Notes under the pieces: model-generated
The model's input: the letters and a program-made list of their open reading frames with translations, nothing else
What the model was told of the DNA's origin: nothing
The model's database searches: none
Shown here: piece after piece, positions 1 to 64,000 of the stretch
Numbering within the stretch: the stretch's first letter is position 1
Layout: each line of letters starts with the position of its first letter
Assembly: GCA_016935315.1 (NCBI GenBank)
Contig: JAFGRD010000149.1
Span: forward strand, 62,001-126,000
Reading direction: 5' to 3'
Length of the DNA: 64,000 nucleotides
Source of the DNA: Pirellulales bacterium
GTDB taxonomy: Bacteria; Planctomycetota; Planctomycetia; Pirellulales; Thermoguttaceae
Translations under genes and position numbers: made by a program

Positions 1-1
1 C

Positions 2-1729
2 GCCGACGGCGCCGTTGGCTCAATCACCGACACCGAGAGTCTGTCCTCGACAACCATCGGGCCGATCACCTTGGCTGGCGCCGAGAACGCCATCACCCTC
101 AACAACATTCCCACGGACGTCAACGGGGACTATTCCGCCCGACGCATTTACCGATCCAACGACGGCGGAACTACCTACCACTACGTGGGGGAGATTCCGG
201 ACAACGTCACAACCTCTTTCGCCGACCCGACGTCAGATGCGGTCGCCGCCGGCAATCCGACCCTTAACACCGATGCGCTAACCGGGGCCTATACGTATTA
301 CGTCACCTTCGCCGACGGGGCGGGGGGACCGGGTTCCGGCACCGAAAGCCGTCCGGTGCTTGTTAGCGGGCAGCCCAACATCACCGGCAGTCGGATTCAA
401 TTGCAGGACCTGCCGGTCGACGCCAGCGGACAATGGAACGTGCGACGGATCTACCGTAATCTCTCCACGGACGAGAACACGTTCTATTACGTCGGGGAGA
501 TCAACGATGCTACAACGGCCGGACTGACATACACGGACTCGGCCAGCGATGCCACCATCTCGCTCAACGCCCAAATCAACAGAAACGGTCCGGTCATCGA
601 CGAAAACACGCTGCTGACCAACTTGTTGCTCCGTGACGAAAACGACTACAACCACGTCTTTGACATTCCCGCCGGCGAGACCGGCACCCTGGCATTCGCG
701 CCCCGCAAGGGCGGGCGCCTCCTTACCAGCAAGGAGTTCACCATCACACCAACCAGCACGGTAGCGAATCTGCTGGACTTCATGGAAGAGACCATGGGCA
801 TCCAAATGTCGCCCGGACCAGACCCACTCAATCCAATACCTCCTGATGGTGGGTCTGGTTCCAATCCTGGAGGGCGCATTACCAGCAGCCAAATCCGCTT
901 CATTGGCAACAACGGGGTGGACAATGCCCTGGAGATCGGGCTGTCGGGTATGCAGTTGACCACCAGCGCCGGCACGGACAACGTCATCCTGCCGTTCGGC
1001 TCGGTCCAGTCGGCCGTTGGGGAAAGCGCCGTGGCAGATTTCCTCGCCTACGACAGCTTGGGCGACCCGTTGGCTGTGCGGCTGACCGCCGTGCTGGAAA
1101 GCCGCGACAGCACTTCGATGACCTATCGTTGGTTCGCCAACTCCGGAGACAATAGCCCCTCGTCCGGTGCGGACATCACAGTGGGCACCGGTTTGATCAC
1201 CTTCGACGGCGAGGGCAACTTCGTGTCGGCCACCAACGACCAAGTGACCGTTGAACGCCGAGGAGTCCCGGCGGAATCCCCGCTGGTGTTCGACCTGGAT
1301 TTTACCCAGATCTCCGGCTTGGCCACGGATGAAAGCGTCCTCAACGTGGCATATCAGGATGGTTCGGAACCAGGAAATCTAACTAGCTTTATTTTGGGGG
1401 AAGATGGTAAGATTAGCGGGGTATTCAGCAACGGAGCCACCCGAGACCTTGGTCAGATCCGCCTGAGCCGATTTGCCAACCCGAACGGCCTCGAACAGAA
1501 GGGGCAGAACCTCTTCGCCGAGGGGGTCAACTCCGGGCTGCCGACGGAAGGAAATCCCGGGGCGCAGGGTATTGGCAACATCATTTCCGGGGCTGTCGAG
1601 CTGTCGAATACCGATATCGGCGGCAACCTGATCGATCTGATTCTGGCCTCGACGATGTATCGCGGCAACACCCGGGTGATCACGACCGTCCAGCAGATGT
1701 TCGATGAACTGTTGTCTCTGCGGCGCTAG
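2..1729 (+). CDS. flgE: Flagellar hook protein FlgE, 5' end outside the window
   Basis: The frame is open from the left edge, so the N terminus is missing and the visible part is about 575 residues. The C terminus, GNLIDLILASTMYRGNTR followed by ITTVQQMFDELLSLRR, is the conserved C-terminal helix of rod/hook proteins, which packs with its N-terminal partner in the axial filament. The middle (about residues 190-480) has the hook-type beta-rich segments, including a FANPNGLEQKGQNLF motif just before the C-terminal helix that is typical of FlgE and FlgF/G. The first ~190 visible residues contain two similar beta repeats (IRRIYR-like, YYVGEI), an insertion that makes this hook protein longer than the roughly 400 residues of enterobacterial FlgE. 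It is the first gene of the flagellar run and is followed by flbD. Confidence 0.88.
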   Translation, partial: ADGAVGSITDTESLSSTTIGPITLAGAENAITLNNIPTDVNGDYSARRIYRSNDGGTTYHYVGEIPDNVTTSFADPTSDAVAAGNPTLNTDALTGAYTYYVTFADGAGGPGSGTESRPVLVSGQPNITGSRIQLQDLPVDASGQWNVRRIYRNLSTDENTFYYVGEINDATTAGLTYTDSASDATISLNAQINRNGPVIDENTLLTNLLLRDENDYNHVFDIPAGETGTLAFAPRKGGRLLTSKEFTITPTSTVANLLDFMEETMGIQMSPGPDPLNPIPPDGGSGSNPGGRITSSQIRFIGNNGVDNALEIGLSGMQLTTSAGTDNVILPFGSVQSAVGESAVADFLAYDSLGDPLAVRLTAVLESRDSTSMTYRWFANSGDNSPSSGADITVGTGLITFDGEGNFVSATNDQVTVERRGVPAESPLVFDLDFTQISGLATDESVLNVAYQDGSEPGNLTSFILGEDGKISGVFSNGATRDLGQIRLSRFANPNGLEQKGQNLFAEGVNSGLPTEGNPGAQGIGNIISGAVELSNTDIGGNLIDLILASTMYRGNTRVITTVQQMFDELLSLRR

Positions 1730-1827
1730 TCGACACCCGGCAGTCCCAAGGATTCTCGTGCTATAGTTTGTTTTAACGGTAGAGCTTTGCCGTGTGTAAG
1801 CGGCATTTGACCGCCGCCGGAGGCGCC

Positions 1828-2034
1828 ATGATCAAGCTCACCCGGTTCGGGGGCGAGGCGTTTATTCTCAACGCCGACCTGATCCGGTACATCGAGTCGC
1901 GGCCTGACACGTTCATCACGCTGACCACCGGCGAGCGGCTGGTCGTCGCCGAACCGATGGATGAAGTGATGCGTCGCGCCGTGGCATATCAGCAGGCAAA
2001 ACACCTAATCCCGATCCCGCGACCGAATCCGTAG
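1828..2034 (+). CDS. flbD: FlbD family flagellar protein
   Basis: A 68-residue protein beginning MIKLTRFGGEAF and containing NADLIRYIESRPDTFITLT and GERLVVAEPMDEV, the typical small FlbD fold seen between flgE and motA in many flagellar operons. An in-frame GTG lies 36 nt upstream at 1792, but the ATG at 1828 has a GGAGG box at 1819-1823 and matches the family's start, so it was preferred. The molecular role of the family is poorly defined. The position, 98 nt after flgE and 48 nt before motA, supports a flagellar function. Confidence 0.85.
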   Translation: MIKLTRFGGEAFILNADLIRYIESRPDTFITLTTGERLVVAEPMDEVMRRAVAYQQAKHLIPIPRPNP

Positions 2035-2082
2035 CGGTCCGTGCCCGATTCAGCGGCGTAAGTAAGCGAGGATATCTGACTG

Positions 2083-2859
2083 ATGGACATTGCCAGCATT
2101 GTTGGCATCCTGTTGGGTGTTTCCTTCTTGGTGATCGCGGTTGCGATTGCCCCAGGGGCTTCCTTCGGCGCGTTCGTCGACTACCCGTCGATGATGGTGG
2201 TGGTGGGAGGATCGATCGCCGCAGTGCTGATCTGCTTCCCACTGAAGAGTTTCTTGGGGCTCGTCAAGGTAGCCAAGAACGTCTTCTTTAACAAGCAGGA
2301 GAACTTCGGCGACCTGATCGAGCAGATCGTCTCGCTTGCGGAAACGGCCCGTCGAGATGGATTGCTGGCCCTGGAGGGAAGGCTTGAAGAACTCTCGAAT
2401 CCCTTCGTCGTGTTGGGCATCCAGATGGCCGTCGACGGAACGCGTCCCGAAGTCATCGAGGACATCATGCGCACCGAGATGGATGCCATTGCCAGCCGGC
2501 ACCAGAACGGAAAAAGCGTGGTGGCACAGATGGGGCGTTTTGCCCCGGCGTTCGGCATGATCGGGACCCTGATGGGCCTGATTATCATGCTCGGGAACAT
2601 GGATGACCCGGCGGCGATCGGCCCAGGCATGGCCGTGGCGTTGATCACCACGCTCTACGGGGCCATCACCTCCAACCTGGTTTTCCTCCCGTTTGCGGAG
2701 AAGCTCGGGTTCATCAACAAGCACGAGTTGCTGACGATGGAAATCATCGTTCGCGGTATCATGGGGATTCAGTCGGGTGACAACCCTCGGGTGATCGAGC
2801 AGAAACTCAACACGTTCATTCCGCCGAAGCTGAGGGCTTCGGCCCAGGAGGCGGCCTGA
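2083..2859 (+). CDS. motA: Flagellar motor stator protein MotA
   Basis: A 258-residue inner-membrane protein with four hydrophobic segments (about residues 4-24, 34-52, 152-172 and 183-205) and a large cytoplasmic loop between the second and third. The loop has the ARRDGLLALE signature of MotA, whose charged residues contact FliG, and the third membrane helix has the conserved proline region (FAPAFGMIGTLMGL). MotA and MotB form the stator ring that couples ion flow to rotation. motB follows after 4 nt, so the two are almost certainly co-translated. Length and domain order are normal for the family. Confidence 0.95.
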   Translation: MDIASIVGILLGVSFLVIAVAIAPGASFGAFVDYPSMMVVVGGSIAAVLICFPLKSFLGLVKVAKNVFFNKQENFGDLIEQIVSLAETARRDGLLALEGRLEELSNPFVVLGIQMAVDGTRPEVIEDIMRTEMDAIASRHQNGKSVVAQMGRFAPAFGMIGTLMGLIIMLGNMDDPAAIGPGMAVALITTLYGAITSNLVFLPFAEKLGFINKHELLTMEIIVRGIMGIQSGDNPRVIEQKLNTFIPPKLRASAQEAA

Positions 2860-2863
2860 CGCC

Positions 2864-3634
2864 ATGGCAAGACCCATCGAAGAAGAAGACGATTCGGGCG
2901 GCATTCCAGAGTGGGTGGTCACCTTTGGCGACATGATGTCGCTCTTGCTGACCTTCTTCATCATGCTGGTCTCGCTCAGCGAGATCAAGGAGGAGCAACT
3001 CTACCAAGCAGTGGCCGAAGCGCTCCGCAAGCGTTTTGGCCACGATACCTCGATGGTGAGCATGATGCCCGGCGATGGGAAACCGCGAAACTCCGCGCTG
3101 GCCAAACTGGCCAGTCTGGGGCGTGCCCGGCGAGCCAATACGATGAACGGCGGCGATAAGGTCAAGGCACCCGTTGGAGAGCATCCCAGGGTCAAGGCGC
3201 TTCGAGTTGCCGATCAAACCACCCGCGGGGGTGTCGTTTTCTTTCAAGAAGGCTCTGCGGAGCTGACCGAGAAGAACAAGCAGGTCCTGCAGGCTACCGC
3301 ACAGGAGATCGGCGGGAAACCCCAGAAAATCGAGATTCGGGGGCACACGTCCACGAAACCGTTGCCGCCTGACAGCCCCTACAAGACCCACTGGGATCTG
3401 GCCTACGCCCGGTGCAACAACGTGATGGAGTTCCTGGTGAAACTCGGCATCGATCCGCGACGGATGCGGCTGGCCGTGGCTGCCGACAACGAACCGCTCC
3501 ACATCGGCAACGATCCGATTCTGCTGGGCGAGAACCCCCGAGTCGAGATCTTCATGCTCAACGAACTAACCGACAATCTGAAGGGGACTGCGGAAGAGAA
3601 GCAGAAGAGATTCTCCAGCGAAGGAGCCCCCTGA
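2864..3634 (+). CDS. motB: Flagellar motor stator protein MotB
   Basis: A 256-residue protein with a short cytoplasmic N terminus, one membrane helix (about residues 16-38) and a periplasmic OmpA-like peptidoglycan-binding domain in the C-terminal half. The essential ion-carrying aspartate is present as Asp23 in TFGDMMSLLLTFF. The OmpA-like part carries IEIRGHTS and, near the end, NPRVEIFML, which fit the peptidoglycan-binding fold. It starts 4 nt after motA. Nothing is missing from the family's key residues. Confidence 0.95.
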   Translation: MARPIEEEDDSGGIPEWVVTFGDMMSLLLTFFIMLVSLSEIKEEQLYQAVAEALRKRFGHDTSMVSMMPGDGKPRNSALAKLASLGRARRANTMNGGDKVKAPVGEHPRVKALRVADQTTRGGVVFFQEGSAELTEKNKQVLQATAQEIGGKPQKIEIRGHTSTKPLPPDSPYKTHWDLAYARCNNVMEFLVKLGIDPRRMRLAVAADNEPLHIGNDPILLGENPRVEIFMLNELTDNLKGTAEEKQKRFSSEGAP

Positions 3635-3790
3635 GCGTCCATTTCTGTCCTAGAATATCAGTAGGCAGGCAAGGAGGGTGCGTGCCACTGTGGGGGTACA
3701 TGAAATGACCCACGTGGGCCATCTTTCCGGTTATGCATGTCCCCCATACAGGCAGATTTCCCGGATCGAACCGACGCTGACCACCACACC

Positions 3791-4375
3791 ATGCCCGAAC
3801 AAGAACTGCCCCCTAACGAAGATCTGGCAACCTCGGAAGACCTGACGCCGGCCGCGCGTGGTTCCTGGCTGGCCAAGGTCAAGATCTTGTCCTTCGTGAC
3901 CGTCGTAATCGCGGTTGAATGTGTGGCGGCTTATCTGTATCTTCCCACGGCAGCGGATACGGCCGCCCTGGCCGAAGCCACATTGGGCACCACGCCGACC
4001 ATCGAGAAGCCTCCCGAGGAGGCCGAGAAACCCAAAGAGGAGCAAGAACTGGCCGACCAGGTTGAGGTAGATCTGGGGGAGTTTAGTGTTACCGCTTTTC
4101 AGCCCGTCTCAAACACGACGCTCCGGATCGATTTCCACCTCTACGGGACTGTCGGTGCCGAGGACGAGCAGACATTCCTTGCCTTGATGAACGAGAACCT
4201 CCATCGGTTCCGGGAGCAGGTTATCGTCACCGTGCGCAGTGCCGACATCACCGATCTGACTGATGCAGGGCTGGGTTTGGTCAAACGCAAGATTCTCGAG
4301 AAAACCAACCGAATCATGGGCAAGCCCCTCCTGCGAGTGGTGATTTTCAGCGACTTCTCGTTCATCGAGCAATAG
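3791..4375 (+). CDS. fliL: Flagellar basal body-associated protein FliL
   Basis: About 194 residues with a charged cytoplasmic N terminus, one membrane helix (about residues 31-50 from this start, ILSFVTVVIAVECVAAYLYL), an acidic linker rich in Glu/Lys and Pro, and a C-terminal FliL domain ending in RVVIFSDFSFIEQ. FliL surrounds and stabilises MotAB stators. An in-frame ATG at 3737 would add 18 residues; the ATG at 3791 gives a more usual short cytoplasmic tail, but neither start has a strong ribosome site, so the start is uncertain. The gap to motB (3635-3790) is C/G-rich with a cccacgtggg palindrome near 3709. Confidence 0.85.
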   Translation: MPEQELPPNEDLATSEDLTPAARGSWLAKVKILSFVTVVIAVECVAAYLYLPTAADTAALAEATLGTTPTIEKPPEEAEKPKEEQELADQVEVDLGEFSVTAFQPVSNTTLRIDFHLYGTVGAEDEQTFLALMNENLHRFREQVIVTVRSADITDLTDAGLGLVKRKILEKTNRIMGKPLLRVVIFSDFSFIEQ

Positions 4376-4403
4376 CCTACCGGCCAAGAAGGGACGGATT
4401 CCT

Positions 4404-5189
4404 ATGGCGGACGACAACCTGATGGATCAGAGTGAGATCGAACGGCTCCTGAGCCAGGCGGAGCAGAAAACCGCGCCGCAGAAGGAAGAGAAGTCGGAGG
4501 ACGCCGGCGTTCCGGCCGAAGCCCTGGCCCAAGAGGCCGTCGAGTCCTTGCTGGGCGAGAAGCGAGGTGGCGACGAGTCCGGGACGGCGGAAGCCGTGGC
4601 GGCACCGCCCGAGAAGTCCACGCAGCCCAAGGCGGCGGCAACGCCGAGCAGCGACGACGACAAGCTGCTGGCACAAGATGACATCGAAAAGCTGCTCAAT
4701 CAGAGCGGGGCAGGCGCACCGAAGCCGTCTCAACCTCAACCCCCGGCGGCTCCCAGGGAAGTGGCGCAGCCTCAACTTGCTGGAGAAGGCGCCGTGCCGC
4801 AAGGTGACATTGAATACCTGTTGAATCAGGCTGAACAGGCTCTGGAGTCGATCAGCGCAGCGACCGAGGCGGACTTGCCGCAAGGTGTCGCGGCATTTCG
4901 CCTGGAGGACTTTAGCGGCACGCCGGCCTCAGCCGAGAACGCGACGCTCGATCTGATCCGCGACGTCGAGTTGGACTTGAAGATCGAACTGGGACGCACC
5001 CACATGTACTTGGAGGATGTCCTGAAACTCCGCAAAGGGTCGGTCGTCCCGCTCGATAAGTTGGCTGGCGATCCCGTGGATATCTACGTCAACGGACGTC
5101 TGATCGCCCGGGGCGAAGTGCTGGTGCTCAACGACAATTTCTGTGTGCGTGTGGCCGAACTGATCGCCGGGACCAACGTGTTTGCCTAA
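4404..5189 (+). CDS. fliN: Flagellar motor switch protein FliN with a long multi-motif N terminus
   Basis: A 261-residue protein. The C-terminal ~80 residues (about 181-261, LDLIRDVELDLKIELGRT to LIAGTNVFA) are a standard FliN/SpoA domain of the cytoplasmic switch ring. The first 180 residues are an extension not found in E. coli FliN (about 137 aa in all). It is low in complexity but contains four spaced copies of one short motif: MDQSEIERLLSQ (7-18), LAQEAVESLLGE (41-52), LAQDDIEKLLNQ (89-100) and VPQGDIEYLLNQ (131-142). These match the LSQxEIDxLL motif at the N terminus of FliM and FliY that binds phosphorylated CheY. No fliM lies between fliL and this gene. The switch role is clear; CheY binding by these motifs is inference. 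Confidence 0.9.
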   Translation: MADDNLMDQSEIERLLSQAEQKTAPQKEEKSEDAGVPAEALAQEAVESLLGEKRGGDESGTAEAVAAPPEKSTQPKAAATPSSDDDKLLAQDDIEKLLNQSGAGAPKPSQPQPPAAPREVAQPQLAGEGAVPQGDIEYLLNQAEQALESISAATEADLPQGVAAFRLEDFSGTPASAENATLDLIRDVELDLKIELGRTHMYLEDVLKLRKGSVVPLDKLAGDPVDIYVNGRLIARGEVLVLNDNFCVRVAELIAGTNVFA

Positions 5190-5387
5190 GGCTTCAATCG
5201 GCGCCAGGCAATCGCGACGGCCGGAAGTCGCCTTCGCTCGGCAACTGGGGATAAATGCGAATGCAACGGGAACGAAACAAACCGAGGAGATTGCAGCCCG
5301 GGCTCGCCTTGCCCGCTATTCTCCCGTAGTCAGGATCGGACGCCGACGGCGGCCAGCATTAGAGAAAAACGACCAGGAAGTGCACGG

Positions 5388-6338
5388 ATGCCTTCAATCG
5401 CAAGAGCCCTTGGGCTGATTCTCGTGGTCGGCTGCCCCATGTGCATGGCAGCAGAGTCGCGCTCGCCGACCGGTTGGCCGGATCGCTGGCCGGAGACGGA
5501 CAGTCGATACGGATTGCCCGGGGCAACCGGCGCTTATGTTGCCCCCGGGCCACCCCAGAACGGACCCGCTGGGGTCCACAACTCCCGTTTCAACGGACCG
5601 TCGAACGACCGGTCGATCGACAAGGGCCGTCCGTCTACGCTCGTCCAGCCTGCCATCGGTTACGATGCGGGCCCGCGTGGCGAGCCGGCACCGTCCTCCA
5701 GGGTCCTGCCGGCAACCTATCAGGAACCGGCGTCGCCCGCCGTTCCCAGTGCCGTTTCATTTCGGGCTCCCGCGGCGACGTCCGGCACGGGCCGAAACCC
5801 TATCCCGTTGCCCCCCCGGGGCGGCAAGTCTTCCCTGGCTCGTACTCCGCGGGCTGGTGCCGATCGGGAAGACCAAGGTGGCAGCCTCGGCATCTCGTCG
5901 GTCATCACTGTCGCAAGCAGTCTGGCCGTGGTCTTGGGTGTCTTCTTTCTGGTCGCCTGGGGGATGCGACGCGCCACGCCGCCTGGTTCTACGTTACTGC
6001 CGGGTGAGGTCTTCGAAGTGCTCGGTCGAGCTCCGATGGCCAGCCGGCAGCAAGTCCACCTGTTGCGGTGCGGCAGGAAGCTGTTACTGGTTTCCGTGAC
6101 TCCCGCCGGGGCGGAAACGCTGACCGAAATCACCGAGCCCATGGAGGTCGATCGCCTGGCGGGCCTTTGTCAGCAGGGTCGATCCAACAGCGCGACGGCG
6201 GCCTTTCGAGAGGTGTTTCAGCAGTTCACCGCGAGACGTTCCTCGCCCGGACTCTTCGGAAGCAGCAACGATGAAACGGGTTTCGGTGGCATCGATCTTC
6301 CCATGGTCAAGGATGCAGTGGAGGGCCGGGATGTCTGA
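5388..6338 (+). CDS. fliO: FliO-like flagellar export assembly protein
   Basis: A 316-residue protein with an N-terminal signal-like segment ([21 protein letters not shown]), about 150 residues of Pro/Ser/Arg-rich sequence of low complexity, one membrane helix (about residues 176-198, [20 protein letters not shown]) and a short cytoplasmic FliO domain ([27 protein letters not shown]). FliO helps assemble the FliP ring of the export gate. The N-terminal periplasmic part is much longer than in E. coli FliO (about 120 aa). It lies between fliN and fliP and its stop overlaps the fliP start by 8 nt. The 198-nt gap before it has no visible gene. Confidence 0.8.
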
Positions 6339-7212
6339 GAACGCGACGCGTCGAAGCCGGCGACACACGGAGGGCAAGACGGCGTTGGCCCGCTGGCGCA
6401 ACGGCCCCGGGCGGCGTCTGCTGGGTGGCACGGCCGCAATCCTGGCATGTCTGAGCCTGTTGGGGCCGGCGACCGCCCAGGATCTCTCCAACCAGCCGAT
6501 CTCGATCGAGGTGCCCGAAGGCCTGGCTGCCGGCCCCCAGCAGTGGACCAGTCCGACCGGGCTCAGCTCCACTATCCAGGTGATGCTGCTACTGACCGTG
6601 CTCAGCGTGGCTCCGGCCATCTTGTTGATGACCACGTGTTTCATTCGCATCATCGTCGTACTGGGGCTTCTGCGCCAAGCGATCGGCACGCAGCAACTCC
6701 CCCCCAGCCAAGTGATCACGGCCATGTCGTTCTTTATCACCCTGCTGATCATGACCCCGGTGTGGAAGCAGGTCTACGACGACGCCATCGTCCCCTACAC
6801 CGAAAAGCAGATCGATCTGGAGCAAGCGTGGACGGCGGGCGTGGCCCCGATTCGCCGATTCATGAGCATACAGATCGAACGGACGGGCAACAGCGAAGAC
6901 GTCCATCTGTTCATGGACTACCTCCCACCCGACCATCCGGAGCCGAAGAGCTACGAGGACGTGCCTCTGCAAGCCTTGTTGCCGGCGTTCATGCTCAGCG
7001 AGTTAAAGACGGCATTCCTGATCGGCTTCCAAATCTACTTGCCCTTTCTGATCCTCGACATCGTGATTGCCGCCGTGATGGTATCGATGGGTATGTTGAT
7101 GTTGCCTCCGGTACTGATTTCGCTGCCCTTTAAGTTGTTGCTGTTTGTGTTGGTCGACGGCTGGTACCTTGTCGTGGGAATGTTGATGGAGAGTTTTCAG
7201 CCGTTTACGTGA
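6331..7212 (+). CDS. fliP: Flagellar export gate protein FliP
   Basis: A 293-residue export-gate subunit. It has a basic N terminus and a cleavable signal peptide ([21 protein letters not shown]), as FliP does, then membrane segments with the family blocks [40 protein letters not shown] and, near the end, [13 protein letters not shown] and [18 protein letters not shown]. FliP, FliQ and FliR form the 5:4:1 core of the type III export channel. The start chosen is the ATG at 6331, which overlaps the end of fliO and has a GGAGGG box about 6 nt upstream. An upstream in-frame ATG at 6271 lies inside fliO and was not used. Confidence 0.95.
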
Positions 7213-7393
7213 CGAGGCATTCTGGGTCTTGGGTGGGCCCCACTTGCCGGCCGCGGCTTCGTGAGTCCGACGGCACGTGTCGCTCGTCGGCGGCAAGAGA
7301 CCCGCTCATCAGCCCTCAGGTATTCCCAGTCCCCCAATGCCCAATTCCCAACCGCTTGTCCCGAGTTTCAAGTCCCCTGTCCCCGGATTCACC

Positions 7394-7663
7394 ATGGATC
7401 CCGACGTCGCCATCGAGCTTGGCCGCAAGGCCCTCCTGACCGCATTGATGATCGGATCCCCCGTCTTGCTGGCCGGACTGATCGTGGGCCTGCTGATCGG
7501 GCTGTTCCAGGCGTTGACGCAGATCCAAGAGCAGACCGTGGCCTTCGTTCCGAAAATCGTGGCCATGGTTCTGGCCTTGGGCCTCACGTTGCCCTGGCTG
7601 ATCGCGCGGATGCTGGAATACTCGACCGACCTGATTTCGAGCATCCCCGCAAGGTTCTATTGA
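7394..7663 (+). CDS. fliQ: Flagellar export gate protein FliQ
   Basis: An 89-residue protein with two membrane helices, the normal FliQ length and plan (MDPDVAIELGRKALLTALM, then GLLIGLFQALTQIQEQTVAF and a second helix). Longer in-frame starts upstream (from 7277) run through C-rich spacer sequence and would add a tail not seen in the family. The final Tyr codon and TGA stop are part of a 104-bp dispersed repeat that starts at 7657. The spacers to fliP (181 nt) and fliR (241 nt) are unusually wide for this trio, which is often tightly packed. Confidence 0.93.
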   Translation: MDPDVAIELGRKALLTALMIGSPVLLAGLIVGLLIGLFQALTQIQEQTVAFVPKIVAMVLALGLTLPWLIARMLEYSTDLISSIPARFY

Positions 7664-7760
7664 CGCTTGCACACTCAATGTACGAGGGGGACCCACGGGA
7701 GCCCGACGTCTCCGGTCTCCCGTTGGTCGGCCTGGATCATTCGCAATGTGAACATCAATA
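7657..7760 (+). repeat. Dispersed 104-bp repeat, copy A (3' end of fliQ)
   Basis: This stretch aligns without gaps to 17397-17500, with about 12 differences in 104 positions. The first 24 bases (ctattgacgcttgcacactc and on to aatg) are identical in both copies and include the last Tyr codon and the stop of the preceding gene. A hairpin lies inside: arms 7690-7701 and 7717-7728, 12 bp with one mismatch. A third, weaker copy is at 13922-14025. It behaves like a small intergenic palindromic element, and its mode of spread is unknown. Confidence 0.85.
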
Positions 7761-7904
7761 GTGATCGGCGAGAATGGACGCCTTACCGACATGGTTGACT
7801 GTCCGTAACAGGAGCCTTTGCGGCATCTTCGCCTGCACATCCCGATCATCGTTTCTGAGCTTCCGCCGATCACTCATCACTCATCGTCCATCGCCGGCTC
7901 GTCC

Positions 7905-8735
7905 ATGAATTGGCTCTATCAGCTCAATTTGGAGAAGTTTCTGCTGTTCACCCTCGTGCTGACCCGGGTGAGCGGGCTGACGATGACGGCACCGATCTAC
8001 GGGACCAAAGACGTCCCGATTCGGATCAGGGCTCTGCTGGCCGTGGCCTTGGCACTGTTGATTGCGCCGACTCAATGGCACGTGGCCGTTGCCTATCCCG
8101 GGACGATTGTCAACTATCTTGTCTTCCTGGGCAGCGAGTTGATGATCGGGGTCTGCCTGGGGCTGGGAATCGTAATCCTTTTCAGCGGCATCCAACTGGC
8201 CGGCCAGATGATCGGCCGGGTCAGCGGGTTGCTGCTGGCCGACGTGTTCGATCCCACCTCGGGCGAGAGCGTTCCGACGTTCTCGCAGGTGCTGTTCCTC
8301 GTGGCACTGGCGGTCTTCGTGTGTATCGGCGGCCATCGCATGGTGATGGCCGGGTTGCTGGACACCTTCCAGGGCATTCCGCCCGGCAGTTTCACGCCGT
8401 GGGATGTGCCCGCCTTCCAGACCGTCTCCGGCAGCACCGGGCCCTTGCACGGCTCCATCGCCGGAACGCTCGTGTTGCTGCTGCAGCAGAGCTTCGAGCT
8501 GGGAATTCGGGCATCCGTGCCCGTAGTTACGGCCGTGCTGTTGTCGATTCTCGTGCTGGGGCTGATCGGGCGGACGATGCCACAGTTCAATATTCTGATG
8601 GTCGGCTTCGGCTTCAATTCGATGCTCGCCTTGGCGCTGATGTCGCTGACCCTGGGTGCATCGGTCTGGGCGTTTCAGGAGCAGATCGAGCCCACCCTGC
8701 AAACGCTTTTCGATGCGCTCCATGCGTACCTCTAG
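7905..8735 (+). CDS. fliR: Flagellar export gate protein FliR
   Basis: A 276-residue multi-pass membrane protein beginning MNWLYQLNLEKFLLF. It has the FliR pattern of hydrophobic helices with MTAPIYGTKDVPIRIRALLA near the N terminus and the conserved TMPQFNILMVGFGFNSMLAL segment near the C terminus. FliR completes the FliPQR export gate. Longer in-frame starts (from 7818) lie in spacer sequence with little codon structure and were rejected. flhB follows after 89 nt. Confidence 0.94.
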   Translation: MNWLYQLNLEKFLLFTLVLTRVSGLTMTAPIYGTKDVPIRIRALLAVALALLIAPTQWHVAVAYPGTIVNYLVFLGSELMIGVCLGLGIVILFSGIQLAGQMIGRVSGLLLADVFDPTSGESVPTFSQVLFLVALAVFVCIGGHRMVMAGLLDTFQGIPPGSFTPWDVPAFQTVSGSTGPLHGSIAGTLVLLLQQSFELGIRASVPVVTAVLLSILVLGLIGRTMPQFNILMVGFGFNSMLALALMSLTLGASVWAFQEQIEPTLQTLFDALHAYL

Positions 8736-8824
8736 CCGGACCTCTGCACTATCTTTCGGCCCCAGAGAAAGCCCAACCTGGCATTGTTGAGCAGATATAG
8801 CAAGCAGGACAATCGCACGGACCG

Positions 8825-9913
8825 ATGCCCAACCAGGAAGGCGACAAATCTCAGGATCCCACCCCACATCGCCGGCGACAAGCCCGCGAGCAGGGTCAAG
8901 TCGCCAAGAGCCAGGACCTCGGGTCGGCCGTCTTGCTGATCGTGGGGTTGTTGTGTTTGATGGTTCTAGGGGGCGAGCTGATCGACCACTTGGGGCGCTT
9001 TTCGCGGCGTCAACTCGGCGGCGATCCGTGGCTCTCGGCCGACGTAGATCATGCCGTGGCCACCAGTCGTGGCATGTTGACGGATATGGCCCGATATCTG
9101 CTGCCGATCATGGGACTGCTCTTGCTGGGCGCAATCGCCGTCAACGTGCTGCAGATCGGGTTTCTGTTTCTTCCCGAAAAGTTGGCCCCGGACATCACAC
9201 GGCTCGATCCGATCAAGGGCTGCCAACGGCTCTTCGCGCTCTCCAACCTGGTCAAGCTGCTGTTCGGCATCGTCAAGATTCTGATCATCGCGTCCGTCGC
9301 GTTTCTGAGCCTGTACGGCGAACGCGACACGATTCTCAACCTGACCGATCTGGAGGTGCCGCAGATCGCGCTCTACCTGGTCGACATCCTCTTCTGGACG
9401 ACCCTGAAGGTGGGGCTGGCCTTGCTGATCCTGGCGATCTTGGACTACGCCTTCCAGCGCTGGAAGCATGAACAAGACATCAAGATGACGCCGCAAGAGG
9501 TCCGCGAAGAACTCAAGAACTTGGAAGGGAACCCCCAAGTCCGGGCGCGGCGACGGCAAGTGCAGCGCCAACTGGCCCTAAATCGGCTCAGTGAGGCGAT
9601 TCCCAAGGCGGACGTGGTCATCACGAACCCGACCGAGCTGTCGATCGCCATCCAATACGACCCGAAGACGATGGCGGCGCCGGTCGTGGCGGCCAAGGGG
9701 GCAGGCGTCATAGCCCAACGGATCCGGCGTTTGGCCCTGGAGCACGGCGTTCCGATCGTCGAAAACAAGCCCCTGGCCCAGGCCCTCTATCGCGAGGTTG
9801 AGATCGACCACCCGATTCCCGAGGACAAATACGCCGCCGTCGCCGAAGTACTGGCCTACGTCTACCAACTCAAGGGCAAAGATATCCCCAACCTGCCCGA
9901 CGCGGCGGCGTGA
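8825..9913 (+). CDS. flhB: Flagellar export specificity switch protein FlhB
   Basis: A 362-residue protein with a soluble basic N terminus, four membrane helices (about residues 31-50, 90-115, 143-163 and 183-208) and the cytoplasmic FlhB-C domain. FlhB switches export from rod/hook to filament substrates after self-cleavage at an Asn-Pro bond in the NPTH loop. Here the loop reads N268-P269-T270-E271 (VVITNPTELSIAI): Asn, Pro and Thr are kept but the usual His is Glu. Family blocks MTPQEVREELKNLEGNPQVR and AKGAGVIAQRIRRLALEHGV are intact. Length is normal. Confidence 0.95.
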   Translation: MPNQEGDKSQDPTPHRRRQAREQGQVAKSQDLGSAVLLIVGLLCLMVLGGELIDHLGRFSRRQLGGDPWLSADVDHAVATSRGMLTDMARYLLPIMGLLLLGAIAVNVLQIGFLFLPEKLAPDITRLDPIKGCQRLFALSNLVKLLFGIVKILIIASVAFLSLYGERDTILNLTDLEVPQIALYLVDILFWTTLKVGLALLILAILDYAFQRWKHEQDIKMTPQEVREELKNLEGNPQVRARRRQVQRQLALNRLSEAIPKADVVITNPTELSIAIQYDPKTMAAPVVAAKGAGVIAQRIRRLALEHGVPIVENKPLAQALYREVEIDHPIPEDKYAAVAEVLAYVYQLKGKDIPNLPDAAA

Positions 9914-10018
9914 GCGGACTCGGCACCGGGTCAGTCAACCCCGTATGGCACGTGGATTTGGCCCACACGTGGATTCCGGTCCAAGCCAGGGGGAGCCGAT
10001 ATTCTCCGACTTTCTGTC

Positions 10019-10046
10019 GGAAACTCTGTAAGTGCCGGCCGTCTGA
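10019..10046 (+). promoter_or_regulatory. Candidate ECF (RpoE-type) promoter of the sigma factor gene
   Basis: GGAAACT at 10019-10025 is followed after 15 nt by GTCTGA at 10041-10046. This matches the E. coli RpoE layout GGAACTT-N15/16-GTCTAA closely. A start site near 10052 would leave a leader of only about 13-22 nt before the sigma gene. Such promoters commonly mark ECF sigma genes that activate their own transcription. No experimental support is available here. Confidence 0.5.
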
Positions 10047-10065
10047 AGCGTCTAATATATGAATC

Positions 10066-10650
10066 ATGGAGAGCATGAGCAGTCTGCAGGCACCCGAGCC
10101 GACCCGAACGGACGAACCGGAAGATCGCGATCTGGTGGCACGCTTCCGGGCGGGCGACTCGTCGGCCTTCGACCAGATCGTCGCGGCCCATCAAGAGCGG
10201 GTGACGCGGCTGGCGTTTCATCTGCTCGGTGGCGAGCAAGCCGTGGAAGACGTCACGCAGGAGGTCTTTCTCTCCGTGTTCGAGAACCTTAAGCGGTTCC
10301 GTGGCCAATGCATGTTTTCCACCTGGGTTACCACGATCGTGTTGAACAAATGCCGGTCGCATGGGCGTCGGCGTTCGATCTGGCGGCTGCGGCTGCCCTG
10401 GCTAGCCAGGCCAATCGAAACCATGCCGCAACCCGGCCGGCGGATCGAAGCCGTCGAAACCGGCCAACAGGTCCGCCAGGCCGTACAAGGACTGCCGGTC
10501 AGGTATCGCGAGCCGATCGTGCTCCGCTATTTTGAAGAACTGGCCGTCGCCGAGATCGGCGAGATCCTGGGCATCTCGGTGGCGGCCGTCGAAGTCCGGC
10601 TCAGTCGGGCGCGCGGCCGGTTGCGAAAGACCCTTACGCCAGAGACATGA
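10066..10650 (+). CDS. ECF-family RNA polymerase sigma factor
   Basis: A 194-residue sigma-70-family protein with region 2 (about residues 20-80, including FDQIVAAHQERVTRLAFHLL and DVTQEVFLSVFENLKRF) and a C-terminal helix-turn-helix region 4 (about 135-188, LPVRYREPIVLRYFEELAVA then EIGEILGISVAAVEVRLSRA), and no region 3, as in ECF factors. It is the first gene of a three-gene unit: the partner protein follows after 13 nt. An ATG at 10075 is an alternative start. It interrupts the flagellar cluster between flhB and flhA and is distinct from the flagellar sigma factor at 19123. Its target genes cannot be told from the sequence. Confidence 0.9.
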   Translation: MESMSSLQAPEPTRTDEPEDRDLVARFRAGDSSAFDQIVAAHQERVTRLAFHLLGGEQAVEDVTQEVFLSVFENLKRFRGQCMFSTWVTTIVLNKCRSHGRRRSIWRLRLPWLARPIETMPQPGRRIEAVETGQQVRQAVQGLPVRYREPIVLRYFEELAVAEIGEILGISVAAVEVRLSRARGRLRKTLTPET

Positions 10651-10663
10651 GGTGATGTGCAGA

Positions 10664-11323
10664 ATGGACAATCGGCAACTGGAAACACTGCTTCGGGCGG
10701 CCGGAGGAATGCTCGAGTCGCCACCCCCGCGTTCACTTGATCTGGCGGGCCGGGTGCGTCGTCTGCACCGCCGGCGACAACGCCGTCGGCTGGCGATCGT
10801 GGCAGCAGGAGTCATGGCGACCGCTTGGATCGGCGCGGCGGTGTGGGTGCTCCGCCACGACCATGGTCCCGGCCCTGAGCTGCGCGATGCACGAGTCGTC
10901 GACCGCTCCACCGGGCTCGATGAATCCGAGGGGCCTTCCGATGTGCCGACCGAGCCCGAGAGACTGTCGTCCGACGAGGTCGAGCGTTTGCTCGCCAAGA
11001 TCGCCCGGCTCGACACCGAAGTCCAGCGGCGCCGAAGTGCCCTTTCGGCGATTCTCCCCGGACTTCAGCCGGACACGCGAATCGCTTCTCTCGACCCGGT
11101 CTCGCTGTCGAAGTGGGAAAACCCTCTTGCACGGGCGGAGGTAGAGATCGAGAAATCGGCCTTCTTGCTGGTCGACCGCGGCGACCAGCTATCCGCGACC
11201 TCGGGAACCGGCCCGGCCGCACGAGAGTACCGTCGGGCCCTGCAGTGGTTCCCCCATACGCACGCCGCCGAAGCGGCACGAAATAGACTTGCCCAACTTC
11301 CCATCGATCAAGGAGACAGGTAA
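10664..11323 (+). CDS. Membrane-anchored protein, probable anti-sigma partner
   Basis: A 219-residue protein. The first ~45 residues are cytoplasmic and basic (HRRRQRRRL), then there is one membrane helix (LAIVAAGVMATAWIGAAVWVL) and a periplasmic part with a short coiled coil (EVERLLAKIARLDTEVQRRR) and a TPR-like end (AAREYRRALQWFPHTHAAEA). The start at 10664 has GAGGTG about 8-10 nt upstream. Its place directly after an ECF sigma gene and its single-span layout suggest an anti-sigma factor, but no zinc-binding anti-sigma (HxxxCxxC) motif is visible, so this is inference. The stop and the next start overlap as TAATG. Confidence 0.6.
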   Translation: MDNRQLETLLRAAGGMLESPPPRSLDLAGRVRRLHRRRQRRRLAIVAAGVMATAWIGAAVWVLRHDHGPGPELRDARVVDRSTGLDESEGPSDVPTEPERLSSDEVERLLAKIARLDTEVQRRRSALSAILPGLQPDTRIASLDPVSLSKWENPLARAEVEIEKSAFLLVDRGDQLSATSGTGPAAREYRRALQWFPHTHAAEAARNRLAQLPIDQGDR

Positions 11324-12477
11324 TGGATCGTTCCCGCATCGTATCACGGGTCCCTTTGGCTTTGACTGTGTCGGGCCTGCTGTTCTTGCTGGCGGTGTGC
11401 GTGCCGCTTCGCGCGGGCGACGCCCCCGATGTGCCGCCCGCGGAACGACCGGCCAACAACGCTGCTTTGGTGATGATCACCGGCGAGAAGTCGATGATCG
11501 CTCTGGACGACTCGGCGGTACTGGACGTGTTTCAAAGAGCCGACACCTGGGCCGGCGAGGATGATTCCAGGTACCGCATAAGGTTTCACGCGCTGCCGCT
11601 GGGCGGCGAGAGGAGTACGGTAGGGATTCTGTCCGTTGACGCAGTCGGTGGTGCAGACGCCATCGCGTATGAAGGGTACCTCGCCTCGGCGCAAAACCGT
11701 TTGCAGGAGATGCTCTCGAAGTTGTATAGGGTCGATATGGAATCCCGCGACCGTGATCTCAAGGATGCACACCGGCGGAAGGAACAGGCCCGCCAACTCG
11801 TGGCGGAGGCCCAGAACGAGCTACACCAGATTCACGAGCAGGCGTTGCAGGCCGACTGGTCTCCCGAGTCGCTGGACAAGGTGATTGCCAAGCTCCGAGA
11901 GGACCGCTTGGCGCTGCGCGTTGAGTTGTCGGGATACGGCGCCCGGCGCGGCCAAATCCTCAAGCACATCGAGGAAACCAGCCAGAAGCTCGAGCGGGCA
12001 CAGGCGGGCAACCAGGAAGTCCTCGACGAATTGGCGACAATCGTGAAGCTGCGAGAAGAACAGTTGGCATACGCTCACGAGCTCACACGGTCGGCTGTCG
12101 CAAGCAAGAACGAATTTCAGGAGGCTCAGGTGCGGTTGTCCACGGCCAAGGCGGAACTGGCCGCCCAGCGTATGAAGATCGCTCAGGCCGCCGGTAGCGG
12201 GCAGTTCGATCAACTCAATCGGCAACTCGCCGACGTGCAGACCGAAATCGCGGCCGCCGAATCCAAGCTGATGTTCCTGGATGAGAAGCTCCTGCAGCTT
12301 GGATCCGGCCAAGTCCGGCAACTGGTGCAGGAGTTCGATCGGGCTTCGCGGCGTCTGCAAAACAGCCTAGCCGAAGAACAGTCGGCCGAGGTCGAGTTGG
12401 CGCGAACGCAACGCGTGCTGCGTGCCGCCGTGGAGCCGGAAGTCGTCGTGATTCGTCGCGAGCCCCAGTCAAAGTAG
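11323..12477 (+). CDS. Secreted coiled-coil protein of unknown function
   Basis: A 384-residue protein with a clear signal peptide (VPLALTVSGLLFLLAVCVPLRAG). After ~90 residues of globular sequence, most of the rest (about residues 120-370) is predicted coiled coil, rich in Glu, Gln, Arg, Leu and Ala (e.g. LKDAHRRKEQARQLVAEAQN). It overlaps the preceding gene by 1 nt (TAATG) with an AGGAGA box in front, so it is the third member of the ECF sigma unit. A role as a periplasmic sensor or structural partner of the sigma/anti-sigma pair is possible, but no known family was recognised. Confidence 0.7.
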   Translation: MDRSRIVSRVPLALTVSGLLFLLAVCVPLRAGDAPDVPPAERPANNAALVMITGEKSMIALDDSAVLDVFQRADTWAGEDDSRYRIRFHALPLGGERSTVGILSVDAVGGADAIAYEGYLASAQNRLQEMLSKLYRVDMESRDRDLKDAHRRKEQARQLVAEAQNELHQIHEQALQADWSPESLDKVIAKLREDRLALRVELSGYGARRGQILKHIEETSQKLERAQAGNQEVLDELATIVKLREEQLAYAHELTRSAVASKNEFQEAQVRLSTAKAELAAQRMKIAQAAGSGQFDQLNRQLADVQTEIAAAESKLMFLDEKLLQLGSGQVRQLVQEFDRASRRLQNSLAEEQSAEVELARTQRVLRAAVEPEVVVIRREPQSK

Positions 12478-12520
12478 GCGCGGTCGCCAGGCTCGCCACA
12501 AAAGCCTGCCCGGCTAGTCC

Positions 12521-13669
12521 CTACCGGTTGTCGCCATAGCCGTACCGTTGGATGAACGGACCCCAATGTCGAGCGATTTCCGCCTTGGTCTCGGTCGAGA
12601 TCTGGTAGCAGTTGGTTTTGTAGTCCTTCTGGCTCGCCAGATACTCCTGCAAGCCCGGCAAGGCCTGGTCGAACTGGCCCAGTTCGAGGCAATTGTATAC
12701 CCTGCGCATTTCGCCGATAGGATCGGCCACCAGGTCTTCGTAGCGGACTTCACAGCAGCGTCGCGGCTCGAGCAGTCCCCGGTCCTCTTCAAACGCCTCG
12801 TACATCCGGTTGAACGTTTCGAAGACGTGTTGCTCCAGACCTTGGTAGTGTGGTTTCTGTAGGCCGTCGCGGCGATAGAGTCGCTTCCACAAGTTGAGTG
12901 TCGAGGGGAACAGGACGTGCGGGTCCCGGACGATGTGGACGAATCGGGCTTCGGGAAACAGTTCCAGCAAGGTCTTGATCCGAGCGGTGTGAGGAGGCGA
13001 TTTCAGCACTATCCGCCGGGCGTCGCGGAGCGTCAGGCACTTCAGAAACCAGAGAAACGCTTCCTTCCAACGATCCAACGCCTCCGCGGAGAGCCCCCGA
13101 AGCGTCAGGTACGGCTGGTCCTGGGGCGGCCGGTTGGGGAACGCGATCGTCAGATAGGGGGACGGAACGCCCAGATTGCACAGCGCGAACTCGTCCTCCT
13201 GGGGGCGGTCGAACCCCAGCGGCATGTTGTCCATGGGACGGCGTGCCGGCATCAGGAACCAGAAGCAACGCTTGAACAGCCAGCTCGACACCAGGAAATG
13301 GTTTGGCGCGAAGCACTGGTATGAGTTTGGATAGGTGTGGCGGGGGTCCAAGACCAACAACTCATGCAATAGCGTGGTTCCCGAACGCCAATGGCCGATG
13401 ATGAAAATCGGGGCGTGTTCGATCTTCGTTCGCGCCAGCTTGCGGCCATAGAGAAGCTGTTGCACAGCCCATAAGGTCGAGTTCATCACCGCCAGCGTCG
13501 TGACAATCAGCGCCATGCAAACGCGTCGTGGCCCCACGGCGAACCGATTGCGAACCAGCAGCCGGAACCAGCCAGAGAAGCTCATCCCGTCCAGAAATCG
13601 CGCGTCCCAGAAGCGGTCCTTGTAGGCCGCGATCTTCTCGCCGGGTGTCTCGTCCGTTGCATTATCCAT
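12521..13669 (-). CDS. Sulfotransferase family protein
   Basis: A 382-residue protein with both PAPS-binding signatures: the 5'-phosphosulfate loop FIIGHWRSGTTLLHELL (about residues 90-106) and the 3'-phosphate region ARFVHIVRDPHVLFPSTLNL (about residues 245-264). A hydrophobic stretch near the N terminus (VCMALIVTTLAVMNSTLW, about residues 50-67) may tether it to the membrane. It would transfer sulfate from PAPS to a hydroxyl group of an unidentified acceptor. The ATG at 13669 has AGGAG 6 nt upstream and was preferred over 13711. It converges with the coiled-coil gene and diverges from flhA, so it is a separate unit inside the flagellar cluster. Confidence 0.85.
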   Translation of the reverse strand: MDNATDETPGEKIAAYKDRFWDARFLDGMSFSGWFRLLVRNRFAVGPRRVCMALIVTTLAVMNSTLWAVQQLLYGRKLARTKIEHAPIFIIGHWRSGTTLLHELLVLDPRHTYPNSYQCFAPNHFLVSSWLFKRCFWFLMPARRPMDNMPLGFDRPQEDEFALCNLGVPSPYLTIAFPNRPPQDQPYLTLRGLSAEALDRWKEAFLWFLKCLTLRDARRIVLKSPPHTARIKTLLELFPEARFVHIVRDPHVLFPSTLNLWKRLYRRDGLQKPHYQGLEQHVFETFNRMYEAFEEDRGLLEPRRCCEVRYEDLVADPIGEMRRVYNCLELGQFDQALPGLQEYLASQKDYKTNCYQISTETKAEIARHWGPFIQRYGYGDNR

Positions 13670-14051
13670 TGGGGCTCCTGAATCCTTGGCAAAAATGCGC
13701 CGCTTGCACACTCTCCCCAGAGGACCCTTCTAGCTGATTCGCTCCATACCACCCAGGCGTCCTAATCTGGACTGTCCATCGTATCAGATGGCCCCGGGAG
13801 TCAGCAAGCCCATTGCCAGCTTCCCTCCGATCGCATGCAGTCGCGGCTGAAACCGACCTGGACACTTTGGCCCCTTTCGGATACCTTCCGCACCTCTTCT
13901 TCTACCGAAGAAATGGCTTATCTATTGAGGTTTGCACCGTCGATGCGCGAGGGCGGTCAGCGGGAGGCCGGAAGCACCGGGCACCCCTTGGCCAGCCCCG
14001 AGCACCCGCCATGCAGACACCAATAAGCGGGTACCGCGTCCGGAGAGACGG
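13670..14051. other. Intergenic region between the sulfotransferase gene and flhA
   Basis: This 382-nt gap separates divergent genes and must hold both promoters, but no convincing -35/-10 pair stands out. Its right half (13922-14025) is the third, diverged copy of the 104-bp repeat. The flhA frame happens to stay open through the repeat back to 13932, but that stretch does not resemble FlhA. Confidence 0.6.
13922..14025 (+). repeat. Dispersed 104-bp repeat, diverged copy C (upstream of flhA)
   Basis: The segment begins ctattgagg, as the other copies begin ctattgacg. It aligns with them over the same 104 positions without a gap, sharing ttgcac, atgcgcgagggcg and the final caata. Identity is clearly lower than between copies A and B, and the inner hairpin is largely lost. 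It ends 26 nt before the flhA start codon. Confidence 0.6.
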
Positions 14052-16148
14052 ATGTCGACTGGTGTGGCGCCGCATGCGGCGGCGACCGGCCCCCTGGGCC
14101 GAATTCAAGATCTGGTTTTGCCGGTGGGCATCATCGCCAGCGTGTTGGTGATTCTGGTCCCCTTGCCGACCGGTCTGATGGACTTGCTGCTGGCAGGTAA
14201 CATCACGGTCGCCGTGATTGTACTGCTGACGACAATCTACGTGCGGACACCGCTGGAGTTCAGTGTCTTTCCCTCGTTACTGTTGGCCACGACGCTGGGG
14301 CGCCTTGTTTTGAACGTGGCCACCACGCGTTTGATCCTCACCAAGCCGACCAGTCCGAATGACATCTTGGCAGCCGGATCGGTAATTCAGACCTTTGGCG
14401 AGTTCGTAGCCGCCGACAAGATCGTTGTGGGCCTGATCATCTTCGCCATCATTGTGCTGATTCAGTTCGTGGTGATCACCAAAGGGGCCACGCGGATCAG
14501 CGAAGTGGCCGCCCGATTCGCCCTGGACGGCATGCCCGGCCGCCAGATGGCCATCGACGCCGACCTCAACGCCGGCATGATTGACGAGCGAGAGGCCCAG
14601 CGGCGCCGCGAGGAGATTACGGAGCAGGCCGACTTCTTCGGGGCCATGGACGGTGCCAGCAAGTTCGTCCGCGGCGACGCCATCGCCGGTATTGTCATTA
14701 CGCTGATCAACATCGTGGGCGGGTTAGTTATTGGCGTGTTTGAAATGGGGTGGGGGATCGGTGAGGCCGCCTCGCTGTACACCAAGCTCACCATCGGCGA
14801 CGGCTTGGTCAGCCAGATTCCGGCCTTCCTGATCTCGCTGGCAGCCGGTCTGCTGGTGACCCGGAGCACCCATTCCGTCAACCTCCCCAGCGAGTTCCTC
14901 CGGCAGCTCTTCTCGCGGCCGCAGGCCCTGATGGTGGCAGGCGGGTTTCTGGGCGTATTGATCTTCACCTCGCTGCCGAAAATCCCCTTGGGTTTGCTCG
15001 GCGCCGGTTGTGTCGGCATCGCGTTGTTGAACTCTCGCCGTACGACGAGGGAACGTGTTACGGCGGAGGCTAAGAAGAAGGCCGAGGCCGCCAAGCCGTC
15101 CGAGGAGCGCGTCGAGGACTACCTGGCCATCGACCCGATGGAGGTCGAAATCGGCGTGGGGTTGATCCGCCTGGCCGATCCGAAACGCGGCGGCGACCTA
15201 CTGGAGCGGATTCAACGCGTCCGCCAGAACGTGGCTGCCGAAATCGGCATCATCTTGCCGAAGGTCCGCATTCGCGACAACATGCGTCTGGAGCAACACC
15301 AGTACCGCATCAAGATCGCCGACATGGCGGTCGCCGAGGGAACTGTGTATCCCGAGATGTTTCTGGCGATCGATTCGGGGATGACGACGGGCAAAGTTAC
15401 CGGGGTCTCGACGAAGGATCCGGCGTTTGGCACGCCGGCCGTTTGGATCGAACGAGGCGTGCGCGACCAGGCCGAGATGTTCGGCTATACGGTGGTCGAG
15501 CCGGGCAGCGTGATCGCCACACACTTGACCGAGACGGTGCGCCGGCACGCCGACGAGGTTCTCACCCGCGACGCGACGAAACACCTCATTGACGAGTTGA
15601 AACAGACGTCGCCCGCAGTGGTCGATGAATTGATACCCAACGTGATGAAACTGTCGGAAGTGCAGCAGATCCTGCAGATGCTGCTGCGCGAAGGCGTTCC
15701 CATCCGTCAGTTGGGGGCCATCCTGGAGACACTCGGCGACTACGCGCCGCGGTCGAGAGATCCGATTCTGCTGACCGAGTACGTCCGCCATCGCCTGGCC
15801 CGACCCATCTGCACGCGATACCGCGACCAGGAGAACCGGATGCACGTCGTGACGCTCGACCCGGCGTTGGAAGACCGGATCCGAGCGGGTTTCGATCATA
15901 ACGAGCACGGGCTGTTCATCCGCATGTCGCCGCAAGCGGTGGAAGCGACGTGCCAACTGATTTCGGCCGACATCGAAAGGCTCGCGGTGGCCAACCACGC
16001 GCCCATTGTCCTGGTCAGCCCACAGATTCGTGCGGCGTTGAAGCAGATGACTACGCCGCACCTGCCGCAACTGATTGTGCTCAGCTACAACGAGATTACG
16101 CGAGATACCGTGATCGAGTCGGTCGCCATGATTTCAGATACGAAATAG
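14052..16148 (+). CDS. flhA: Flagellar export apparatus protein FlhA
   Basis: A 698-residue protein: about seven to eight membrane helices in the N-terminal half, the FHIPEP-type loop (GATRISEVAARFALDGMPGR then QMAIDADLNAG), and a large cytoplasmic C-terminal domain that forms the nonameric docking ring for substrates and chaperones. The ATG at 14052 has GGAGAGA about 4-8 nt upstream and gives the expected short N terminus before the first helix. The C-terminal domain contains the conserved IDELKQTSPAVVDELIPNV and RQLGAILETLGDYAPRSRDP blocks. flhF follows after 49 nt. Confidence 0.96.
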   Translation: MSTGVAPHAAATGPLGRIQDLVLPVGIIASVLVILVPLPTGLMDLLLAGNITVAVIVLLTTIYVRTPLEFSVFPSLLLATTLGRLVLNVATTRLILTKPTSPNDILAAGSVIQTFGEFVAADKIVVGLIIFAIIVLIQFVVITKGATRISEVAARFALDGMPGRQMAIDADLNAGMIDEREAQRRREEITEQADFFGAMDGASKFVRGDAIAGIVITLINIVGGLVIGVFEMGWGIGEAASLYTKLTIGDGLVSQIPAFLISLAAGLLVTRSTHSVNLPSEFLRQLFSRPQALMVAGGFLGVLIFTSLPKIPLGLLGAGCVGIALLNSRRTTRERVTAEAKKKAEAAKPSEERVEDYLAIDPMEVEIGVGLIRLADPKRGGDLLERIQRVRQNVAAEIGIILPKVRIRDNMRLEQHQYRIKIADMAVAEGTVYPEMFLAIDSGMTTGKVTGVSTKDPAFGTPAVWIERGVRDQAEMFGYTVVEPGSVIATHLTETVRRHADEVLTRDATKHLIDELKQTSPAVVDELIPNVMKLSEVQQILQMLLREGVPIRQLGAILETLGDYAPRSRDPILLTEYVRHRLARPICTRYRDQENRMHVVTLDPALEDRIRAGFDHNEHGLFIRMSPQAVEATCQLISADIERLAVANHAPIVLVSPQIRAALKQMTTPHLPQLIVLSYNEITRDTVIESVAMISDTK

Positions 16149-16197
16149 AGAGGGCGCGTTTTTCCTTGAGTTTCCTCAACCCCCGTTGAAACGAGCC

Positions 16198-17403
16198 ATG
16201 GAAGTCAGAACCTATCGCGCGAGCACGATGCACGAAGCGTTGGCGATGGTGCGGCACGAGCTGGGACCGGACGCCGCCGTGTTGCACACGCGGGAAGTGC
16301 ACACCCGACGGCTGTTCGGTTGGGTCCAAGGCCCGCGGCAGATCGAGGTTACCGCATCCGCCGGAGTGAACGTTCCCAGCCGCCTGCCGCCGGGCAACGG
16401 CAATCGATTCGCGCCGGCCCCGGCCAGTCCTCCGCCCCGTCCCGGGAGGTCTCCGGCGACGGTCACACCCGCGCCGGACCATCTACCGCAAGTGGGCACG
16501 GAGTTGCCCGGGGAGATGCAGGGGCAATTAAGCGACCTGCAATCCATGGTGCGAGAACTCTGCCGACGTTCCAAGGGCGACCAACGCCGCGATCTTCCGG
16601 AGGAGCTGTTCCGGTTATTTGCCGACTTGCTCGACTGCGAGTTGAGCGAGGAGGTGGCCAGGGGGCTGGTCGAACGGATCCGCAACGAGGCCTCCGGGGC
16701 CGAACTGGCCGATCCGGTCCTTACCAGGGCGAGGATCGCCCGAATGATCGAGGCCGAGATCCATGTGGCCGGCCCCATTGCACTCACTCCCGGCCAGCGA
16801 CGGCTGGTGGCGCTCGTCGGGCCGACCGGCGTGGGCAAGACAACGACGATTGCCAAGCTGGCAGCCAATTATCACCTGAGAGAGAGACGCCGGGTCGGGC
16901 TGATCACCGTCGACACCTATCGCATTGCTGCCGTCGAGCAACTCCGCACCTACGCCGATATCATCGACCTGCCCATGCAGGTGGTCTCCACGCCTCGGGA
17001 AATGCGTGAAGCGGTGCAACAGATGGGCAACCTGGACCTGGTGCTGATGGACACGGCCGGACGCAGCCCCAAGGATGAAGTCAAAATCCAGGAGCTCAGG
17101 GCATTCTTGACCGAGGCCGGTGCCGACGAAATCCATCTTGTGCTCAGCAGCGTGGCCGGCGAGCGGGCACTGGCGCAAACAGCCGACCGCTTTGCGACGG
17201 TCGGCACCACGGCCCTGCTGCTGACTAAGCTCGACGAGGCCACCGGACTGGGCAACATCCTGCCGGTGCTGCGCTCGAGCAGGCTGCCACTGAGCTACCT
17301 GACCAACGGACAGAACGTTCCCGACGATATCGAAACGGCCGACGCCCGACGTCTGGCCAGGTTGATCCTCGACGTACCCACCTCTTCGGAGGACGACTAT
17401 TGA
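16198..17403 (+). CDS. flhF: Signal-recognition-particle-like GTPase FlhF
   Basis: A 401-residue GTPase that places the flagellum, usually at the pole. It begins MEVRTYRASTMHEALAMVRH, the FlhF N terminus, has a Pro-rich linker (about residues 65-100) and an SRP-type NG domain. The P-loop GPTGVGKTTT is at about residues 208-217, followed by the conserved DTYRIAAVEQLRTYADI and DTAGRSPKD motifs. The next gene is its regulator FlhG. The last Tyr codon and TGA stop come from the 104-bp repeat that begins at 17397. A TTG start at 16186 would add four residues; the ATG at 16198 fits the family better. Confidence 0.94.
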   Translation: MEVRTYRASTMHEALAMVRHELGPDAAVLHTREVHTRRLFGWVQGPRQIEVTASAGVNVPSRLPPGNGNRFAPAPASPPPRPGRSPATVTPAPDHLPQVGTELPGEMQGQLSDLQSMVRELCRRSKGDQRRDLPEELFRLFADLLDCELSEEVARGLVERIRNEASGAELADPVLTRARIARMIEAEIHVAGPIALTPGQRRLVALVGPTGVGKTTTIAKLAANYHLRERRRVGLITVDTYRIAAVEQLRTYADIIDLPMQVVSTPREMREAVQQMGNLDLVLMDTAGRSPKDEVKIQELRAFLTEAGADEIHLVLSSVAGERALAQTADRFATVGTTALLLTKLDEATGLGNILPVLRSSRLPLSYLTNGQNVPDDIETADARRLARLILDVPTSSEDDY

Positions 17404-17500
17404 CGCTTGCACACTCAATGCGCGAGGGCGACCAACGGGAACCCGACTTGTCCGGCCTCCCGTTGGTCGGCCTGGATCATTCACAATACAAACATCAATA
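17397..17500 (+). repeat. Dispersed 104-bp repeat, copy B (3' end of flhF)
   Basis: Ungapped match to 7657-7760 (about 88% identical). As there, the repeat starts with ctattga, so that its TAT and TGA are the last sense codon and the stop of the gene before it. The inner hairpin is perfect here: arms cgaccaacggga (17429-17440) and tcccgttggtcg (17458-17469) with a 17-nt loop. No T-run follows, so it is not a classical terminator. Confidence 0.87.
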
Positions 17501-17577
17501 AGCACTCCAATCCTTCGGCGAAACAATCCGGGGCCAGGTTCCTCGGGGAATACTCGCACCTGAGCCTTGATCAAACC

Positions 17578-18450
17578 ATGCGCGACCAGGCCAACGATCT
17601 GCGGCAACTTGTCAAGGCGTGTGCCGTGGAAGAGCCACTTCGAGACGGAACTCAGCCAACGCTGGTCATGCTGACTGGGGCCAAGGGAGGTGTCGGCACA
17701 ACCACAATCGCCGTCAATCTGGCCATTGCCGCCGAGCGGAAGGGCCTGCGGACCGTGCTTGTCGATGCGGATGAAGACGGTGGAGACGTCGCCCTACTCT
17801 GTGGGCTGGAGGAACGCTACACCATCGCCGATGTGCTTTCGGGAAGGCGAACAGTCCGCGAGGTCCTGCAGCCCGGTCCCGGTGGTATCCGGGTGCTTTC
17901 GGGAATCTGGGGATTGGAACGGCTTTCCGACTTCACGCCTGCCGCCGGGAAACGTCTTCTCGATCAGTTGCAGGGAGCGGGCCAGGAAACCGACTTGGCC
18001 GTACTGGACGTGGGAGACAACCCCAGCCGCGTCGTCCAACCGTTCTGGCGGGCTGCGAGGCTGATCCTCGTGGTTACTCTACCCGACGTGCCGGCCGTAA
18101 TCGACGCCTACGCAACCGTCAAGAAGCTGGTCGTCAACGAGAAGGCGGAGCCGATCCGCTCGCTGATAAACCGATGTCCCGACGAAGGAATCGCAGAAAA
18201 CGCACACGGCCGCCTCGCCCAGGCCTGCCGGCGTTTTCTCGCTTTGGACCTCCCGATGGCCGAATACATCAGCGATGCGTCTCGGGCCGTTGCGGTGGAC
18301 CACCTGTTCGCGATGACCGCCCCCAAGTGCCGCGCGGCGCGGCACATTGACCGGCTGATCACCATGATTGCAGCCTCGCGTCCCAAGGCCGGGTCCCAAT
18401 CGACGTCGGCAGGACGAGTCCCGCCACGGCAGATGCGGATGACTGCATGA
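17578..18450 (+). CDS. flhG: MinD-like ATPase FlhG (FleN/YlxH), flagellar number regulator
   Basis: A 290-residue ParA/MinD-family ATPase. The start MRDQANDLRQLVK contains the DQAxxLR motif with which FlhG stimulates the FlhF GTPase, which fixes the start at 17578; an open frame reaches back to 17407 but runs through the 104-bp repeat. The deviant Walker A GAKGGVGTTT is at about residues 34-43 and VLVDADEDGGDVALLCGLEE follows. The FlhF-FlhG pair sets number and position of flagella; together with fliA downstream this order is typical of polar flagellates. The last ~30 residues are basic and not conserved. Confidence 0.9.
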   Translation: MRDQANDLRQLVKACAVEEPLRDGTQPTLVMLTGAKGGVGTTTIAVNLAIAAERKGLRTVLVDADEDGGDVALLCGLEERYTIADVLSGRRTVREVLQPGPGGIRVLSGIWGLERLSDFTPAAGKRLLDQLQGAGQETDLAVLDVGDNPSRVVQPFWRAARLILVVTLPDVPAVIDAYATVKKLVVNEKAEPIRSLINRCPDEGIAENAHGRLAQACRRFLALDLPMAEYISDASRAVAVDHLFAMTAPKCRAARHIDRLITMIAASRPKAGSQSTSAGRVPPRQMRMTA

Positions 18451-18712
18451 CGAGGGCCCCTCATCCCTACGAGAAACCACAAACAAAGGCCGGCCGGCCA
18501 CCTGCCGGCAAAACAGACGAGAGACCGCAAGCCCTGATGGGCAGTCCACACAACTGGCAAAACCGCGGAGGTCGCCAAATCCCGAATAAAGCGAAGAATC
18601 GACTCAATTCCGTGCGGCCACTGGCCGATACCACGTGAGTACTGTCGGCAGTCGACGGGCTGTTAAACTGGATTGGATAAGCGGAGTTTAATGGCTGCCG
18701 AGGGACGGACTC

Positions 18713-18979
18713 GTGACTCACATTTACGCCGGAATTCTCGGCCCCTTGGCATTCCTCACCTCGCTGGCGCGTGGCTTTGTCCACGGCGGCGGAGCTGAAT
18801 CGACGCTCTGGGCAGCTTGGTTCGGCCTACTGGCGTTCTCGGCGATCGGATACGTGATCGGCTGCATTGCCGAGAGGACGGTGGAGGAGTCGGTGCGAGG
18901 CCGCATAGCGGCCGAACTGGCGGCCGAACGAGAGGCCAAGGAAGCTGGGTCGGAGAATTCGGGCAAGTCTGCTCCCTGA
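18713..18979 (+). CDS. Small two-helix membrane protein of unknown function
   Basis: An 88-residue protein from a GTG start, with two hydrophobic segments (ILGPLAFLTSLARGFV and WAAWFGLLAFSAIGYVIGCI) and a charged, probably cytoplasmic, C-terminal helix (RIAAELAAEREAKEAG). It sits between flhG and fliA. No family was recognised with certainty. The position suggests a flagellar accessory role, but that is only context. The 262 nt before it contain no convincing gene. Confidence 0.6.
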   Translation: MTHIYAGILGPLAFLTSLARGFVHGGGAESTLWAAWFGLLAFSAIGYVIGCIAERTVEESVRGRIAAELAAEREAKEAGSENSGKSAP

Positions 18980-19122
18980 GCAGCGATGGCAGGCCAACCC
19001 GAACATATCGGTCGACACGGCCCTGACTCGGGCTTGGTCATCGGCGAGTGAGGACGCCTGGAAGGATTCCGCGAGAAGGATCTCACAAAACCGGTGTAGG
19101 AAGCACCATCACGGAGGATCGC

Positions 19123-19905
19123 ATGGCAACCACTGTCGCTCCGGAAGACGTTGAGCAACTCTGGATCGAATTCAAGAGGGACATGTCCAATCAGGAGTTG
19201 CGCAACCGGTTGGTCGAAATCTACTTGCCGCTGGTGAAATACAACGGTGAGCGGATTTGGGCAAGGCTGCCCGAGGGCGTCGAACTCGACGATTTGATCT
19301 CTGCCGGCGTTTTCGGCCTGATGGATGCCATCGACGCCTTCGATCTTTCGCGGGGAGTGAAATTCGAGACCTACTGTGTGCCGCGGATCCGCGGTGCGAT
19401 GCTCGACGAACTGCGGACCATGGATTGGGTCCCCCGGCTGGTCCGCTCCAAGGCCAGCAAGCTCAACGAGGCGCTGAAGAACCTCGAGGCCCGCCTGGGC
19501 CGCCAGCCGAGCGAGATCGAGCTGGCTGCCGAGCTGAACATCACCGTGCCCGAGTTGGAGAAGATGATCCTCGACGCCAACGCGGTGAACCTGATCAGCC
19601 TGAACAAAAAGTGGTACGAGACCGACAGCTACAAGGACGTGCGCGAGATCGACATTTTGGAGGATAAAAAGGGTGAAGACCCCACTAGGAGAATCCAGAA
19701 GAACGATCTGATGCGACTGGTCACCAAGGGCCTGAATCGCAACGAGCGGCTGATCATCATCCTCTACTACTATGAAGAGCTGACGATGAAGGAGATCGGC
19801 GCCACGCTGGATCTTTCCGAAAGCCGTGTCAGCCAGATGCACAGCTCGATTGTCCAGCGTCTGCAGAACCAGTTGCACCGCCGCCGGCCGGAGTTCGGCG
19901 GCTAG
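19123..19905 (+). CDS. fliA: Flagellar sigma factor FliA (sigma-28, WhiG-like)
   Basis: A 260-residue sigma factor with region 2 (about residues 20-105, LVEIYLPLVKYNGERIWARL and ELDDLISAGVFGLMDAIDAF), region 3 (about 110-170, WVPRLVRSKASKLNEALKNL) and region 4 (about 205-252, LNRNERLIIILYYYEELTMK then EIGATLDLSESRVSQMHSSI). This is the FliA/SigD/WhiG layout. It would transcribe late flagellar genes. The ATG at 19123 has CGGAGGA about 5 nt upstream. It is the last gene of the flagellar cluster in the window. No anti-sigma FlgM is visible nearby. Confidence 0.93.
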   Translation: MATTVAPEDVEQLWIEFKRDMSNQELRNRLVEIYLPLVKYNGERIWARLPEGVELDDLISAGVFGLMDAIDAFDLSRGVKFETYCVPRIRGAMLDELRTMDWVPRLVRSKASKLNEALKNLEARLGRQPSEIELAAELNITVPELEKMILDANAVNLISLNKKWYETDSYKDVREIDILEDKKGEDPTRRIQKNDLMRLVTKGLNRNERLIIILYYYEELTMKEIGATLDLSESRVSQMHSSIVQRLQNQLHRRRPEFGG

Positions 19906-20249
19906 CTCCCACGCCTTCCATGCGATCGATTGCGTCCGGTCCATGGCGTCAACCGGGCCCGTCTTCTTCGGGCATTCGCAAAGGCCGCCACCGCCTCGTG
20001 TTGGCTGGCAGGCGGCTGAACATGCCTCGGCAGAGCAGGCGGCCGAGCGTGCCTCGGAGGAGATTGCTCCGAATCCGCCGGCATGTCACGATAGGAGCGG
20101 TCATGGGAGGCCGTCCTGACTAAGAACTCGTAGAAGAGCAAGTTGGACATACATGAACGTGCAAGGACGCACAGCGGTCTTGCTCTTTTACGAGTCCCAA
20201 GGACCGTGACGCGAGTGAGTGATTCTCGGAAGTGGAGCCAAGGCGAAAT
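19906..20249. other. Intergenic region after fliA with a long hairpin
   Basis: This 344-nt gap has no convincing gene; short open frames in it lack family resemblance. Its notable content is the 17-bp hairpin at 20126-20195. No clear terminator follows fliA. Confidence 0.5.
20126..20195 (+). repeat. Inverted repeat, 17-bp arms
   Basis: The arms actcgtagaagagcaag (20126-20142) and cttgctcttttacgagt (20179-20195) are complementary with one position that becomes a G-U pair in RNA, so the RNA stem would be 17 bp unbroken. The 36-nt loop itself contains gtgc and gcac, which could pair. No T-run follows. It could be a processed RNA structure or the remains of a small mobile element; nothing in the sequence decides between these. 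Confidence 0.65.
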
Positions 20250-21419
20250 ATGTCCCGAGCCGGTCCCACCGAAAAACAGGCGGAAGCACGCCAAAATCAG
20301 GTGGCTCCGCGAAACCAGGTGTCCTACCAGAATCCGGTCACGCTCAACGGGCACCGCAACGGCGTCTACTGCGTGCGTTTTTCGCCCGACGGAAACGTCG
20401 TGGTGTCCGGCGCCGGCGACCACACTGTCCGACTGTGGCATTTGCCGGTCGTTGTTGACCAGGCACGGCAGCAGCAGAGACGTCAACTGCTCGCGGAATT
20501 GGACGACGATCGCTTCTCCGTCCGCGAGCACGCTTCGTGGGAGCTGGCGAGGCTCGGTCGCGAAGTCGAACCGATCCTCCGCAAAGCCATCGCAGAAGCG
20601 GCCTCTCTGGAAGTCCGCGCCAGGCTAAGGCGTCTCCTGACAGCCCTTCGCATGCCGGCCGAACAGCAGCACCGGGCCGAGGTCCGGTCTGTGGCTTTCT
20701 CGTCCGACGGGCGGTTTGTGGCGTCGGGAAGCAGGGACGAGACCATTAAGCTGTGGAATGCACGCACGAATCGGGCCATGGCGACCCTGGACGGACAATC
20801 CGGCACGATTTGGTCGGTGACCTTCTCGCCCGACGGTTCGACCCTGGCCTCGGGCGGCTTGGATAATTCGGTGAGACTGTGGAACGTGGCCGAGCCTCGG
20901 TTGCGGGCAACGCTTAAGGGGCATGAAGGCCCCGTGCATGGCGTGGCGTTTTCACCCGACGGAACGACGCTGGCCTCGGCGGGCAGTTTCGACCGAACGG
21001 TGAGATTGTGGAACGCGGCCACCGGTGTGCCGGAAGCCGTCTTGCGGGAACACGGCGACGCAGTCCTTTGCGTGGCCTTTTCACCCGACGGCAGGATGCT
21101 GGCCTCAGCCGGATATGGCGGCACGATCAGGCTTTGGGGCCTCGCGACCAGTCGGCCCGTGCTGATCCGTAGCTTCCAGGGCCATCAAGACACGATCCGG
21201 TGCGTGGCGTTTGCACCCAACGGCACAATGTTGGCAACGGGGGGTGATGACAACGCGTTGCGACTCTGGGAGATCGACGGCGGCCGACTCGTTGCGGTTC
21301 TGGCGGACCATGCGGGGGCAGTCACCTCCGTGAGCTTCTCCCCCGACGGCAGGGCTATCGCCACGGGCAGTCTCGACGACACCGTGAAAGTGCGGAGCGT
21401 GCCCGTCGGCCGCGGGTAA
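20250..21419 (+). CDS. WD40 repeat protein with a HEAT-like insert
   Basis: A 389-residue protein with seven WD40 blades, each with the FSPDGxxxxSGxxDxTVRLW-type signature. Blade 1 covers about residues 31-66 and blades 2-7 about 143-387, enough for one closed seven-bladed propeller. Between blades 1 and 2 is an alpha-helical segment (about 75-133, LLAELDDDRFSVREHASWEL and so on) of the HEAT-like kind often attached to planctomycete WD40 proteins. No signal peptide or membrane helix is visible, so it is probably cytoplasmic. The ATG at 20250 has AAGGCG upstream; a GTG at 20232 is an alternative. Function unknown, probably a protein-binding scaffold. Confidence 0.85.
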   Translation: MSRAGPTEKQAEARQNQVAPRNQVSYQNPVTLNGHRNGVYCVRFSPDGNVVVSGAGDHTVRLWHLPVVVDQARQQQRRQLLAELDDDRFSVREHASWELARLGREVEPILRKAIAEAASLEVRARLRRLLTALRMPAEQQHRAEVRSVAFSSDGRFVASGSRDETIKLWNARTNRAMATLDGQSGTIWSVTFSPDGSTLASGGLDNSVRLWNVAEPRLRATLKGHEGPVHGVAFSPDGTTLASAGSFDRTVRLWNAATGVPEAVLREHGDAVLCVAFSPDGRMLASAGYGGTIRLWGLATSRPVLIRSFQGHQDTIRCVAFAPNGTMLATGGDDNALRLWEIDGGRLVAVLADHAGAVTSVSFSPDGRAIATGSLDDTVKVRSVPVGRG

Positions 21420-21471
21420 ATGGCGGGTGGTTGAGGACTCGCTGCTCCCACTGACCCCGGCCCACAGCCGG

Positions 21472-22215
21472 CTACAGAATCAGGAAGAAGTAGCCCGCCA
21501 GAGCGACCGTCAACATCAAGAGGACCACAATCACGGCGATCACCCGAGAATCGATCTGTTCGGCGGGGCTTTCGACAGAACCGACCTCGAAACCGTCCTC
21601 GAACTCGTGGCCGCACCATTCACAGACGCGAGGGTACTCGGGCGCAAAGGGCTCGTCGCAGGTTGGACACATGAGCATGGCGTGGAGCGGGTCCGCCTCG
21701 TGCTCGTCGGGAGAGGGCTCGGCATCAGCAGTTGCGGCCGTCTCGGCGCCGGGTGTACAGCCGTCCGGCCCGCATCCGCACGAGGCCCCGGCCGCCGCGA
21801 AGTCGGCGTCGGGGACCCAAACGAAACCCATGTCGACCGGCGCGAAATTCGTGCCGGCCGTGCCGCAGATAGGACACTTGGTCAACCGTCTCGCCTGGCA
21901 TTCGGGGCATTCCGGCCACGGTCTGCTCGCGGCGGGGGCTACTTCTGCCTCCGGTTGCTCCACGCGACCCTCGGCCGCCGCGGCCGCCCCCCGGCGGTCG
22001 TGTTTCATGGCGATCTGCCGAGCCTGCGGGGCGTCGTCTTCGCTGACCACGACCCGGGCCAGCGTAGGCCAGCCCACGATATCGACACCGGATCCCTGCT
22101 CCAGCAGATCGTTGACGACCACTGCGCGGATCCCCGCCTCAGTCAATAGATTGCGGAGCATGTGGGCGTCCTGCGAGGTGCGGGCCGCGTAGATCACCAT
22201 CTGCCGGTCGGACAT
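21472..22215 (-). CDS. DUF2007-like protein with zinc ribbons and a C-terminal membrane helix
   Basis: A 247-residue protein. Residues 1-70 (VIYAARTSQDAHMLRNLLTE to RVVVSEDDAPQARQIAM) resemble the DUF2007 putative signal-transducing domain. Then come two Cys clusters: CPECQARRLTKCPICG (about 102-117) and CPTCDEPFAPEYPRVCEWCG (about 184-203), each able to bind one zinc ion, with a CGCGPDGC stretch between. The C terminus is one membrane helix (VIAVIVVLLMLTVALAGYFF), giving a tail-anchored layout with the other domains in the cytoplasm. It converges with the WD40 gene with a 52-nt gap. Biological role unknown. Confidence 0.75.
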   Translation of the reverse strand: MSDRQMVIYAARTSQDAHMLRNLLTEAGIRAVVVNDLLEQGSGVDIVGWPTLARVVVSEDDAPQARQIAMKHDRRGAAAAAEGRVEQPEAEVAPAASRPWPECPECQARRLTKCPICGTAGTNFAPVDMGFVWVPDADFAAAGASCGCGPDGCTPGAETAATADAEPSPDEHEADPLHAMLMCPTCDEPFAPEYPRVCEWCGHEFEDGFEVGSVESPAEQIDSRVIAVIVVLLMLTVALAGYFFLIL

Positions 22216-22330
22216 GGGGCCATTCCTTTCGGCGTCGAACGTGCAACGGGGAGTAGTACCGAGTGAGCCATCATCACAATCCTATCGTACCGGCGGCCTT
22301 CGAGTCCGCCTGTACGAGAAGAAAGTCTGT

Positions 22331-22750
22331 CTAGTCATCCAACCTCAACTGGCGTCGCTGCTTCTTCTGCGATTGTTGGCGCTTCTGTTCGAGCCGGCGC
22401 CGGGCAGCAGCTCGCGTAGGGCGCGTGGGTTTGCGGACTTTCGGCGCCATGGCCGCCTCGGCCAGCAGCGCGCGGAGCTTTTCCAGGCAGTCGGCCACGT
22501 TGCGGCCCGCGTCGCGAAATCGCTGGCTGGCGATCAGCAGATCACCCTCGGCCGTGATCCGGCGATGCGCTTTGGCCAGCAGCCGTTGCCGGACTGCCTC
22601 GGGCAGGCTGTGGCTCTTGGCCACGGGCCACCGCAGCAGGGCCTTCGTGTTGACCTTGTTGACGTTCTGTCCCCCCGGCCCGGAACTGCGGGCAAACGTG
22701 AACTGGAATTCCCGCAGGGGGATCTTCAACCGGCTGTCGACGACGAGCAT
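22331..22750 (-). CDS. arfB: ArfB/YaeJ-type peptidyl-tRNA hydrolase
   Basis: A 139-residue class I release-factor-like protein without the codon-recognition domain. The catalytic motif is SSGPGGQNVNKVNTK with Gly26-Gly27-Gln28, and the C terminus is a long basic tail (ARRRLEQKRQQSQKKQRRQL) that in ArfB enters the empty mRNA channel. It hydrolyses peptidyl-tRNA on stalled ribosomes. The frame is open further upstream to 23005, but that part overlaps the next gene and is not conserved; the ATG at 22750 gives the standard N terminus (VVDSRLKIPLREFQF). It lies 74 nt after the isomerase-like gene on the same strand. Confidence 0.9.
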   Translation of the reverse strand: MLVVDSRLKIPLREFQFTFARSSGPGGQNVNKVNTKALLRWPVAKSHSLPEAVRQRLLAKAHRRITAEGDLLIASQRFRDAGRNVADCLEKLRALLAEAAMAPKVRKPTRPTRAAARRRLEQKRQQSQKKQRRQLRLDD

Positions 22751-22824
22751 GTCTACGCGAGCTCCGAAGTCTGGGCTGCAAGCGGGGACTACAGGGCCAT
22801 TACAGGAGCGATGCAAGAACGATT

Positions 22825-23637
22825 TCAGTGTCCGTTGCCGACCAATTCGTCGAATACTTGCTTGGCGTGTTCCAGCAGGGAATGGTAGGCGCACGCCTCG
22901 ATTTCTTCGCCGAGCAACTCGACGTCGTAGTATCCGTCGTAACCGGCGTCCTTCAGCGCAGCGACAATCTCGGCCAGGGGAACGTTGCCTTCGCCCAAGC
23001 GACACCGGTTCTGCTCACCTTGCGGTGGCTGACGCGCATCGCCCAGTTGGACAATGGCCACGTGCGGGGCAATCTTGGCGATGCGGTCGACGAGCCCCGC
23101 GTCCTGGCCCAAGTGGTACGTGTCCAGAACCATCTTGACCTGCGAACTGCCGACCGCTTCCAGCAACGCCAGCACGTCGTCGATGCCGGTCAGGAAAGTC
23201 CATTCGGCCGCGCAGCCGGCGTGCATGGGTTCGATCGCCAGCGACACGCCCAACTCGGCGGCGCGCGGGATCAATTCGGTCAGAGCACTCTGAATGAGAC
23301 GCCGGGCATGGTTGAAGGTATGTCCGGCGCGGGCGCCGCTGTACACCACCAACGTGTCGGTTCCAAGATCGGCGGCGGTCCGCAGAGCCACCTTGGCGTC
23401 GTCCACGCTTTCGCGATAACTGCGACCGTCGCTGCCGGTGAAGCCGCCCGCCCAGAGAAGGTGGGAGACTCTCAGCCCGTGTTCCGCGAGCAACGCGCCC
23501 GCCTTGGGTTGCCCACAGTCCGAGAGCTTCTGCCGCCAGACGCCCAGGGCAGGGATTCCCGCGGCGGCGTAGCCGGCCACGTCTTCCTCGAACGACCATC
23601 GAAAGGTGGTCGTCTCGTTCATCGACAACTCAGCCAT
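22825..23637 (-). CDS. Sugar phosphate isomerase/epimerase family TIM barrel
   Basis: A 270-residue protein of the xylose-isomerase-like AP endonuclease-2 superfamily. Probable metal ligands are visible in order: Glu in VSLAIEPMH, Asp and His in VKMVLDTYHLGQD, His in APHVAIVQLGD and Glu in YDGYYDVELLGEEIE. These proteins isomerise or epimerise sugars or inositol derivatives; the substrate cannot be told. No signal peptide is present, so it is cytoplasmic. The chosen ATG at 23637 has AAGGAG about 10 nt upstream; a start at 23709 would add 24 residues without similarity. Confidence 0.82.
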   Translation of the reverse strand: MAELSMNETTTFRWSFEEDVAGYAAAGIPALGVWRQKLSDCGQPKAGALLAEHGLRVSHLLWAGGFTGSDGRSYRESVDDAKVALRTAADLGTDTLVVYSGARAGHTFNHARRLIQSALTELIPRAAELGVSLAIEPMHAGCAAEWTFLTGIDDVLALLEAVGSSQVKMVLDTYHLGQDAGLVDRIAKIAPHVAIVQLGDARQPPQGEQNRCRLGEGNVPLAEIVAALKDAGYDGYYDVELLGEEIEACAYHSLLEHAKQVFDELVGNGH

Positions 23638-23834
23638 CCGAGCCCGCTCCTTCGTGGTTCGCCGGCCGTCCCGCTTCACCCGGGGGAACGCACCGAGAGT
23701 CCAAGTCATCCGTCCACGGCCGCAGTATGCAGGATTAACACGTTTCTGTAAAGACGAACCGCGAACCGGGGGGGAGACCAGATCGTAACAGTGGTATTGA
23801 CCGATCTCTCACCCGCGGGGAAACTACTGGCCCC

Positions 23835-25019
23835 ATGCGCATACTCACTCGATATGTCCTGGTCGAATTGGCCAAAGTGTTCCTGGTTGCCCTCGGCGCC
23901 CTGACCTTGATGATGATCCTGGTGGGCGTGGTTCGCGAGGCGACGATGCAGAACGTGCCGCTGAGCCAGATCCTGCGACTGATCCCCTACATTCTCCCCG
24001 ACGCCTTGCGGATCGCCATCCCGGTTACCCTGCTGCTGGCCGTCACCAGCATGTACGGACGCATGTCCGGATCCAACGAGGTCGTGGCCGCCAAGGCGCT
24101 GGGGATCTCGCCGATGAACTTGCTCTGGCCTTCGCTGGTTGCGGCCTTTCTGCTGAGCCTGATTACGGTTTGGCTCAACGATATCGCCGTTTCCTGGGGC
24201 CGCAACGGGGCGCGACGCGTGGTGGTCGAGGCCGTCGAGGAGATTGCCTACAGTAGGCTGAGGGCGCAGAAGAGCTACAGTTCACCCGATTTCGCGATCA
24301 ACGTCAAACGCGTGGACGGCCAGAAGCTCATTAGCCCGACGATTACCATCCAGGCCCGGGAAAACTCTCCGGCCGTCACTGTGATGGCAGAAGAGGCCGA
24401 ATTGCAGACGGACCGGGCAGCCGGCGTGCTGAAAGTCACTCTTTGGAACGGAACCGCCGACATCGAAGGCATCACCGTTGAATTCCCCGATCAGTACGAG
24501 CAGGTGATCCCACTTCGGAGAGCGAGCCGGGCCAAGAACCTCTCGGAGTTGCCCTCGTGGATGGCACTGCGAGAGATCTACCAGGAGGTTGGGCAACAGG
24601 AAGAGATCATCAAGACACTCGAGCAAGAGCAGGCGGCATGGGCAAGCGTCCAAATGCTTTCCGGCGACTTTGACGCCCTTGCCAGCGAACAATGGGACCA
24701 CCGGCACCGCGAACTCGGATTCGCCCGCTCTCGGCTGTACCGGCTGCAGACCGAGCCCCACCGCCGATGGTCGGCCGGGTTCAGTTGTCTCTGTTTCGTC
24801 TGGGTCGGGGCACCCATGGCCATCCGACGTGGCAGAAGCGATTTCCTGACAAGCTTCTTTCTATGCTTCCTGCCCATCCTGGTCGTATACTACCCCCTCC
24901 TTATGTATGGTATCGATGGATCCAAGAGCGGAACGATCCCCCCCCAGGCGGTGTGGTTCGGCAACTTGCTGCTGGCAGGTTGGGGGGCATGGCTGCTGCG
25001 AAAGGTCGTCCGCTACTGA
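23835..25019 (+). CDS. LptF/LptG (YjgP/YjgQ) family permease
   Basis: A 394-residue protein with the family plan: three N-terminal membrane helices (about residues 10-30, 55-75 and 100-120), a periplasmic beta-jellyroll (about 140-240), a helical segment rich in Gln/Glu, and three C-terminal helices (about 310-390). The N-terminal MRILTRYVLVELAKVFLVAL and the GSNEVVAAKALGISPMNLL coupling region are typical. LptF and LptG form the inner-membrane channel that, with LptB, lifts lipopolysaccharide onto the LptA/C bridge. Only one permease is here; its partner and LptB must be elsewhere. Which of LptF or LptG it is cannot be decided. Confidence 0.85.
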   Translation: MRILTRYVLVELAKVFLVALGALTLMMILVGVVREATMQNVPLSQILRLIPYILPDALRIAIPVTLLLAVTSMYGRMSGSNEVVAAKALGISPMNLLWPSLVAAFLLSLITVWLNDIAVSWGRNGARRVVVEAVEEIAYSRLRAQKSYSSPDFAINVKRVDGQKLISPTITIQARENSPAVTVMAEEAELQTDRAAGVLKVTLWNGTADIEGITVEFPDQYEQVIPLRRASRAKNLSELPSWMALREIYQEVGQQEEIIKTLEQEQAAWASVQMLSGDFDALASEQWDHRHRELGFARSRLYRLQTEPHRRWSAGFSCLCFVWVGAPMAIRRGRSDFLTSFFLCFLPILVVYYPLLMYGIDGSKSGTIPPQAVWFGNLLLAGWGAWLLRKVVRY

Positions 25020-25059
25020 CCACATGCCGGAGCGTGGAACACGACCGCTTCGAACTGGC

Positions 25060-26061
25060 TCATTTTTCGGCGGTGCCCGCTTCAACCAGCGGCTCGTGGT
25101 CCTGGGATCCGTCCGCGGGTGGCTTCTCTGGGGGCAACTGCTCCTGTTGGCTCGGCTGCTTCTGAGGAGACTTCAGATTCCATGCCGTGAGCCAGCGGGT
25201 GTGGACCGGTACCAGCCCGAAGTCGTCGCGGAGCCGTTTGAGCAGATCGGGCATGTGTCCGGCCCCGTAGAAGATGGCGAGATTCTGTTTCCCCACGGCT
25301 ATCTGCTTCCGCAGCGCCGCAATCGCCACTTTGTTTCGTTCGCTGATCATCGTCGATCCATCTGGACCGTCCAACGCCAGGAGCATTCCGTCCATGTCTT
25401 CGAACTGCTCGGCCATGACTCGCTTCAGCGCCAGGGCCCGGTTCTTGTCGAACAGGGCCACGAGGAGCTGACCGTCAGCCGATTTGCCGCCCGAGCGGCT
25501 CTGCTGGGCAAGGGCGTATCCAAACATCCGGAAGAACATGCTGAAAACACTCTCGCCGCGGCGACGCATCGAGTCCGTGAACTGATCGGGCGACATGTCG
25601 GCATGCACCATGTTCTCTCGGGTATAGTCGATTTCTTCCAGCTGAAACTGCAGTTCCAGCACGTTCTTCATGCCGTGTTGCAGCAAAGATACGGGGCTCC
25701 CACCGGAGTGTGCGCCGCCTCTGGGAACTCGTGTCCCTTGCGGAGCCACCAGTTCATAGAGGACCGCGTCGTGCTTGGCGAACTCGCGGTTCAGCGTCTG
25801 GTAGTAGCTCCTCTCTGCCACGTGGACCGCAGCCACCAGGTCGACGGTCAGCCCCTTCTTGCCGTCCTCGGCCGACGTGCAGCGCACGATGGCCGCCTGA
25901 AGCGCCACCGGTCGCTGATCGTCGCCCCGCACTAATCGCAGAAAGCGGTTCTCCTTCTCGGTTCCGTTCGATCGGGTTTCACCCGCACGCGCAGCAGCGG
26001 CAAACGCGGTCAGCACCGCCGCACAAAGGATGACGGTACGTGCAGTCAAGTAGCGTTGCAT
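25060..26061 (-). CDS. Secreted TraB/GumN-like protein
   Basis: A 333-residue protein with a signal peptide (VILCAAVLTAFAAAARAG). Two short motifs fit the TraB/GumN (Tiki-related) fold: VDLVAAVHVAERSYYQTLNR near residue 75 and FYGAGHMPDLLKRLRDDFGL near residue 275, whose Gly-His pairs form the metal site in this superfamily. The C terminus is a Gln/Pro/Glu-rich tail. Tiki-type members are metallopeptidases, but activity in bacterial members is generally unproven. It converges with the LptF/G gene (40-nt gap) and its promoter must lie in the long gene-free region to the right. Confidence 0.6.
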   Translation of the reverse strand: MQRYLTARTVILCAAVLTAFAAAARAGETRSNGTEKENRFLRLVRGDDQRPVALQAAIVRCTSAEDGKKGLTVDLVAAVHVAERSYYQTLNREFAKHDAVLYELVAPQGTRVPRGGAHSGGSPVSLLQHGMKNVLELQFQLEEIDYTRENMVHADMSPDQFTDSMRRRGESVFSMFFRMFGYALAQQSRSGGKSADGQLLVALFDKNRALALKRVMAEQFEDMDGMLLALDGPDGSTMISERNKVAIAALRKQIAVGKQNLAIFYGAGHMPDLLKRLRDDFGLVPVHTRWLTAWNLKSPQKQPSQQEQLPPEKPPADGSQDHEPLVEAGTAEK

Positions 26062-26342
26062 TGAATCGTCTGCCTCCGTTTCTGAAGACGGCCCAGGGCC
26101 GTTGATCGGGTCGTCGGTTTGCGGGGGTCTAGTCGCCTCGCGGAAAAGCCAACCTAAGTATACGTTTCGTGAAGTCGCTGGGAAACGAGTGCGAACTGCT
26201 CTGCATTCGCTGGTGGGCGCTTCGGGGGCAACCTCAATAACCCATCATTCTGCCCAAATCGTCGCGGACGCAAGCTGTGGCAGTCGGCTTGGCTAATTAG
26301 TTTGGGGGTGGCGATTCTAGCTATCGGCAGCGCGAGGACCGT

Positions 26343-26380
26343 GTAAACCACGTGGTGTCGCCTCGCGAAACGTGGTTTAC
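26343..26380. repeat. Perfect 11-bp inverted repeat
   Basis: gtaaaccacgt (26343-26353) and acgtggtttac (26370-26380) are exact complements with a 16-nt loop. It lies about 280 nt upstream of the TraB/GumN-like gene and about 90 nt upstream of the candidate small RNA. It may be an operator or an RNA hairpin; no T-run follows on either strand. Confidence 0.6.
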
Positions 26381-26434
26381 CGCAAAGCTCACCCGGTTTG
26401 TGGCAAATCAAGGGCAATTCTTAAGGAATCGGGC

Positions 26435-26538
26435 TTGCAAGTGTCGAGGTTTGGAACATACTTGTGGCATCTGACAGGGCGTAAGCTCTGATGGATCGGC
26501 CTCCTCAGGTTCCTGCCCCACCTGTGGAGGCCCTTTTT
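26435..26538 (+). ncRNA. Candidate small RNA with its own promoter and terminator
   Basis: TTGCAA (26435-26440) and CATACT (26457-26462) are spaced 16 nt apart, a fair sigma-70-type promoter. About 35 nt after the predicted start near 26468, a strong intrinsic terminator ends the unit near 26538. The RNA would be about 70 nt. It contains no usable reading frame. No known RNA family was recognised. Confidence 0.4.
26498..26538 (+). terminator. Intrinsic (rho-independent) terminator
   Basis: The arms ggcctcctcagg (26498-26509) and cctgtggaggcc (26521-26532) pair over 12 bp with one mismatch around an 11-nt loop and are followed by ctttttat. No protein gene ends just upstream on this strand, which points to a short noncoding transcript. 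Confidence 0.75.
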
Positions 26539-26799
26539 ATGCGCCGTTGTGTAGCAGTCTCCCTTCTCCGCCCCATCGCACCTCTTCAGAGGGGCCTCCC
26601 GGACGCATTACGCCAATCAGCCGGTTGTTCGCCGTATGAGGGCCCAGTCAAGTGTATTAGATATGCACCTGAAGTGAGGGATTTCCCGGGTCACAACCAG
26701 ACACCCCGCCAATTATTCCCCCCCGCCGCGGACCATTGCTGAAAGTCCTCTCAGCCCCTAGGCTTGCTCTTTGCCTAGGCATGCCAAGTGGGAAAGTGC

Positions 26800-26828
26800 T
26801 TGACGTTTTGGGCCCGATCGATCATGAT
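26800..26828 (+). promoter_or_regulatory. Candidate sigma-70-type promoter
   Basis: TTGACG (26800-26805), a 17-nt spacer and CATGAT (26823-26828). It could drive the TIGR03032-like gene and the giant gene, leaving a leader of about 500 nt. A second perfect -35 (TTGACA, 26916-26921) with a weaker -10 (TCAGAT after 17 nt) is an alternative. Confidence 0.35.
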
Positions 26829-27343
26829 AAGATGGTCAAGCTGAGAAGATCGGGAGATGCCCGAAGTGTTTTCCGTATCTACATTTGCACCTTTGCCTGT
26901 CGGCAAACAATCTGTTTGACACAATCCCAAGAATCGTATCAGATAAAGAGCAGTGGGAGTTTCGGCCCCGGTTCGGCAAGGGAATCGGCGGACTGAGGCT
27001 TTCGATGTGAGGCGCGGGACAATGAGAAGAGTGGTCCGGGACCTCCGGCGCGCCCTAACGGCTTGGTGGCCGGGGCAGTGTTGCGGTATGCCATCTTGGA
27101 TTCCGCTGGCGGTCCAGTGCGATCTCGACGATCGCTATCGACTTGTGCCATGCCCAAGTCATCGAAGCTCGACGGCCTCATTCGCCGACACGGTTGCCTT
27201 CGCGGCGGCATCTCATCTGCTCTTATCTTTGCTTCCGGCGTTGAGGTTTTGCCCGCAACGCGTCGCTGCCTTTTCGATCGACTTATCGATCAAGTCGTGA
27301 AGGTTATTCCGAATTCCCTATTGTCAGGCGGGTTGGAAACCAG

Positions 27344-28564
27344 ATGAGTCAACCGACCAGTTCAAGCGACTCTCTCCGGATCGCGTGTTCGGCATCGCCG
27401 TCTTTCCAGCAATGGCTTGCCGGGGCCGGTGGCTCGCTCTGCGTGTCGACCTACCAGGCCGGCAAGGTGGCGATGATCGGCTGGGACGGCCGGCAGGTTA
27501 CCCTCCTGATGCGGCAGTTTGACAAGCCGCTGGGGTTGGCGGCCGCCGGCAGGCGACTGGCGTTGGCGACCCGTCACGTGCTTTGGATGTTCGCCAACGC
27601 CCCTCCCTTGGCGCACGACTATTTCGAGCAGCAACCCGGTCGCTACGATGCCCTCTATCTGCCCCGAGCAACGTATCACACGGGGGATCTGAACGCGCAC
27701 GACCTGGCGTTTGACGACGAGGGTCTGTTGCTGGTGGCATCCCGGTTCTCGTGCCTCGCGCGCTTGAGCTATGACTACAGCTTCGAGCCGATCTGGAAGC
27801 CCAACTTCGTCAGCGACCTCGTGCCCGAGGATCGTTGCCATCTGAACGGCTTGGCAATTCGAGACCGTCGCGCCCGCTACGTGACCGCACTGGGCACGAC
27901 TGATGCACCGGGGGCATGGCGAGAGAACAAGGCCTCCGGAGGCGTGCTGATCGACCTGGAGAGCGACGAGATTCTCCTGGGCGGTTTGGCGATGCCCCAT
28001 TCACCGCGTTGGCACAACGGCCAACTCTGGATGCTCAACTCCGGTGCCGGCCAGTTGCTGCTGGTGGACCCAATCTCGGGCCAGAGCACGATCGTGTGCG
28101 AGATGCCGGGCTACCTTCGGGGGCTGTGCTTCGTGGGAGCGTACGCGTTGGTCGGTTTGTCGCGGATTCGCGAGAAGCACATCTTTGGCGGCTTGCCGGT
28201 GCAGCGTCGGTACCACGACAAGCTATTCTGTGGCGTCGCCGTGGTCGATACGCGCAGCGGCGAGCAAGTCGCGCTGTTTGAGTTCAGCGCCGGCTGCGAA
28301 GAGCTCTACGATATTCAGTTTCTGCCAGGCGTTCTCCGCCCGACGATTCTCAATCTGGACCGTCCGGCGGTTTACGAGGCGATCACCAACAGCGACTCCA
28401 GCTTCTGGCTGCGTGCTAGTGCGGAGATCCCATGGGAGTCGGGTAGCGAAAGCGGGGCCAGCCAGGGCTCGGTTCCAGCGCCGTCTGTCGTCCGCGAGGA
28501 CGTGCAGTCACATGGCGTGGACAATTTGATTCCGGATTCCGGAAACCAAAGCTTGAAGGATTAA
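27344..28564 (+). CDS. TIGR03032 family protein
   Basis: A 406-residue protein of a family of unknown function found in planctomycetes and cyanobacteria, among others. Recognisable blocks are SLCVSTYQAGKVAMIGWDG near the N terminus, YHTGDLNAHDLAFDDEGLL, CHLNGLAIRDRRARYVTALG, then LAMPHSPRWHNGQLWMLNSG and LPGYLRGLCF-like sequence. The repeating beta-strand pattern suggests a beta-propeller. No signal peptide is visible, so it is probably cytoplasmic. The last ~50 residues are Ser/Gly/Glu-rich. It ends 4 nt before the giant surface-protein gene, so the two are almost certainly co-expressed, which suggests a role in making, modifying or exporting that protein. That role is inference. Confidence 0.75.
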   Translation: MSQPTSSSDSLRIACSASPSFQQWLAGAGGSLCVSTYQAGKVAMIGWDGRQVTLLMRQFDKPLGLAAAGRRLALATRHVLWMFANAPPLAHDYFEQQPGRYDALYLPRATYHTGDLNAHDLAFDDEGLLLVASRFSCLARLSYDYSFEPIWKPNFVSDLVPEDRCHLNGLAIRDRRARYVTALGTTDAPGAWRENKASGGVLIDLESDEILLGGLAMPHSPRWHNGQLWMLNSGAGQLLLVDPISGQSTIVCEMPGYLRGLCFVGAYALVGLSRIREKHIFGGLPVQRRYHDKLFCGVAVVDTRSGEQVALFEFSAGCEELYDIQFLPGVLRPTILNLDRPAVYEAITNSDSSFWLRASAEIPWESGSESGASQGSVPAPSVVREDVQSHGVDNLIPDSGNQSLKD

Positions 28565-28568
28565 GGAC

Positions 28569-31500
28569 ATGTCGATGTTCCGATTGCCGAATCTCCAGAG
28601 TATTGCGTCGAAGATCGAACGTTTGCGCGAGCGGTTCAGCCACCGTCGGCGGCGCGGCATCAGCGTCAGCGAGAGTACATTTCGGCGTTTGATGGTCGAT
28701 CCTCTCGAAGAGCGGCAGTTGCTCAGCCTTTCTGCGGGCCACGTGGACGACATGCTGGTCAACCAGTCGATCATCGATCCACACGCCGACGAGGACGGCT
28801 TGGCGACATCCCCGACACTTGCCGGTCAATCACTGGCCGGTGACAACGACGGCGACTTCGTCGTGGTCTGGACGCGCTACGACGAGTTCGTGGACGCGAA
28901 CGGCGATCCGATCATCGATCCGGCTACCCAGGACGTGCTGACCGACGCCAACGTCTACGCGCGGTACTTCACGGACGAAGTTCAGCGGATTACGCTGCCG
29001 GCGGGCGTGACCAACGACAATGTGGACGGCAACTACGGCACCTTCTCGCTGCGCTACGGCGGAAACGAGGTGCAGAAGATCTCGATCACGGCTAGCTATA
29101 TGCCGGCCTTCGATCCCGAGTCGCCGTACAGCTACGACTATTACAACTATACCAGTTATCAGCCCGACATCAGTGGCTCGTTCGTGCTGGGATTCGACGT
29201 CGACGGCAACGGGGTGATTTCCAGCGGGACGGAGACGGCTACCATCATCTACGAGGAAACACCGCCTCTGGACCTTGTCACCGGACTGCCGACGTCGCCC
29301 GGAAAACACCTGCGGAACCTGGCCGATCGGATCGAGACGGCGTTGCGGGCGTTGCCGACCGACGTGGGTAACGCTTCGGACGTGACGGTCGAGGCCGTCA
29401 ACGCCCACGAGTTCCTGATCCACTTCGGCGACGCCTCGGAGGGCATGAACCAGCCGGAATTGACGGTCGAGGACTTCCAATTCACCACCGGGTTCCTGCC
29501 GGCGGTGACCGTCACGACCGAACACGAACCGATCGAGATCACCGACATCCCGGTTTCCCCGGACCATCCGGAGCTGACGGCGTTGGCGCTGCAGCAGAAG
29601 TTCGCCTTCGAACACTCGAGCAATTATCTGATCGGGCCGATCGACTTCCCGCCGCCGGATCGCGTGGACCCGGCCAGCTATTCATGGCTGGAGGCCCCAT
29701 ACTACGCTCCGCAGGTGATCAGGACCTCCGTGCCGGAGATTTCGGTCAGCGCCCGTAGCGCGACGGAGTTCGAGATCACGTTCACCGGCGACTCCGGGAA
29801 ACGAGACCATCCGGAGTTGGAGGTGCTGACGGTTTCGGACGAGATGGGGAACGTTTTACACGATCACGCGGACCCGCTGCTGGTATCGCCCGAAGTCGAC
29901 GTGATCACGTTGAAAGAGCCGAGCTCCGAATTCCGTGTCAACCCCGAGGAGCCGGACGATCCATTTACGTATCTGCCCGACACGGTCGATCAGCTCAGTC
30001 CGGCGGTGGCCATGGACACCGACGGCGATTTCGTGATTGTCTGGCAGCAGGATGTACCGGACCTGGTGGCGTTTGGCAGCGTCTCGGACATTTACGCGCG
30101 CCGCTTCACGCCGGTGGGGCTGCCGACGGACTCGGATCTGTACGTTCCCGGCCAGGTAGTCCCCGGGGTGAGAGCGTTGCCGACACCGGAGTCCAAAGAC
30201 ACACAGATCCTGACCTTCCAGGCCCTGGGGACTCTGCCCCTGCAGGGCGAATTCCAGTTGAAGATCGGCAAGAAGACCACGGAGATCATTCCCTTCGACA
30301 GCGACGACCTTCCCGGCGTGGCGACGGCGATCGAGGACGCGCTGGTGGCGGCGGGCTATGAAGGCGTCGAAGTGACGCCCGTGTCCGGAACCAATCCTTA
30401 CAAGTTCGAAGCGTTCTTCAATGGGCGCAGCGCCGGGGTGGACCAGCCGCCGATCGAGTACGTGCCCGTCATGGATCCGATCACCGCCCTGCCGCTGCTG
30501 GACGCGAGCTTCACCAACACCGATGCGTCGGGCGACATGTACACCTTCCTGGTGAACACGTCCACCACCAACGCGCAGTTCGATCCCAGCGTCGGCATGG
30601 ACCACGATGGGAACTTCACCATTGCCTGGGCCAACCACGGCCAGGACTTCAGCTACTTCAACGGCATCAGCGCCCAGCGGTATGACCGTCACGGCAACCC
30701 GATGGGAACGGAGTTTCAGGTCAATACGGAAGACACCTCGATCCACTTCGACCCCTACGTGTCGATGAGCGTCGACGGCTACACGGGGATCACCTGGACG
30801 GCCACGGACGACGAGGACTACCTGGCTCCGGGATCGGGGTATCTCTCGGCGGTTCGAGGGAAGATCCTCGCGCCGGACGGCACGGAAATCGAGGACCTCG
30901 GCAGTTTTGGAGCCGGTGGAGCGACGTCGACGTTCGATTTGGCCAACAACTTCCTCGTCGTCTGGCAGGAGGATTCCGATCTGGACAACATCGGCGGCGA
31001 TTCCGTGGGCGTTCGCGCGCGGATGTGGTCGATGGATGAAACAGTGGACCCGGTGACCGGGGCGGTCACCGCCGTGACTGCCACCGTGATTCGCGATGTA
31101 TTCCGCGCCAACAGCGCCAACCACCCCGTGACGCAGACGGATCCCGACGTGGAACTGCTGTGGCCGAATTGGCAAGGGTTTGCGCACGTGGGAGTGGACG
31201 CCGACGGCGACATCGTGATTGCCTACGACGGCTTCGGTCCCGACGTGTCGGAAGACTTGACCACCACCGCCTCCGTTTACTACGGCGATCCGACCGGTAC
31301 GTTCAGCAGCACGTTGCAGGCGCAGATCAATGCGGAGAAGAACGCCGATCTGCTTCCCTTCTTCGACCCGACCATCGACGACTTGGGCAGCTTTAGCTCC
31401 TACAGCTACTATTACTACTATGCCGACTCCATGGCGGTAACGGCCGCGATCGAGCAGGTCCTGATCCAGGCGGCGTATTCCGGCGCCACCGATCAGCAGC

Positions 31501-34500
31501 TTGGCCGGTTGCGGGCGATTCTCGACGACTCGGCCGGGCTGCTCCGCGGCGAGGCCAACGGAATCCTGTTCAGCCGCTGGGACGCCGATCCGGAGGTCGG
31601 CCCGATGAACGTGCTGTACAGCGACTGCATCGCTAACGCACACCGCGACGGCCAGAACGCGCGGTACTTCATTGCCATCGACAGAGACGTCAGTGGGGGG
31701 AGTGTCGACCTGCGGGTGCGCCACCCGTTTCGTACAGGCTGGGACGACGTGTCGTTTGACGTCAACCTGGACAACGACGTGTTTGATCCGGTCGACACGG
31801 CACGCAACATCGAAGTCGCCCTGGAGGAGAACGCGTCTCGCACCGGCATCCAGTGGGAGTATCCGGAGCAGGCAGATTCCACGCCCTACTCGGGGCCGGT
31901 CACGGTGCGGCCTCTGTACAGCTATGGCGGGATCGGCATGGACGACGAACTCACCATCCGCGACGGCACGCCGTGGGATCTGACACCCGAGGATCCATTC
32001 GGCGGTATGGACCTCGAGGGACCGCAGGCTACGGATTTCTACTTCGAGATTACTTTCCAGGGCGAAGTCCATGATACGCCGGCGTATTTCTACGTCGCTC
32101 CCCGCGGGAACCACTTGACGGCGGAAGCGGTCGATGAGATCCAGATTCTCGGCTTCGACGTGACTACGGATGGATGGTTCGCGCTGCAGATCGGCACGGA
32201 CACCACGGACGACATTCTCTTCGACAGCAGCGATAGCACGACCCTGGACCAGGTGGCGGCCGACATCGCCGACGCTCTGAACGCACTGGATGATTACGAC
32301 GGGATCACCGTCACCTATTCGCAGGTCAACCCGCTCACGGGAGAATACGAATTCGAAGTGACCTTCGCCGGCGACAGTGGCGGCGAAAACCAACCCCGGG
32401 TGTGGGAAGCGTTTGCCCAGAACAACACACCGCGGTTCTTCGGGAACATCACCTCGACGGAAGAGACTCCGGGAAGAAGTGACCAGGCGCGAGCCCCAGT
32501 CATCTTCACGCACACGGCGGCCGACCCCGGCACTGTCCAGGAGCAGGTTTCGATCGGGATGCAGCCGGACGGCGACTTCGTCCTGGCCTGGACGCAGCAC
32601 GACGAGTTCACAAGCGGCGCGGGTGGTTTCTTTGCGGATACATACGGCACCTCCAACGACAACATCTACTTCCGCACGTTCGACGAGAGCACCGACACGG
32701 CGGGGCCGATAGTGACCGATCTGATCTCCGGGGACGGGTTGCGGGTCGACGCGGGCGCCATGATCGAAGGGCCGGTCACCCACATCGTGCTCACGTTCGA
32801 CGACGACCTGCTGGAGTATAGCGATGAGAGGCTGTCGTGGGCAATGCAAGAACGGGACTTGGCACTGGAACTCGGTCAGACCGTTCCTTCCGACGTGTCT
32901 GCCGTTCTCGACAGTGTGACGAACCCCGAGAATTACCGGCTGATGATCAACGGCATCGAGCTGGTCGGCGGCATCATGAACGTCGAGTTCGGCTTGAATA
33001 AGGCGGCCGAGCTGGCCGGACAAATCGATCCCGTTACAGGGCAGCCGTACGACCTGGACCCCGTGCCGACGAACAAATGGGAGGCCGTGTTCACGCTGGA
33101 CGGCGACGTCATCGAGCCGGGGGTGACGCCGCTATCCTATGGGCTGTACACGATCGAGGCGCTGGCACCCGTCGGCCCGACGGGCGGGGCGACCTCGACC
33201 AGCGGCCTGCGAGACAAGGCCCGTAACCCGTTGGGCCACACGGGCTACACTCAGGGTGGTGCTAATTACACCCGCGATTTTGTGGTGACCGTTCGGACCT
33301 CGGGCGTCGACACACCGGTCACGGAGGATTCGGCGCTTGATTTCCCGGGCAGGACCCACCCCGAAACGCCCGGCGCGGTGGCGGTCGACGCCGACGGCGA
33401 CCACGTGGTTGTCTGGACCGTTCACGATCCGACGCTGGATCTCGATCGCGTCTACGTACGCATGTACAACGCTGACGGCGACCCAGCCCAGACTCCGCCG
33501 GCCCGGTATCCGTTCGAGGTGACTCCCTACACGTCCAACCCCAGCGACCCGGACTATGCGTTTGTCAACGACCAGCAACGGCACGCATCGGTGGCGGCCG
33601 ACGCGGACGGCGATTTCGTGGTCACCTGGAGCAACTTCCGCGACACGGACGGCGACGGCCAGTATGAAGAGCAGGACGTCTACGCTCGCCGTTACGCCGC
33701 CGACGGCACGCCGATCAGCGAGGCGTTCCGAGTCAACACGTATGTGGACGATGCCCAGAAGTGGTCGTCGGTGGCCATGGACACCGACGGTGACTTCGTG
33801 ATCACCTGGTCGAGCTACGGCCAGGAAGAGGCCACGGGGCGCAACGGTTACGGATACGGTGTTTACGCCCGTCGCTACGATTCTTCGGGCGTTCCGCTCA
33901 GCGCCGAGTTCCGCGTCAACGTGACCACCGCCGGAAATCAGCAATATCCCAGCGTGGCGATGGACACTCGTGGCGGCTTCATTGTCACTTGGACCAGTGA
34001 CCAGGGCGGCGCCGGCGACGACGTCTACGCGCGGGCGTTTGCGGCCGACGGCGCGCCCCTGCCGACCGACGACGCGCTTTCCGGCACCGGCAGCGACGTG
34101 GGACCCTACCAGGGCGAATTCCGCGTGAACGTGACCACCGACGGCAACCAGCGGTGGTCCGACGTGGCGGTGGATCTCGCCGGCCAGAACATAGCGATTA
34201 CCTGGTCCAGCTCCGGAGGTCAGGACACCGATGGCTGGGGTGTGTACACTCGGGTATTCTCGATCGACGCCTCGGGCACCGTGACGGCCAACCCCGCTAC
34301 GGCGACCGACGTGTTGGTGAACACCAGCGTCACCGGCGACCAGCGTTTCTCTTCGGTGGCCATGAACCACCAGCGCGACATCATCATCGCCTGGAGCGGC
34401 CTCGGCGACCGACCACGGCAGGAAGACTCTTCCGGTTACGGTGTTTTCTATCAACGCTACTCGGTCGTTGACGTGCTGACCGATATTCTGGACCCGGACG

Positions 34501-37500
34501 ACGGGAGCGTGATCGGCCAGCAACTGGTCCCGACCTTGCTGTTGCAGGGCAGCGAGACTCGTGGCAACATTACCGCGGCCGGGAACCAGTGGTTGCCTTC
34601 AGTTGCGGCGGACGGCGAGGGGAACTTCGTCCTTGTATGGACGGGCGATACGGCCGTCGCCGGTTCGACCGACGTCTACCGGATGCTCAGCATCGACCGG
34701 CTGCCCGTGCCCGACCTGGACGGCCCCTTGGTCACCGACGTGCTTTGGGTCGACGCCGGCGGCAACCGGATCTCGCTGATCGACGGTGATGTTTTGCAGC
34801 CGCCGGCCGGAGTCAATCGGCTGACGTTCGCTTTCAGCGAGCATTTGTCCCTGGTCGACGGCGCGATCGGCCTGGAAAGCGTCATCAACCCGGACAACTG
34901 GGTCCTGGAGCGAAACGGCACCGAGTTGCTCGACGCCATCACCGGGGTGACGTTCAGGCGGAACCCGCTGACGCGGAAGCACGAAGCGGTGGTTTCCTTC
35001 GACGGCAACGGCCTGGATCCCGGGGTGATACCTCTGGCTGCCGCCGACTACACATTGACGTTGCGAGACACCGTGACCGACGGGATCAACGCGCTGGACG
35101 CCGATTTTGACGGCGTGCCGGGAACCGATCTGGCCACGGCGGGCCTGGAAGGATACCGCTTTGCTTTCTCCGTGGCCGACGGGCCTCAGTACGGGCCGGA
35201 GTTCCGCGTCAACCAAATCGTGCCGTACATCCAGCAACTCGGCGAGAATCGCGGCAGCGGCTGGGGACTCGATGAATCGACTCGTTCGGTGGCCGTCGAC
35301 CATGACGGCGACTACGTCGTGGTCTGGACCAGCTACGGGCAGGATGATCCCGCCGATCCGATCGGCGCCGGCGTCTACTTCCGCATGTACAACCGCGACA
35401 ACGTGGCGCTGACTGCGGAAACGCGTGTCAACACGACGGTCGTCGGACACCAGCGCAACGCCGCGGTGGCCATCGACGCGGACGGGGAATTCGTCGTGGC
35501 CTGGGAAGGCCAGAACTCCGGCGACGGAAGCTGGGACGTCTACGCCCGACGCTTCGATGCGATGGGCCAACCGGTGCTCTCGGACACCAACGTCAACAAC
35601 GTGATCGACTCCAGCGACACGGCCCTCGAATTCCGCGTCAATACGGAGACCATGGGGGACCAGTTCAACCCGGCCGTGGCCGTGGATAGCGTGGGCAATT
35701 TCGTGGTGACTTACTCGTCTACGTTCGGACAAGATTGGAGCTATTTCTACCACAACCTGTATGCCCAGCGGTACAACAACCAGGGCAAGCACCAGGGCGT
35801 CGAGTTCATGGTCAACGCAGCCGATATTCCGGCCCCACCGACGGACATGAATTCCTCGGTGGCCATGGACGACGCCGGCAATGTGATCGTCGTGTGGACC
35901 CAGTGGAACACGCAGACCAACGGCGTGCCGTTTCCCGTAGATACCAGCGTGATCAGCCGTACGTTCGATGCGACCAGTACACCCACTTCAGGTGAGGCCA
36001 ACGAGGGCACGGGCCGGAATCCGCAGGTGATCATGGATGCGACGGGCGCTCCGGTGATCGTGTGGGAAGACGGCGGCGATATCCAGACGAACCGGGTCGG
36101 CGTAGCCCATTCGGTGATCGGGGGCAATCAGGTCAATCCGTCGGTGGCGATCGACGGCGACGGCGATCTGGCGATCGTCTGGAGTGGTTACGGATACCAG
36201 CCCGACCCGACTGATCCGACGAATCCCGAGCTGTGGGTGGACGAGGATCCGGAGGGCATCTTCATTCGCTACTTCAACGCGGCCAATCAACCGGTGAGCG
36301 AACAATGGCGGGTCAACCGCACCGAGAGCGGGGCCCAGCGATTCCCGTCCATTGCGATGGAACCGGACGGCGACGCGATCGTCGTGTGGAGCGGAGCCGG
36401 CGTGGGCGACCAACACGGCATCTTCGCCCGCCGCTACGACGAGCCCACCGATACCTTCGGCCCGCTGGCCACCGAGCTGCGATTGCCCAACGGCACGCTG
36501 ATCCGCAGCGGCGGCCCGGTGCGCGGCAGCCAGTTCGACTACAACGACGACAACTTCGTCCAGCCGAGCCAGATCGTGGTGGTCTTCGATGAACAGATGC
36601 GGGCCGCCGGCGCCGACAGCGTGACCAACCCCGAGAACTGGGTTCTCAACCGCAACGGGGTGGAAGTGCAGGGGGCGATCGTCGGCATCAGTTTCGCGCT
36701 CAACGCGTCGACGAACAAGTGGGAGGCCCTGATCGATTTCGGTTCACCGTTGCCCGCCGGCAGCTATACGCTGACCGCGCTGCAGCCGATCGCCGAGGTG
36801 CCGGATACGCCGCAAATCGAGGGTCGGTCCGGACTGCGCGACATGGCGGGCAATCCACTGGCTCGCACCGGGGTGACGCCTGCCGGCGCATCGGTCTCTC
36901 ATGCGTTCAGTGTAGCCCTGACCGGCGCGGATACATCGGTAACGGGCGCGCTGATGGTGCAGAACTCGCGAACGCACGGTGAGACACGAGACTCGCTGGC
37001 CGTAGACGCCGACGGCGACCACGTCGTGGTGTGGAGCGCGGAGGACGTCAATGGACGCGACCGCGTCTTTGTGCGGGCCTATCAGGCCAACGGCGACTCC
37101 GCCCAGACTCCCTATGCCTGGCTGCCCTTCGAGGTGACCCCCTCCACCTCCAATCCCAGTAATCCCAACTACGCATTCAACAACGACCTGCAACGCTCTG
37201 CCTCCGTGGCAAGTGATGCGGACGGCGACTTTATCGTTACCTGGACCAACTTCCGCGACGTCAACGGCGACGGCAATTACGAGCAGGAGGACGTCTATGC
37301 TCGGCGGTTCCGCGCCAACGGAGAGGCGCTGGGCGACGCGTTCCGCGTGAATACCTACACCGGCAACGCTCAGAGATGGTCGTCGGTGGCCATGGACACC
37401 GACGGTGACTTCGTAATCACCTGGTCCAGCTACGGCCAGGAGGGTTCCACGACCGGGCAAGGCGGCCTGGGCTACGGCGTTTACGCACGCCTGTACGATT

Positions 37501-40500
37501 CGCTCGGCGAGCCCCTGGCGCCCGAGTTCCTGGTGAACCAGGCCACTGCCGGCAATCAACAGTATGCCAACGTGGTCATGGACGCCAACGGCAATTCCCT
37601 CTTCACTTGGACCAGCCGGCAGAACGGCGCCAACGACGATGTCTACGTTCGGGCCTTTGACGCTGTCGGAATCGCCATCAGCGGCGAAACACTCGTCAAC
37701 ACGACGGCAGCCGGCAACCAGACACATTCCGACGTGGCGGTCGATCTCTCCGGACAGAACTTCGTTGCTTCCTGGTCCAGCTCCGGTGGACAGGACGGCG
37801 ACGGCCTCGGCGTCTATGCTCGCCTGTTCGGCCTCAGCGCTGCCGGAATCACACCCAACTCGGCCGAATTGCCGGTCAATGCCAGCACGACCGGAGACCA
37901 GACGTACTCCTCGGTGAGCATGGATCACCAGGGGCGTTTTGTGGTCGCCTGGAGCGGGCGGGGGGATCAACCGTTCCAGCAAGACTTGTCTGGGTCGGGA
38001 GTGTATTACCGGGCGTTCGACGCCGCGGGGGTTGCCCTCGGCGGTGAGACACGCGTCAATATCGTCACGGCAGGGAACCAGTGGGCGCCGGGGATCGGTT
38101 CCGACGGCGAAGGCAACTTCGTCGTCGCCTGGACTGGCCAGACCGTTACCGGTGGGCCGACCAGCGTCTACCGCTTCCTGAGCACGGACTACGTCTCGGC
38201 GACCGACGCCGACGGCCCGATCGTCACGGACGTGACACTGGCCAATGGGACACGTCTGTTGCCGGGCACCCTTGTAGATTCGACGACGGGGGGCAGTGTC
38301 AGCAGCCTGATTGTGGTCTTCGGCGAGAATCTCTCGACGCGGGAGATCGACGTGGACGACAACGGCACGCTCGACGAGCCCGGCCCCGACAGCGTGCTGA
38401 ACCCGCAGAACTGGGCACTGTACAGCAACGGCACGGAAATCACCCACGCCATCACCGGCGTCCTTTTCCGCCACAATCCGCTCTCGCGCAAGTACGAAGC
38501 CGTCGTGACCTTCGACGGCAACGGACTCGACAGCGGCACACCCGCCTTGCCCGGCGGCAGCTACGTACTGGTCGTTCGCGACTCGATCCACGACGTATAT
38601 ATTCCGGACGTGGACGGCAACTTCTTCGGCGGCAACGCCCTGGACGCCGATTTCGACGGCGTGCCGGGAACGGCGCTGCCGGTGGCCGGGGAAGAGGGCT
38701 ATCGAATCGAGTTCGCCGTCGCCAGTACCGACACAGACGTGCCGGTGGGAGTGGTCAACGGACGGACCCATCCGGAAACTCCGGGAGCGGTCGCCACGGA
38801 CGCCGACGGCGACCATGTCGTGGTCTGGACGGTATACGATCAGGCGCTGCAGCGAGACCGCGTCTACGTGCGGCTCTACGATGCCGACGGCAGCCCGGCC
38901 TCGGCGCCGCAGGCCCAGTTGCCCTTCGAAGTGACGCCGTACACCACGCAAGTCGATGATGCGGACCATGCGTTCAACGGCGACCACCAGCGGCACGGCG
39001 CGGTCGCCGTCGACGCCGACGGCGATTTCGTGGTGACCTGGACGAACTTGCGCGACGTGGACGGCGACGGTGTTCACGAAGAGCAAGACGTCTACGCCCG
39101 ACGCTACCGTGCCGACGGCACCGCCATGGGCGACGCCTTCCGAGTGAACACCTATGCCGACGGCGTACAGAAATGGTCCTCGGTCGCCATGGATGTCGAC
39201 GGCGACTTCGTGATTGCGTGGTCCAGCTACGGCCAGGAAGAAGCCATGGGGCGCAACGGCTACGGCTACGGCATCTACGCCCGGCGGTATAACTCGTCGG
39301 GTACGCCGCTCAGCGCCGAGTTCCGCGTGAACGTCACCACGGCGGGCAACCAGCAGTATCCCAGCGTTGCCATGGATGGTCAGAGTGGCTTCGTGGTCTC
39401 GTGGACCAGCGATCAAGGGGGCGCCGGCGACGACGTCTACGCCCGAGCGTTTGCGGCGGACGGAACGCCCGTGCCCGTGGGCGAGGTGCTCGGCAGCACG
39501 GGCAGCGATGTCGGCGCGTTTCAGGGTGAGTTCCGTGTCAATCTCACGACCAACGGCAACCAGCGATACTCCGACGTGGCGGTCGATCTGGCCGGCAACA
39601 CGTTCGTCTTCACCTGGTCCAGTTCCGACGGCCAAGACGGTGAAGGTTGGGGCGTCTACGCGCGAACACTTGGTATCGACGCCGCCGGCGACCTGACCCC
39701 AACCACACCGCCGTCGGGCGAGATTCTGGTCAACACAACCATCGAGGGGGACCAGAAGTTCTCTTCGGCCGCAATGGACCACCAGGGCAACTTCGTCGTG
39801 GCCTGGAGTGGTTTTGGCGACCAAACGTGGGAAGCGGACGATTCCGATTCCGGCGTCTTCTATCAACGGTTCAACAGCTCGGTCGCGGGTGTCGTCCGCG
39901 TCGGTGGGGAAACGCGCGGGAACATCACCACCCAAGGTAACCAGTGGCTGCCTTCGGTTGCCATGGACGGAACGGGCAATTTCGTGCTCGTGTGGACCGG
40001 CAGCAACACGACCGGCTCGAGCGACGTGTTCCGATTGCTCAGCATCGACCGCGTGCCTATGGCCGACACCGACGGTCCTCTGGTCACCGATGTTCTCTGG
40101 ATCGACCCCGGCAACAACCAGCCGATTCGGCTGTTTAGCGGCGACGTGCTGCAACCCTCGTCCCCCGGTATCTACCAGTTCACTTTCGTCTTCAGCGAAG
40201 CCCTCTCCACGATCGACGGCCAAATCGGTCTCGAGAGCATCGCCAATCCAGACAACTGGGTTCTCCAGCATAATGGAGCCGAAGTCGTCGACGGGATCGT
40301 CGGTGTCAGCTTCGGTTTGAATTCGACGACGCGGAAGTACGAGGCGACGGTCTCGTTTGACGGCAACGGCGCCAACGCGAATCCGGGAGGCGGTCCCGTG
40401 GCACTGCCTGCGGGCGACTTCTCTTTGACGCTGCGAGACTCGGTGACCGACGGGGCCAACGCGTTGGACGCCGACTACGACGGAGTGCCGGGCACAGACC

Positions 40501-43500
40501 TGGCTACGGCCGGCCTGGGAGGCTTTCAGTTCCGTTTCTCCGTAGCCAACGGCCCGCAGTTCTATCAGGAGTACCGTGTCAACCAATCCACCTCGTTCCT
40601 GCAGCGGTTGGGTGAAGCCCGCGGCACCGGATGGGGGCTGGAGCAGTCGAACCAGACGGTGGCAGTCGACCACGACGGCGACTACGTGGTCGTTTGGACC
40701 AGCTACGGTCAGGACGATCCGAATGATCCCGTCGGCGCCGGCGTGTACTACCGAATGTACAACCGCAACAACGTGCCGCGGACGCCGGAGACACTTGTCA
40801 ACACGACGGTGGTTGGCCATCAGCGCAACGCGACCGTGGCCATGGACGCCGACGGTGATTTCGTGATCGCCTGGGAAGCCCAGGACCCGTTGGACGGGAG
40901 CTGGGACGTCTACGCCCGCCGGTTCAACGCGACGGGCCAGCCTGTCGTCTCCGACACGAACAACAATCAAGCGATCGACGCCGGCGACACGAACCTCGAG
41001 TTCCGTGTCAACACGGCGACCATGGGCGATCAGTTCAGCCCGGCGGTTGCGGTCAACACGACCGGTGACTTCGTCGTGACCTATTCGACGACGTTCGGGC
41101 AGGACTGGAGCTACTTCTTCCACAACCTGTACGCCCGGCGCTACGACTATCAGGGCATTCAGCAGGGTCTGGAGTTCATGGTCAACGCCGCCGACATTCC
41201 GGCGCCGCCGACGGACATGGATTCCGCCGTTGCCATGGACGACAACGGCAATCTTGTCGTTGTCTGGACGCAATGGAACTCCCAGACCGACGGCGTCCCG
41301 TTCCCCACGAACGTGTCCGTCATCAGCCGGTCCTTCGACGTCAACGACGCTGCCACCACAGCCGAGACCACAGTGGGGGCCGGCCGGAATCCGCAATTGG
41401 TACTGGACTCGGCGGGCAGCCCGATTATTGTTTGGGATAGTGGCGGTGCGAATCCGGATGTTCTGTCCAACGTCGTCGGGGTGGTTCACACGGTCAATGC
41501 CGGCAGCCAGGTCAATCCTTCAGTCGGCGTGGACGCCGACGGCGATTTGGCCATCGTCTGGAACGGCAACGGATACCAGCCCGACCCGATCAATCCGGCC
41601 AACGCCGAATTGTGGGTCGATCCCGATTCCGAGGGTGTGTTCATCCGCCACTTCAACCCGCTGGGTACGGCCGTTAGCCAGCAGTGGCGCGTCAACCGCA
41701 CCGAGGGCGGCATCCAGCAATTCCCGTCGATCGCCATGGAGCCGGACGGCGATCACGTCGTGGTTTGGAGCGGGGCCGGGGTGGGTGACCGCAGTGGCAT
41801 CTTTGCCCGCCGCTACGACGAGCCGACCGACACGGCCGGCCCGCTGGTCACCGAGTTGCGGTTGGCAAACGGGCCGCGGCTGAGCGACTCGGAACCGGTC
41901 AGCGGTCCGCTGAGCGAACTCGTCGTGATCTTTGATGAAGAACTCTCGACCACCGGATCAGACAGCGTGACCAACCCGGACAACTGGGTCTTGGCACGCG
42001 GCGGCATCGAGTTGGACGTGATCGGGCAGATCGGCTTCAACCTGAATTCGGCGACGAACAAGTGGGAAGCCGTGATCTCACTGAACAGCCCCTTGATCGG
42101 CGGCCACTACACGCTGACGGCGCGGCACCCGATTGCTGAAGACCCGGCTACCCCTGAGATCGACGGCCAGTCGGGTCTGCGCGACAAGGCGGGCAATCCG
42201 TTGCTGCGGACTGGCGTGTTTCCCGACGGCGGGAGTTACTCGATGGCGTTTTGGGTCGGGCTGGGCGGCGGAGACGTGGAAGTGGCCAGCAACGCCCAGA
42301 CCTATCCGGAAACCTCCGGCGCCGTGGCCTCCGACGCCGACGGCGACCACGTGGTGGCCGTGACCTATCAGACAGGCGGTCTGGATCGGGCCTATGTGCG
42401 GCTATACGAGGCCGACGGGTCCGACGCCACGACCCAACCGAGCGCGTTCTTTGCCGTGACGACGGAATCCCAGTTTGCCGGCGATCAGCAGCGTCACGTG
42501 GCAGTGGCCTCCGATGCCGATGGTGATTTCGTGGTCACCTGGACCAACTACCGCGACGCGAACCACGACGGCCAATATGAGGACGTGGACGTATATGCCC
42601 GCCGGTTCAACGCCGAGGGCGATCCGCAGGGTCTGGCCTTCCGTGTGAATGACTATACTGCCAACGATCAGAAATGGTCCGACGTGGCGATGGATCTCGA
42701 CGGTGATTTCGTGGTCACTTGGACCAGCTACGCGCAGGAGACGAACGGCCAGTTGGGTTCCGGCTACGGCATTTACGCCCGGCGTTACGATTCCTTCGGC
42801 CTGCCTCGAGGGGCCGAATCCCGGGTCAACACGACCACGGCCGGCAACCAGCAGACGCCAAGCGTGGCGATGGACGCCCAGGGCGGATACGTGATCGTGT
42901 GGACCAGCGACCAGAACGGCATCGGCGATGACATCGTGGGCCGCAGCTACTATCCGGACGGCACGCCGGTGATGGGCCTGTTGGGCAGTGAACTGCTGAT
43001 CAACCAGACCACCACGGGCAACCAGCGGTATCCGGACGTCGACATGGACCTCTCGGGACGCCGCGCGGTGGTCACCTGGTCGAGCTTCGGCCAGGACGGC
43101 AGTGGTTGGGGCGTCTACGGCATTGTGCTGGAGCGCGAAAACCTCGATCCGCTCGTGCCCGGCCAGCCGCCGACGCAGACCTTCACGGCCGACCCCACGC
43201 TCCTACCGATGGTGATCCCCGATCCGGGCACGGCTCGGTCGCCGTTGGTGGTCAACCAGAGCCTGTTCATCTACGACGTGAACGTCAACTTGACGATCCT
43301 GCATCCCGACCCCGACGATCTGGAGATCTACCTGATCAGCCCCAACGGCACGCGGATCGCCCTGGCCCGCAACGTGCCCCGGCGTCTGCCGGGCAACGTG
43401 AAGCCGCCCGGATCGGACTTCATGGGAACGACGTTCGACGACGATCTGGGCAGCACGCTGATCACCAATCCTACCGGCTCGCCCCCGGCCGTGCCCGACT

Positions 43501-46500
43501 TCAGCGGCACGTGGGTTCCGGAGCAGTTGCTGCGTGAGTTCGACGGCGAGAACGCCCAGGGAACGTGGTACCTGGAGATCATCGACGAGCAGCCCGGCAA
43601 CCGAGGCGATGTCAGCTACCCGGCGATTACGGACGGCCGAGGAATCTTGGACGACTGGTCGCTGACGATCACTCGCGCCCCCACGGCGCCCGAGTTCCCC
43701 GTCAATACGACCACCCAGGGCAATCAGATCTACTCCAGCGTGGCGGTGGACCACTTCGGCGGCTTTACCGTTGCCTGGAGCGGAATCGGCGACCAGGACT
43801 ATCAGCAGGACGGCACGGACTACGGCGTCTTCTATCAGCAGTTCGATGCGGCGGCCCTACCGTTGCCCGCCGGCGGCGAGGTCCGCGTGAACCGAGAGAC
43901 GATCGGCAATCAGTGGATTCCCTCGGTGGACAACGACGGCCAGGGCAACTTCGTGATCGCTTGGACCGGCGAAGGCAGCGTTCCCGGCGCCACCGACGTC
44001 TACCGTTTCCTCAGCGGCGATATCATCTCGACCGACGACAACGATGGTCCGCTGGTGACCGATGTCCTGGGGCCCAACGGCGATCGTCTGCTGCCGGGCT
44101 ACGTGGCTTGCCCGTCGGTCGCTGTGACGGAAGTGACCGTGGCCTTTAGCGAAGACCTGTCCGTGCGTGGTGGGACTGCCGGGCTGGACAGCGTGCTCAA
44201 CCCGGCCAACTGGACGCTGGAACGCAACGGCGCGGAAATCGTCTCGGGAATTCGTGCGATCAGCTTCCAGCGCAATCCCGACACTCGCAAATACGAGGCC
44301 GTGTTGTCGCTGGACGGCAACGGCATGAGCCCCGGCGTGACTCCGTTGTCCCAAGGCGAGTACGTCGTCACAATCCACCAGACGATTCGCGACGATTACC
44401 TCTACGACGCCCAGGACCCCTACTTCGGCGGCAACCCGCTCAGCGGCTCGTTCGATCTGGGCGCCTTCACCGATCCCGGCGGCACCGGCGAAACACCGTA
44501 CCAGTTCTCGTTCTCGGTCGTCACGGGTTCCCAGGTCGGTCCCGAGATGCGCGTCAACGGGAACACGAATCTGATTCAGCAGATCTCGGAACCGGCGGGC
44601 ACGGGTTTGGGCCAGGAGAACTCGACGCGCTCGCTGGCGGTCGACCACGACGGCGACTTCGTCGTGGTGTGGACCGCCTACGGCCAGGCGGACCCCAACA
44701 GCGCCGACGTGTATCTGCGGCTGTACGACCGGCACAACAACCCGCTGACCGGCGAGGTCCTGGTCAACACGAACATGACTGCGGGCCAGCAGCGCAATGC
44801 GGCGGTCGCCATGGACGCCGACGGCGATTTCGTTGTGGTTTGGGAAAGCGAAGAATCGCCCGGAAGCGGCATGTTCGACGTCTTCGCACAGCGTTACCGA
44901 GCCAACGGCGAAGCGATCGGTTCGGTCATCCAGGTCAACACCGAGACGTACCGCGACCAGCACCACCCGGCCGTGGGCATGAACAGCTTCGGCGACTTTG
45001 TGGTCACCTGGGCCTCGACAGTCGGCCAGGATTTCAGCTTCTTCCACCACAACATCTACGCCCAGCGCTACGATCGGTTCGGCAAGGCGCTGGGGCAGAA
45101 TTTCCGCGTCAACGAGATCGACGTGCCGGTCGGTGGACCCTTGGTCCCCGGCAGCCTGGAAGGCAACCCGGCCGTGGCCGTACGGGACGACCGCTCCTTC
45201 GTTGTCGTCTGGGAAGGCTACTCCGGCCAGGACGGAATGATCCTCGACAGCAATATCATCGGGCGGATCTACGGGCCGACCGGGGCACCCAGGGTCAATC
45301 CGATTACGGGCACGGCCGGCGAGTTCCAGGTCGATGTCAGCGACGATGCCTTCGTCACCGACGCCGCCTACCACTCCAGCCCGGAAGGCGCCTCGGGAGG
45401 AACGATCGGTGACACCGGGCGGCGCACGGCCCGCAATCCGCAAATTGCCGTCGATGGTGTGGGCAACTTCATCGTGGTCTGGGAGAGCTTCCACGACAAC
45501 GACGTGGATTCCGTGGCCGGGGCCGACAGCTACGGCGTCTACTTCCGCGAGTTCTTCGCCGACGGAACGCCGTTGCGGGATGCAGACCACCAGGCCAACC
45601 TGGTGATCACGACGACCGCTCAGCAGACGGCCGGCGGCCAGCCACTCACCGTGCCCGACCCCTTGGTCAACAGCGACAAGTATGCACTGGCGCAGGTGAA
45701 CCCGTCGATCGCCATCGACGCCGATGGCGATTTCGCCGTCGTTTGGAACGGCAACGGTGCCACGGCCGACCAGGTCGATCCGGACAATCCCACGATGGTT
45801 TCCGAATGGGATCGGGAAGGGGTCTTCATCCGCAGCTTCCACGCCAGCTATCGGGAGTTGGATCTCGACGGTGACGGGGCGCCGGACCCGGTGATCGACA
45901 CCGACGGTGACGGCGTGCCCGACGCGCCGCTGGACGACATTCTGCCCGCCTACGTGACGCCGCAGTCGCGGGTCAACCGCACGTCCGGCGGCGTACAGCA
46001 GTTTCCGACCATCGGCATGGAGCCCGACGGCGACAAGATCGTGGTTTGGAGCGGAGTGGGCGTGGGCGACAGCCACGGCATCTTCGTCCGCCGGTACGAC
46101 GAAGCCAGTGATACGGCCGGCCCCATGGCCACGGAGCTCCGCCAAACCGCCAACGGCCTGCTGATCGGCGGCGCCGATCAACTCGCCGGCCCGTTGCAGC
46201 AGGTTACCGTGGTCTTCGACGAAGAGATGGCCACCTCGGGCCCGGGCAGTGTTTTGAACCGAGCCAACTGGACCGTGCTGGACGCCGCGGGCGTTCCCGT
46301 GTCCAACGCCGTCGCCAACGTCCAATTCGGCTTGAACGCCGCGACGAACAAGTGGGAAGCCGTGCTCACCTTCAGCGGCACCGGCCTGGCCAACGGCTAC
46401 TATGAGCTGATCGCCGGCGAGCACCTGACCGATGTCGTTGGAAACGAGTTGCGCTTCAGCGGCCTGCTCCAGTCGTCAGACACCGACCCCATCCGCCGCA

Positions 46501-49500
46501 CGTCGTTCGGATTCGGCGTCACCGGCGCCGGCGCCCCGGGCGTGGGCGTGGAGTTCCCCATCAACCAGTGGCCGCAAGGCTTCGACCAGACCTTCTCCGA
46601 GATCTTCGAGACCGGCTCCGGCCAGGAGCAGAGCAATCGCACGGTGGCCGTGGACAACGACGGCGACTTCGTGGTCGTTTGGACCAGCTACGGCCAGGAC
46701 GATCCAGGCGACCCCGACGGCGGGGGCGTTTTCTTCCGTTTGTTCAACAGCAACAACGAGCCGCTGACCAACGAGATCCAGGTCAACGTCTTCACTGAAG
46801 GGCAACAGCGAAACGCCAACGTGGCCATGGACGCCGACGGCGATTTCGTGATCGTCTGGGAAAGCGAAGGCCAGAACCCCGGCGACGGCTGGGACGTCTA
46901 CGCACGCCGCTACAATTCCGTCGGTACCGCCGTTAGATCGGACACGAATCTCGACCTGAAGGTCGACGAGTTGGACAACAACCTGCCGTTCAGGGTCCAC
47001 AGCGACGGCACCAACGACCAGAGGAAACCGGCCGTGGCCATGGACGACTACGGCAACTTCGTGGTCGTCTGGGGCACCGCCGAACAGGACTTCAGCTACT
47101 TCCGCAACATCTACGCCCAGCTCTACGACTATGCCGGCAGGGAGGTCGGGGACGCGTTCATGGTCAACACGGCGGATCTGCCCGGCGTGGGCGGCTACGA
47201 GATGAATCCGGCCGTGGCCATGGATTCGGTGGGCAATTTCGTGGTGGCTTGGGAACAGGTGACGACACAGGCCAACGGCATAGTCACCGACAGCATCATC
47301 ATGGCCCGCCTGTTCGATCCCACCGGGACTCTCGATCCCAGCGGCGTGGCGCTGTTGCCCGAGTTCCAGGCAGACGGCGGCGCCGGCCAAGGTGGTCAAG
47401 TCCCCAGCGTGGCCCGCACGGCGCGCAATCCGCAAGTGGCGATGGGCGACGCGGGGAACTTCTATCTCGCCGATGAGTTCTACGTCGGCGTTCCCGGCAC
47501 ACCGCTGAGCGGCTATGGGATCGAATGCATCAAGTACGACCTGACGGGCACCGTGGTGCCCTCTAGCTGGGTCAGCCCGCCGTTGCCCATTCCGCGGGAC
47601 GGCGCCCTAAACTGGGTCAATCCCTCCGTGGCCGTAGACGCCGATGGCGACTACGCCTGGGCTTACAACGGACACGCCGCCCAGTTCGATCCGGACGACC
47701 CGACCAATCCGATGCTTGTCACCGGCGAAGACGACGAGGGCGTCTTCGTGATGTTCATCGATTCGGCGAACGAGCTGGTCAGCCCCTACACGCGGGTCAA
47801 CCGCACGACCGACGGCGTTCAGCAGTTTCCGTCCCTGGCCATGGAGCCGGACGGTGACCTGATTGTGGTTTGGAGCGGCTACGGGCCGGGGGACCAGCAA
47901 GGTGTCTTCGCCCGCCGTTACAACGAGACGAGCGACTCCGCCGGCCCCTTGGCCACGGAGCTGCGTCTGACCGACGGCACCCTGGTGGCCGACGGCGACA
48001 ACGTTTTCTACAATCCCACGCAATTGGTGGTCGTCTTCGACGAGCGGATGGCCATCGGCGGCGACGGCAACGTGGAGAATCCCAACAACTGGGCCCTGGT
48101 TCGGGGTGACGGCACGGAGGTCCAGGGGGTGATCTTCGACATCGACTTCGGCCTGAACAAGGCGTACGAGATGGGATTGCCCGGCGCCGTCATTGCAAAC
48201 AAGTGGGAGGCCGTGATCACGTTCGACGGCAACTCGGCTGAAGGTGGATTCGCCCCGTCGACGTTGCCCAACGGCCAGTACACGCTGATCGCCCGCAGCG
48301 CCTTAACCGACGTGGTCGGCAATCCGCTGGCCCGCTCCGGTTACCGACCGGAAGGCACCGCCGCGGATGCCCTCGGCACGCCCGCGACCGATCCGGCCAC
48401 GAGCCCCACGGGCGGCCTGGCGTTCCGCTTCCGTGTCCACGAGACGCTTCCGCAAGACCCGAATCCGGGCGACGTGGACACCTCCGTGCATACGACGCTG
48501 GAATACGACCAGAACGGCGCGGCCGTGGCGCGCAGCCCGCGCGGCGACTACGTCGTCGTCTGGGTCAGCCAGCTCCCGGTCGTCGATCCGAACGCGCCGG
48601 TGGATCCCACCCAGCCAACGCCGCCCACCACGTTCCAAACGGACATTGTTGCCCAGCGCTTCGACGCGTTCAGCCGGCCGATCGGCGCCGAGTTCGTCGT
48701 CAACAGCATCGTCTTGGGCAATCAGAGCGAGCCCGACGTGGCCATGGACGCCGAAGGCAACTTCGTGGTGACGTGGTCCGGTGCCGGTGAGCTGCTCGGC
48801 GATGCCTCCGGCATTTTCGCCCAGCGCTTCAACAAGCTTGGCGAGAAGGTGGGCGGGCAGTTCCGCGTCAACGGGATCACGAGCAAAGTTCAGAAAGAGC
48901 CGTCGGTTGCCATGGACCTGGCCGGTGCGTTTGTCGTCAGTTGGACCAGCGACGGCCAGGACGGTTCGTTCAACGGCGTCTTCGCCAGGCAGTACTCGGC
49001 GGCGGGCCAACCGCTGAGCAGCGAGTTCCAGGTCAACACCACCTGGACCAACTCGCAGCAGACGTCCGACGTGGCCATGGACGCCGACGGCGACTTCGTC
49101 GTGGTTTGGGCCGCCCAAGGTCAAGATTCCAGCGGCGCTTGCGTCGTCGGGCGCCGCTACAACAGGAGCGGCCAGGCCCAGGGCGGCGAGTTCCGCGTCA
49201 ACCAGTACGAGTTCAACAATCAGACGCAACCGGCCGTCAGCATGAGTTACGACGGCGGCTTCGTCGTGGCTTGGGCAAGCTTCTTCCAGGAGCAGGACGC
49301 CGACTACGGCATCTATGCAAGGCGCTACGCCAACACCGGCGCCGCGTTGGGCGACGAGTTCCACGTGAACACCCACACGGCCAGCCGACAACACCAGCCC
49401 GACGTGGCCATGGACCACCAAGGCAGATTCGTCGTCGTCTGGACCTCGTACGACCAGGACGACAATCCCGAGAATGCCGAGGTGTTGCACGACGACGGAA

Positions 49501-51437
49501 TCTACGCAAGGATCTTTGCCGCCGACGGTTCCGACTACGTCGGTCCTGGCGGGGGCCCGCCGGTGGGTGAGTTCCGGGTCAACGCCCTGACCGACGACAA
49601 CCAGGTCAACCCGGCCGTCGCGTGGGACGCGAACAACCACTTCGTCGTCGTCTGGACCGGTCAAGACCCGCTGCCGCCGACCCCGGATCCCGTGGATCCC
49701 ACCGACCCGAATGCCCCGGTCGTCACCGTAGTACCCAACGGCAGCGGGATCTACTCGCGGCTTCTGGATCCGCCCGGCGACATCACCAACGGCCTCGGGG
49801 CCGACGGACCGACCGCAACCGTGCTGACCGTGAGCGGCAGGCCCGACGCCGACGACGTGTTCGAGTTCATCGGCGGTCCCACGCCGAGTTCCTGGATAGT
49901 GAAGCTCAACGGCGTCGCTCAGGAGGTCGCGGCCACGCTCTCCGAGGTCCGCTTCGATGGTCTTGGCGGCCACGATACCGTGAAGCTGACCGGAACCGTC
50001 GGCGACGAGACCGTCGTGCTGTGGCCCGATCACGGAACCATGGCCGGCAACAACTATCTGGTGACCGTGACCAACGTGGAATCAATCGACGCATACGGTC
50101 TGGGCGGCGACGACCACGTCACCTTCTACGACGGCCCCGGCAACGATACGTTCGGCGGTGGGCCAAACGGCGCGGCCATGGACGGCCCGGGAGTGGATAA
50201 CTACGCTTCCGGCTTCGAGACCGTTATCGCCTTGGCCGAGGCCGGCGGCCAGAACGTGGCCAAGTTCTTCGACTCGGCGGGCGACGACGAGTTCTGGGCC
50301 GGACCGTTGTTCGGAAGGCTGGAAGGTGACGGATTCTCGCTGGAAGCCCGCCGCTTCACCGCCGTCCACGGCTATTCCAGCGTCGGCGGTTTCGACGTTG
50401 CCAGAATGTACGACTCGGCCGGGAACGACAAGTTTACCGGCACGGCGATTGACGCCGCGTTGTTCGGCGACGGTTTCTACAACCGGGTGAAGAACTTCGA
50501 CGCCGTGCACGCGTTTGCCACCGCCGGCGGCATCGACGAAGCCAAGCTGATCGACTCGGCCGGCAACGACAAGTTCTACGGCTCGCCGGTCGAAGGCTCG
50601 CTCTATGGCGAAGGGTTCTACAACCGGGCGAAGTACTTCGAGGGTGTCCACGCCTATGCCGTTAACGGCGGCATTGATGAGGCCAAGCTCTACGACTCGG
50701 CGGCCAACGACAAGCTCGTGACCACGTACTGCTTCGCCGCGCTGTACGATCCCGGACAGTACTACAATCGCGCGATGCACTTTGAGGGCGTCTACGCCTA
50801 TGCCCTGGAAGGCGGGGTGGACGAGGCTAAGATGTTCGATTCGCCCGGCAACGACGAGTTCGTGGCCACGCCGGAGTATGGGGCCCTCTACGGCAATGGC
50901 TTCTACAATCGGGCCGTCGGTTTCGACGGCGTCCACGCCTACGCAACTGCCGGGGGCGTCGACGAAGCCAAGCTGTACGACTCGGCTGAAGACGACATCT
51001 TCTACGCCACTCCCGAAGAAGGGGCCCTGTTCAAGCCCGGTAAGTTCTACAACCGGGCCAAACACTTCGACGGCGTCCATGCGTTTGCCACGGCCGGTGG
51101 AGTCGACCTGGCGAAGATGTACGATTCGCAGGGCGACAACAAGTTTGTGGGCGAGGCCGATTCGCACGCCCTGTTTGGCGACGGGTTCTACAATCGGGCC
51201 AAGTACTTCGAGCAGATTGAAGCCCACGCCGAGGCTGGAGGTGACGACACGGCAGTCCTCTACGACGCCGTCTTGGAGAACGGTAGGGCAGCCGCGCCTG
51301 GCGGGAACTCGAAGACCGTGTTTGCCAAGGTAGCATGGCTCTACGACTTCGAGGAATGTCTCACCGCCAACGGGACTTCCGACGACGATCCGGTCGAGCA
51401 AGCGGTGGACGCGATCTTCACGGCGTACTGGGAGTGA
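28569..51437 (+). CDS. Giant secreted multi-propeller protein (7622 residues)
   Basis: A single uninterrupted frame. The N terminus has a basic helix and LEERQLL (residues 46-52), like the planctomycete LEPR-XLL export-associated motif; there is no classical signal peptide. The bulk consists of blade-like repeats of 40-90 residues with the core VAMDxDGDFVVxW followed by VYARRYD and EFRVNTxTxGNQ. They fall into ten groups of seven, and nine groups are followed by an Ig-like domain beginning DTxGPLVTEL or DGPLVTDV. Group 1 has three beta-domain insertions. Group 7 has a P-domain. After group 10 come one RTX-like stretch (GLGGDDHVTF) and eight 47-residue repeats. The DxDGD loops suggest calcium binding. 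No membrane anchor or sorting tail is visible. The start could also be ATG 28575, better spaced from AAGGA. Likely role: adhesion or cell-surface/matrix structure (inference). Confidence 0.9.
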   Translation: MSMFRLPNLQSIASKIERLRERFSHRRRRGISVSESTFRRLMVDPLEERQLLSLSAGHVDDMLVNQSIIDPHADEDGLATSPTLAGQSLAGDNDGDFVVVWTRYDEFVDANGDPIIDPATQDVLTDANVYARYFTDEVQRITLPAGVTNDNVDGNYGTFSLRYGGNEVQKISITASYMPAFDPESPYSYDYYNYTSYQPDISGSFVLGFDVDGNGVISSGTETATIIYEETPPLDLVTGLPTSPGKHLRNLADRIETALRALPTDVGNASDVTVEAVNAHEFLIHFGDASEGMNQPELTVEDFQFTTGFLPAVTVTTEHEPIEITDIPVSPDHPELTALALQQKFAFEHSSNYLIGPIDFPPPDRVDPASYSWLEAPYYAPQVIRTSVPEISVSARSATEFEITFTGDSGKRDHPELEVLTVSDEMGNVLHDHADPLLVSPEVDVITLKEPSSEFRVNPEEPDDPFTYLPDTVDQLSPAVAMDTDGDFVIVWQQDVPDLVAFGSVSDIYARRFTPVGLPTDSDLYVPGQVVPGVRALPTPESKDTQILTFQALGTLPLQGEFQLKIGKKTTEIIPFDSDDLPGVATAIEDALVAAGYEGVEVTPVSGTNPYKFEAFFNGRSAGVDQPPIEYVPVMDPITALPLLDASFTNTDASGDMYTFLVNTSTTNAQFDPSVGMDHDGNFTIAWANHGQDFSYFNGISAQRYDRHGNPMGTEFQVNTEDTSIHFDPYVSMSVDGYTGITWTATDDEDYLAPGSGYLSAVRGKILAPDGTEIEDLGSFGAGGATSTFDLANNFLVVWQEDSDLDNIGGDSVGVRARMWSMDETVDPVTGAVTAVTATVIRDVFRANSANHPVTQTDPDVELLWPNWQGFAHVGVDADGDIVIAYDGFGPDVSEDLTTTASVYYGDPTGTFSSTLQAQINAEKNADLLPFFDPTIDDLGSFSSYSYYYYYADSMAVTAAIEQVLIQAAYSGATDQQLGRLRAILDDSAGLLRGEANGILFSRWDADPEVGPMNVLYSDCIANAHRDGQNARYFIAIDRDVSGGSVDLRVRHPFRTGWDDVSFDVNLDNDVFDPVDTARNIEVALEENASRTGIQWEYPEQADSTPYSGPVTVRPLYSYGGIGMDDELTIRDGTPWDLTPEDPFGGMDLEGPQATDFYFEITFQGEVHDTPAYFYVAPRGNHLTAEAVDEIQILGFDVTTDGWFALQIGTDTTDDILFDSSDSTTLDQVAADIADALNALDDYDGITVTYSQVNPLTGEYEFEVTFAGDSGGENQPRVWEAFAQNNTPRFFGNITSTEETPGRSDQARAPVIFTHTAADPGTVQEQVSIGMQPDGDFVLAWTQHDEFTSGAGGFFADTYGTSNDNIYFRTFDESTDTAGPIVTDLISGDGLRVDAGAMIEGPVTHIVLTFDDDLLEYSDERLSWAMQERDLALELGQTVPSDVSAVLDSVTNPENYRLMINGIELVGGIMNVEFGLNKAAELAGQIDPVTGQPYDLDPVPTNKWEAVFTLDGDVIEPGVTPLSYGLYTIEALAPVGPTGGATSTSGLRDKARNPLGHTGYTQGGANYTRDFVVTVRTSGVDTPVTEDSALDFPGRTHPETPGAVAVDADGDHVVVWTVHDPTLDLDRVYVRMYNADGDPAQTPPARYPFEVTPYTSNPSDPDYAFVNDQQRHASVAADADGDFVVTWSNFRDTDGDGQYEEQDVYARRYAADGTPISEAFRVNTYVDDAQKWSSVAMDTDGDFVITWSSYGQEEATGRNGYGYGVYARRYDSSGVPLSAEFRVNVTTAGNQQYPSVAMDTRGGFIVTWTSDQGGAGDDVYARAFAADGAPLPTDDALSGTGSDVGPYQGEFRVNVTTDGNQRWSDVAVDLAGQNIAITWSSSGGQDTDGWGVYTRVFSIDASGTVTANPATATDVLVNTSVTGDQRFSSVAMNHQRDIIIAWSGLGDRPRQEDSSGYGVFYQRYSVVDVLTDILDPDDGSVIGQQLVPTLLLQGSETRGNITAAGNQWLPSVAADGEGNFVLVWTGDTAVAGSTDVYRMLSIDRLPVPDLDGPLVTDVLWVDAGGNRISLIDGDVLQPPAGVNRLTFAFSEHLSLVDGAIGLESVINPDNWVLERNGTELLDAITGVTFRRNPLTRKHEAVVSFDGNGLDPGVIPLAAADYTLTLRDTVTDGINALDADFDGVPGTDLATAGLEGYRFAFSVADGPQYGPEFRVNQIVPYIQQLGENRGSGWGLDESTRSVAVDHDGDYVVVWTSYGQDDPADPIGAGVYFRMYNRDNVALTAETRVNTTVVGHQRNAAVAIDADGEFVVAWEGQNSGDGSWDVYARRFDAMGQPVLSDTNVNNVIDSSDTALEFRVNTETMGDQFNPAVAVDSVGNFVVTYSSTFGQDWSYFYHNLYAQRYNNQGKHQGVEFMVNAADIPAPPTDMNSSVAMDDAGNVIVVWTQWNTQTNGVPFPVDTSVISRTFDATSTPTSGEANEGTGRNPQVIMDATGAPVIVWEDGGDIQTNRVGVAHSVIGGNQVNPSVAIDGDGDLAIVWSGYGYQPDPTDPTNPELWVDEDPEGIFIRYFNAANQPVSEQWRVNRTESGAQRFPSIAMEPDGDAIVVWSGAGVGDQHGIFARRYDEPTDTFGPLATELRLPNGTLIRSGGPVRGSQFDYNDDNFVQPSQIVVVFDEQMRAAGADSVTNPENWVLNRNGVEVQGAIVGISFALNASTNKWEALIDFGSPLPAGSYTLTALQPIAEVPDTPQIEGRSGLRDMAGNPLARTGVTPAGASVSHAFSVALTGADTSVTGALMVQNSRTHGETRDSLAVDADGDHVVVWSAEDVNGRDRVFVRAYQANGDSAQTPYAWLPFEVTPSTSNPSNPNYAFNNDLQRSASVASDADGDFIVTWTNFRDVNGDGNYEQEDVYARRFRANGEALGDAFRVNTYTGNAQRWSSVAMDTDGDFVITWSSYGQEGSTTGQGGLGYGVYARLYDSLGEPLAPEFLVNQATAGNQQYANVVMDANGNSLFTWTSRQNGANDDVYVRAFDAVGIAISGETLVNTTAAGNQTHSDVAVDLSGQNFVASWSSSGGQDGDGLGVYARLFGLSAAGITPNSAELPVNASTTGDQTYSSVSMDHQGRFVVAWSGRGDQPFQQDLSGSGVYYRAFDAAGVALGGETRVNIVTAGNQWAPGIGSDGEGNFVVAWTGQTVTGGPTSVYRFLSTDYVSATDADGPIVTDVTLANGTRLLPGTLVDSTTGGSVSSLIVVFGENLSTREIDVDDNGTLDEPGPDSVLNPQNWALYSNGTEITHAITGVLFRHNPLSRKYEAVVTFDGNGLDSGTPALPGGSYVLVVRDSIHDVYIPDVDGNFFGGNALDADFDGVPGTALPVAGEEGYRIEFAVASTDTDVPVGVVNGRTHPETPGAVATDADGDHVVVWTVYDQALQRDRVYVRLYDADGSPASAPQAQLPFEVTPYTTQVDDADHAFNGDHQRHGAVAVDADGDFVVTWTNLRDVDGDGVHEEQDVYARRYRADGTAMGDAFRVNTYADGVQKWSSVAMDVDGDFVIAWSSYGQEEAMGRNGYGYGIYARRYNSSGTPLSAEFRVNVTTAGNQQYPSVAMDGQSGFVVSWTSDQGGAGDDVYARAFAADGTPVPVGEVLGSTGSDVGAFQGEFRVNLTTNGNQRYSDVAVDLAGNTFVFTWSSSDGQDGEGWGVYARTLGIDAAGDLTPTTPPSGEILVNTTIEGDQKFSSAAMDHQGNFVVAWSGFGDQTWEADDSDSGVFYQRFNSSVAGVVRVGGETRGNITTQGNQWLPSVAMDGTGNFVLVWTGSNTTGSSDVFRLLSIDRVPMADTDGPLVTDVLWIDPGNNQPIRLFSGDVLQPSSPGIYQFTFVFSEALSTIDGQIGLESIANPDNWVLQHNGAEVVDGIVGVSFGLNSTTRKYEATVSFDGNGANANPGGGPVALPAGDFSLTLRDSVTDGANALDADYDGVPGTDLATAGLGGFQFRFSVANGPQFYQEYRVNQSTSFLQRLGEARGTGWGLEQSNQTVAVDHDGDYVVVWTSYGQDDPNDPVGAGVYYRMYNRNNVPRTPETLVNTTVVGHQRNATVAMDADGDFVIAWEAQDPLDGSWDVYARRFNATGQPVVSDTNNNQAIDAGDTNLEFRVNTATMGDQFSPAVAVNTTGDFVVTYSTTFGQDWSYFFHNLYARRYDYQGIQQGLEFMVNAADIPAPPTDMDSAVAMDDNGNLVVVWTQWNSQTDGVPFPTNVSVISRSFDVNDAATTAETTVGAGRNPQLVLDSAGSPIIVWDSGGANPDVLSNVVGVVHTVNAGSQVNPSVGVDADGDLAIVWNGNGYQPDPINPANAELWVDPDSEGVFIRHFNPLGTAVSQQWRVNRTEGGIQQFPSIAMEPDGDHVVVWSGAGVGDRSGIFARRYDEPTDTAGPLVTELRLANGPRLSDSEPVSGPLSELVVIFDEELSTTGSDSVTNPDNWVLARGGIELDVIGQIGFNLNSATNKWEAVISLNSPLIGGHYTLTARHPIAEDPATPEIDGQSGLRDKAGNPLLRTGVFPDGGSYSMAFWVGLGGGDVEVASNAQTYPETSGAVASDADGDHVVAVTYQTGGLDRAYVRLYEADGSDATTQPSAFFAVTTESQFAGDQQRHVAVASDADGDFVVTWTNYRDANHDGQYEDVDVYARRFNAEGDPQGLAFRVNDYTANDQKWSDVAMDLDGDFVVTWTSYAQETNGQLGSGYGIYARRYDSFGLPRGAESRVNTTTAGNQQTPSVAMDAQGGYVIVWTSDQNGIGDDIVGRSYYPDGTPVMGLLGSELLINQTTTGNQRYPDVDMDLSGRRAVVTWSSFGQDGSGWGVYGIVLERENLDPLVPGQPPTQTFTADPTLLPMVIPDPGTARSPLVVNQSLFIYDVNVNLTILHPDPDDLEIYLISPNGTRIALARNVPRRLPGNVKPPGSDFMGTTFDDDLGSTLITNPTGSPPAVPDFSGTWVPEQLLREFDGENAQGTWYLEIIDEQPGNRGDVSYPAITDGRGILDDWSLTITRAPTAPEFPVNTTTQGNQIYSSVAVDHFGGFTVAWSGIGDQDYQQDGTDYGVFYQQFDAAALPLPAGGEVRVNRETIGNQWIPSVDNDGQGNFVIAWTGEGSVPGATDVYRFLSGDIISTDDNDGPLVTDVLGPNGDRLLPGYVACPSVAVTEVTVAFSEDLSVRGGTAGLDSVLNPANWTLERNGAEIVSGIRAISFQRNPDTRKYEAVLSLDGNGMSPGVTPLSQGEYVVTIHQTIRDDYLYDAQDPYFGGNPLSGSFDLGAFTDPGGTGETPYQFSFSVVTGSQVGPEMRVNGNTNLIQQISEPAGTGLGQENSTRSLAVDHDGDFVVVWTAYGQADPNSADVYLRLYDRHNNPLTGEVLVNTNMTAGQQRNAAVAMDADGDFVVVWESEESPGSGMFDVFAQRYRANGEAIGSVIQVNTETYRDQHHPAVGMNSFGDFVVTWASTVGQDFSFFHHNIYAQRYDRFGKALGQNFRVNEIDVPVGGPLVPGSLEGNPAVAVRDDRSFVVVWEGYSGQDGMILDSNIIGRIYGPTGAPRVNPITGTAGEFQVDVSDDAFVTDAAYHSSPEGASGGTIGDTGRRTARNPQIAVDGVGNFIVVWESFHDNDVDSVAGADSYGVYFREFFADGTPLRDADHQANLVITTTAQQTAGGQPLTVPDPLVNSDKYALAQVNPSIAIDADGDFAVVWNGNGATADQVDPDNPTMVSEWDREGVFIRSFHASYRELDLDGDGAPDPVIDTDGDGVPDAPLDDILPAYVTPQSRVNRTSGGVQQFPTIGMEPDGDKIVVWSGVGVGDSHGIFVRRYDEASDTAGPMATELRQTANGLLIGGADQLAGPLQQVTVVFDEEMATSGPGSVLNRANWTVLDAAGVPVSNAVANVQFGLNAATNKWEAVLTFSGTGLANGYYELIAGEHLTDVVGNELRFSGLLQSSDTDPIRRTSFGFGVTGAGAPGVGVEFPINQWPQGFDQTFSEIFETGSGQEQSNRTVAVDNDGDFVVVWTSYGQDDPGDPDGGGVFFRLFNSNNEPLTNEIQVNVFTEGQQRNANVAMDADGDFVIVWESEGQNPGDGWDVYARRYNSVGTAVRSDTNLDLKVDELDNNLPFRVHSDGTNDQRKPAVAMDDYGNFVVVWGTAEQDFSYFRNIYAQLYDYAGREVGDAFMVNTADLPGVGGYEMNPAVAMDSVGNFVVAWEQVTTQANGIVTDSIIMARLFDPTGTLDPSGVALLPEFQADGGAGQGGQVPSVARTARNPQVAMGDAGNFYLADEFYVGVPGTPLSGYGIECIKYDLTGTVVPSSWVSPPLPIPRDGALNWVNPSVAVDADGDYAWAYNGHAAQFDPDDPTNPMLVTGEDDEGVFVMFIDSANELVSPYTRVNRTTDGVQQFPSLAMEPDGDLIVVWSGYGPGDQQGVFARRYNETSDSAGPLATELRLTDGTLVADGDNVFYNPTQLVVVFDERMAIGGDGNVENPNNWALVRGDGTEVQGVIFDIDFGLNKAYEMGLPGAVIANKWEAVITFDGNSAEGGFAPSTLPNGQYTLIARSALTDVVGNPLARSGYRPEGTAADALGTPATDPATSPTGGLAFRFRVHETLPQDPNPGDVDTSVHTTLEYDQNGAAVARSPRGDYVVVWVSQLPVVDPNAPVDPTQPTPPTTFQTDIVAQRFDAFSRPIGAEFVVNSIVLGNQSEPDVAMDAEGNFVVTWSGAGELLGDASGIFAQRFNKLGEKVGGQFRVNGITSKVQKEPSVAMDLAGAFVVSWTSDGQDGSFNGVFARQYSAAGQPLSSEFQVNTTWTNSQQTSDVAMDADGDFVVVWAAQGQDSSGACVVGRRYNRSGQAQGGEFRVNQYEFNNQTQPAVSMSYDGGFVVAWASFFQEQDADYGIYARRYANTGAALGDEFHVNTHTASRQHQPDVAMDHQGRFVVVWTSYDQDDNPENAEVLHDDGIYARIFAADGSDYVGPGGGPPVGEFRVNALTDDNQVNPAVAWDANNHFVVVWTGQDPLPPTPDPVDPTDPNAPVVTVVPNGSGIYSRLLDPPGDITNGLGADGPTATVLTVSGRPDADDVFEFIGGPTPSSWIVKLNGVAQEVAATLSEVRFDGLGGHDTVKLTGTVGDETVVLWPDHGTMAGNNYLVTVTNVESIDAYGLGGDDHVTFYDGPGNDTFGGGPNGAAMDGPGVDNYASGFETVIALAEAGGQNVAKFFDSAGDDEFWAGPLFGRLEGDGFSLEARRFTAVHGYSSVGGFDVARMYDSAGNDKFTGTAIDAALFGDGFYNRVKNFDAVHAFATAGGIDEAKLIDSAGNDKFYGSPVEGSLYGEGFYNRAKYFEGVHAYAVNGGIDEAKLYDSAANDKLVTTYCFAALYDPGQYYNRAMHFEGVYAYALEGGVDEAKMFDSPGNDEFVATPEYGALYGNGFYNRAVGFDGVHAYATAGGVDEAKLYDSAEDDIFYATPEEGALFKPGKFYNRAKHFDGVHAFATAGGVDLAKMYDSQGDNKFVGEADSHALFGDGFYNRAKYFEQIEAHAEAGGDDTAVLYDAVLENGRAAAPGGNSKTVFAKVAWLYDFEECLTANGTSDDDPVEQAVDAIFTAYWE
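28838..49790 (+). repeat. Ten seven-blade modules inside the giant gene
   Basis: Approximate module spans, each followed by its Ig-like domain except the last: 1, 28838-32697; 2, 33348-34718; 3, 35200-36449; 4, 36960-38207; 5, 38755-40068; 6, 40561-41829; 7, 42290-44034; 8, 44540-46109; 9, 46540-47934; 10, 48500-49790. Each contains seven copies of the DGDFVVxW-type core when counted by eye. Modules fall into two types. Type A (2, 4, 5, 7) opens with RTHPETPGAVA-like sequence and its Ig domain ends NALDADFDGVPGT or similar. Type B (3, 6, 8, 9, and by its ending 1) opens RSVAVDHDGDYVVVW and its Ig domain mostly ends SGLRDKAGNPLARTG. Modules 2-3 and 5-6 are especially alike. Confidence 0.8.
43144..43680 (+). 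other. P-domain (proprotein-convertase type) inside the giant protein
   Basis: About 178 residues containing SLFIYDVNVNLTILHPDPDD then LEIYLISPNGTRIALARN, FMGTTFDDDLGSTL, FSGTWVPEQLLREFDGENAQ and GTWYLEIIDEQPGNRG, ending DDWSLTIT. This is the jelly-roll P-domain known from subtilisin-like convertases and bacterial secreted proteins. It is placed between the fifth and sixth blade of module 7. No protease domain accompanies it. Confidence 0.85.
50127..51260 (+). repeat. Eight tandem 47-48-residue repeats at the C terminus of the giant protein
   Basis: Each unit is 141-144 nt. The consensus is YDSAGNDKFxGxxxxxALxG then xGFYNRAKxFxGVHAYAxAG and GVDEAKL. Units 3-8 are more regular than units 1-2, and a partial ninth (YDAVLENG) follows. 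The array differs from the blade repeats in length and motif and precedes a unique tail ending FTAYWE. A YDSxGDD core is loosely RTX-like, but the nonapeptide spacing of true RTX repeats is absent. Confidence 0.85.
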
Positions 51438-51914
51438 TCGGCCGCGAACCGAGAGAAGCGCACGACACAGAAGCACTGCAAAGTGCGGAAATCGCCCTGT
51501 TAGGCCGGTTAGATACGGGCCATCCGAGGGTGCGCTTTTCTTGACATCGGAACCATCCCGAAGACGGGTCCGCAGGCGACTTCTTTACTCGGAGGTCCGG
51601 CCGCCATTCGAACCCTGGCCGCCTCTCCAATAACGAACCCTGGCCACCGGTGAACAGGGTCCCATGGACCCCATCGGACCGCAGGAAACCGGGGCTACTT
51701 ACTCGGGCATTCTTGCCTAATCCGCCAGGTTTTCCAAGAATCGATTCCGACGCTCCGTCTTGAGCCGTCATTTTCCTCAGGGTCTGCCGATCTTACTCAA
51801 CTCCCGTGACTGGCACGTCCGATACTATCGTCACGGATCAACGATGCACAGGCTCTTTGCGCAGGGAGTCTGACTGCTTTGTGCAATGAGCGCAGACCGA
51901 GGTGGAACGGAACT
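51438..51914. other. Intergenic region after the giant gene
   Basis: This 477-nt gap holds a long-range stem (51453-51540) right after the stop codon, two near-identical gaaccctggcc stretches around 51610 and 51637, and an inverted pair ccgtgac/gtcacgg (51804-51810 and 51830-51836) about 80 nt before the next gene. No convincing gene or strong promoter is seen. Confidence 0.5.
51453..51540 (+). terminator. Possible structured terminator of the giant gene
   Basis: gagaagcgcac (51453-51463) can pair with gtgcgcttttc (51530-51540) over 11 bp including one G-U pair, and the second arm runs into a T-rich ttttctt. The 66-nt loop contains a second small hairpin (gcact/agtgc at 51473-51486). The wide loop makes it an unusual terminator. 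Confidence 0.35.
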
Positions 51915-53201
51915 ATGTTGCCAAACCGCATTCGTTCACGGCTGGCCGCCGGCGTATTGATGTTGCTGATCGCAGCGCCCGCTTGTGCCCAGGATCTCGA
52001 ATGGATCCAACCTTTTGCGTCGGCGGACATCAGCTCCTTCGGCAGCGGCATCCAGCCTAAGGAAGGCTACTTCTTCGTGGTCGACGCTCTGCACTGGTCC
52101 ATCTCCAAGCCCAACGTGACCACAATCGGCAAGCCGAACTACGTTCGGGAGGCCTATCGTTCCGACGCGACTGCCGAGGCCACGCCTTTCCTCCAGGCCA
52201 ACACGATGGATACGGGTAGTCTGACGAGTGCATTTGCCTCGGGCAATCGCTTTGAGTTCGGGAGGGTTTTCGGCCACCGCGGCTGGCTGTTCAGCGGCTA
52301 TTTCATGCACCACCAGGACCAGAGGATCACAGCCTCCTCGGCGAGCATTCTGTTTGAAGACCACGCCATCTCCACGGGAGTCAACGCCCTGGACGGGTTT
52401 GTCGAAAACCTCGACCCCACGGATCCCACCGGAGCCACGACCATCACCGAATTGCGGCCGTTGCCGATTCTCTTCGACGATGTCGCGGCGAAGAATCTTG
52501 TGGACACGTGGAGCGTGGAGTTGATGTGTCTGCATCGCTTCCATCAGCTCCACCGTGGCGGCGTCATCGAACTGTTTGCCGGGGCCCGATACATGCAGTT
52601 CGACGACAGTTTCGGCGTCACTGCCCTTGGAGACGAGGTCGTAGACGATGGAACACAGCCGCAGCCGGGCGAACCGGCGGTGACGGTGACCCCGCCGGCG
52701 ATTCTGGCCGACAGTGTTTGGGACACGCTGGCCGAGAACCACATTATTGGCCCGCAAGTCGGGCTGCGGTATTGCTACCAGCAGAGCCGCTGGAGCCTGT
52801 CGACGGAAGGGCGTTTCTTTGCCGGCTTCAATTCTCAGAACATCCACCAGCGCGGCACCCTGGGAAGTCGGCTGGCTCCGCCGGGTGCCGTCGACCAGCC
52901 CTATCTGCTCAGCCCCATCGACATCGACCACTCGGAGTACATCAACGAGTGGAGCCCCTTGGCCGAGCTTCGGGTCGAAGCGAAGTATCAATTGACCAGG
53001 GCGGTGACCTTCCGAGTCGGCTGGACCGGATTCTGGATGGACGGGATCGCGCGGGCGTCGAACATGATCAGCTACGAGATTGCCCAGCCCAACACGCGTC
53101 CCAATCCGGTCGATTTCGAATCGATGGGAATCCTGGCCGGCCAGAATCGGCAAGCGGTGTTTGGCCACGGGCTGGCGATTGGCCTCGAGGTGAACCGGTA
53201 G
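51915..53201 (+). CDS. Probable planctomycete outer-membrane beta-barrel protein
   Basis: A 428-residue protein with a signal peptide (LAAGVLMLLIAAPACAQ). The mature part has alternating short hydrophobic and polar strands with GYFFVVDALHWSISKP near the N terminus and RVGWTGFWMDGIARASNMIS near the C terminus, ending GLAIGLEVNR. This is the pattern of the large planctomycete barrel families (BBP7-like). The frame is open back to a TTG at 51879, but the ATG at 51915 places the signal peptide correctly. It follows the giant gene on the same strand. A role in the outer membrane is likely; a direct link to the giant protein is not shown. Confidence 0.6.
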   Translation: MLPNRIRSRLAAGVLMLLIAAPACAQDLEWIQPFASADISSFGSGIQPKEGYFFVVDALHWSISKPNVTTIGKPNYVREAYRSDATAEATPFLQANTMDTGSLTSAFASGNRFEFGRVFGHRGWLFSGYFMHHQDQRITASSASILFEDHAISTGVNALDGFVENLDPTDPTGATTITELRPLPILFDDVAAKNLVDTWSVELMCLHRFHQLHRGGVIELFAGARYMQFDDSFGVTALGDEVVDDGTQPQPGEPAVTVTPPAILADSVWDTLAENHIIGPQVGLRYCYQQSRWSLSTEGRFFAGFNSQNIHQRGTLGSRLAPPGAVDQPYLLSPIDIDHSEYINEWSPLAELRVEAKYQLTRAVTFRVGWTGFWMDGIARASNMISYEIAQPNTRPNPVDFESMGILAGQNRQAVFGHGLAIGLEVNR

Positions 53202-53295
53202 CTGCCGATCCACCGATCTGGCCAGGCCGGACGGAGGTCTGCCCACTCGCGCCCCCCGAAAGTATGCGCTGGCTGCACCGCCGTGTTCACTACGG

Positions 53296-53478
53296 TCAGC
53301 TGTGCTGGGCCTTCAACTCACGCAGCTCGTCCAACTCCGCTCCCAGACGATGTCGCAGGGGGCTTTCGGGGCGTAATTCATCGAGCAACGCTTCTGCCTT
53401 GGCAAAGGCCTCTTCACTGTATCCATTGTCGCTAAACAGACTTCGCCAATTTCGTGCAATCTCTCGTTCGGTAAGCAA
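53296..53478 (-). CDS. Small conserved-looking protein of unknown function
   Basis: A 60-residue protein rich in Glu, Leu, Ala and Arg (TEREIARNWRSLFSDNGYSE then EAFAKAEALLDELRPESPLR), apparently all-helical. It starts with TTG, and a strong GAGGTG box lies 5 nt upstream, which supports translation. It is followed after a short gap by nothing on its own strand; the beta-barrel gene converges on it. No family was recognised. Confidence 0.6.
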   Translation of the reverse strand: MLTEREIARNWRSLFSDNGYSEEAFAKAEALLDELRPESPLRHRLGAELDELRELKAQHS

Positions 53479-53615
53479 TGGTCACCTCATCAGGACAACT
53501 CGAATCGACCACGTGGTCACACTCACTATTCCTTTCTAACTCGGTTCCGCCGTCGATGCAACCTCGATCTGCACGTCTGCTCCCAGGAAAGGGCGGCAAA
53601 CCGTGCCTTGGCGAC

Positions 53616-56600
53616 TCAATTGGCGGTCGCCTTGCTGCTGGTTAGGTGTTCTGGGTTGATTTTGCTGATCTCTTCAACCATCACGTCGATCGTGTAACGT
53701 ATCTGCTGTCCGGTGTGCAACGAGGTGATGAAGTACCGCAATCGGGCGGCACTTTCCTCCACTGCCGGATGAAGGATCGGCATCACGTTGATCCCGCGGT
53801 CGAACATCGCCTTGGAAAGCTGCACGCACTCGATCGAACTGCCGAGGATCACCGGTACCACCGGCGAATCCTTGCTCATTCCCGTGTTCAGCCCGTGTTG
53901 CTTCGCCAGCGACAAGAACAGGTCGGAGTTCTGGCGCAGTCGGGTGAACCGCTCGGGCTCGGCCTCCATCAGCCGCAACGCCGCCAAGGCGCCGCCGGCG
54001 AGCCCCGGAGGCAACCCGATGCTGAACACGAATCCCGGGGCCGTGTACTTCAAGTATTCCACCAGCTCCTTGCGGCCGGCAATGAAGCCCCCGCAATTGC
54101 CCAACGACTTGCTGATCGTTCCCATGCAGATCTCGATCTGCTCGGGATCGGAGTCGAAATACTCGCTGATCCCGCGGCCGTGCGACCCCAGTACTCCTAT
54201 CGAGTGGGCCTCGTCGACCATCAGTAGGGCCTTGTGCCGATCCTTGACGTCGATGAACTTTGGCAGCTCGGGAATGTCGCCGTCCATGCTATAGACGCCC
54301 TCGATCACCACCAGCACGCGGCGATAGTCGCGCCGAAACTGTCTCAGCAACTCGTCGGCGGCCTGCCAGTCGTTATGGGGGAACGCCCGTCGCCGGGCAC
54401 CGGAGAGGATGCTTCCCTGGATGATACTGTTGTGTGCAAGTGCATCGTGGAGAATGAGATCCCCGGGGCCCATCAGATGACCGATCACCGTCTCGTTCGT
54501 GGCGTGTCCACCGACCATCACGATGCAGTCCTCGGTTCCCACGAAGCGGGCAATCGCCTGCTCCAACTCCCGATGCAGGTCCTTCTCTCCGGAGACCAGC
54601 CGGCTGGCCGAGACGCTCGTGCCGTACTTGTCAATCGCGTCTTTGGCGGCCTGCGCGACGACCGGATCGCCCGACATGCCCGTGTAGTTGAAGCTGGAAA
54701 AGTTGATCAACTCCCGCCCGCCGATTGTCGTCGTCGCGGCGGTCAGCCCTTCGTGCGGTATGAAGAAAGGGTTGACGATGCCAAACTGATCGAGCAAGCC
54801 GAGGCTCTTCTTCAGGTTCAGGTACTCGGGAAACTGGTCGAATCGGTAGGCAGAGGCCGGTATTTCCTGGTTGGCAGAGTGGCGCGCTTTCGGGCGGGGC
54901 TCGGTGCCCAAATACTCTTCCACCGCCTGGACGAGCTGGCGAGCCGTATGCAGATCAGCGAGAATCTCTTCGGGAAAGCGCCCGCCAAATCGTTCTTCCA
55001 ACGAAGCCAGAATCTCCATGCGTTCCAGCGAGTCGAGTCCGGTCTCGACGATCGGTGAGTCGAGCGTCAGCCCGGCAACCCGCTCCTTGCCCACGCGACG
55101 GATCTCTTCCAGCACCAGCTCGGTCGTCCGCTGTCTGGCCGCCTTGCCGCGACCGTTCTTCGAGACGGCTGTTCGGCCGGAACGGATCGAGACGCTGAGA
55201 GTCCCTCGGGGCGGTTCCTCGGCTGTTGTTGCTGCTGCCTCCACCGTTTCCAGGTGTTGCGTACCGTCGGCAGTCCATCGGCCGACCATGGCCAACGCAC
55301 CGGCGAGGAAGCCGTCGCGGCAGGCGTGCCGCTGGATCTTTCCGCTGGAGGTCTTGGGGATGCTGCCTGCCTTGATCAGTACGATCTCATCCAGCGCCAA
55401 TTCGTGTTCGGCGGCCACCGCCCGGCGCACGGCGTCGTAGACGGAATCGAGATCCTTCTGTTTGCGACGCTCTACCTCCTGTACCACGACCATCCGCTCG
55501 CGCCCGCCGTCGTCGACGGAAAACGCTGCACCACAGTCGGGCCTCAGTCGCTTGTGGGCTCGCTGGACCGTTAATTCGATGTCTTGCGGATAGTGGTTCA
55601 CGCCGTGGACGATGATCAAGTCTTTCCGCCGTCCGGTGACATACAGTTCGCCGTCCTGGATGAAACCGAGGTCTCCGGTCCGCAGAAATGGCCCTTGCTG
55701 GGAATCCTTCAAGCGGGCATGAAACGTGGCCTTTGTACCTTCCGGATCTTGCCAGTATCCTTGGGCGACGCTGGGGCCGCGGACCCAAATCTCGCCCACC
55801 CGACCTTCGGGGCAACGCGTCATGGAGTCCGGGTCCGCGATCACGATCTTCTGATCGCGCAACGTCTCGCCACAACCGACCAGCGCTCGGACACCTTCGT
55901 CTTCCGGCTCGGCGTCGACCACGCGACCGGTGCCCAGTGGTTCGGCCTCAAAAGTGCGAATGACCGGTGGGCGGCGGACGTAGCCCCCCGATACAATCAA
56001 CGTGGCCTCCGCCAGTCCATAGCAGGGATAGAACGCCTCGCGACGGAATCCGCAAGGCTCGAATGCCTCGGCGAAACTCTCCAGCGTCTCTTCACGCACC
56101 GGTTCTGCCCCGTTGAACGCCACTTCCCAACTGCCCAGATCGAGTGTCTGGCGCTGCTCGGGCGTGATCTTGCGCACGCACAACTCATAGGCGAAATTGG
56201 GACCCCCGCTGGTCGTGCCGCGAAAACGCGAAATTGCCGACAGCCAGCGAAATGGCTTCTGCAGAAACGTCATCGGCGACATCAGAACGTTCGGTCGGCC
56301 GACATACATTGGCTGCAGAATACCGCCGATCAGGCCCATGTCGTGGTAGCTTGGAAGCCAGAAGACACCCGTCCCCGATCGCGTGTGTTCGAATGCATAG
56401 GCAATTAGCGCCGAGTTGTGAACGAGGTTCGCGTGGTTGAGGATCACACCCTTCGGGATTCCCGTCGAGCCCGATGTGTACTGCAAAAAGGCCAGTGTCT
56501 CGCCGTGAATGTCCGGCAGATCCCATCGCTCCTCGATGCCCTCCGGAACGCAAGAGGTGGCCAGCCAAGTGAGCTCTCTCAGATGGGGAGTCTCGTCAAT

Positions 56601-57089
56601 CAGTGGTTCCACGCGCTGGAGAACCAGATCGGTTGTCAGCGCCACCTTCGCCTCCGCGTCGTCCGCGATGGCTTGGATCCTTGCCAGTGATCGGTTTCGG
56701 CGAGGCGGATAGACCGGGACGGCCACGACTCCGGCATAAAGGCAGCCGAAAAAGGCGGCGATGAATTCCAGACCGGCCGGATACAACAGCAACGCCCGTT
56801 GGCCGACAAGACCTCGCGATTCCAGCCAGGCGGCGATGGCCCGAGCCTGGCGGTCCAACTCCGCGTAGGTCAGGTGCGTCTGTTCGTCCTCGCCGTCAAC
56901 CAGGTAAGTGAAGGCCAAATTGTCCGCTTGGCAGCGTGCGCGGTGCCTGAGCAACTCGACCAGAGTGGAGGGACCGAAGAACGTCCCAGGTAGGTGATCC
57001 AAATGCTGCACCGCTGGCTCCAAATTCCTGCTACGAGAATCCGAGTCCGTCAACAAGCACGTCTTGGCGGGAGGAGTCTTCGCGAGCAT
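53616..57089 (-). CDS. Fused acyl-AMP ligase / acyl carrier / alpha-oxoamine synthase
   Basis: A 1157-residue three-part enzyme. Residues about 35-600 are a fatty-acyl-AMP ligase (FAAL-like): P-loop LQYTSGSTGIPKGVILNHAN, then WLPSYHDMGLIGGILQPMYV and YGLAEATLIVSGGYV, and FLRTGDLGFI. Residues about 650-745 are an acyl carrier domain with the phosphopantetheine serine in VETGLDSLERMEI (codon at 55029-55031). Residues about 770-1150 are an alpha-oxoamine synthase of the BioF/KBL/serine-palmitoyltransferase family, with LLMVDEAHSIGVLGSHGRGI and the PLP lysine in MGTISKSLGNCGGF. Inferred chemistry: a fatty acid is activated, loaded on the carrier, and condensed with an amino acid with loss of CO2 to give a long-chain amino ketone, as in the first step to sphingoid or sulfonolipid-like bases. 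Substrates are unknown. Confidence 0.88.
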   Translation of the reverse strand: MLAKTPPAKTCLLTDSDSRSRNLEPAVQHLDHLPGTFFGPSTLVELLRHRARCQADNLAFTYLVDGEDEQTHLTYAELDRQARAIAAWLESRGLVGQRALLLYPAGLEFIAAFFGCLYAGVVAVPVYPPRRNRSLARIQAIADDAEAKVALTTDLVLQRVEPLIDETPHLRELTWLATSCVPEGIEERWDLPDIHGETLAFLQYTSGSTGIPKGVILNHANLVHNSALIAYAFEHTRSGTGVFWLPSYHDMGLIGGILQPMYVGRPNVLMSPMTFLQKPFRWLSAISRFRGTTSGGPNFAYELCVRKITPEQRQTLDLGSWEVAFNGAEPVREETLESFAEAFEPCGFRREAFYPCYGLAEATLIVSGGYVRRPPVIRTFEAEPLGTGRVVDAEPEDEGVRALVGCGETLRDQKIVIADPDSMTRCPEGRVGEIWVRGPSVAQGYWQDPEGTKATFHARLKDSQQGPFLRTGDLGFIQDGELYVTGRRKDLIIVHGVNHYPQDIELTVQRAHKRLRPDCGAAFSVDDGGRERMVVVQEVERRKQKDLDSVYDAVRRAVAAEHELALDEIVLIKAGSIPKTSSGKIQRHACRDGFLAGALAMVGRWTADGTQHLETVEAAATTAEEPPRGTLSVSIRSGRTAVSKNGRGKAARQRTTELVLEEIRRVGKERVAGLTLDSPIVETGLDSLERMEILASLEERFGGRFPEEILADLHTARQLVQAVEEYLGTEPRPKARHSANQEIPASAYRFDQFPEYLNLKKSLGLLDQFGIVNPFFIPHEGLTAATTTIGGRELINFSSFNYTGMSGDPVVAQAAKDAIDKYGTSVSASRLVSGEKDLHRELEQAIARFVGTEDCIVMVGGHATNETVIGHLMGPGDLILHDALAHNSIIQGSILSGARRRAFPHNDWQAADELLRQFRRDYRRVLVVIEGVYSMDGDIPELPKFIDVKDRHKALLMVDEAHSIGVLGSHGRGISEYFDSDPEQIEICMGTISKSLGNCGGFIAGRKELVEYLKYTAPGFVFSIGLPPGLAGGALAALRLMEAEPERFTRLRQNSDLFLSLAKQHGLNTGMSKDSPVVPVILGSSIECVQLSKAMFDRGINVMPILHPAVEESAARLRYFITSLHTGQQIRYTIDVMVEEISKINPEHLTSSKATAN

Positions 57090-57466
57090 GGCAGGCAGGT
57101 CATTTTAGGAACCCGCCGTAAAAGTCGGGTTAGGGCAGATTATCACGGGTGCGCTCGTGTGGCAAACCGTCACCAATTCATCGCTTCGACCTGTTTGTGC
57201 CCTTATGAGGAATTGAACTGCCGACCTCGGAATAAACTCACCTTGCCCCATAAACATCCCATTCTACGAACGCCGCAGGCATTACGCAATCGCTCCGGTC
57301 CCCGGTGACACAATTCGCTGGTGATCTGCTTGACATGGCTGGCCGAATCCGCTAACGTGGAATCGGGCCCTGGGGCACCCACCTCGCACGGGCGGTCATC
57401 TCCGCTAGGGCGGCACACGAGACGATTCGGTCGGGCCTTGCCAGACGAAAGCGTAGGAGATTCGCC
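57090..57466. other. Intergenic region between divergent genes
   Basis: This 377-nt gap separates the fused ligase gene (-) from the zinc-ribbon gene (+). It contains the promoter candidate at 57330-57358 and a stretch near 57198-57230 that loosely resembles the 3' part of a tRNA read on the - strand but lacks the rest. No gene was found. Confidence 0.5.
57330..57358 (+). promoter_or_regulatory. Candidate sigma-70-type promoter for the zinc-ribbon gene
   Basis: A perfect TTGACA (57330-57335), a 17-nt spacer and TAACGT (57353-57358, three of six consensus bases). It points to the gene at 57467 with a leader of about 100 nt. Confidence 0.35.
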
Positions 57467-58093
57467 ATGATCCGCGTGACCTGTCCGGAATGTCAGAGTA
57501 AACTCAACGCCAAAGATGAGCTAGCCGGACAAACGCGAAACTGCCCGAGCTGTGGTTCGGCGGTTACGATTCCTAGCCCGCCGAAACCTACGCCTCTCGC
57601 CTCCGGCGTGACGGCCCGACCCTCTGAGGTGGCTGCCCTGCTGGAATTGGATTTGCCGAAGCAACTCGATCGGATGAACCGCTACCTCATTTGCGATGCC
57701 GGCCGGATGGTGGCCTGGTGGGAAAACAACGGCCACGGATGGATGCTCAGAACGAGTGCCGGCCTGATTCCCGCCCGCCGCAATCCTGAACAGCTCCCCA
57801 ACCGCGGCGACTTCAAGCTCGTGGAGTTGAAACTCATTCAGACCGAGACCGGTCTGCGTCTCGTCGGGCTAACCTCCTATCAGCTCGCTGCGCAATGGGC
57901 CCTCACCACGCTTGACAAGGGTGACGACAAGATCCTTGCCCGGATCACGGGGGCGGGGCATCTGAGCAGGGAGCAGAAGAACGTTGTCCGCCAGGCGATC
58001 CGAGACCAGTTGATGCACCCGGTCTGGACCGATGCCGATAGGGTTCTGCAGTATCTTGCCAGCGCCGACTACCACTCATCGGGCACCGAGTGA
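57467..58093 (+). CDS. Zinc-ribbon protein of unknown function
   Basis: A 208-residue protein. The N terminus is a zinc ribbon of the type common in planctomycetes: IRVTCPECQSKLNAKDELAG then NCPSCGSAVTIP, four Cys in two CPxC pairs. A short Pro-rich linker leads to an alpha/beta C-terminal region (about residues 55-205) without a recognised family. No signal peptide or membrane helix is visible. It has a GTAGGAG-like ribosome site before the ATG. Its last 18 nt overlap the end of the DUF6807-like gene on the other strand. Confidence 0.7.
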   Translation: MIRVTCPECQSKLNAKDELAGQTRNCPSCGSAVTIPSPPKPTPLASGVTARPSEVAALLELDLPKQLDRMNRYLICDAGRMVAWWENNGHGWMLRTSAGLIPARRNPEQLPNRGDFKLVELKLIQTETGLRLVGLTSYQLAAQWALTTLDKGDDKILARITGAGHLSREQKNVVRQAIRDQLMHPVWTDADRVLQYLASADYHSSGTE

Positions 58094-59245
58094 AGCCTGC
58101 TGCGTGCTCGGTCGTCGAATGAACTCCTGCCAGTGGTCTTCGACTATCTGCGATTGCGGCACGCCGGCATGGACCCATAGGCCGTAGGACAATCGTAGTG
58201 GCCTGCCCGACTCGACCGTCAGCGGGCGGCTCAGCGTCAAGCATGCTCCCATCCAACCATCGCCCCGGACGTGAAAAGGGGTGGGATGGCCGGGGTTGTT
58301 GGGATGGTCCATCAGCGTGATGCCGCCCCGAATGCCGTTGGCTACCGGGCCACTGTAGTCGACCCAGCGAGCCGGCTTGCGGAAGACCTCGCCCTCGTTG
58401 ACCTGGCGCTGGCTGTTGCGGATCAGCCCGCCGCCGTCATGCACTCCGATCGTCTTGGCCATCCTCACGCCGATCAGCCCGAAGGGCGTCTGTCCCAGAG
58501 TCACCGTGCCGCCGGATGGGGCCTCCAACTGCAGATCGATCAGCATCAGCCAGTCCTCGGCCCCAAGGGGGGCGACTCCGCACCGGCGCCACTCGTTCAT
58601 CAGCACCTTGCCCTGGGCGTCTTGCCATGCGTTGAGGCTGAGCATCCAGGCACCGTCGTCGCCGTCCTCGAACTGCTGCACCCACCGCTGAACGATCTGC
58701 CCGTTGTCCTTGCCATGATCGGCCCAGAAGTCCACGCCGCCGACATCCTGATGAGAAATCCAGACCGAGTTGTGATGGCTGTGTGTATTCGGGTCGCGGG
58801 GATGGCCCATGCGGGTTAAGCCGTGGCCGGCCGGGCCTGCGATCGGATACCAGAACGGCCGCCTTAGCGACGAGGCGGCGTGATATCGGGTGAGTTCGCG
58901 GCCGTCGTGCTGAAACGACGCCTGGTCGTAGGGCAGTGGAAACACCTGTACCGCGGGCACCGGTTTGGCATCGGGAAGCTCGACCTCGACGGCGATGACG
59001 GTGGGCGTCGGACTGGCCAGCATCACCAGCGTGGAAAGTAGCACCGCCAGCATGAACGCCGGTGCGTATAATGACCGCAAGCGTGCCTGGAGTGTGGCCG
59101 ATGCGATCGTGGCGGCAAAGCAACACAGCTTGAGGATCACCCGACGACCATCGTGTAGTATGAGGCTGGTTGTGCTCACGGCGCGACTGGTTGTGCTCAC
59201 GGCGCGACTGGCTGTGCTCATGGTGTGACTGGCTCCTTTGATCAT
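58076..59245 (-). CDS. DUF6807 (PmoA-like) secreted protein
   Basis: A 389-residue protein. The body (about residues 95-375) has the DUF6807 blocks FWYPIAGPAGHGLTRMGHPR, THSHHNSVWISHQDVGGVDF, RWVDYSGPVANGIRGGITLM and DHPNNPGHPTPFHVRGDGWM. The family is often annotated PmoA (methane oxygenase), a misleading name, and occurs next to sugar-degradation genes. The start is uncertain: ATG 59245 overlaps the upstream stop as ATGA, and ATG 59221 follows AAAGGAG. A membrane/signal segment (APAFMLAVLLSTLVMLASP) lies only at residues 61-79, behind three heptapeptide repeats (STASRAV, STTSRAV, STTSLIL) encoded by 21-bp tandem repeats. The mature protein is probably exported. Confidence 0.78.
   Translation of the reverse strand: MIKGASHTMSTASRAVSTTSRAVSTTSLILHDGRRVILKLCCFAATIASATLQARLRSLYAPAFMLAVLLSTLVMLASPTPTVIAVEVELPDAKPVPAVQVFPLPYDQASFQHDGRELTRYHAASSLRRPFWYPIAGPAGHGLTRMGHPRDPNTHSHHNSVWISHQDVGGVDFWADHGKDNGQIVQRWVQQFEDGDDGAWMLSLNAWQDAQGKVLMNEWRRCGVAPLGAEDWLMLIDLQLEAPSGGTVTLGQTPFGLIGVRMAKTIGVHDGGGLIRNSQRQVNEGEVFRKPARWVDYSGPVANGIRGGITLMDHPNNPGHPTPFHVRGDGWMGACLTLSRPLTVESGRPLRLSYGLWVHAGVPQSQIVEDHWQEFIRRPSTQQASLGAR
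59168..59230 (-). repeat. Three tandem 21-bp repeats at the start of the DUF6807 gene
   Basis: Units 59168-59188 and 59189-59209 are identical, and 59210-59230 differs at a few positions. Read in the gene direction, each unit carries a start-like codon at the same place: ATG in the first and GTG in the next two. Confidence 0.85.
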
Positions 59246-60507
59246 TTGAACGCGGCTGAGTTGGAGGGCTTCCTCAGCAACACGAATGCGGCGAACTCAG
59301 CGTCGACCGGCACGCGGATGATCTCGCCCTCGAACGTGCCTGCCGCAACCGGCTCGCCGAAGAATTCCCGCGGCCGCAGCACCGTATACTGGTCGCCGGA
59401 GTTCAAGAAGGGTGACGTCGGCAATTCGACCGTCGGTTGTCTGGTCCAGTTGAAGACGGCCACGTGAGCCCGGTTCGGGTCGTAGCGGCTCGGGCGGATT
59501 TCGACCCGGGCGTCGGCGTGTTCGGGCGGCGGATCGTGCTTGCCGATCACCGTGTTGCCCTCCTCGATCACCCGCCTGTAGTTGTTGATCTGCAGGCCGC
59601 CACGGAAGACCACATTGCCGCGAGCCTCGCAGTCTTCGTTGTAGGGAGCGGAGTATCCGAGCTGCACATCGAGGTTGTAGACCAGGTTGCCGAGCACGCG
59701 GATGTGGCGGCTGGGGCGCCCGCCGCCGATCAGAAAACGGCCGCCGTCGTAACAGATGTTCCCCTCGACGAGGTAGTTGTCGACGTACGCCTGGGAGGAG
59801 CCGTAGGCGTGAATCGTGTAGCCGCAGCCACCGGTCATCATGCAGTCGGCAATCGTCTTGATGCCGCTTTCGTTCTGCGTGTAGACGGCGTGCCCGTGCC
59901 CGCGATCGGGGGCGTCCCAGCCATTGTCGTAGAGGATGCAACCGTAGAGTTCACTGTCGGTGGAGCCCCGCCACCAACTGACGCCCTGGGCGTTGTCATG
60001 GATGATCAGGTGGATGTATTTGCACCCCTCGCCGGCGTGAATGTGCAGCCCGCCCCACGGCCGGCCGTAGCCTTGCGGATGGGAACCGGGCTCGTCCACT
60101 CGGCGCGGCATGGTGGCATTCTCGGAAACAAGGATCTCCAAATCGCGAATCCTCAGCCAAGTGGACGGTGGCTGCACGGACAGCCCGCCGTCGATCGTCA
60201 CACGTCCTCCCGGCTCGCCCCGAACGCGTATTGGGTGATCCTCTTTCCCGACCAGCTTGACAACGTATCCGGGGCTATCGAGCCGGCGATCGGGGTGCTT
60301 GTAGGTGCCTTCACCGATCCAGACCGTGTCGCCAGCGGTGATCTGTGGCTTTCCGGCCAGGGCCGACGCCAGGTCCCAGGGGGCTTCCAGGGTGCCTTGG
60401 CCGTCGGGCTTCCCGTCGGTCGCCACGTGCCATTCGGCCGTTTCGCCGCAACGGGAAAGCCCGGCCATCAACGCCAAGACAATAAGCCGGCGCTGAAGAG
60501 CATTCAT
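59242..60507 (-). CDS. Secreted parallel beta-helix protein, probable polysaccharide-active
   Basis: A 421-residue protein with a signal peptide (LIVLALMAGLSRCGETA). After APWDLASALAGKPQITAGDT and IWIGEGTYKHP-like sequence, it has repeated short strands of the right-handed beta-helix type (GGLHIHAGEGCKYIHLIIHD, TIADCMMTGGCGYTIHAYGS, HIRVLGNLVYNLDV). Such proteins bind or cleave polysaccharides; no catalytic set could be assigned. The start at 60507 overlaps the sulfatase stop as ATGA, and its own stop overlaps the next start the same way, so it is the middle gene of a tightly coupled trio. Confidence 0.8.
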   Translation of the reverse strand: MNALQRRLIVLALMAGLSRCGETAEWHVATDGKPDGQGTLEAPWDLASALAGKPQITAGDTVWIGEGTYKHPDRRLDSPGYVVKLVGKEDHPIRVRGEPGGRVTIDGGLSVQPPSTWLRIRDLEILVSENATMPRRVDEPGSHPQGYGRPWGGLHIHAGEGCKYIHLIIHDNAQGVSWWRGSTDSELYGCILYDNGWDAPDRGHGHAVYTQNESGIKTIADCMMTGGCGYTIHAYGSSQAYVDNYLVEGNICYDGGRFLIGGGRPSRHIRVLGNLVYNLDVQLGYSAPYNEDCEARGNVVFRGGLQINNYRRVIEEGNTVIGKHDPPPEHADARVEIRPSRYDPNRAHVAVFNWTRQPTVELPTSPFLNSGDQYTVLRPREFFGEPVAAGTFEGEIIRVPVDAEFAAFVLLRKPSNSAAFK

Positions 60508-61970
60508 CGGACTGTCCCCGTGGTTCGTGATTCGTCGACTTCTTTCTGCTTTGCGCGGCGAGTTGCCGGCCTGGGCGTTTGAGACTTCCGCGGGCCCTCT
60601 GCCGCGTTGACCTTCGGCAGCCACGCCGCCAGCTTCTTCTTTCCCGATTCCGCCTTGGGATCACCGGCGAGGTTGATCCATTCCATGGGATCGTTCTGGT
60701 GATCGTAAAACTCCTCGGAGCCATCGCGGTAGCGGATGTAGCGCCAGCGCTCCGAGCGAACGCCGTGATTGTTTCGTCCGTGCGTGGTCACCACCGGACG
60801 GTCCCACTCGGCGGCCGGATCTTCCAGCAACGGCTTGAGACTCTTGCCTTCGAGATGTTCACCAACGGGCAGCCTGCAGAGATCGGCCAGCGTGGGGTAG
60901 ATGTCCAATAGGCTGACAGTCCGCTCGCACTTCGTTTCTGCCCGGGTCAGCCCCGGCACCACGAAAATCAACGGGACGCGGCCGGCTTCTTCCCAGAGCG
61001 TGAACTTGCGCCAGTGCAGCTTCTCTCCCAGGTGCCAGCCATGGTCGGCCCATAGCACGATGATCGTACGGTTCGCGTGAGGGCCGTCGTCCAACGCTCG
61101 AAGCAACCGGCCGATCTGGCCGTCCGCGTAGGTGATCGAGGCCAAGTAGCCCTGCACGGCCTTCTCCCACTGCTTGTGCCTGAGCACCTTGGCGTGGTCG
61201 CCGTCGGGACGCGCCATCTTCACACCCAGCGGCGGCACGTCGTCCAGGTCGTCCTCCTTCACATCCGGCAAGACGACATCGGCCACCGGGTACTGGTCGA
61301 AGTATTTTCGCGGCACGTACCAAGGCAAGTGTGGCCGGAACAGACCGACGGCCAGAAAGAACGGCTTCTCGTGCTCCTCGGCGAGGAACTTCACGCCAAA
61401 GTCGGTCACGCGGGTATCGCCCATGGCGTCGTCATCCACGTCGACGGGTCCCCAGTCAAAATGGGTCGTGTCGGGGATGCCGTTGGTCGGGCGTGCTCGG
61501 GGCACCGGGTCGCCGGGCCGGTCGAAGTAGACCTGCCACGACTGCGGGTCCTTGAAACCGCCGTGGAAGATCTTGCCCGCGCCGTGGACCTTGTAGCCGT
61601 GGGCCATGAAATGCTGTGGCAAGGTCACCGCGTCGGGCATCTGCACCCGCCAGGGGTTCGAATTGAAGTACACTCCCGAAGTCGACGGCCGGATGCCGCA
61701 AAGCAGGCTCGCACGCGAAGGATTGCACGCAGGGGCCGAACAGTACGCCCGCGTGAAGAACGTTCCCCGGCGTGCCAACCGATCCAGGTTCGGCGCCTTC
61801 ACGCCCGGATATCCACCCAGAAAGGTCGTCCAATCGTTCAAGTCGTCCACAGCGATGAACAGGACGTTCGGCTTGGCGGCTTCTGCGGCCCATGCGCCCG
61901 CATTGCCGGGCAGCAAAGCCGCCGCCGAGACAGTTGCCATGGTGCGGAGAGTCGCGACAAGTCGTTGCAT
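60504..61970 (-). CDS. Secreted sulfatase (formylglycine type, iduronate-2-sulfatase-like)
   Basis: A 488-residue sulfatase with a signal peptide (residues 1-30) and an N-terminal metal motif NVLFIAVDDLNDWTTFLGGY. The activation motif is intact: Cys82 in ACNPSRASLL (CxPSR), which is converted to formylglycine. HGAGKIFHGG, IIVLWADHGWHLGEKLHWRK and the overall layout fit the iduronate-2-sulfatase-like group abundant in planctomycetes. It would remove sulfate esters from a sulfated polysaccharide. The ATG at 61970 has GAGGAA about 6 nt upstream. The Cys-modifying enzyme is not in the window. Confidence 0.92.
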   Translation of the reverse strand: MQRLVATLRTMATVSAAALLPGNAGAWAAEAAKPNVLFIAVDDLNDWTTFLGGYPGVKAPNLDRLARRGTFFTRAYCSAPACNPSRASLLCGIRPSTSGVYFNSNPWRVQMPDAVTLPQHFMAHGYKVHGAGKIFHGGFKDPQSWQVYFDRPGDPVPRARPTNGIPDTTHFDWGPVDVDDDAMGDTRVTDFGVKFLAEEHEKPFFLAVGLFRPHLPWYVPRKYFDQYPVADVVLPDVKEDDLDDVPPLGVKMARPDGDHAKVLRHKQWEKAVQGYLASITYADGQIGRLLRALDDGPHANRTIIVLWADHGWHLGEKLHWRKFTLWEEAGRVPLIFVVPGLTRAETKCERTVSLLDIYPTLADLCRLPVGEHLEGKSLKPLLEDPAAEWDRPVVTTHGRNNHGVRSERWRYIRYRDGSEEFYDHQNDPMEWINLAGDPKAESGKKKLAAWLPKVNAAEGPRKSQTPRPATRRAKQKEVDESRTTGTVR

Positions 61971-62039
61971 GGCGGTTCCTCCAGATTCCAACGTTGGCCG
62001 GGGAATCGCCCCGGTCCATCCGCCGAACCGGCCGACGAC

Positions 62040-63347
62040 CTATAGCGTCCACCCTTCGCGATACTCGCGTCGGATGTACTGGTCGGCCTCCGGGCAGTTG
62101 GTGGCTTTCAGTCGCACCGGGTCCCATTGCAGCTTCTGGCCCACCCGGTAGGCCACGTTGCCCAGCAGGTTGTGTTCGATCAGCAGGCCGGAGTAATCGA
62201 AGTTGCACAACGTCGGGACGCCCGTCTTGCAGGCGTGAATCCACTCCTTGTGGTGTCCCAACGAGCTTGGGATCGACGGCTCGGGCCGCCGGAAGTCTGC
62301 AAACTCATCTTCCGGCAACAAGATGTGCTTGCCGTAGTCGGCCAGCAGCATGCCGCGATCGCCCTTGAACAAGACGCCCAGTCCCCACTTGCTCAGGTCG
62401 TAGCCTTCCGGCGACTCGGGCCGCTGGATTCCGTCGTACCAGGTCAGCTTGACGGCCGCGCGCTCGTCCGTGGCTGGGTGCTCCCAGGCAACGATCATCC
62501 ATTTGGCGTTGGTGTAGGGTGAAGCCGGCTGCGGATCTCCGTGGGCCTCGACGGTCGTAGGATGCCGCAGCTTCAACGCCCAGAAAGGCAGATCGATCAC
62601 ATGGCTTCCCATGTCGCCCAACGTCCCGTTGCCGAAGTCCCACCAGCGGTTCCAGGTCAGGTTGCCCGGCAGATACTGCTTGTTGTAGGGCCGCCACGGC
62701 GCAGGCCCCAGCCACAGGTCCCAGTGGAGGTGCGGCGGCACGGGTTCCTCACCTTCGGGCAGTCCGCCGCCGGGGCCATGCCGGCCGCACCAGGCGTGCG
62801 CTTCGCGGACTTCGCCGATCGCCTTCGACTGGATCAACTCGACCACCCGACGGTAGTTGTCTCCCGCATGGATTTGCGTACCCAGTTGCGTGGCCAGCTT
62901 GTTCTGGTTGGCGAGGTACGTTTCGCGCACCGTGCGAGCTTCGTGCACGGAGTGGGCCAGCGGCTTTTCGCAATAGACACTCAACCCTCGCTTCATGGCC
63001 CAGTTGCTCGCCAAGGCGTGGACCTGGTCGGCCGAACTGATTACCACGGCGTCGAGGTCCTTCTGATCGACCATCTTCCGCCAGTCGACGTACGTTTTTG
63101 CTGCGGGGTGTTTCTTGGCGGCCTCGGCCAGGTAGTTCTCGTCAATATCGCACAGCGCAACGATGTTCTCGCTGCCGACAGAGTTCATGTTCGACGCTCC
63201 GCGGTGGTTGACCCCGATGACACCGATATTGAGCTTGTCGTGCGGCGACTGATCCGCCGCCGCCACGCGGGTGCCGCCCGCATAGAAGCCAATCGTGGCC
63301 AGCGACGTGTTTCTGAGGAATTCGCGACGACCGGTGGACTTGTTCAT
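62040..63347 (-). CDS. Tat-exported Gfo/Idh/MocA family oxidoreductase
   Basis: A 435-residue protein. The N terminus is a Tat-type signal (STGRREFLRNTSLATIGFYA), then a Rossmann domain (LNIGVIGVNHRGASNMNSVG) with the conserved VYCEKPLAHSVHEA motif, and the C-terminal substrate domain (NRWWDFGNGTLGDMGSHVID). Such exported members oxidise or remodel sugars in the periplasm using tightly bound NAD(P). The ATG at 63347 has AAGGG upstream; 63503 was rejected because the added part has no similarity. The sulfatase follows after 69 nt, so it probably heads the same transcription unit. Confidence 0.88.
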   Translation of the reverse strand: MNKSTGRREFLRNTSLATIGFYAGGTRVAAADQSPHDKLNIGVIGVNHRGASNMNSVGSENIVALCDIDENYLAEAAKKHPAAKTYVDWRKMVDQKDLDAVVISSADQVHALASNWAMKRGLSVYCEKPLAHSVHEARTVRETYLANQNKLATQLGTQIHAGDNYRRVVELIQSKAIGEVREAHAWCGRHGPGGGLPEGEEPVPPHLHWDLWLGPAPWRPYNKQYLPGNLTWNRWWDFGNGTLGDMGSHVIDLPFWALKLRHPTTVEAHGDPQPASPYTNAKWMIVAWEHPATDERAAVKLTWYDGIQRPESPEGYDLSKWGLGVLFKGDRGMLLADYGKHILLPEDEFADFRRPEPSIPSSLGHHKEWIHACKTGVPTLCNFDYSGLLIEHNLLGNVAYRVGQKLQWDPVRLKATNCPEADQYIRREYREGWTL

Positions 63348-63702
63348 CGTGACGACCCTTTCGGCAGTTGGGGCTGGACTTCTGCAGAAGTCGAATTGTG
63401 GGAAACGGCAGGCCGGTTGAAGGGGACGGATGTCCCGTCGCACGAAACGGACGGGCCTCGTCAGCTCGCTTGGGCAGAACAGGGCTCGGCGCCCTTCCTC
63501 CACGCACCCCCAAGATAGCCATGCACCGTCGTGGTGTCAATCGACCGCCGACGGCCCTTTTGGGGCGGCATGAGAATGTCGCCGCCACCAGGCGGAAAGG
63601 GCAAATGTCTTCACCCAAAGCCAAGAGGGTATAGTCCCGCTCTCGCTGTGTGCGAATTGGGACAGTCTCCGACGAGACGGTGCATCCAGTCCCAGGCGTG
63701 GA
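63348..63702. other. Intergenic region upstream of the Gfo/Idh gene
   Basis: This 355-nt gap between two - strand genes has no convincing gene. It should hold the promoter of the Gfo/Idh-sulfatase unit, but no clear -35/-10 pair or operator was found. Confidence 0.5.
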
Positions 63703-64000
63703 TCAGGTGGTAATCGGTTGCTCCAGGCAACGGTCCATCGTCTCCTGCAACTGTTCGGGCAGGAACGGCTTGGCGATGAAGTCCTGTGCCCCTCTGCGGA
63801 TTGCTTCGGAGATGAGCTTCGTCTGGTTCAGTGCGCTGACGACGACCACTCTGGCATTGGGGTCGTGCTCGATGATGGTCTTCAGAGCATACATGCCGTC
63901 GGCCCCCGGCATCACGATATCCAGGGTGACCGCATCGGGCCGAAGCCTTAGATACTCCTCCACTGCCTCCCAGCCGTCGGCCGCCTCGGCAACGATCTCC
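63703..64000 (-). CDS. CheY-like response regulator receiver, 5' end outside the window
   Basis: The visible ~98 residues are the C-terminal part of a receiver domain and run off the right edge. The phospho-acceptor Asp is in PDAVTLDIVMPGADGMYALK, the conserved Ser/Thr in ARVVVVSALNQ, and the Lys in AQDFIAKPFLPEQL. The frame ends soon after the last helix (CLEQPITT), so it is a stand-alone receiver without an output domain, as in CheY. A role in chemotaxis is plausible but cannot be separated from other CheY-like functions. Confidence 0.9.
   Translation of the reverse strand, partial: EIVAEAADGWEAVEEYLRLRPDAVTLDIVMPGADGMYALKTIIEHDPNARVVVVSALNQTKLISEAIRRGAQDFIAKPFLPEQLQETMDRCLEQPITT

Follow-up and report, generated by a model that had tools for sequence, protein, structure and literature searches.

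A tandem array of FliM-type motifs on the N-terminal arm of a planctomycete FliN, predicted to dock CheY-P and varying in size with chemotaxis genes

The fliN locus and its genomic surroundings

The window, that is the whole stretch of 64,000 nucleotides analysed here (positions 62,001 to 126,000 of the forward strand of contig JAFGRD010000149.1, assembly GCA_016935315.1, from a Pirellulales bacterium of the Thermoguttaceae), contains a flagellar cluster in which ORFs adjacent to fliN show MotA, MotB, FliO, FliP, FliQ-, FliR-, FlhB- and FlhA-type families (Table 1). PF01052 is the sole Pfam family recognised in the 261-residue product of fliN, and the PDB chains closest to its domain (4yxb, 1o6a, 1yab and 8umd) carry the names FliN or FliM-FliN, 1yab being named a chemotaxis protein. 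Because only PF01052 was matched and a Pfam scan at E<=1 yielded no CheC family, and hence no CheC/CheX-type middle domain, the protein is identified as FliN, and an identity as FliY was ruled out.

Table 1. Features of the fliN region and of the flhF/flhG-like genes; positions refer to the window.
Feature	Position	Strand	Description	Basis
fliN CDS	4404-5189	+	261 aa: disordered N-terminus with motif array, then C-terminal SpoA/FliMN_C domain	ORF, Pfam
Motif 1	4422-4457	+	residues 7-18, MDQSEIERLLSQ	sequence; AF2 helix 9-22
Motif 2	4524-4559	+	residues 41-52, LAQEAVESLLGE, least canonical	sequence; AF2 helix 43-54
Motif 3	4668-4703	+	residues 89-100, LAQDDIEKLLNQ	sequence; AF2 helix 91-100
Motif 4 and longer helix	4794-4859	+	residues 131-152, VPQGDIEYLLNQAEQALESISA, juxta-domain element	AF2 helix 133-152
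FliN C-terminal domain (SpoA, FliMN_C)	4953-5165	+	residues 184-254	PF01052, E 1.1e-24
flhF	16186-17403	+	SRP-type GTPase	PF00448, E 1.5e-43; named by GTPase family and place
flhG-like gene	17407-18450	+	MinD/ParA ATPase	PF01656, E 1.1e-9; position after flhF

In other bacteria, fliM often sits between fliL and fliN. Here, fliN lies directly 3' of an ORF named fliL by its place and by reading (3737-5189 for both), in which no Pfam match to the FliL family was obtained, and fliM is found on another contig, following a gene of the aldehyde dehydrogenase family that reads like proA.

Further features of the window lie outside the motor genes proper. The first 35 to 50 or so codons of the flhG-like ORF (17407-17556) match at least 34 other places in the genome (35 of 431 candidates scored) and, judged by these matches, belong to a repeat family scattered over the genome; flhG itself probably begins downstream of the repeat. 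Similar repeat stretches can be seen by eye around 7300-7760 and towards the 3' part of flhF. Moreover, a single ORF of 7622 codons (28569-51437), in which many repeated units can be read, probably encodes a giant surface protein.

Elsewhere in the genome, CheW, CheR, CheA and CheD are encoded in one cluster, together with two receiver-only proteins. The first of these receivers (minus strand, L404:7638-8000) aligns over nearly its full length to solved chemotaxis CheYs, among them 4hns from Vibrio cholerae (E 4.2e-33), with which it has the stretches DWNMP and VKPFTAxTLxEKL in common, and the sequence of 1f4v (E 7.3e-30), a structure that holds a FliM peptide. The latter entry is CheY of E. 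coli (excerpt of PMC5677366).

Four motifs on the N-terminal arm of FliN

The pattern xxQxx(I/V)ExLL occurs four times ahead of the FliN domain, at residues 7-16 (MDQSEIERLL), 41-50 (LAQEAVESLL), 89-98 (LAQDDIEKLL) and 131-140 (VPQGDIEYLL), with starts at 4422, 4524, 4668 and 4794 of the window; an earlier note on this DNA had given their coordinates and residue ranges correctly. An origin of the four motifs as chance matches was rejected by shuffling, since 20,000 permutations of the 155-residue N-terminus gave a mean of 0.0048 matches and at most one, compared with the four observed. Recent DNA duplication was likewise rejected, the codons differing among the copies and the linkers looking unrelated by reading. 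Measured against the consensus LSQxEIDxLL, motifs 1 and 3 are close and motif 4 is a partial match, while motif 2 departs from it by A for E and V for I.

An AlphaFold2 model based on 65 unaltered sequences places helices that coincide with the four motifs, separated by linkers that are mostly disordered (pLDDT <50). As the overall confidence of the model is low (mean pLDDT 64, pTM 0.30), only the helix positions are used here. The four motifs are not equivalent: in the model, motif 4 belongs to a 20-residue helix (133-152) beside the FliN domain. In an alignment of 18 FliN sequences, comprising that of the window and 17 others hand-picked for diversity, after viewing, from the 30 best full-length matches, E13 and L15 of motif 1 are invariant and Q9, I12 and L16 are conserved at 90% or more, while the helix of motif 4 displays an invariant pattern of its own (D135, L139, A143, A146, S149). 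By reading of the alignment, motif 3 is common among relatives, and of all the motifs it is motif 2 whose position varies most. Sequence identities of 0.70 for motifs, 0.41 for linkers and 0.76 for the domain were obtained exclusively from sequences selected for at least two motifs, so that the motif value is inflated and is not relied on. Across the genome, a degenerate DNA pattern that misses variants, including FliN motifs 1, 2 and 4, gave six matches, of which FliN (in motif 3) and FliM each hold one, the remaining four lying in frames that by reading are unlike motor proteins.

Distribution of the array among relatives

Matches to FliN were obtained in 49 of 60 related genomes, 194 of 296 genomes of the same order and 222 of 392 genomes of the phylum; some of the weaker matches are probably to FliM or another SpoA-domain protein. 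Among the 80 named public loci that the FliN alignment found, the usual labels are Pirellulales, Planctomycetaceae, Thermoguttaceae or simply Planctomycetota, and from these labels we infer that the order of the surveyed genomes is Pirellulales. The N-termini of 154 FliN proteins were read, 145 from the 194 matching genomes of the order (E of about 5e-26 or better, one genome, G452, being left out; 49 of the 194 were dropped) and nine from the related set. Because the 18 aligned sequences had been hand-picked after viewing, a count over all 154 is the fairer one.

For this count, an array motif was defined as a strict match to the pattern, excluding the motif that adjoins the FliN domain. At least one array motif is present in 106 of the 154 proteins and at least two in 79, with a maximum of five. 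Within the last 190 residues before the domain, the 154 N-termini hold 246 matches, motif 4 included, compared with a mean of 0.3 and a maximum of three in 200 shuffles and none in the reversed sequences. Counts were taken over the open frame, so that a few residues ahead of the start codon may enter; contig ends truncate some N-termini (G450 and G478 among them), and one (G011) may hold a frameshift. The idea of four conserved motifs is borne out in part: arrays of two or more recur in 79 of 154 proteins and motif 1 is near-invariant in the 18 aligned, but the number of copies varies from zero to five.

The survey was confined to the phylum. Among 19 FliN proteins from elsewhere in it (L148-L166), one has a strict match; those of a sister order (L155, L157, L159, L162 and L166) bear LLDPSEIEKLL-type repeats, two or three per protein, in which P or N replaces Q, so that they escape the strict pattern. 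Two members of genus g9, with five (L301) and four (L297) array motifs, have some of the longest arrays in the survey, and the FlhF matches in their genomes are comparatively weak (E 3e-50 and 2e-54, respectively). Family f16 often lacks arrays, and in genomes such as L383-L387, L396 and L397 FliN is without any array although CheW is present.

Array size and chemotaxis genes

Gene content constitutes the strongest evidence on the function of the array. If the array docks CheY-P, it is expected to be lost together with chemotaxis. As a marker of chemotaxis, PF01584 was used, which represents CheW but also finds CheA and is present in 213 of the 296 genomes of the order. Since absence of CheW from metagenome assemblies can reflect incompleteness, results at a completeness of at least 90% are given as well. 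The mean number of array motifs is 1.60 in CheW-positive (n=121) versus 0.55 in CheW-negative genomes (n=33), and 1.49 (n=96) versus 0.36 (n=25) at >=90% completeness.

This association was examined with relatedness taken into account in several ways. Permutation within families at >=90% completeness gave p=0.0002, the lowest value that 5000 permutations can yield; within genera, which leave little contrast, p was 0.05, and it rose to 0.16 when the completeness filter was dropped. The closest independent pairs of CheW-positive and CheW-negative genomes on a tree of the FliN domain favoured the CheW-positive member in 13 cases and disfavoured it in one, with six ties (p=0.0009, >=90% completeness), the corresponding numbers without the filter being 14, three and nine (p=0.006). 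PGLS with a fitted lambda of 0.55 assigned one additional motif (+1.0) to the presence of CheW (p=2e-7, >=90% completeness), while with lambda fixed at 1 on the FliN-domain tree no effect was detected (p=0.85 for all genomes, 0.76 at >=90% completeness), unless family f16 was removed (p=0.014). The pairs are weighted above PGLS because the tree represents one short domain with near-identical tips.

Chemotaxis does not require the array, given that 26 of 96 CheW-positive genomes at >=90% completeness are devoid of array motifs, 19 of these 26 belonging to family f16. Some FliN proteins of CheW-negative genomes retain what appears to be a decayed motif 1 (e.g. IAQDKADELT in G532 and TGQDKVEELA in G565), and a similar decay is seen in a CheW-positive genome (G572). 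Taken over the genomes compared, absence of chemotaxis genes tends to go with a shorter array or none at all, a pattern suggesting that the motif copies serve to catch CheY at the motor.

Motif 4 and the FliM motif

Motif 4 behaves differently from the array. Outside families f16 and f19, it is found in 22 of 24 CheW-negative and 75 of 85 CheW-positive genomes, and in its full form across all families in 24 of 33 and 93 of 121, respectively; it does not track chemotaxis. Because it is kept without chemotaxis, three motifs rather than four are supported as candidate CheY sites, and motif 4 is probably a separate juxta-domain helix with a structural or assembly role. The proposal of the earlier note that the repeated FliN motifs bind CheY is hence supported in part, for motifs 1 to 3, the size of whose array tracks CheW in independent lineages, but not for motif 4.

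The FliM of the genome, encoded on another contig, possesses one motif of its own (DVLSQTEVESLL / DVLSQTEVESLLNAM), which rules out that the array replaces a lost FliM motif. In a sample of FliM proteins deliberately enriched for CheW-negative and f16 genomes (loci L031-L061 and L345-L402) and scored with a pattern that allows P for Q, the motif is present in 27 of 29 CheW-negative and 50 of 59 CheW-positive genomes, and all 11 misses fall in family f16, where FliM motif variants such as LSQNQVExLL and LSRNDVESLL occur. Since the FliM motif is kept without chemotaxis, a motif sequence alone does not prove a CheY partner, and this retention suggests a chemotaxis-independent role of the EIDAL-type motif of FliM, perhaps in contact with FlhG.

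Proposed function of the array and its alternatives

The reading we favour, and regard as fairly probable, is that motifs 1 to 3 are CheY-P docks that form an antenna array on the flexible arm of FliN, motif 4 standing apart. The array would consist of short helices that belong to the FliM/FliY class of docking motif, and motifs 1 to 3 most likely dock CheY-P, as the motif of FliM does in other bacteria. The likely ligand would be the CheY that the genome encodes, which is of the chemotaxis type by the receiver alignments. In the Salmonella ring, FliM and FliN are present in a ratio of 34:102 (excerpt of PMC11087270). At this stoichiometry, which amounts to about three FliN for each FliM, roughly 300 sites (about 306) for loose docking of CheY-P would be added around the ring if every FliN bears three array motifs. 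The arrays may thereby act as an antenna or buffer, concentrating CheY-P at the ring and raising its local level, before CheY-P is handed to the switching site on FliM; switching itself would proceed via FliM and FliG, and not through the arrays. For the present organism, we infer CheY-P binding, the ring stoichiometry and the antenna role alike. A point against docking on FliN arrays comes from the CheY-bound Salmonella ring, in which 34 copies of an activated mutant CheY are seated on the outer face, on FliM, and bind its middle and N-terminal parts with contacts to FliG (excerpt of PMC11528121).

A further-reaching version, which we hold only tentatively, would make FliN, instead of FliM, the main chemotactic receptor of the motor in this order, with a flexible cloud of about 300 sites whose number evolution tunes along with chemotaxis, and would leave the FliM motif to a chemotaxis-independent partner such as FlhG. 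If true, two jobs that one motif class performs elsewhere would here be split between two ring proteins.

That the array itself binds FlhG instead of CheY, and so loads FlhG or times C-ring assembly, appears unlikely. Which switch protein FlhG binds differs between species: contacts are published for FliY in B. subtilis and for the FliM N-terminus in polar flagellates (excerpt of PMC12826062). These contacts speak for such a role, as does the presence of flhF and the flhG-like gene in the same window. Here flhF was taken to mark the FlhF/FlhG system. Of 31 CheW-negative genomes of the order whose FliN was read, 27 have FlhF, so that loss of the array occurs without loss of the FlhF system: the mean number of array motifs is 0.56 in these 27 genomes versus 1.61 in 103 genomes positive for both CheW and FlhF. 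Conversely, among 11 CheW-positive genomes in which FlhF was not detected, five have arrays of two or three motifs (three in G031, for example). At >=90% completeness, an array is found in only one of six such genomes, which makes a link between array and FlhF possible, though four of the six belong to f16, a family often arrayless anyway. Moreover, the FliM motif, being kept without chemotaxis, suits FlhG better. Taken together, these counts, which include few CheW-positive genomes without FlhF, suggest that the array follows chemotaxis better than it follows FlhF, while the FliM motif and motif 4 do not follow chemotaxis.

Slightly less likely still is that the motifs are elements of FliN assembly or export, contacting FliM, FliH or other FliN copies and merely resembling EIDAL. 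Such a role fits motif 4 well, contiguous with the domain and conserved regardless of chemotaxis as it is. Motifs 1 to 3, on the contrary, vary in number and spacing, which argues against a structural contact, since that should be fixed, and they become fewer without chemotaxis while FliM and FlhF stay.

We give little credence to an indirect correlation, in which FliN tails would shrink along with relaxed or altered motility and the motifs would lack a specific binding partner. The N-terminus, its length being taken over the open frame and thus including some residues ahead of the start, is weakly shorter without CheW (p=0.04), and the null result of PGLS at lambda 1 in the full set points the same way. 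Motif counts, however, respond far more strongly than length, the juxta-domain motif is spared, and motif 1 is near-invariant among the 18 aligned FliN proteins. Least probable of all is a general platform for other CheY-like or c-di-GMP-responsive (Cle-like) receivers, for although Cle proteins of Caulobacter use the CheY site of FliM (excerpt of PMC5677366) and the che cluster here includes two receiver-only proteins, the link with CheW/CheA points to the chemotaxis branch.

To our knowledge, the relation between the number of docking sites and the sensitivity and range of the switch has been studied mainly in rings with one motif per FliM. With zero to five sites per FliN within one order, following the chemotaxis genes, the arrays provide a natural series that could test antenna, buffer and cooperativity models of the switch. 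In addition, docking of CheY and docking of FlhG, both ascribed to one motif class, may be told apart through the different behaviour of the motifs on FliN and FliM.

Comparison with known switch proteins

The published CheY-binding consensus LSQxEIDxLL is located on FliM (excerpt of PMC5677366), and the EIDAL-type motif is well known on FliM and FliY (excerpts of PMC9126983 and PMC5677366). The N-terminal motif of FliM resembles the array in its residue pattern, in forming a short helix within a disordered N-terminus and in residing on a protein of the switch ring, but it is present in at most one copy on the FliM proteins examined, whereas the FliN described here bears three to four, in addition to that of FliM. 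FliY of B. subtilis and T. maritima is a SpoA-domain switch protein with an N-terminal EIDAL motif (excerpts of PMC12826062 and PMC9126983), and in this combination of SpoA domain and EIDAL-type motif it is like the present FliN; it differs by a CheC-like phosphatase domain, which Pfam did not find in this FliN.

On FliN itself, no report of tandem motif arrays was found in the open-access literature on such arrays or on planctomycete switch proteins. In E. coli, a hydrophobic patch of FliN serves as second CheY site (cited in PMC7355467 and PMC11087270, both excerpted), which likewise involves FliN in the reception of CheY, but through a surface of the domain and not through an N-terminal linear motif. 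In a study of 12 bacteria, EIDAL motifs, whether full or degenerate, were noted as sporadic features of FliN as well as of FliY (excerpt of PMC6946799). The motif is thus placed on FliN there as well, while here it forms an array of variable size that occurs in many genomes of one order and tracks CheW. Motif and protein are both known; new are their arrangement and a copy number that follows chemotaxis.
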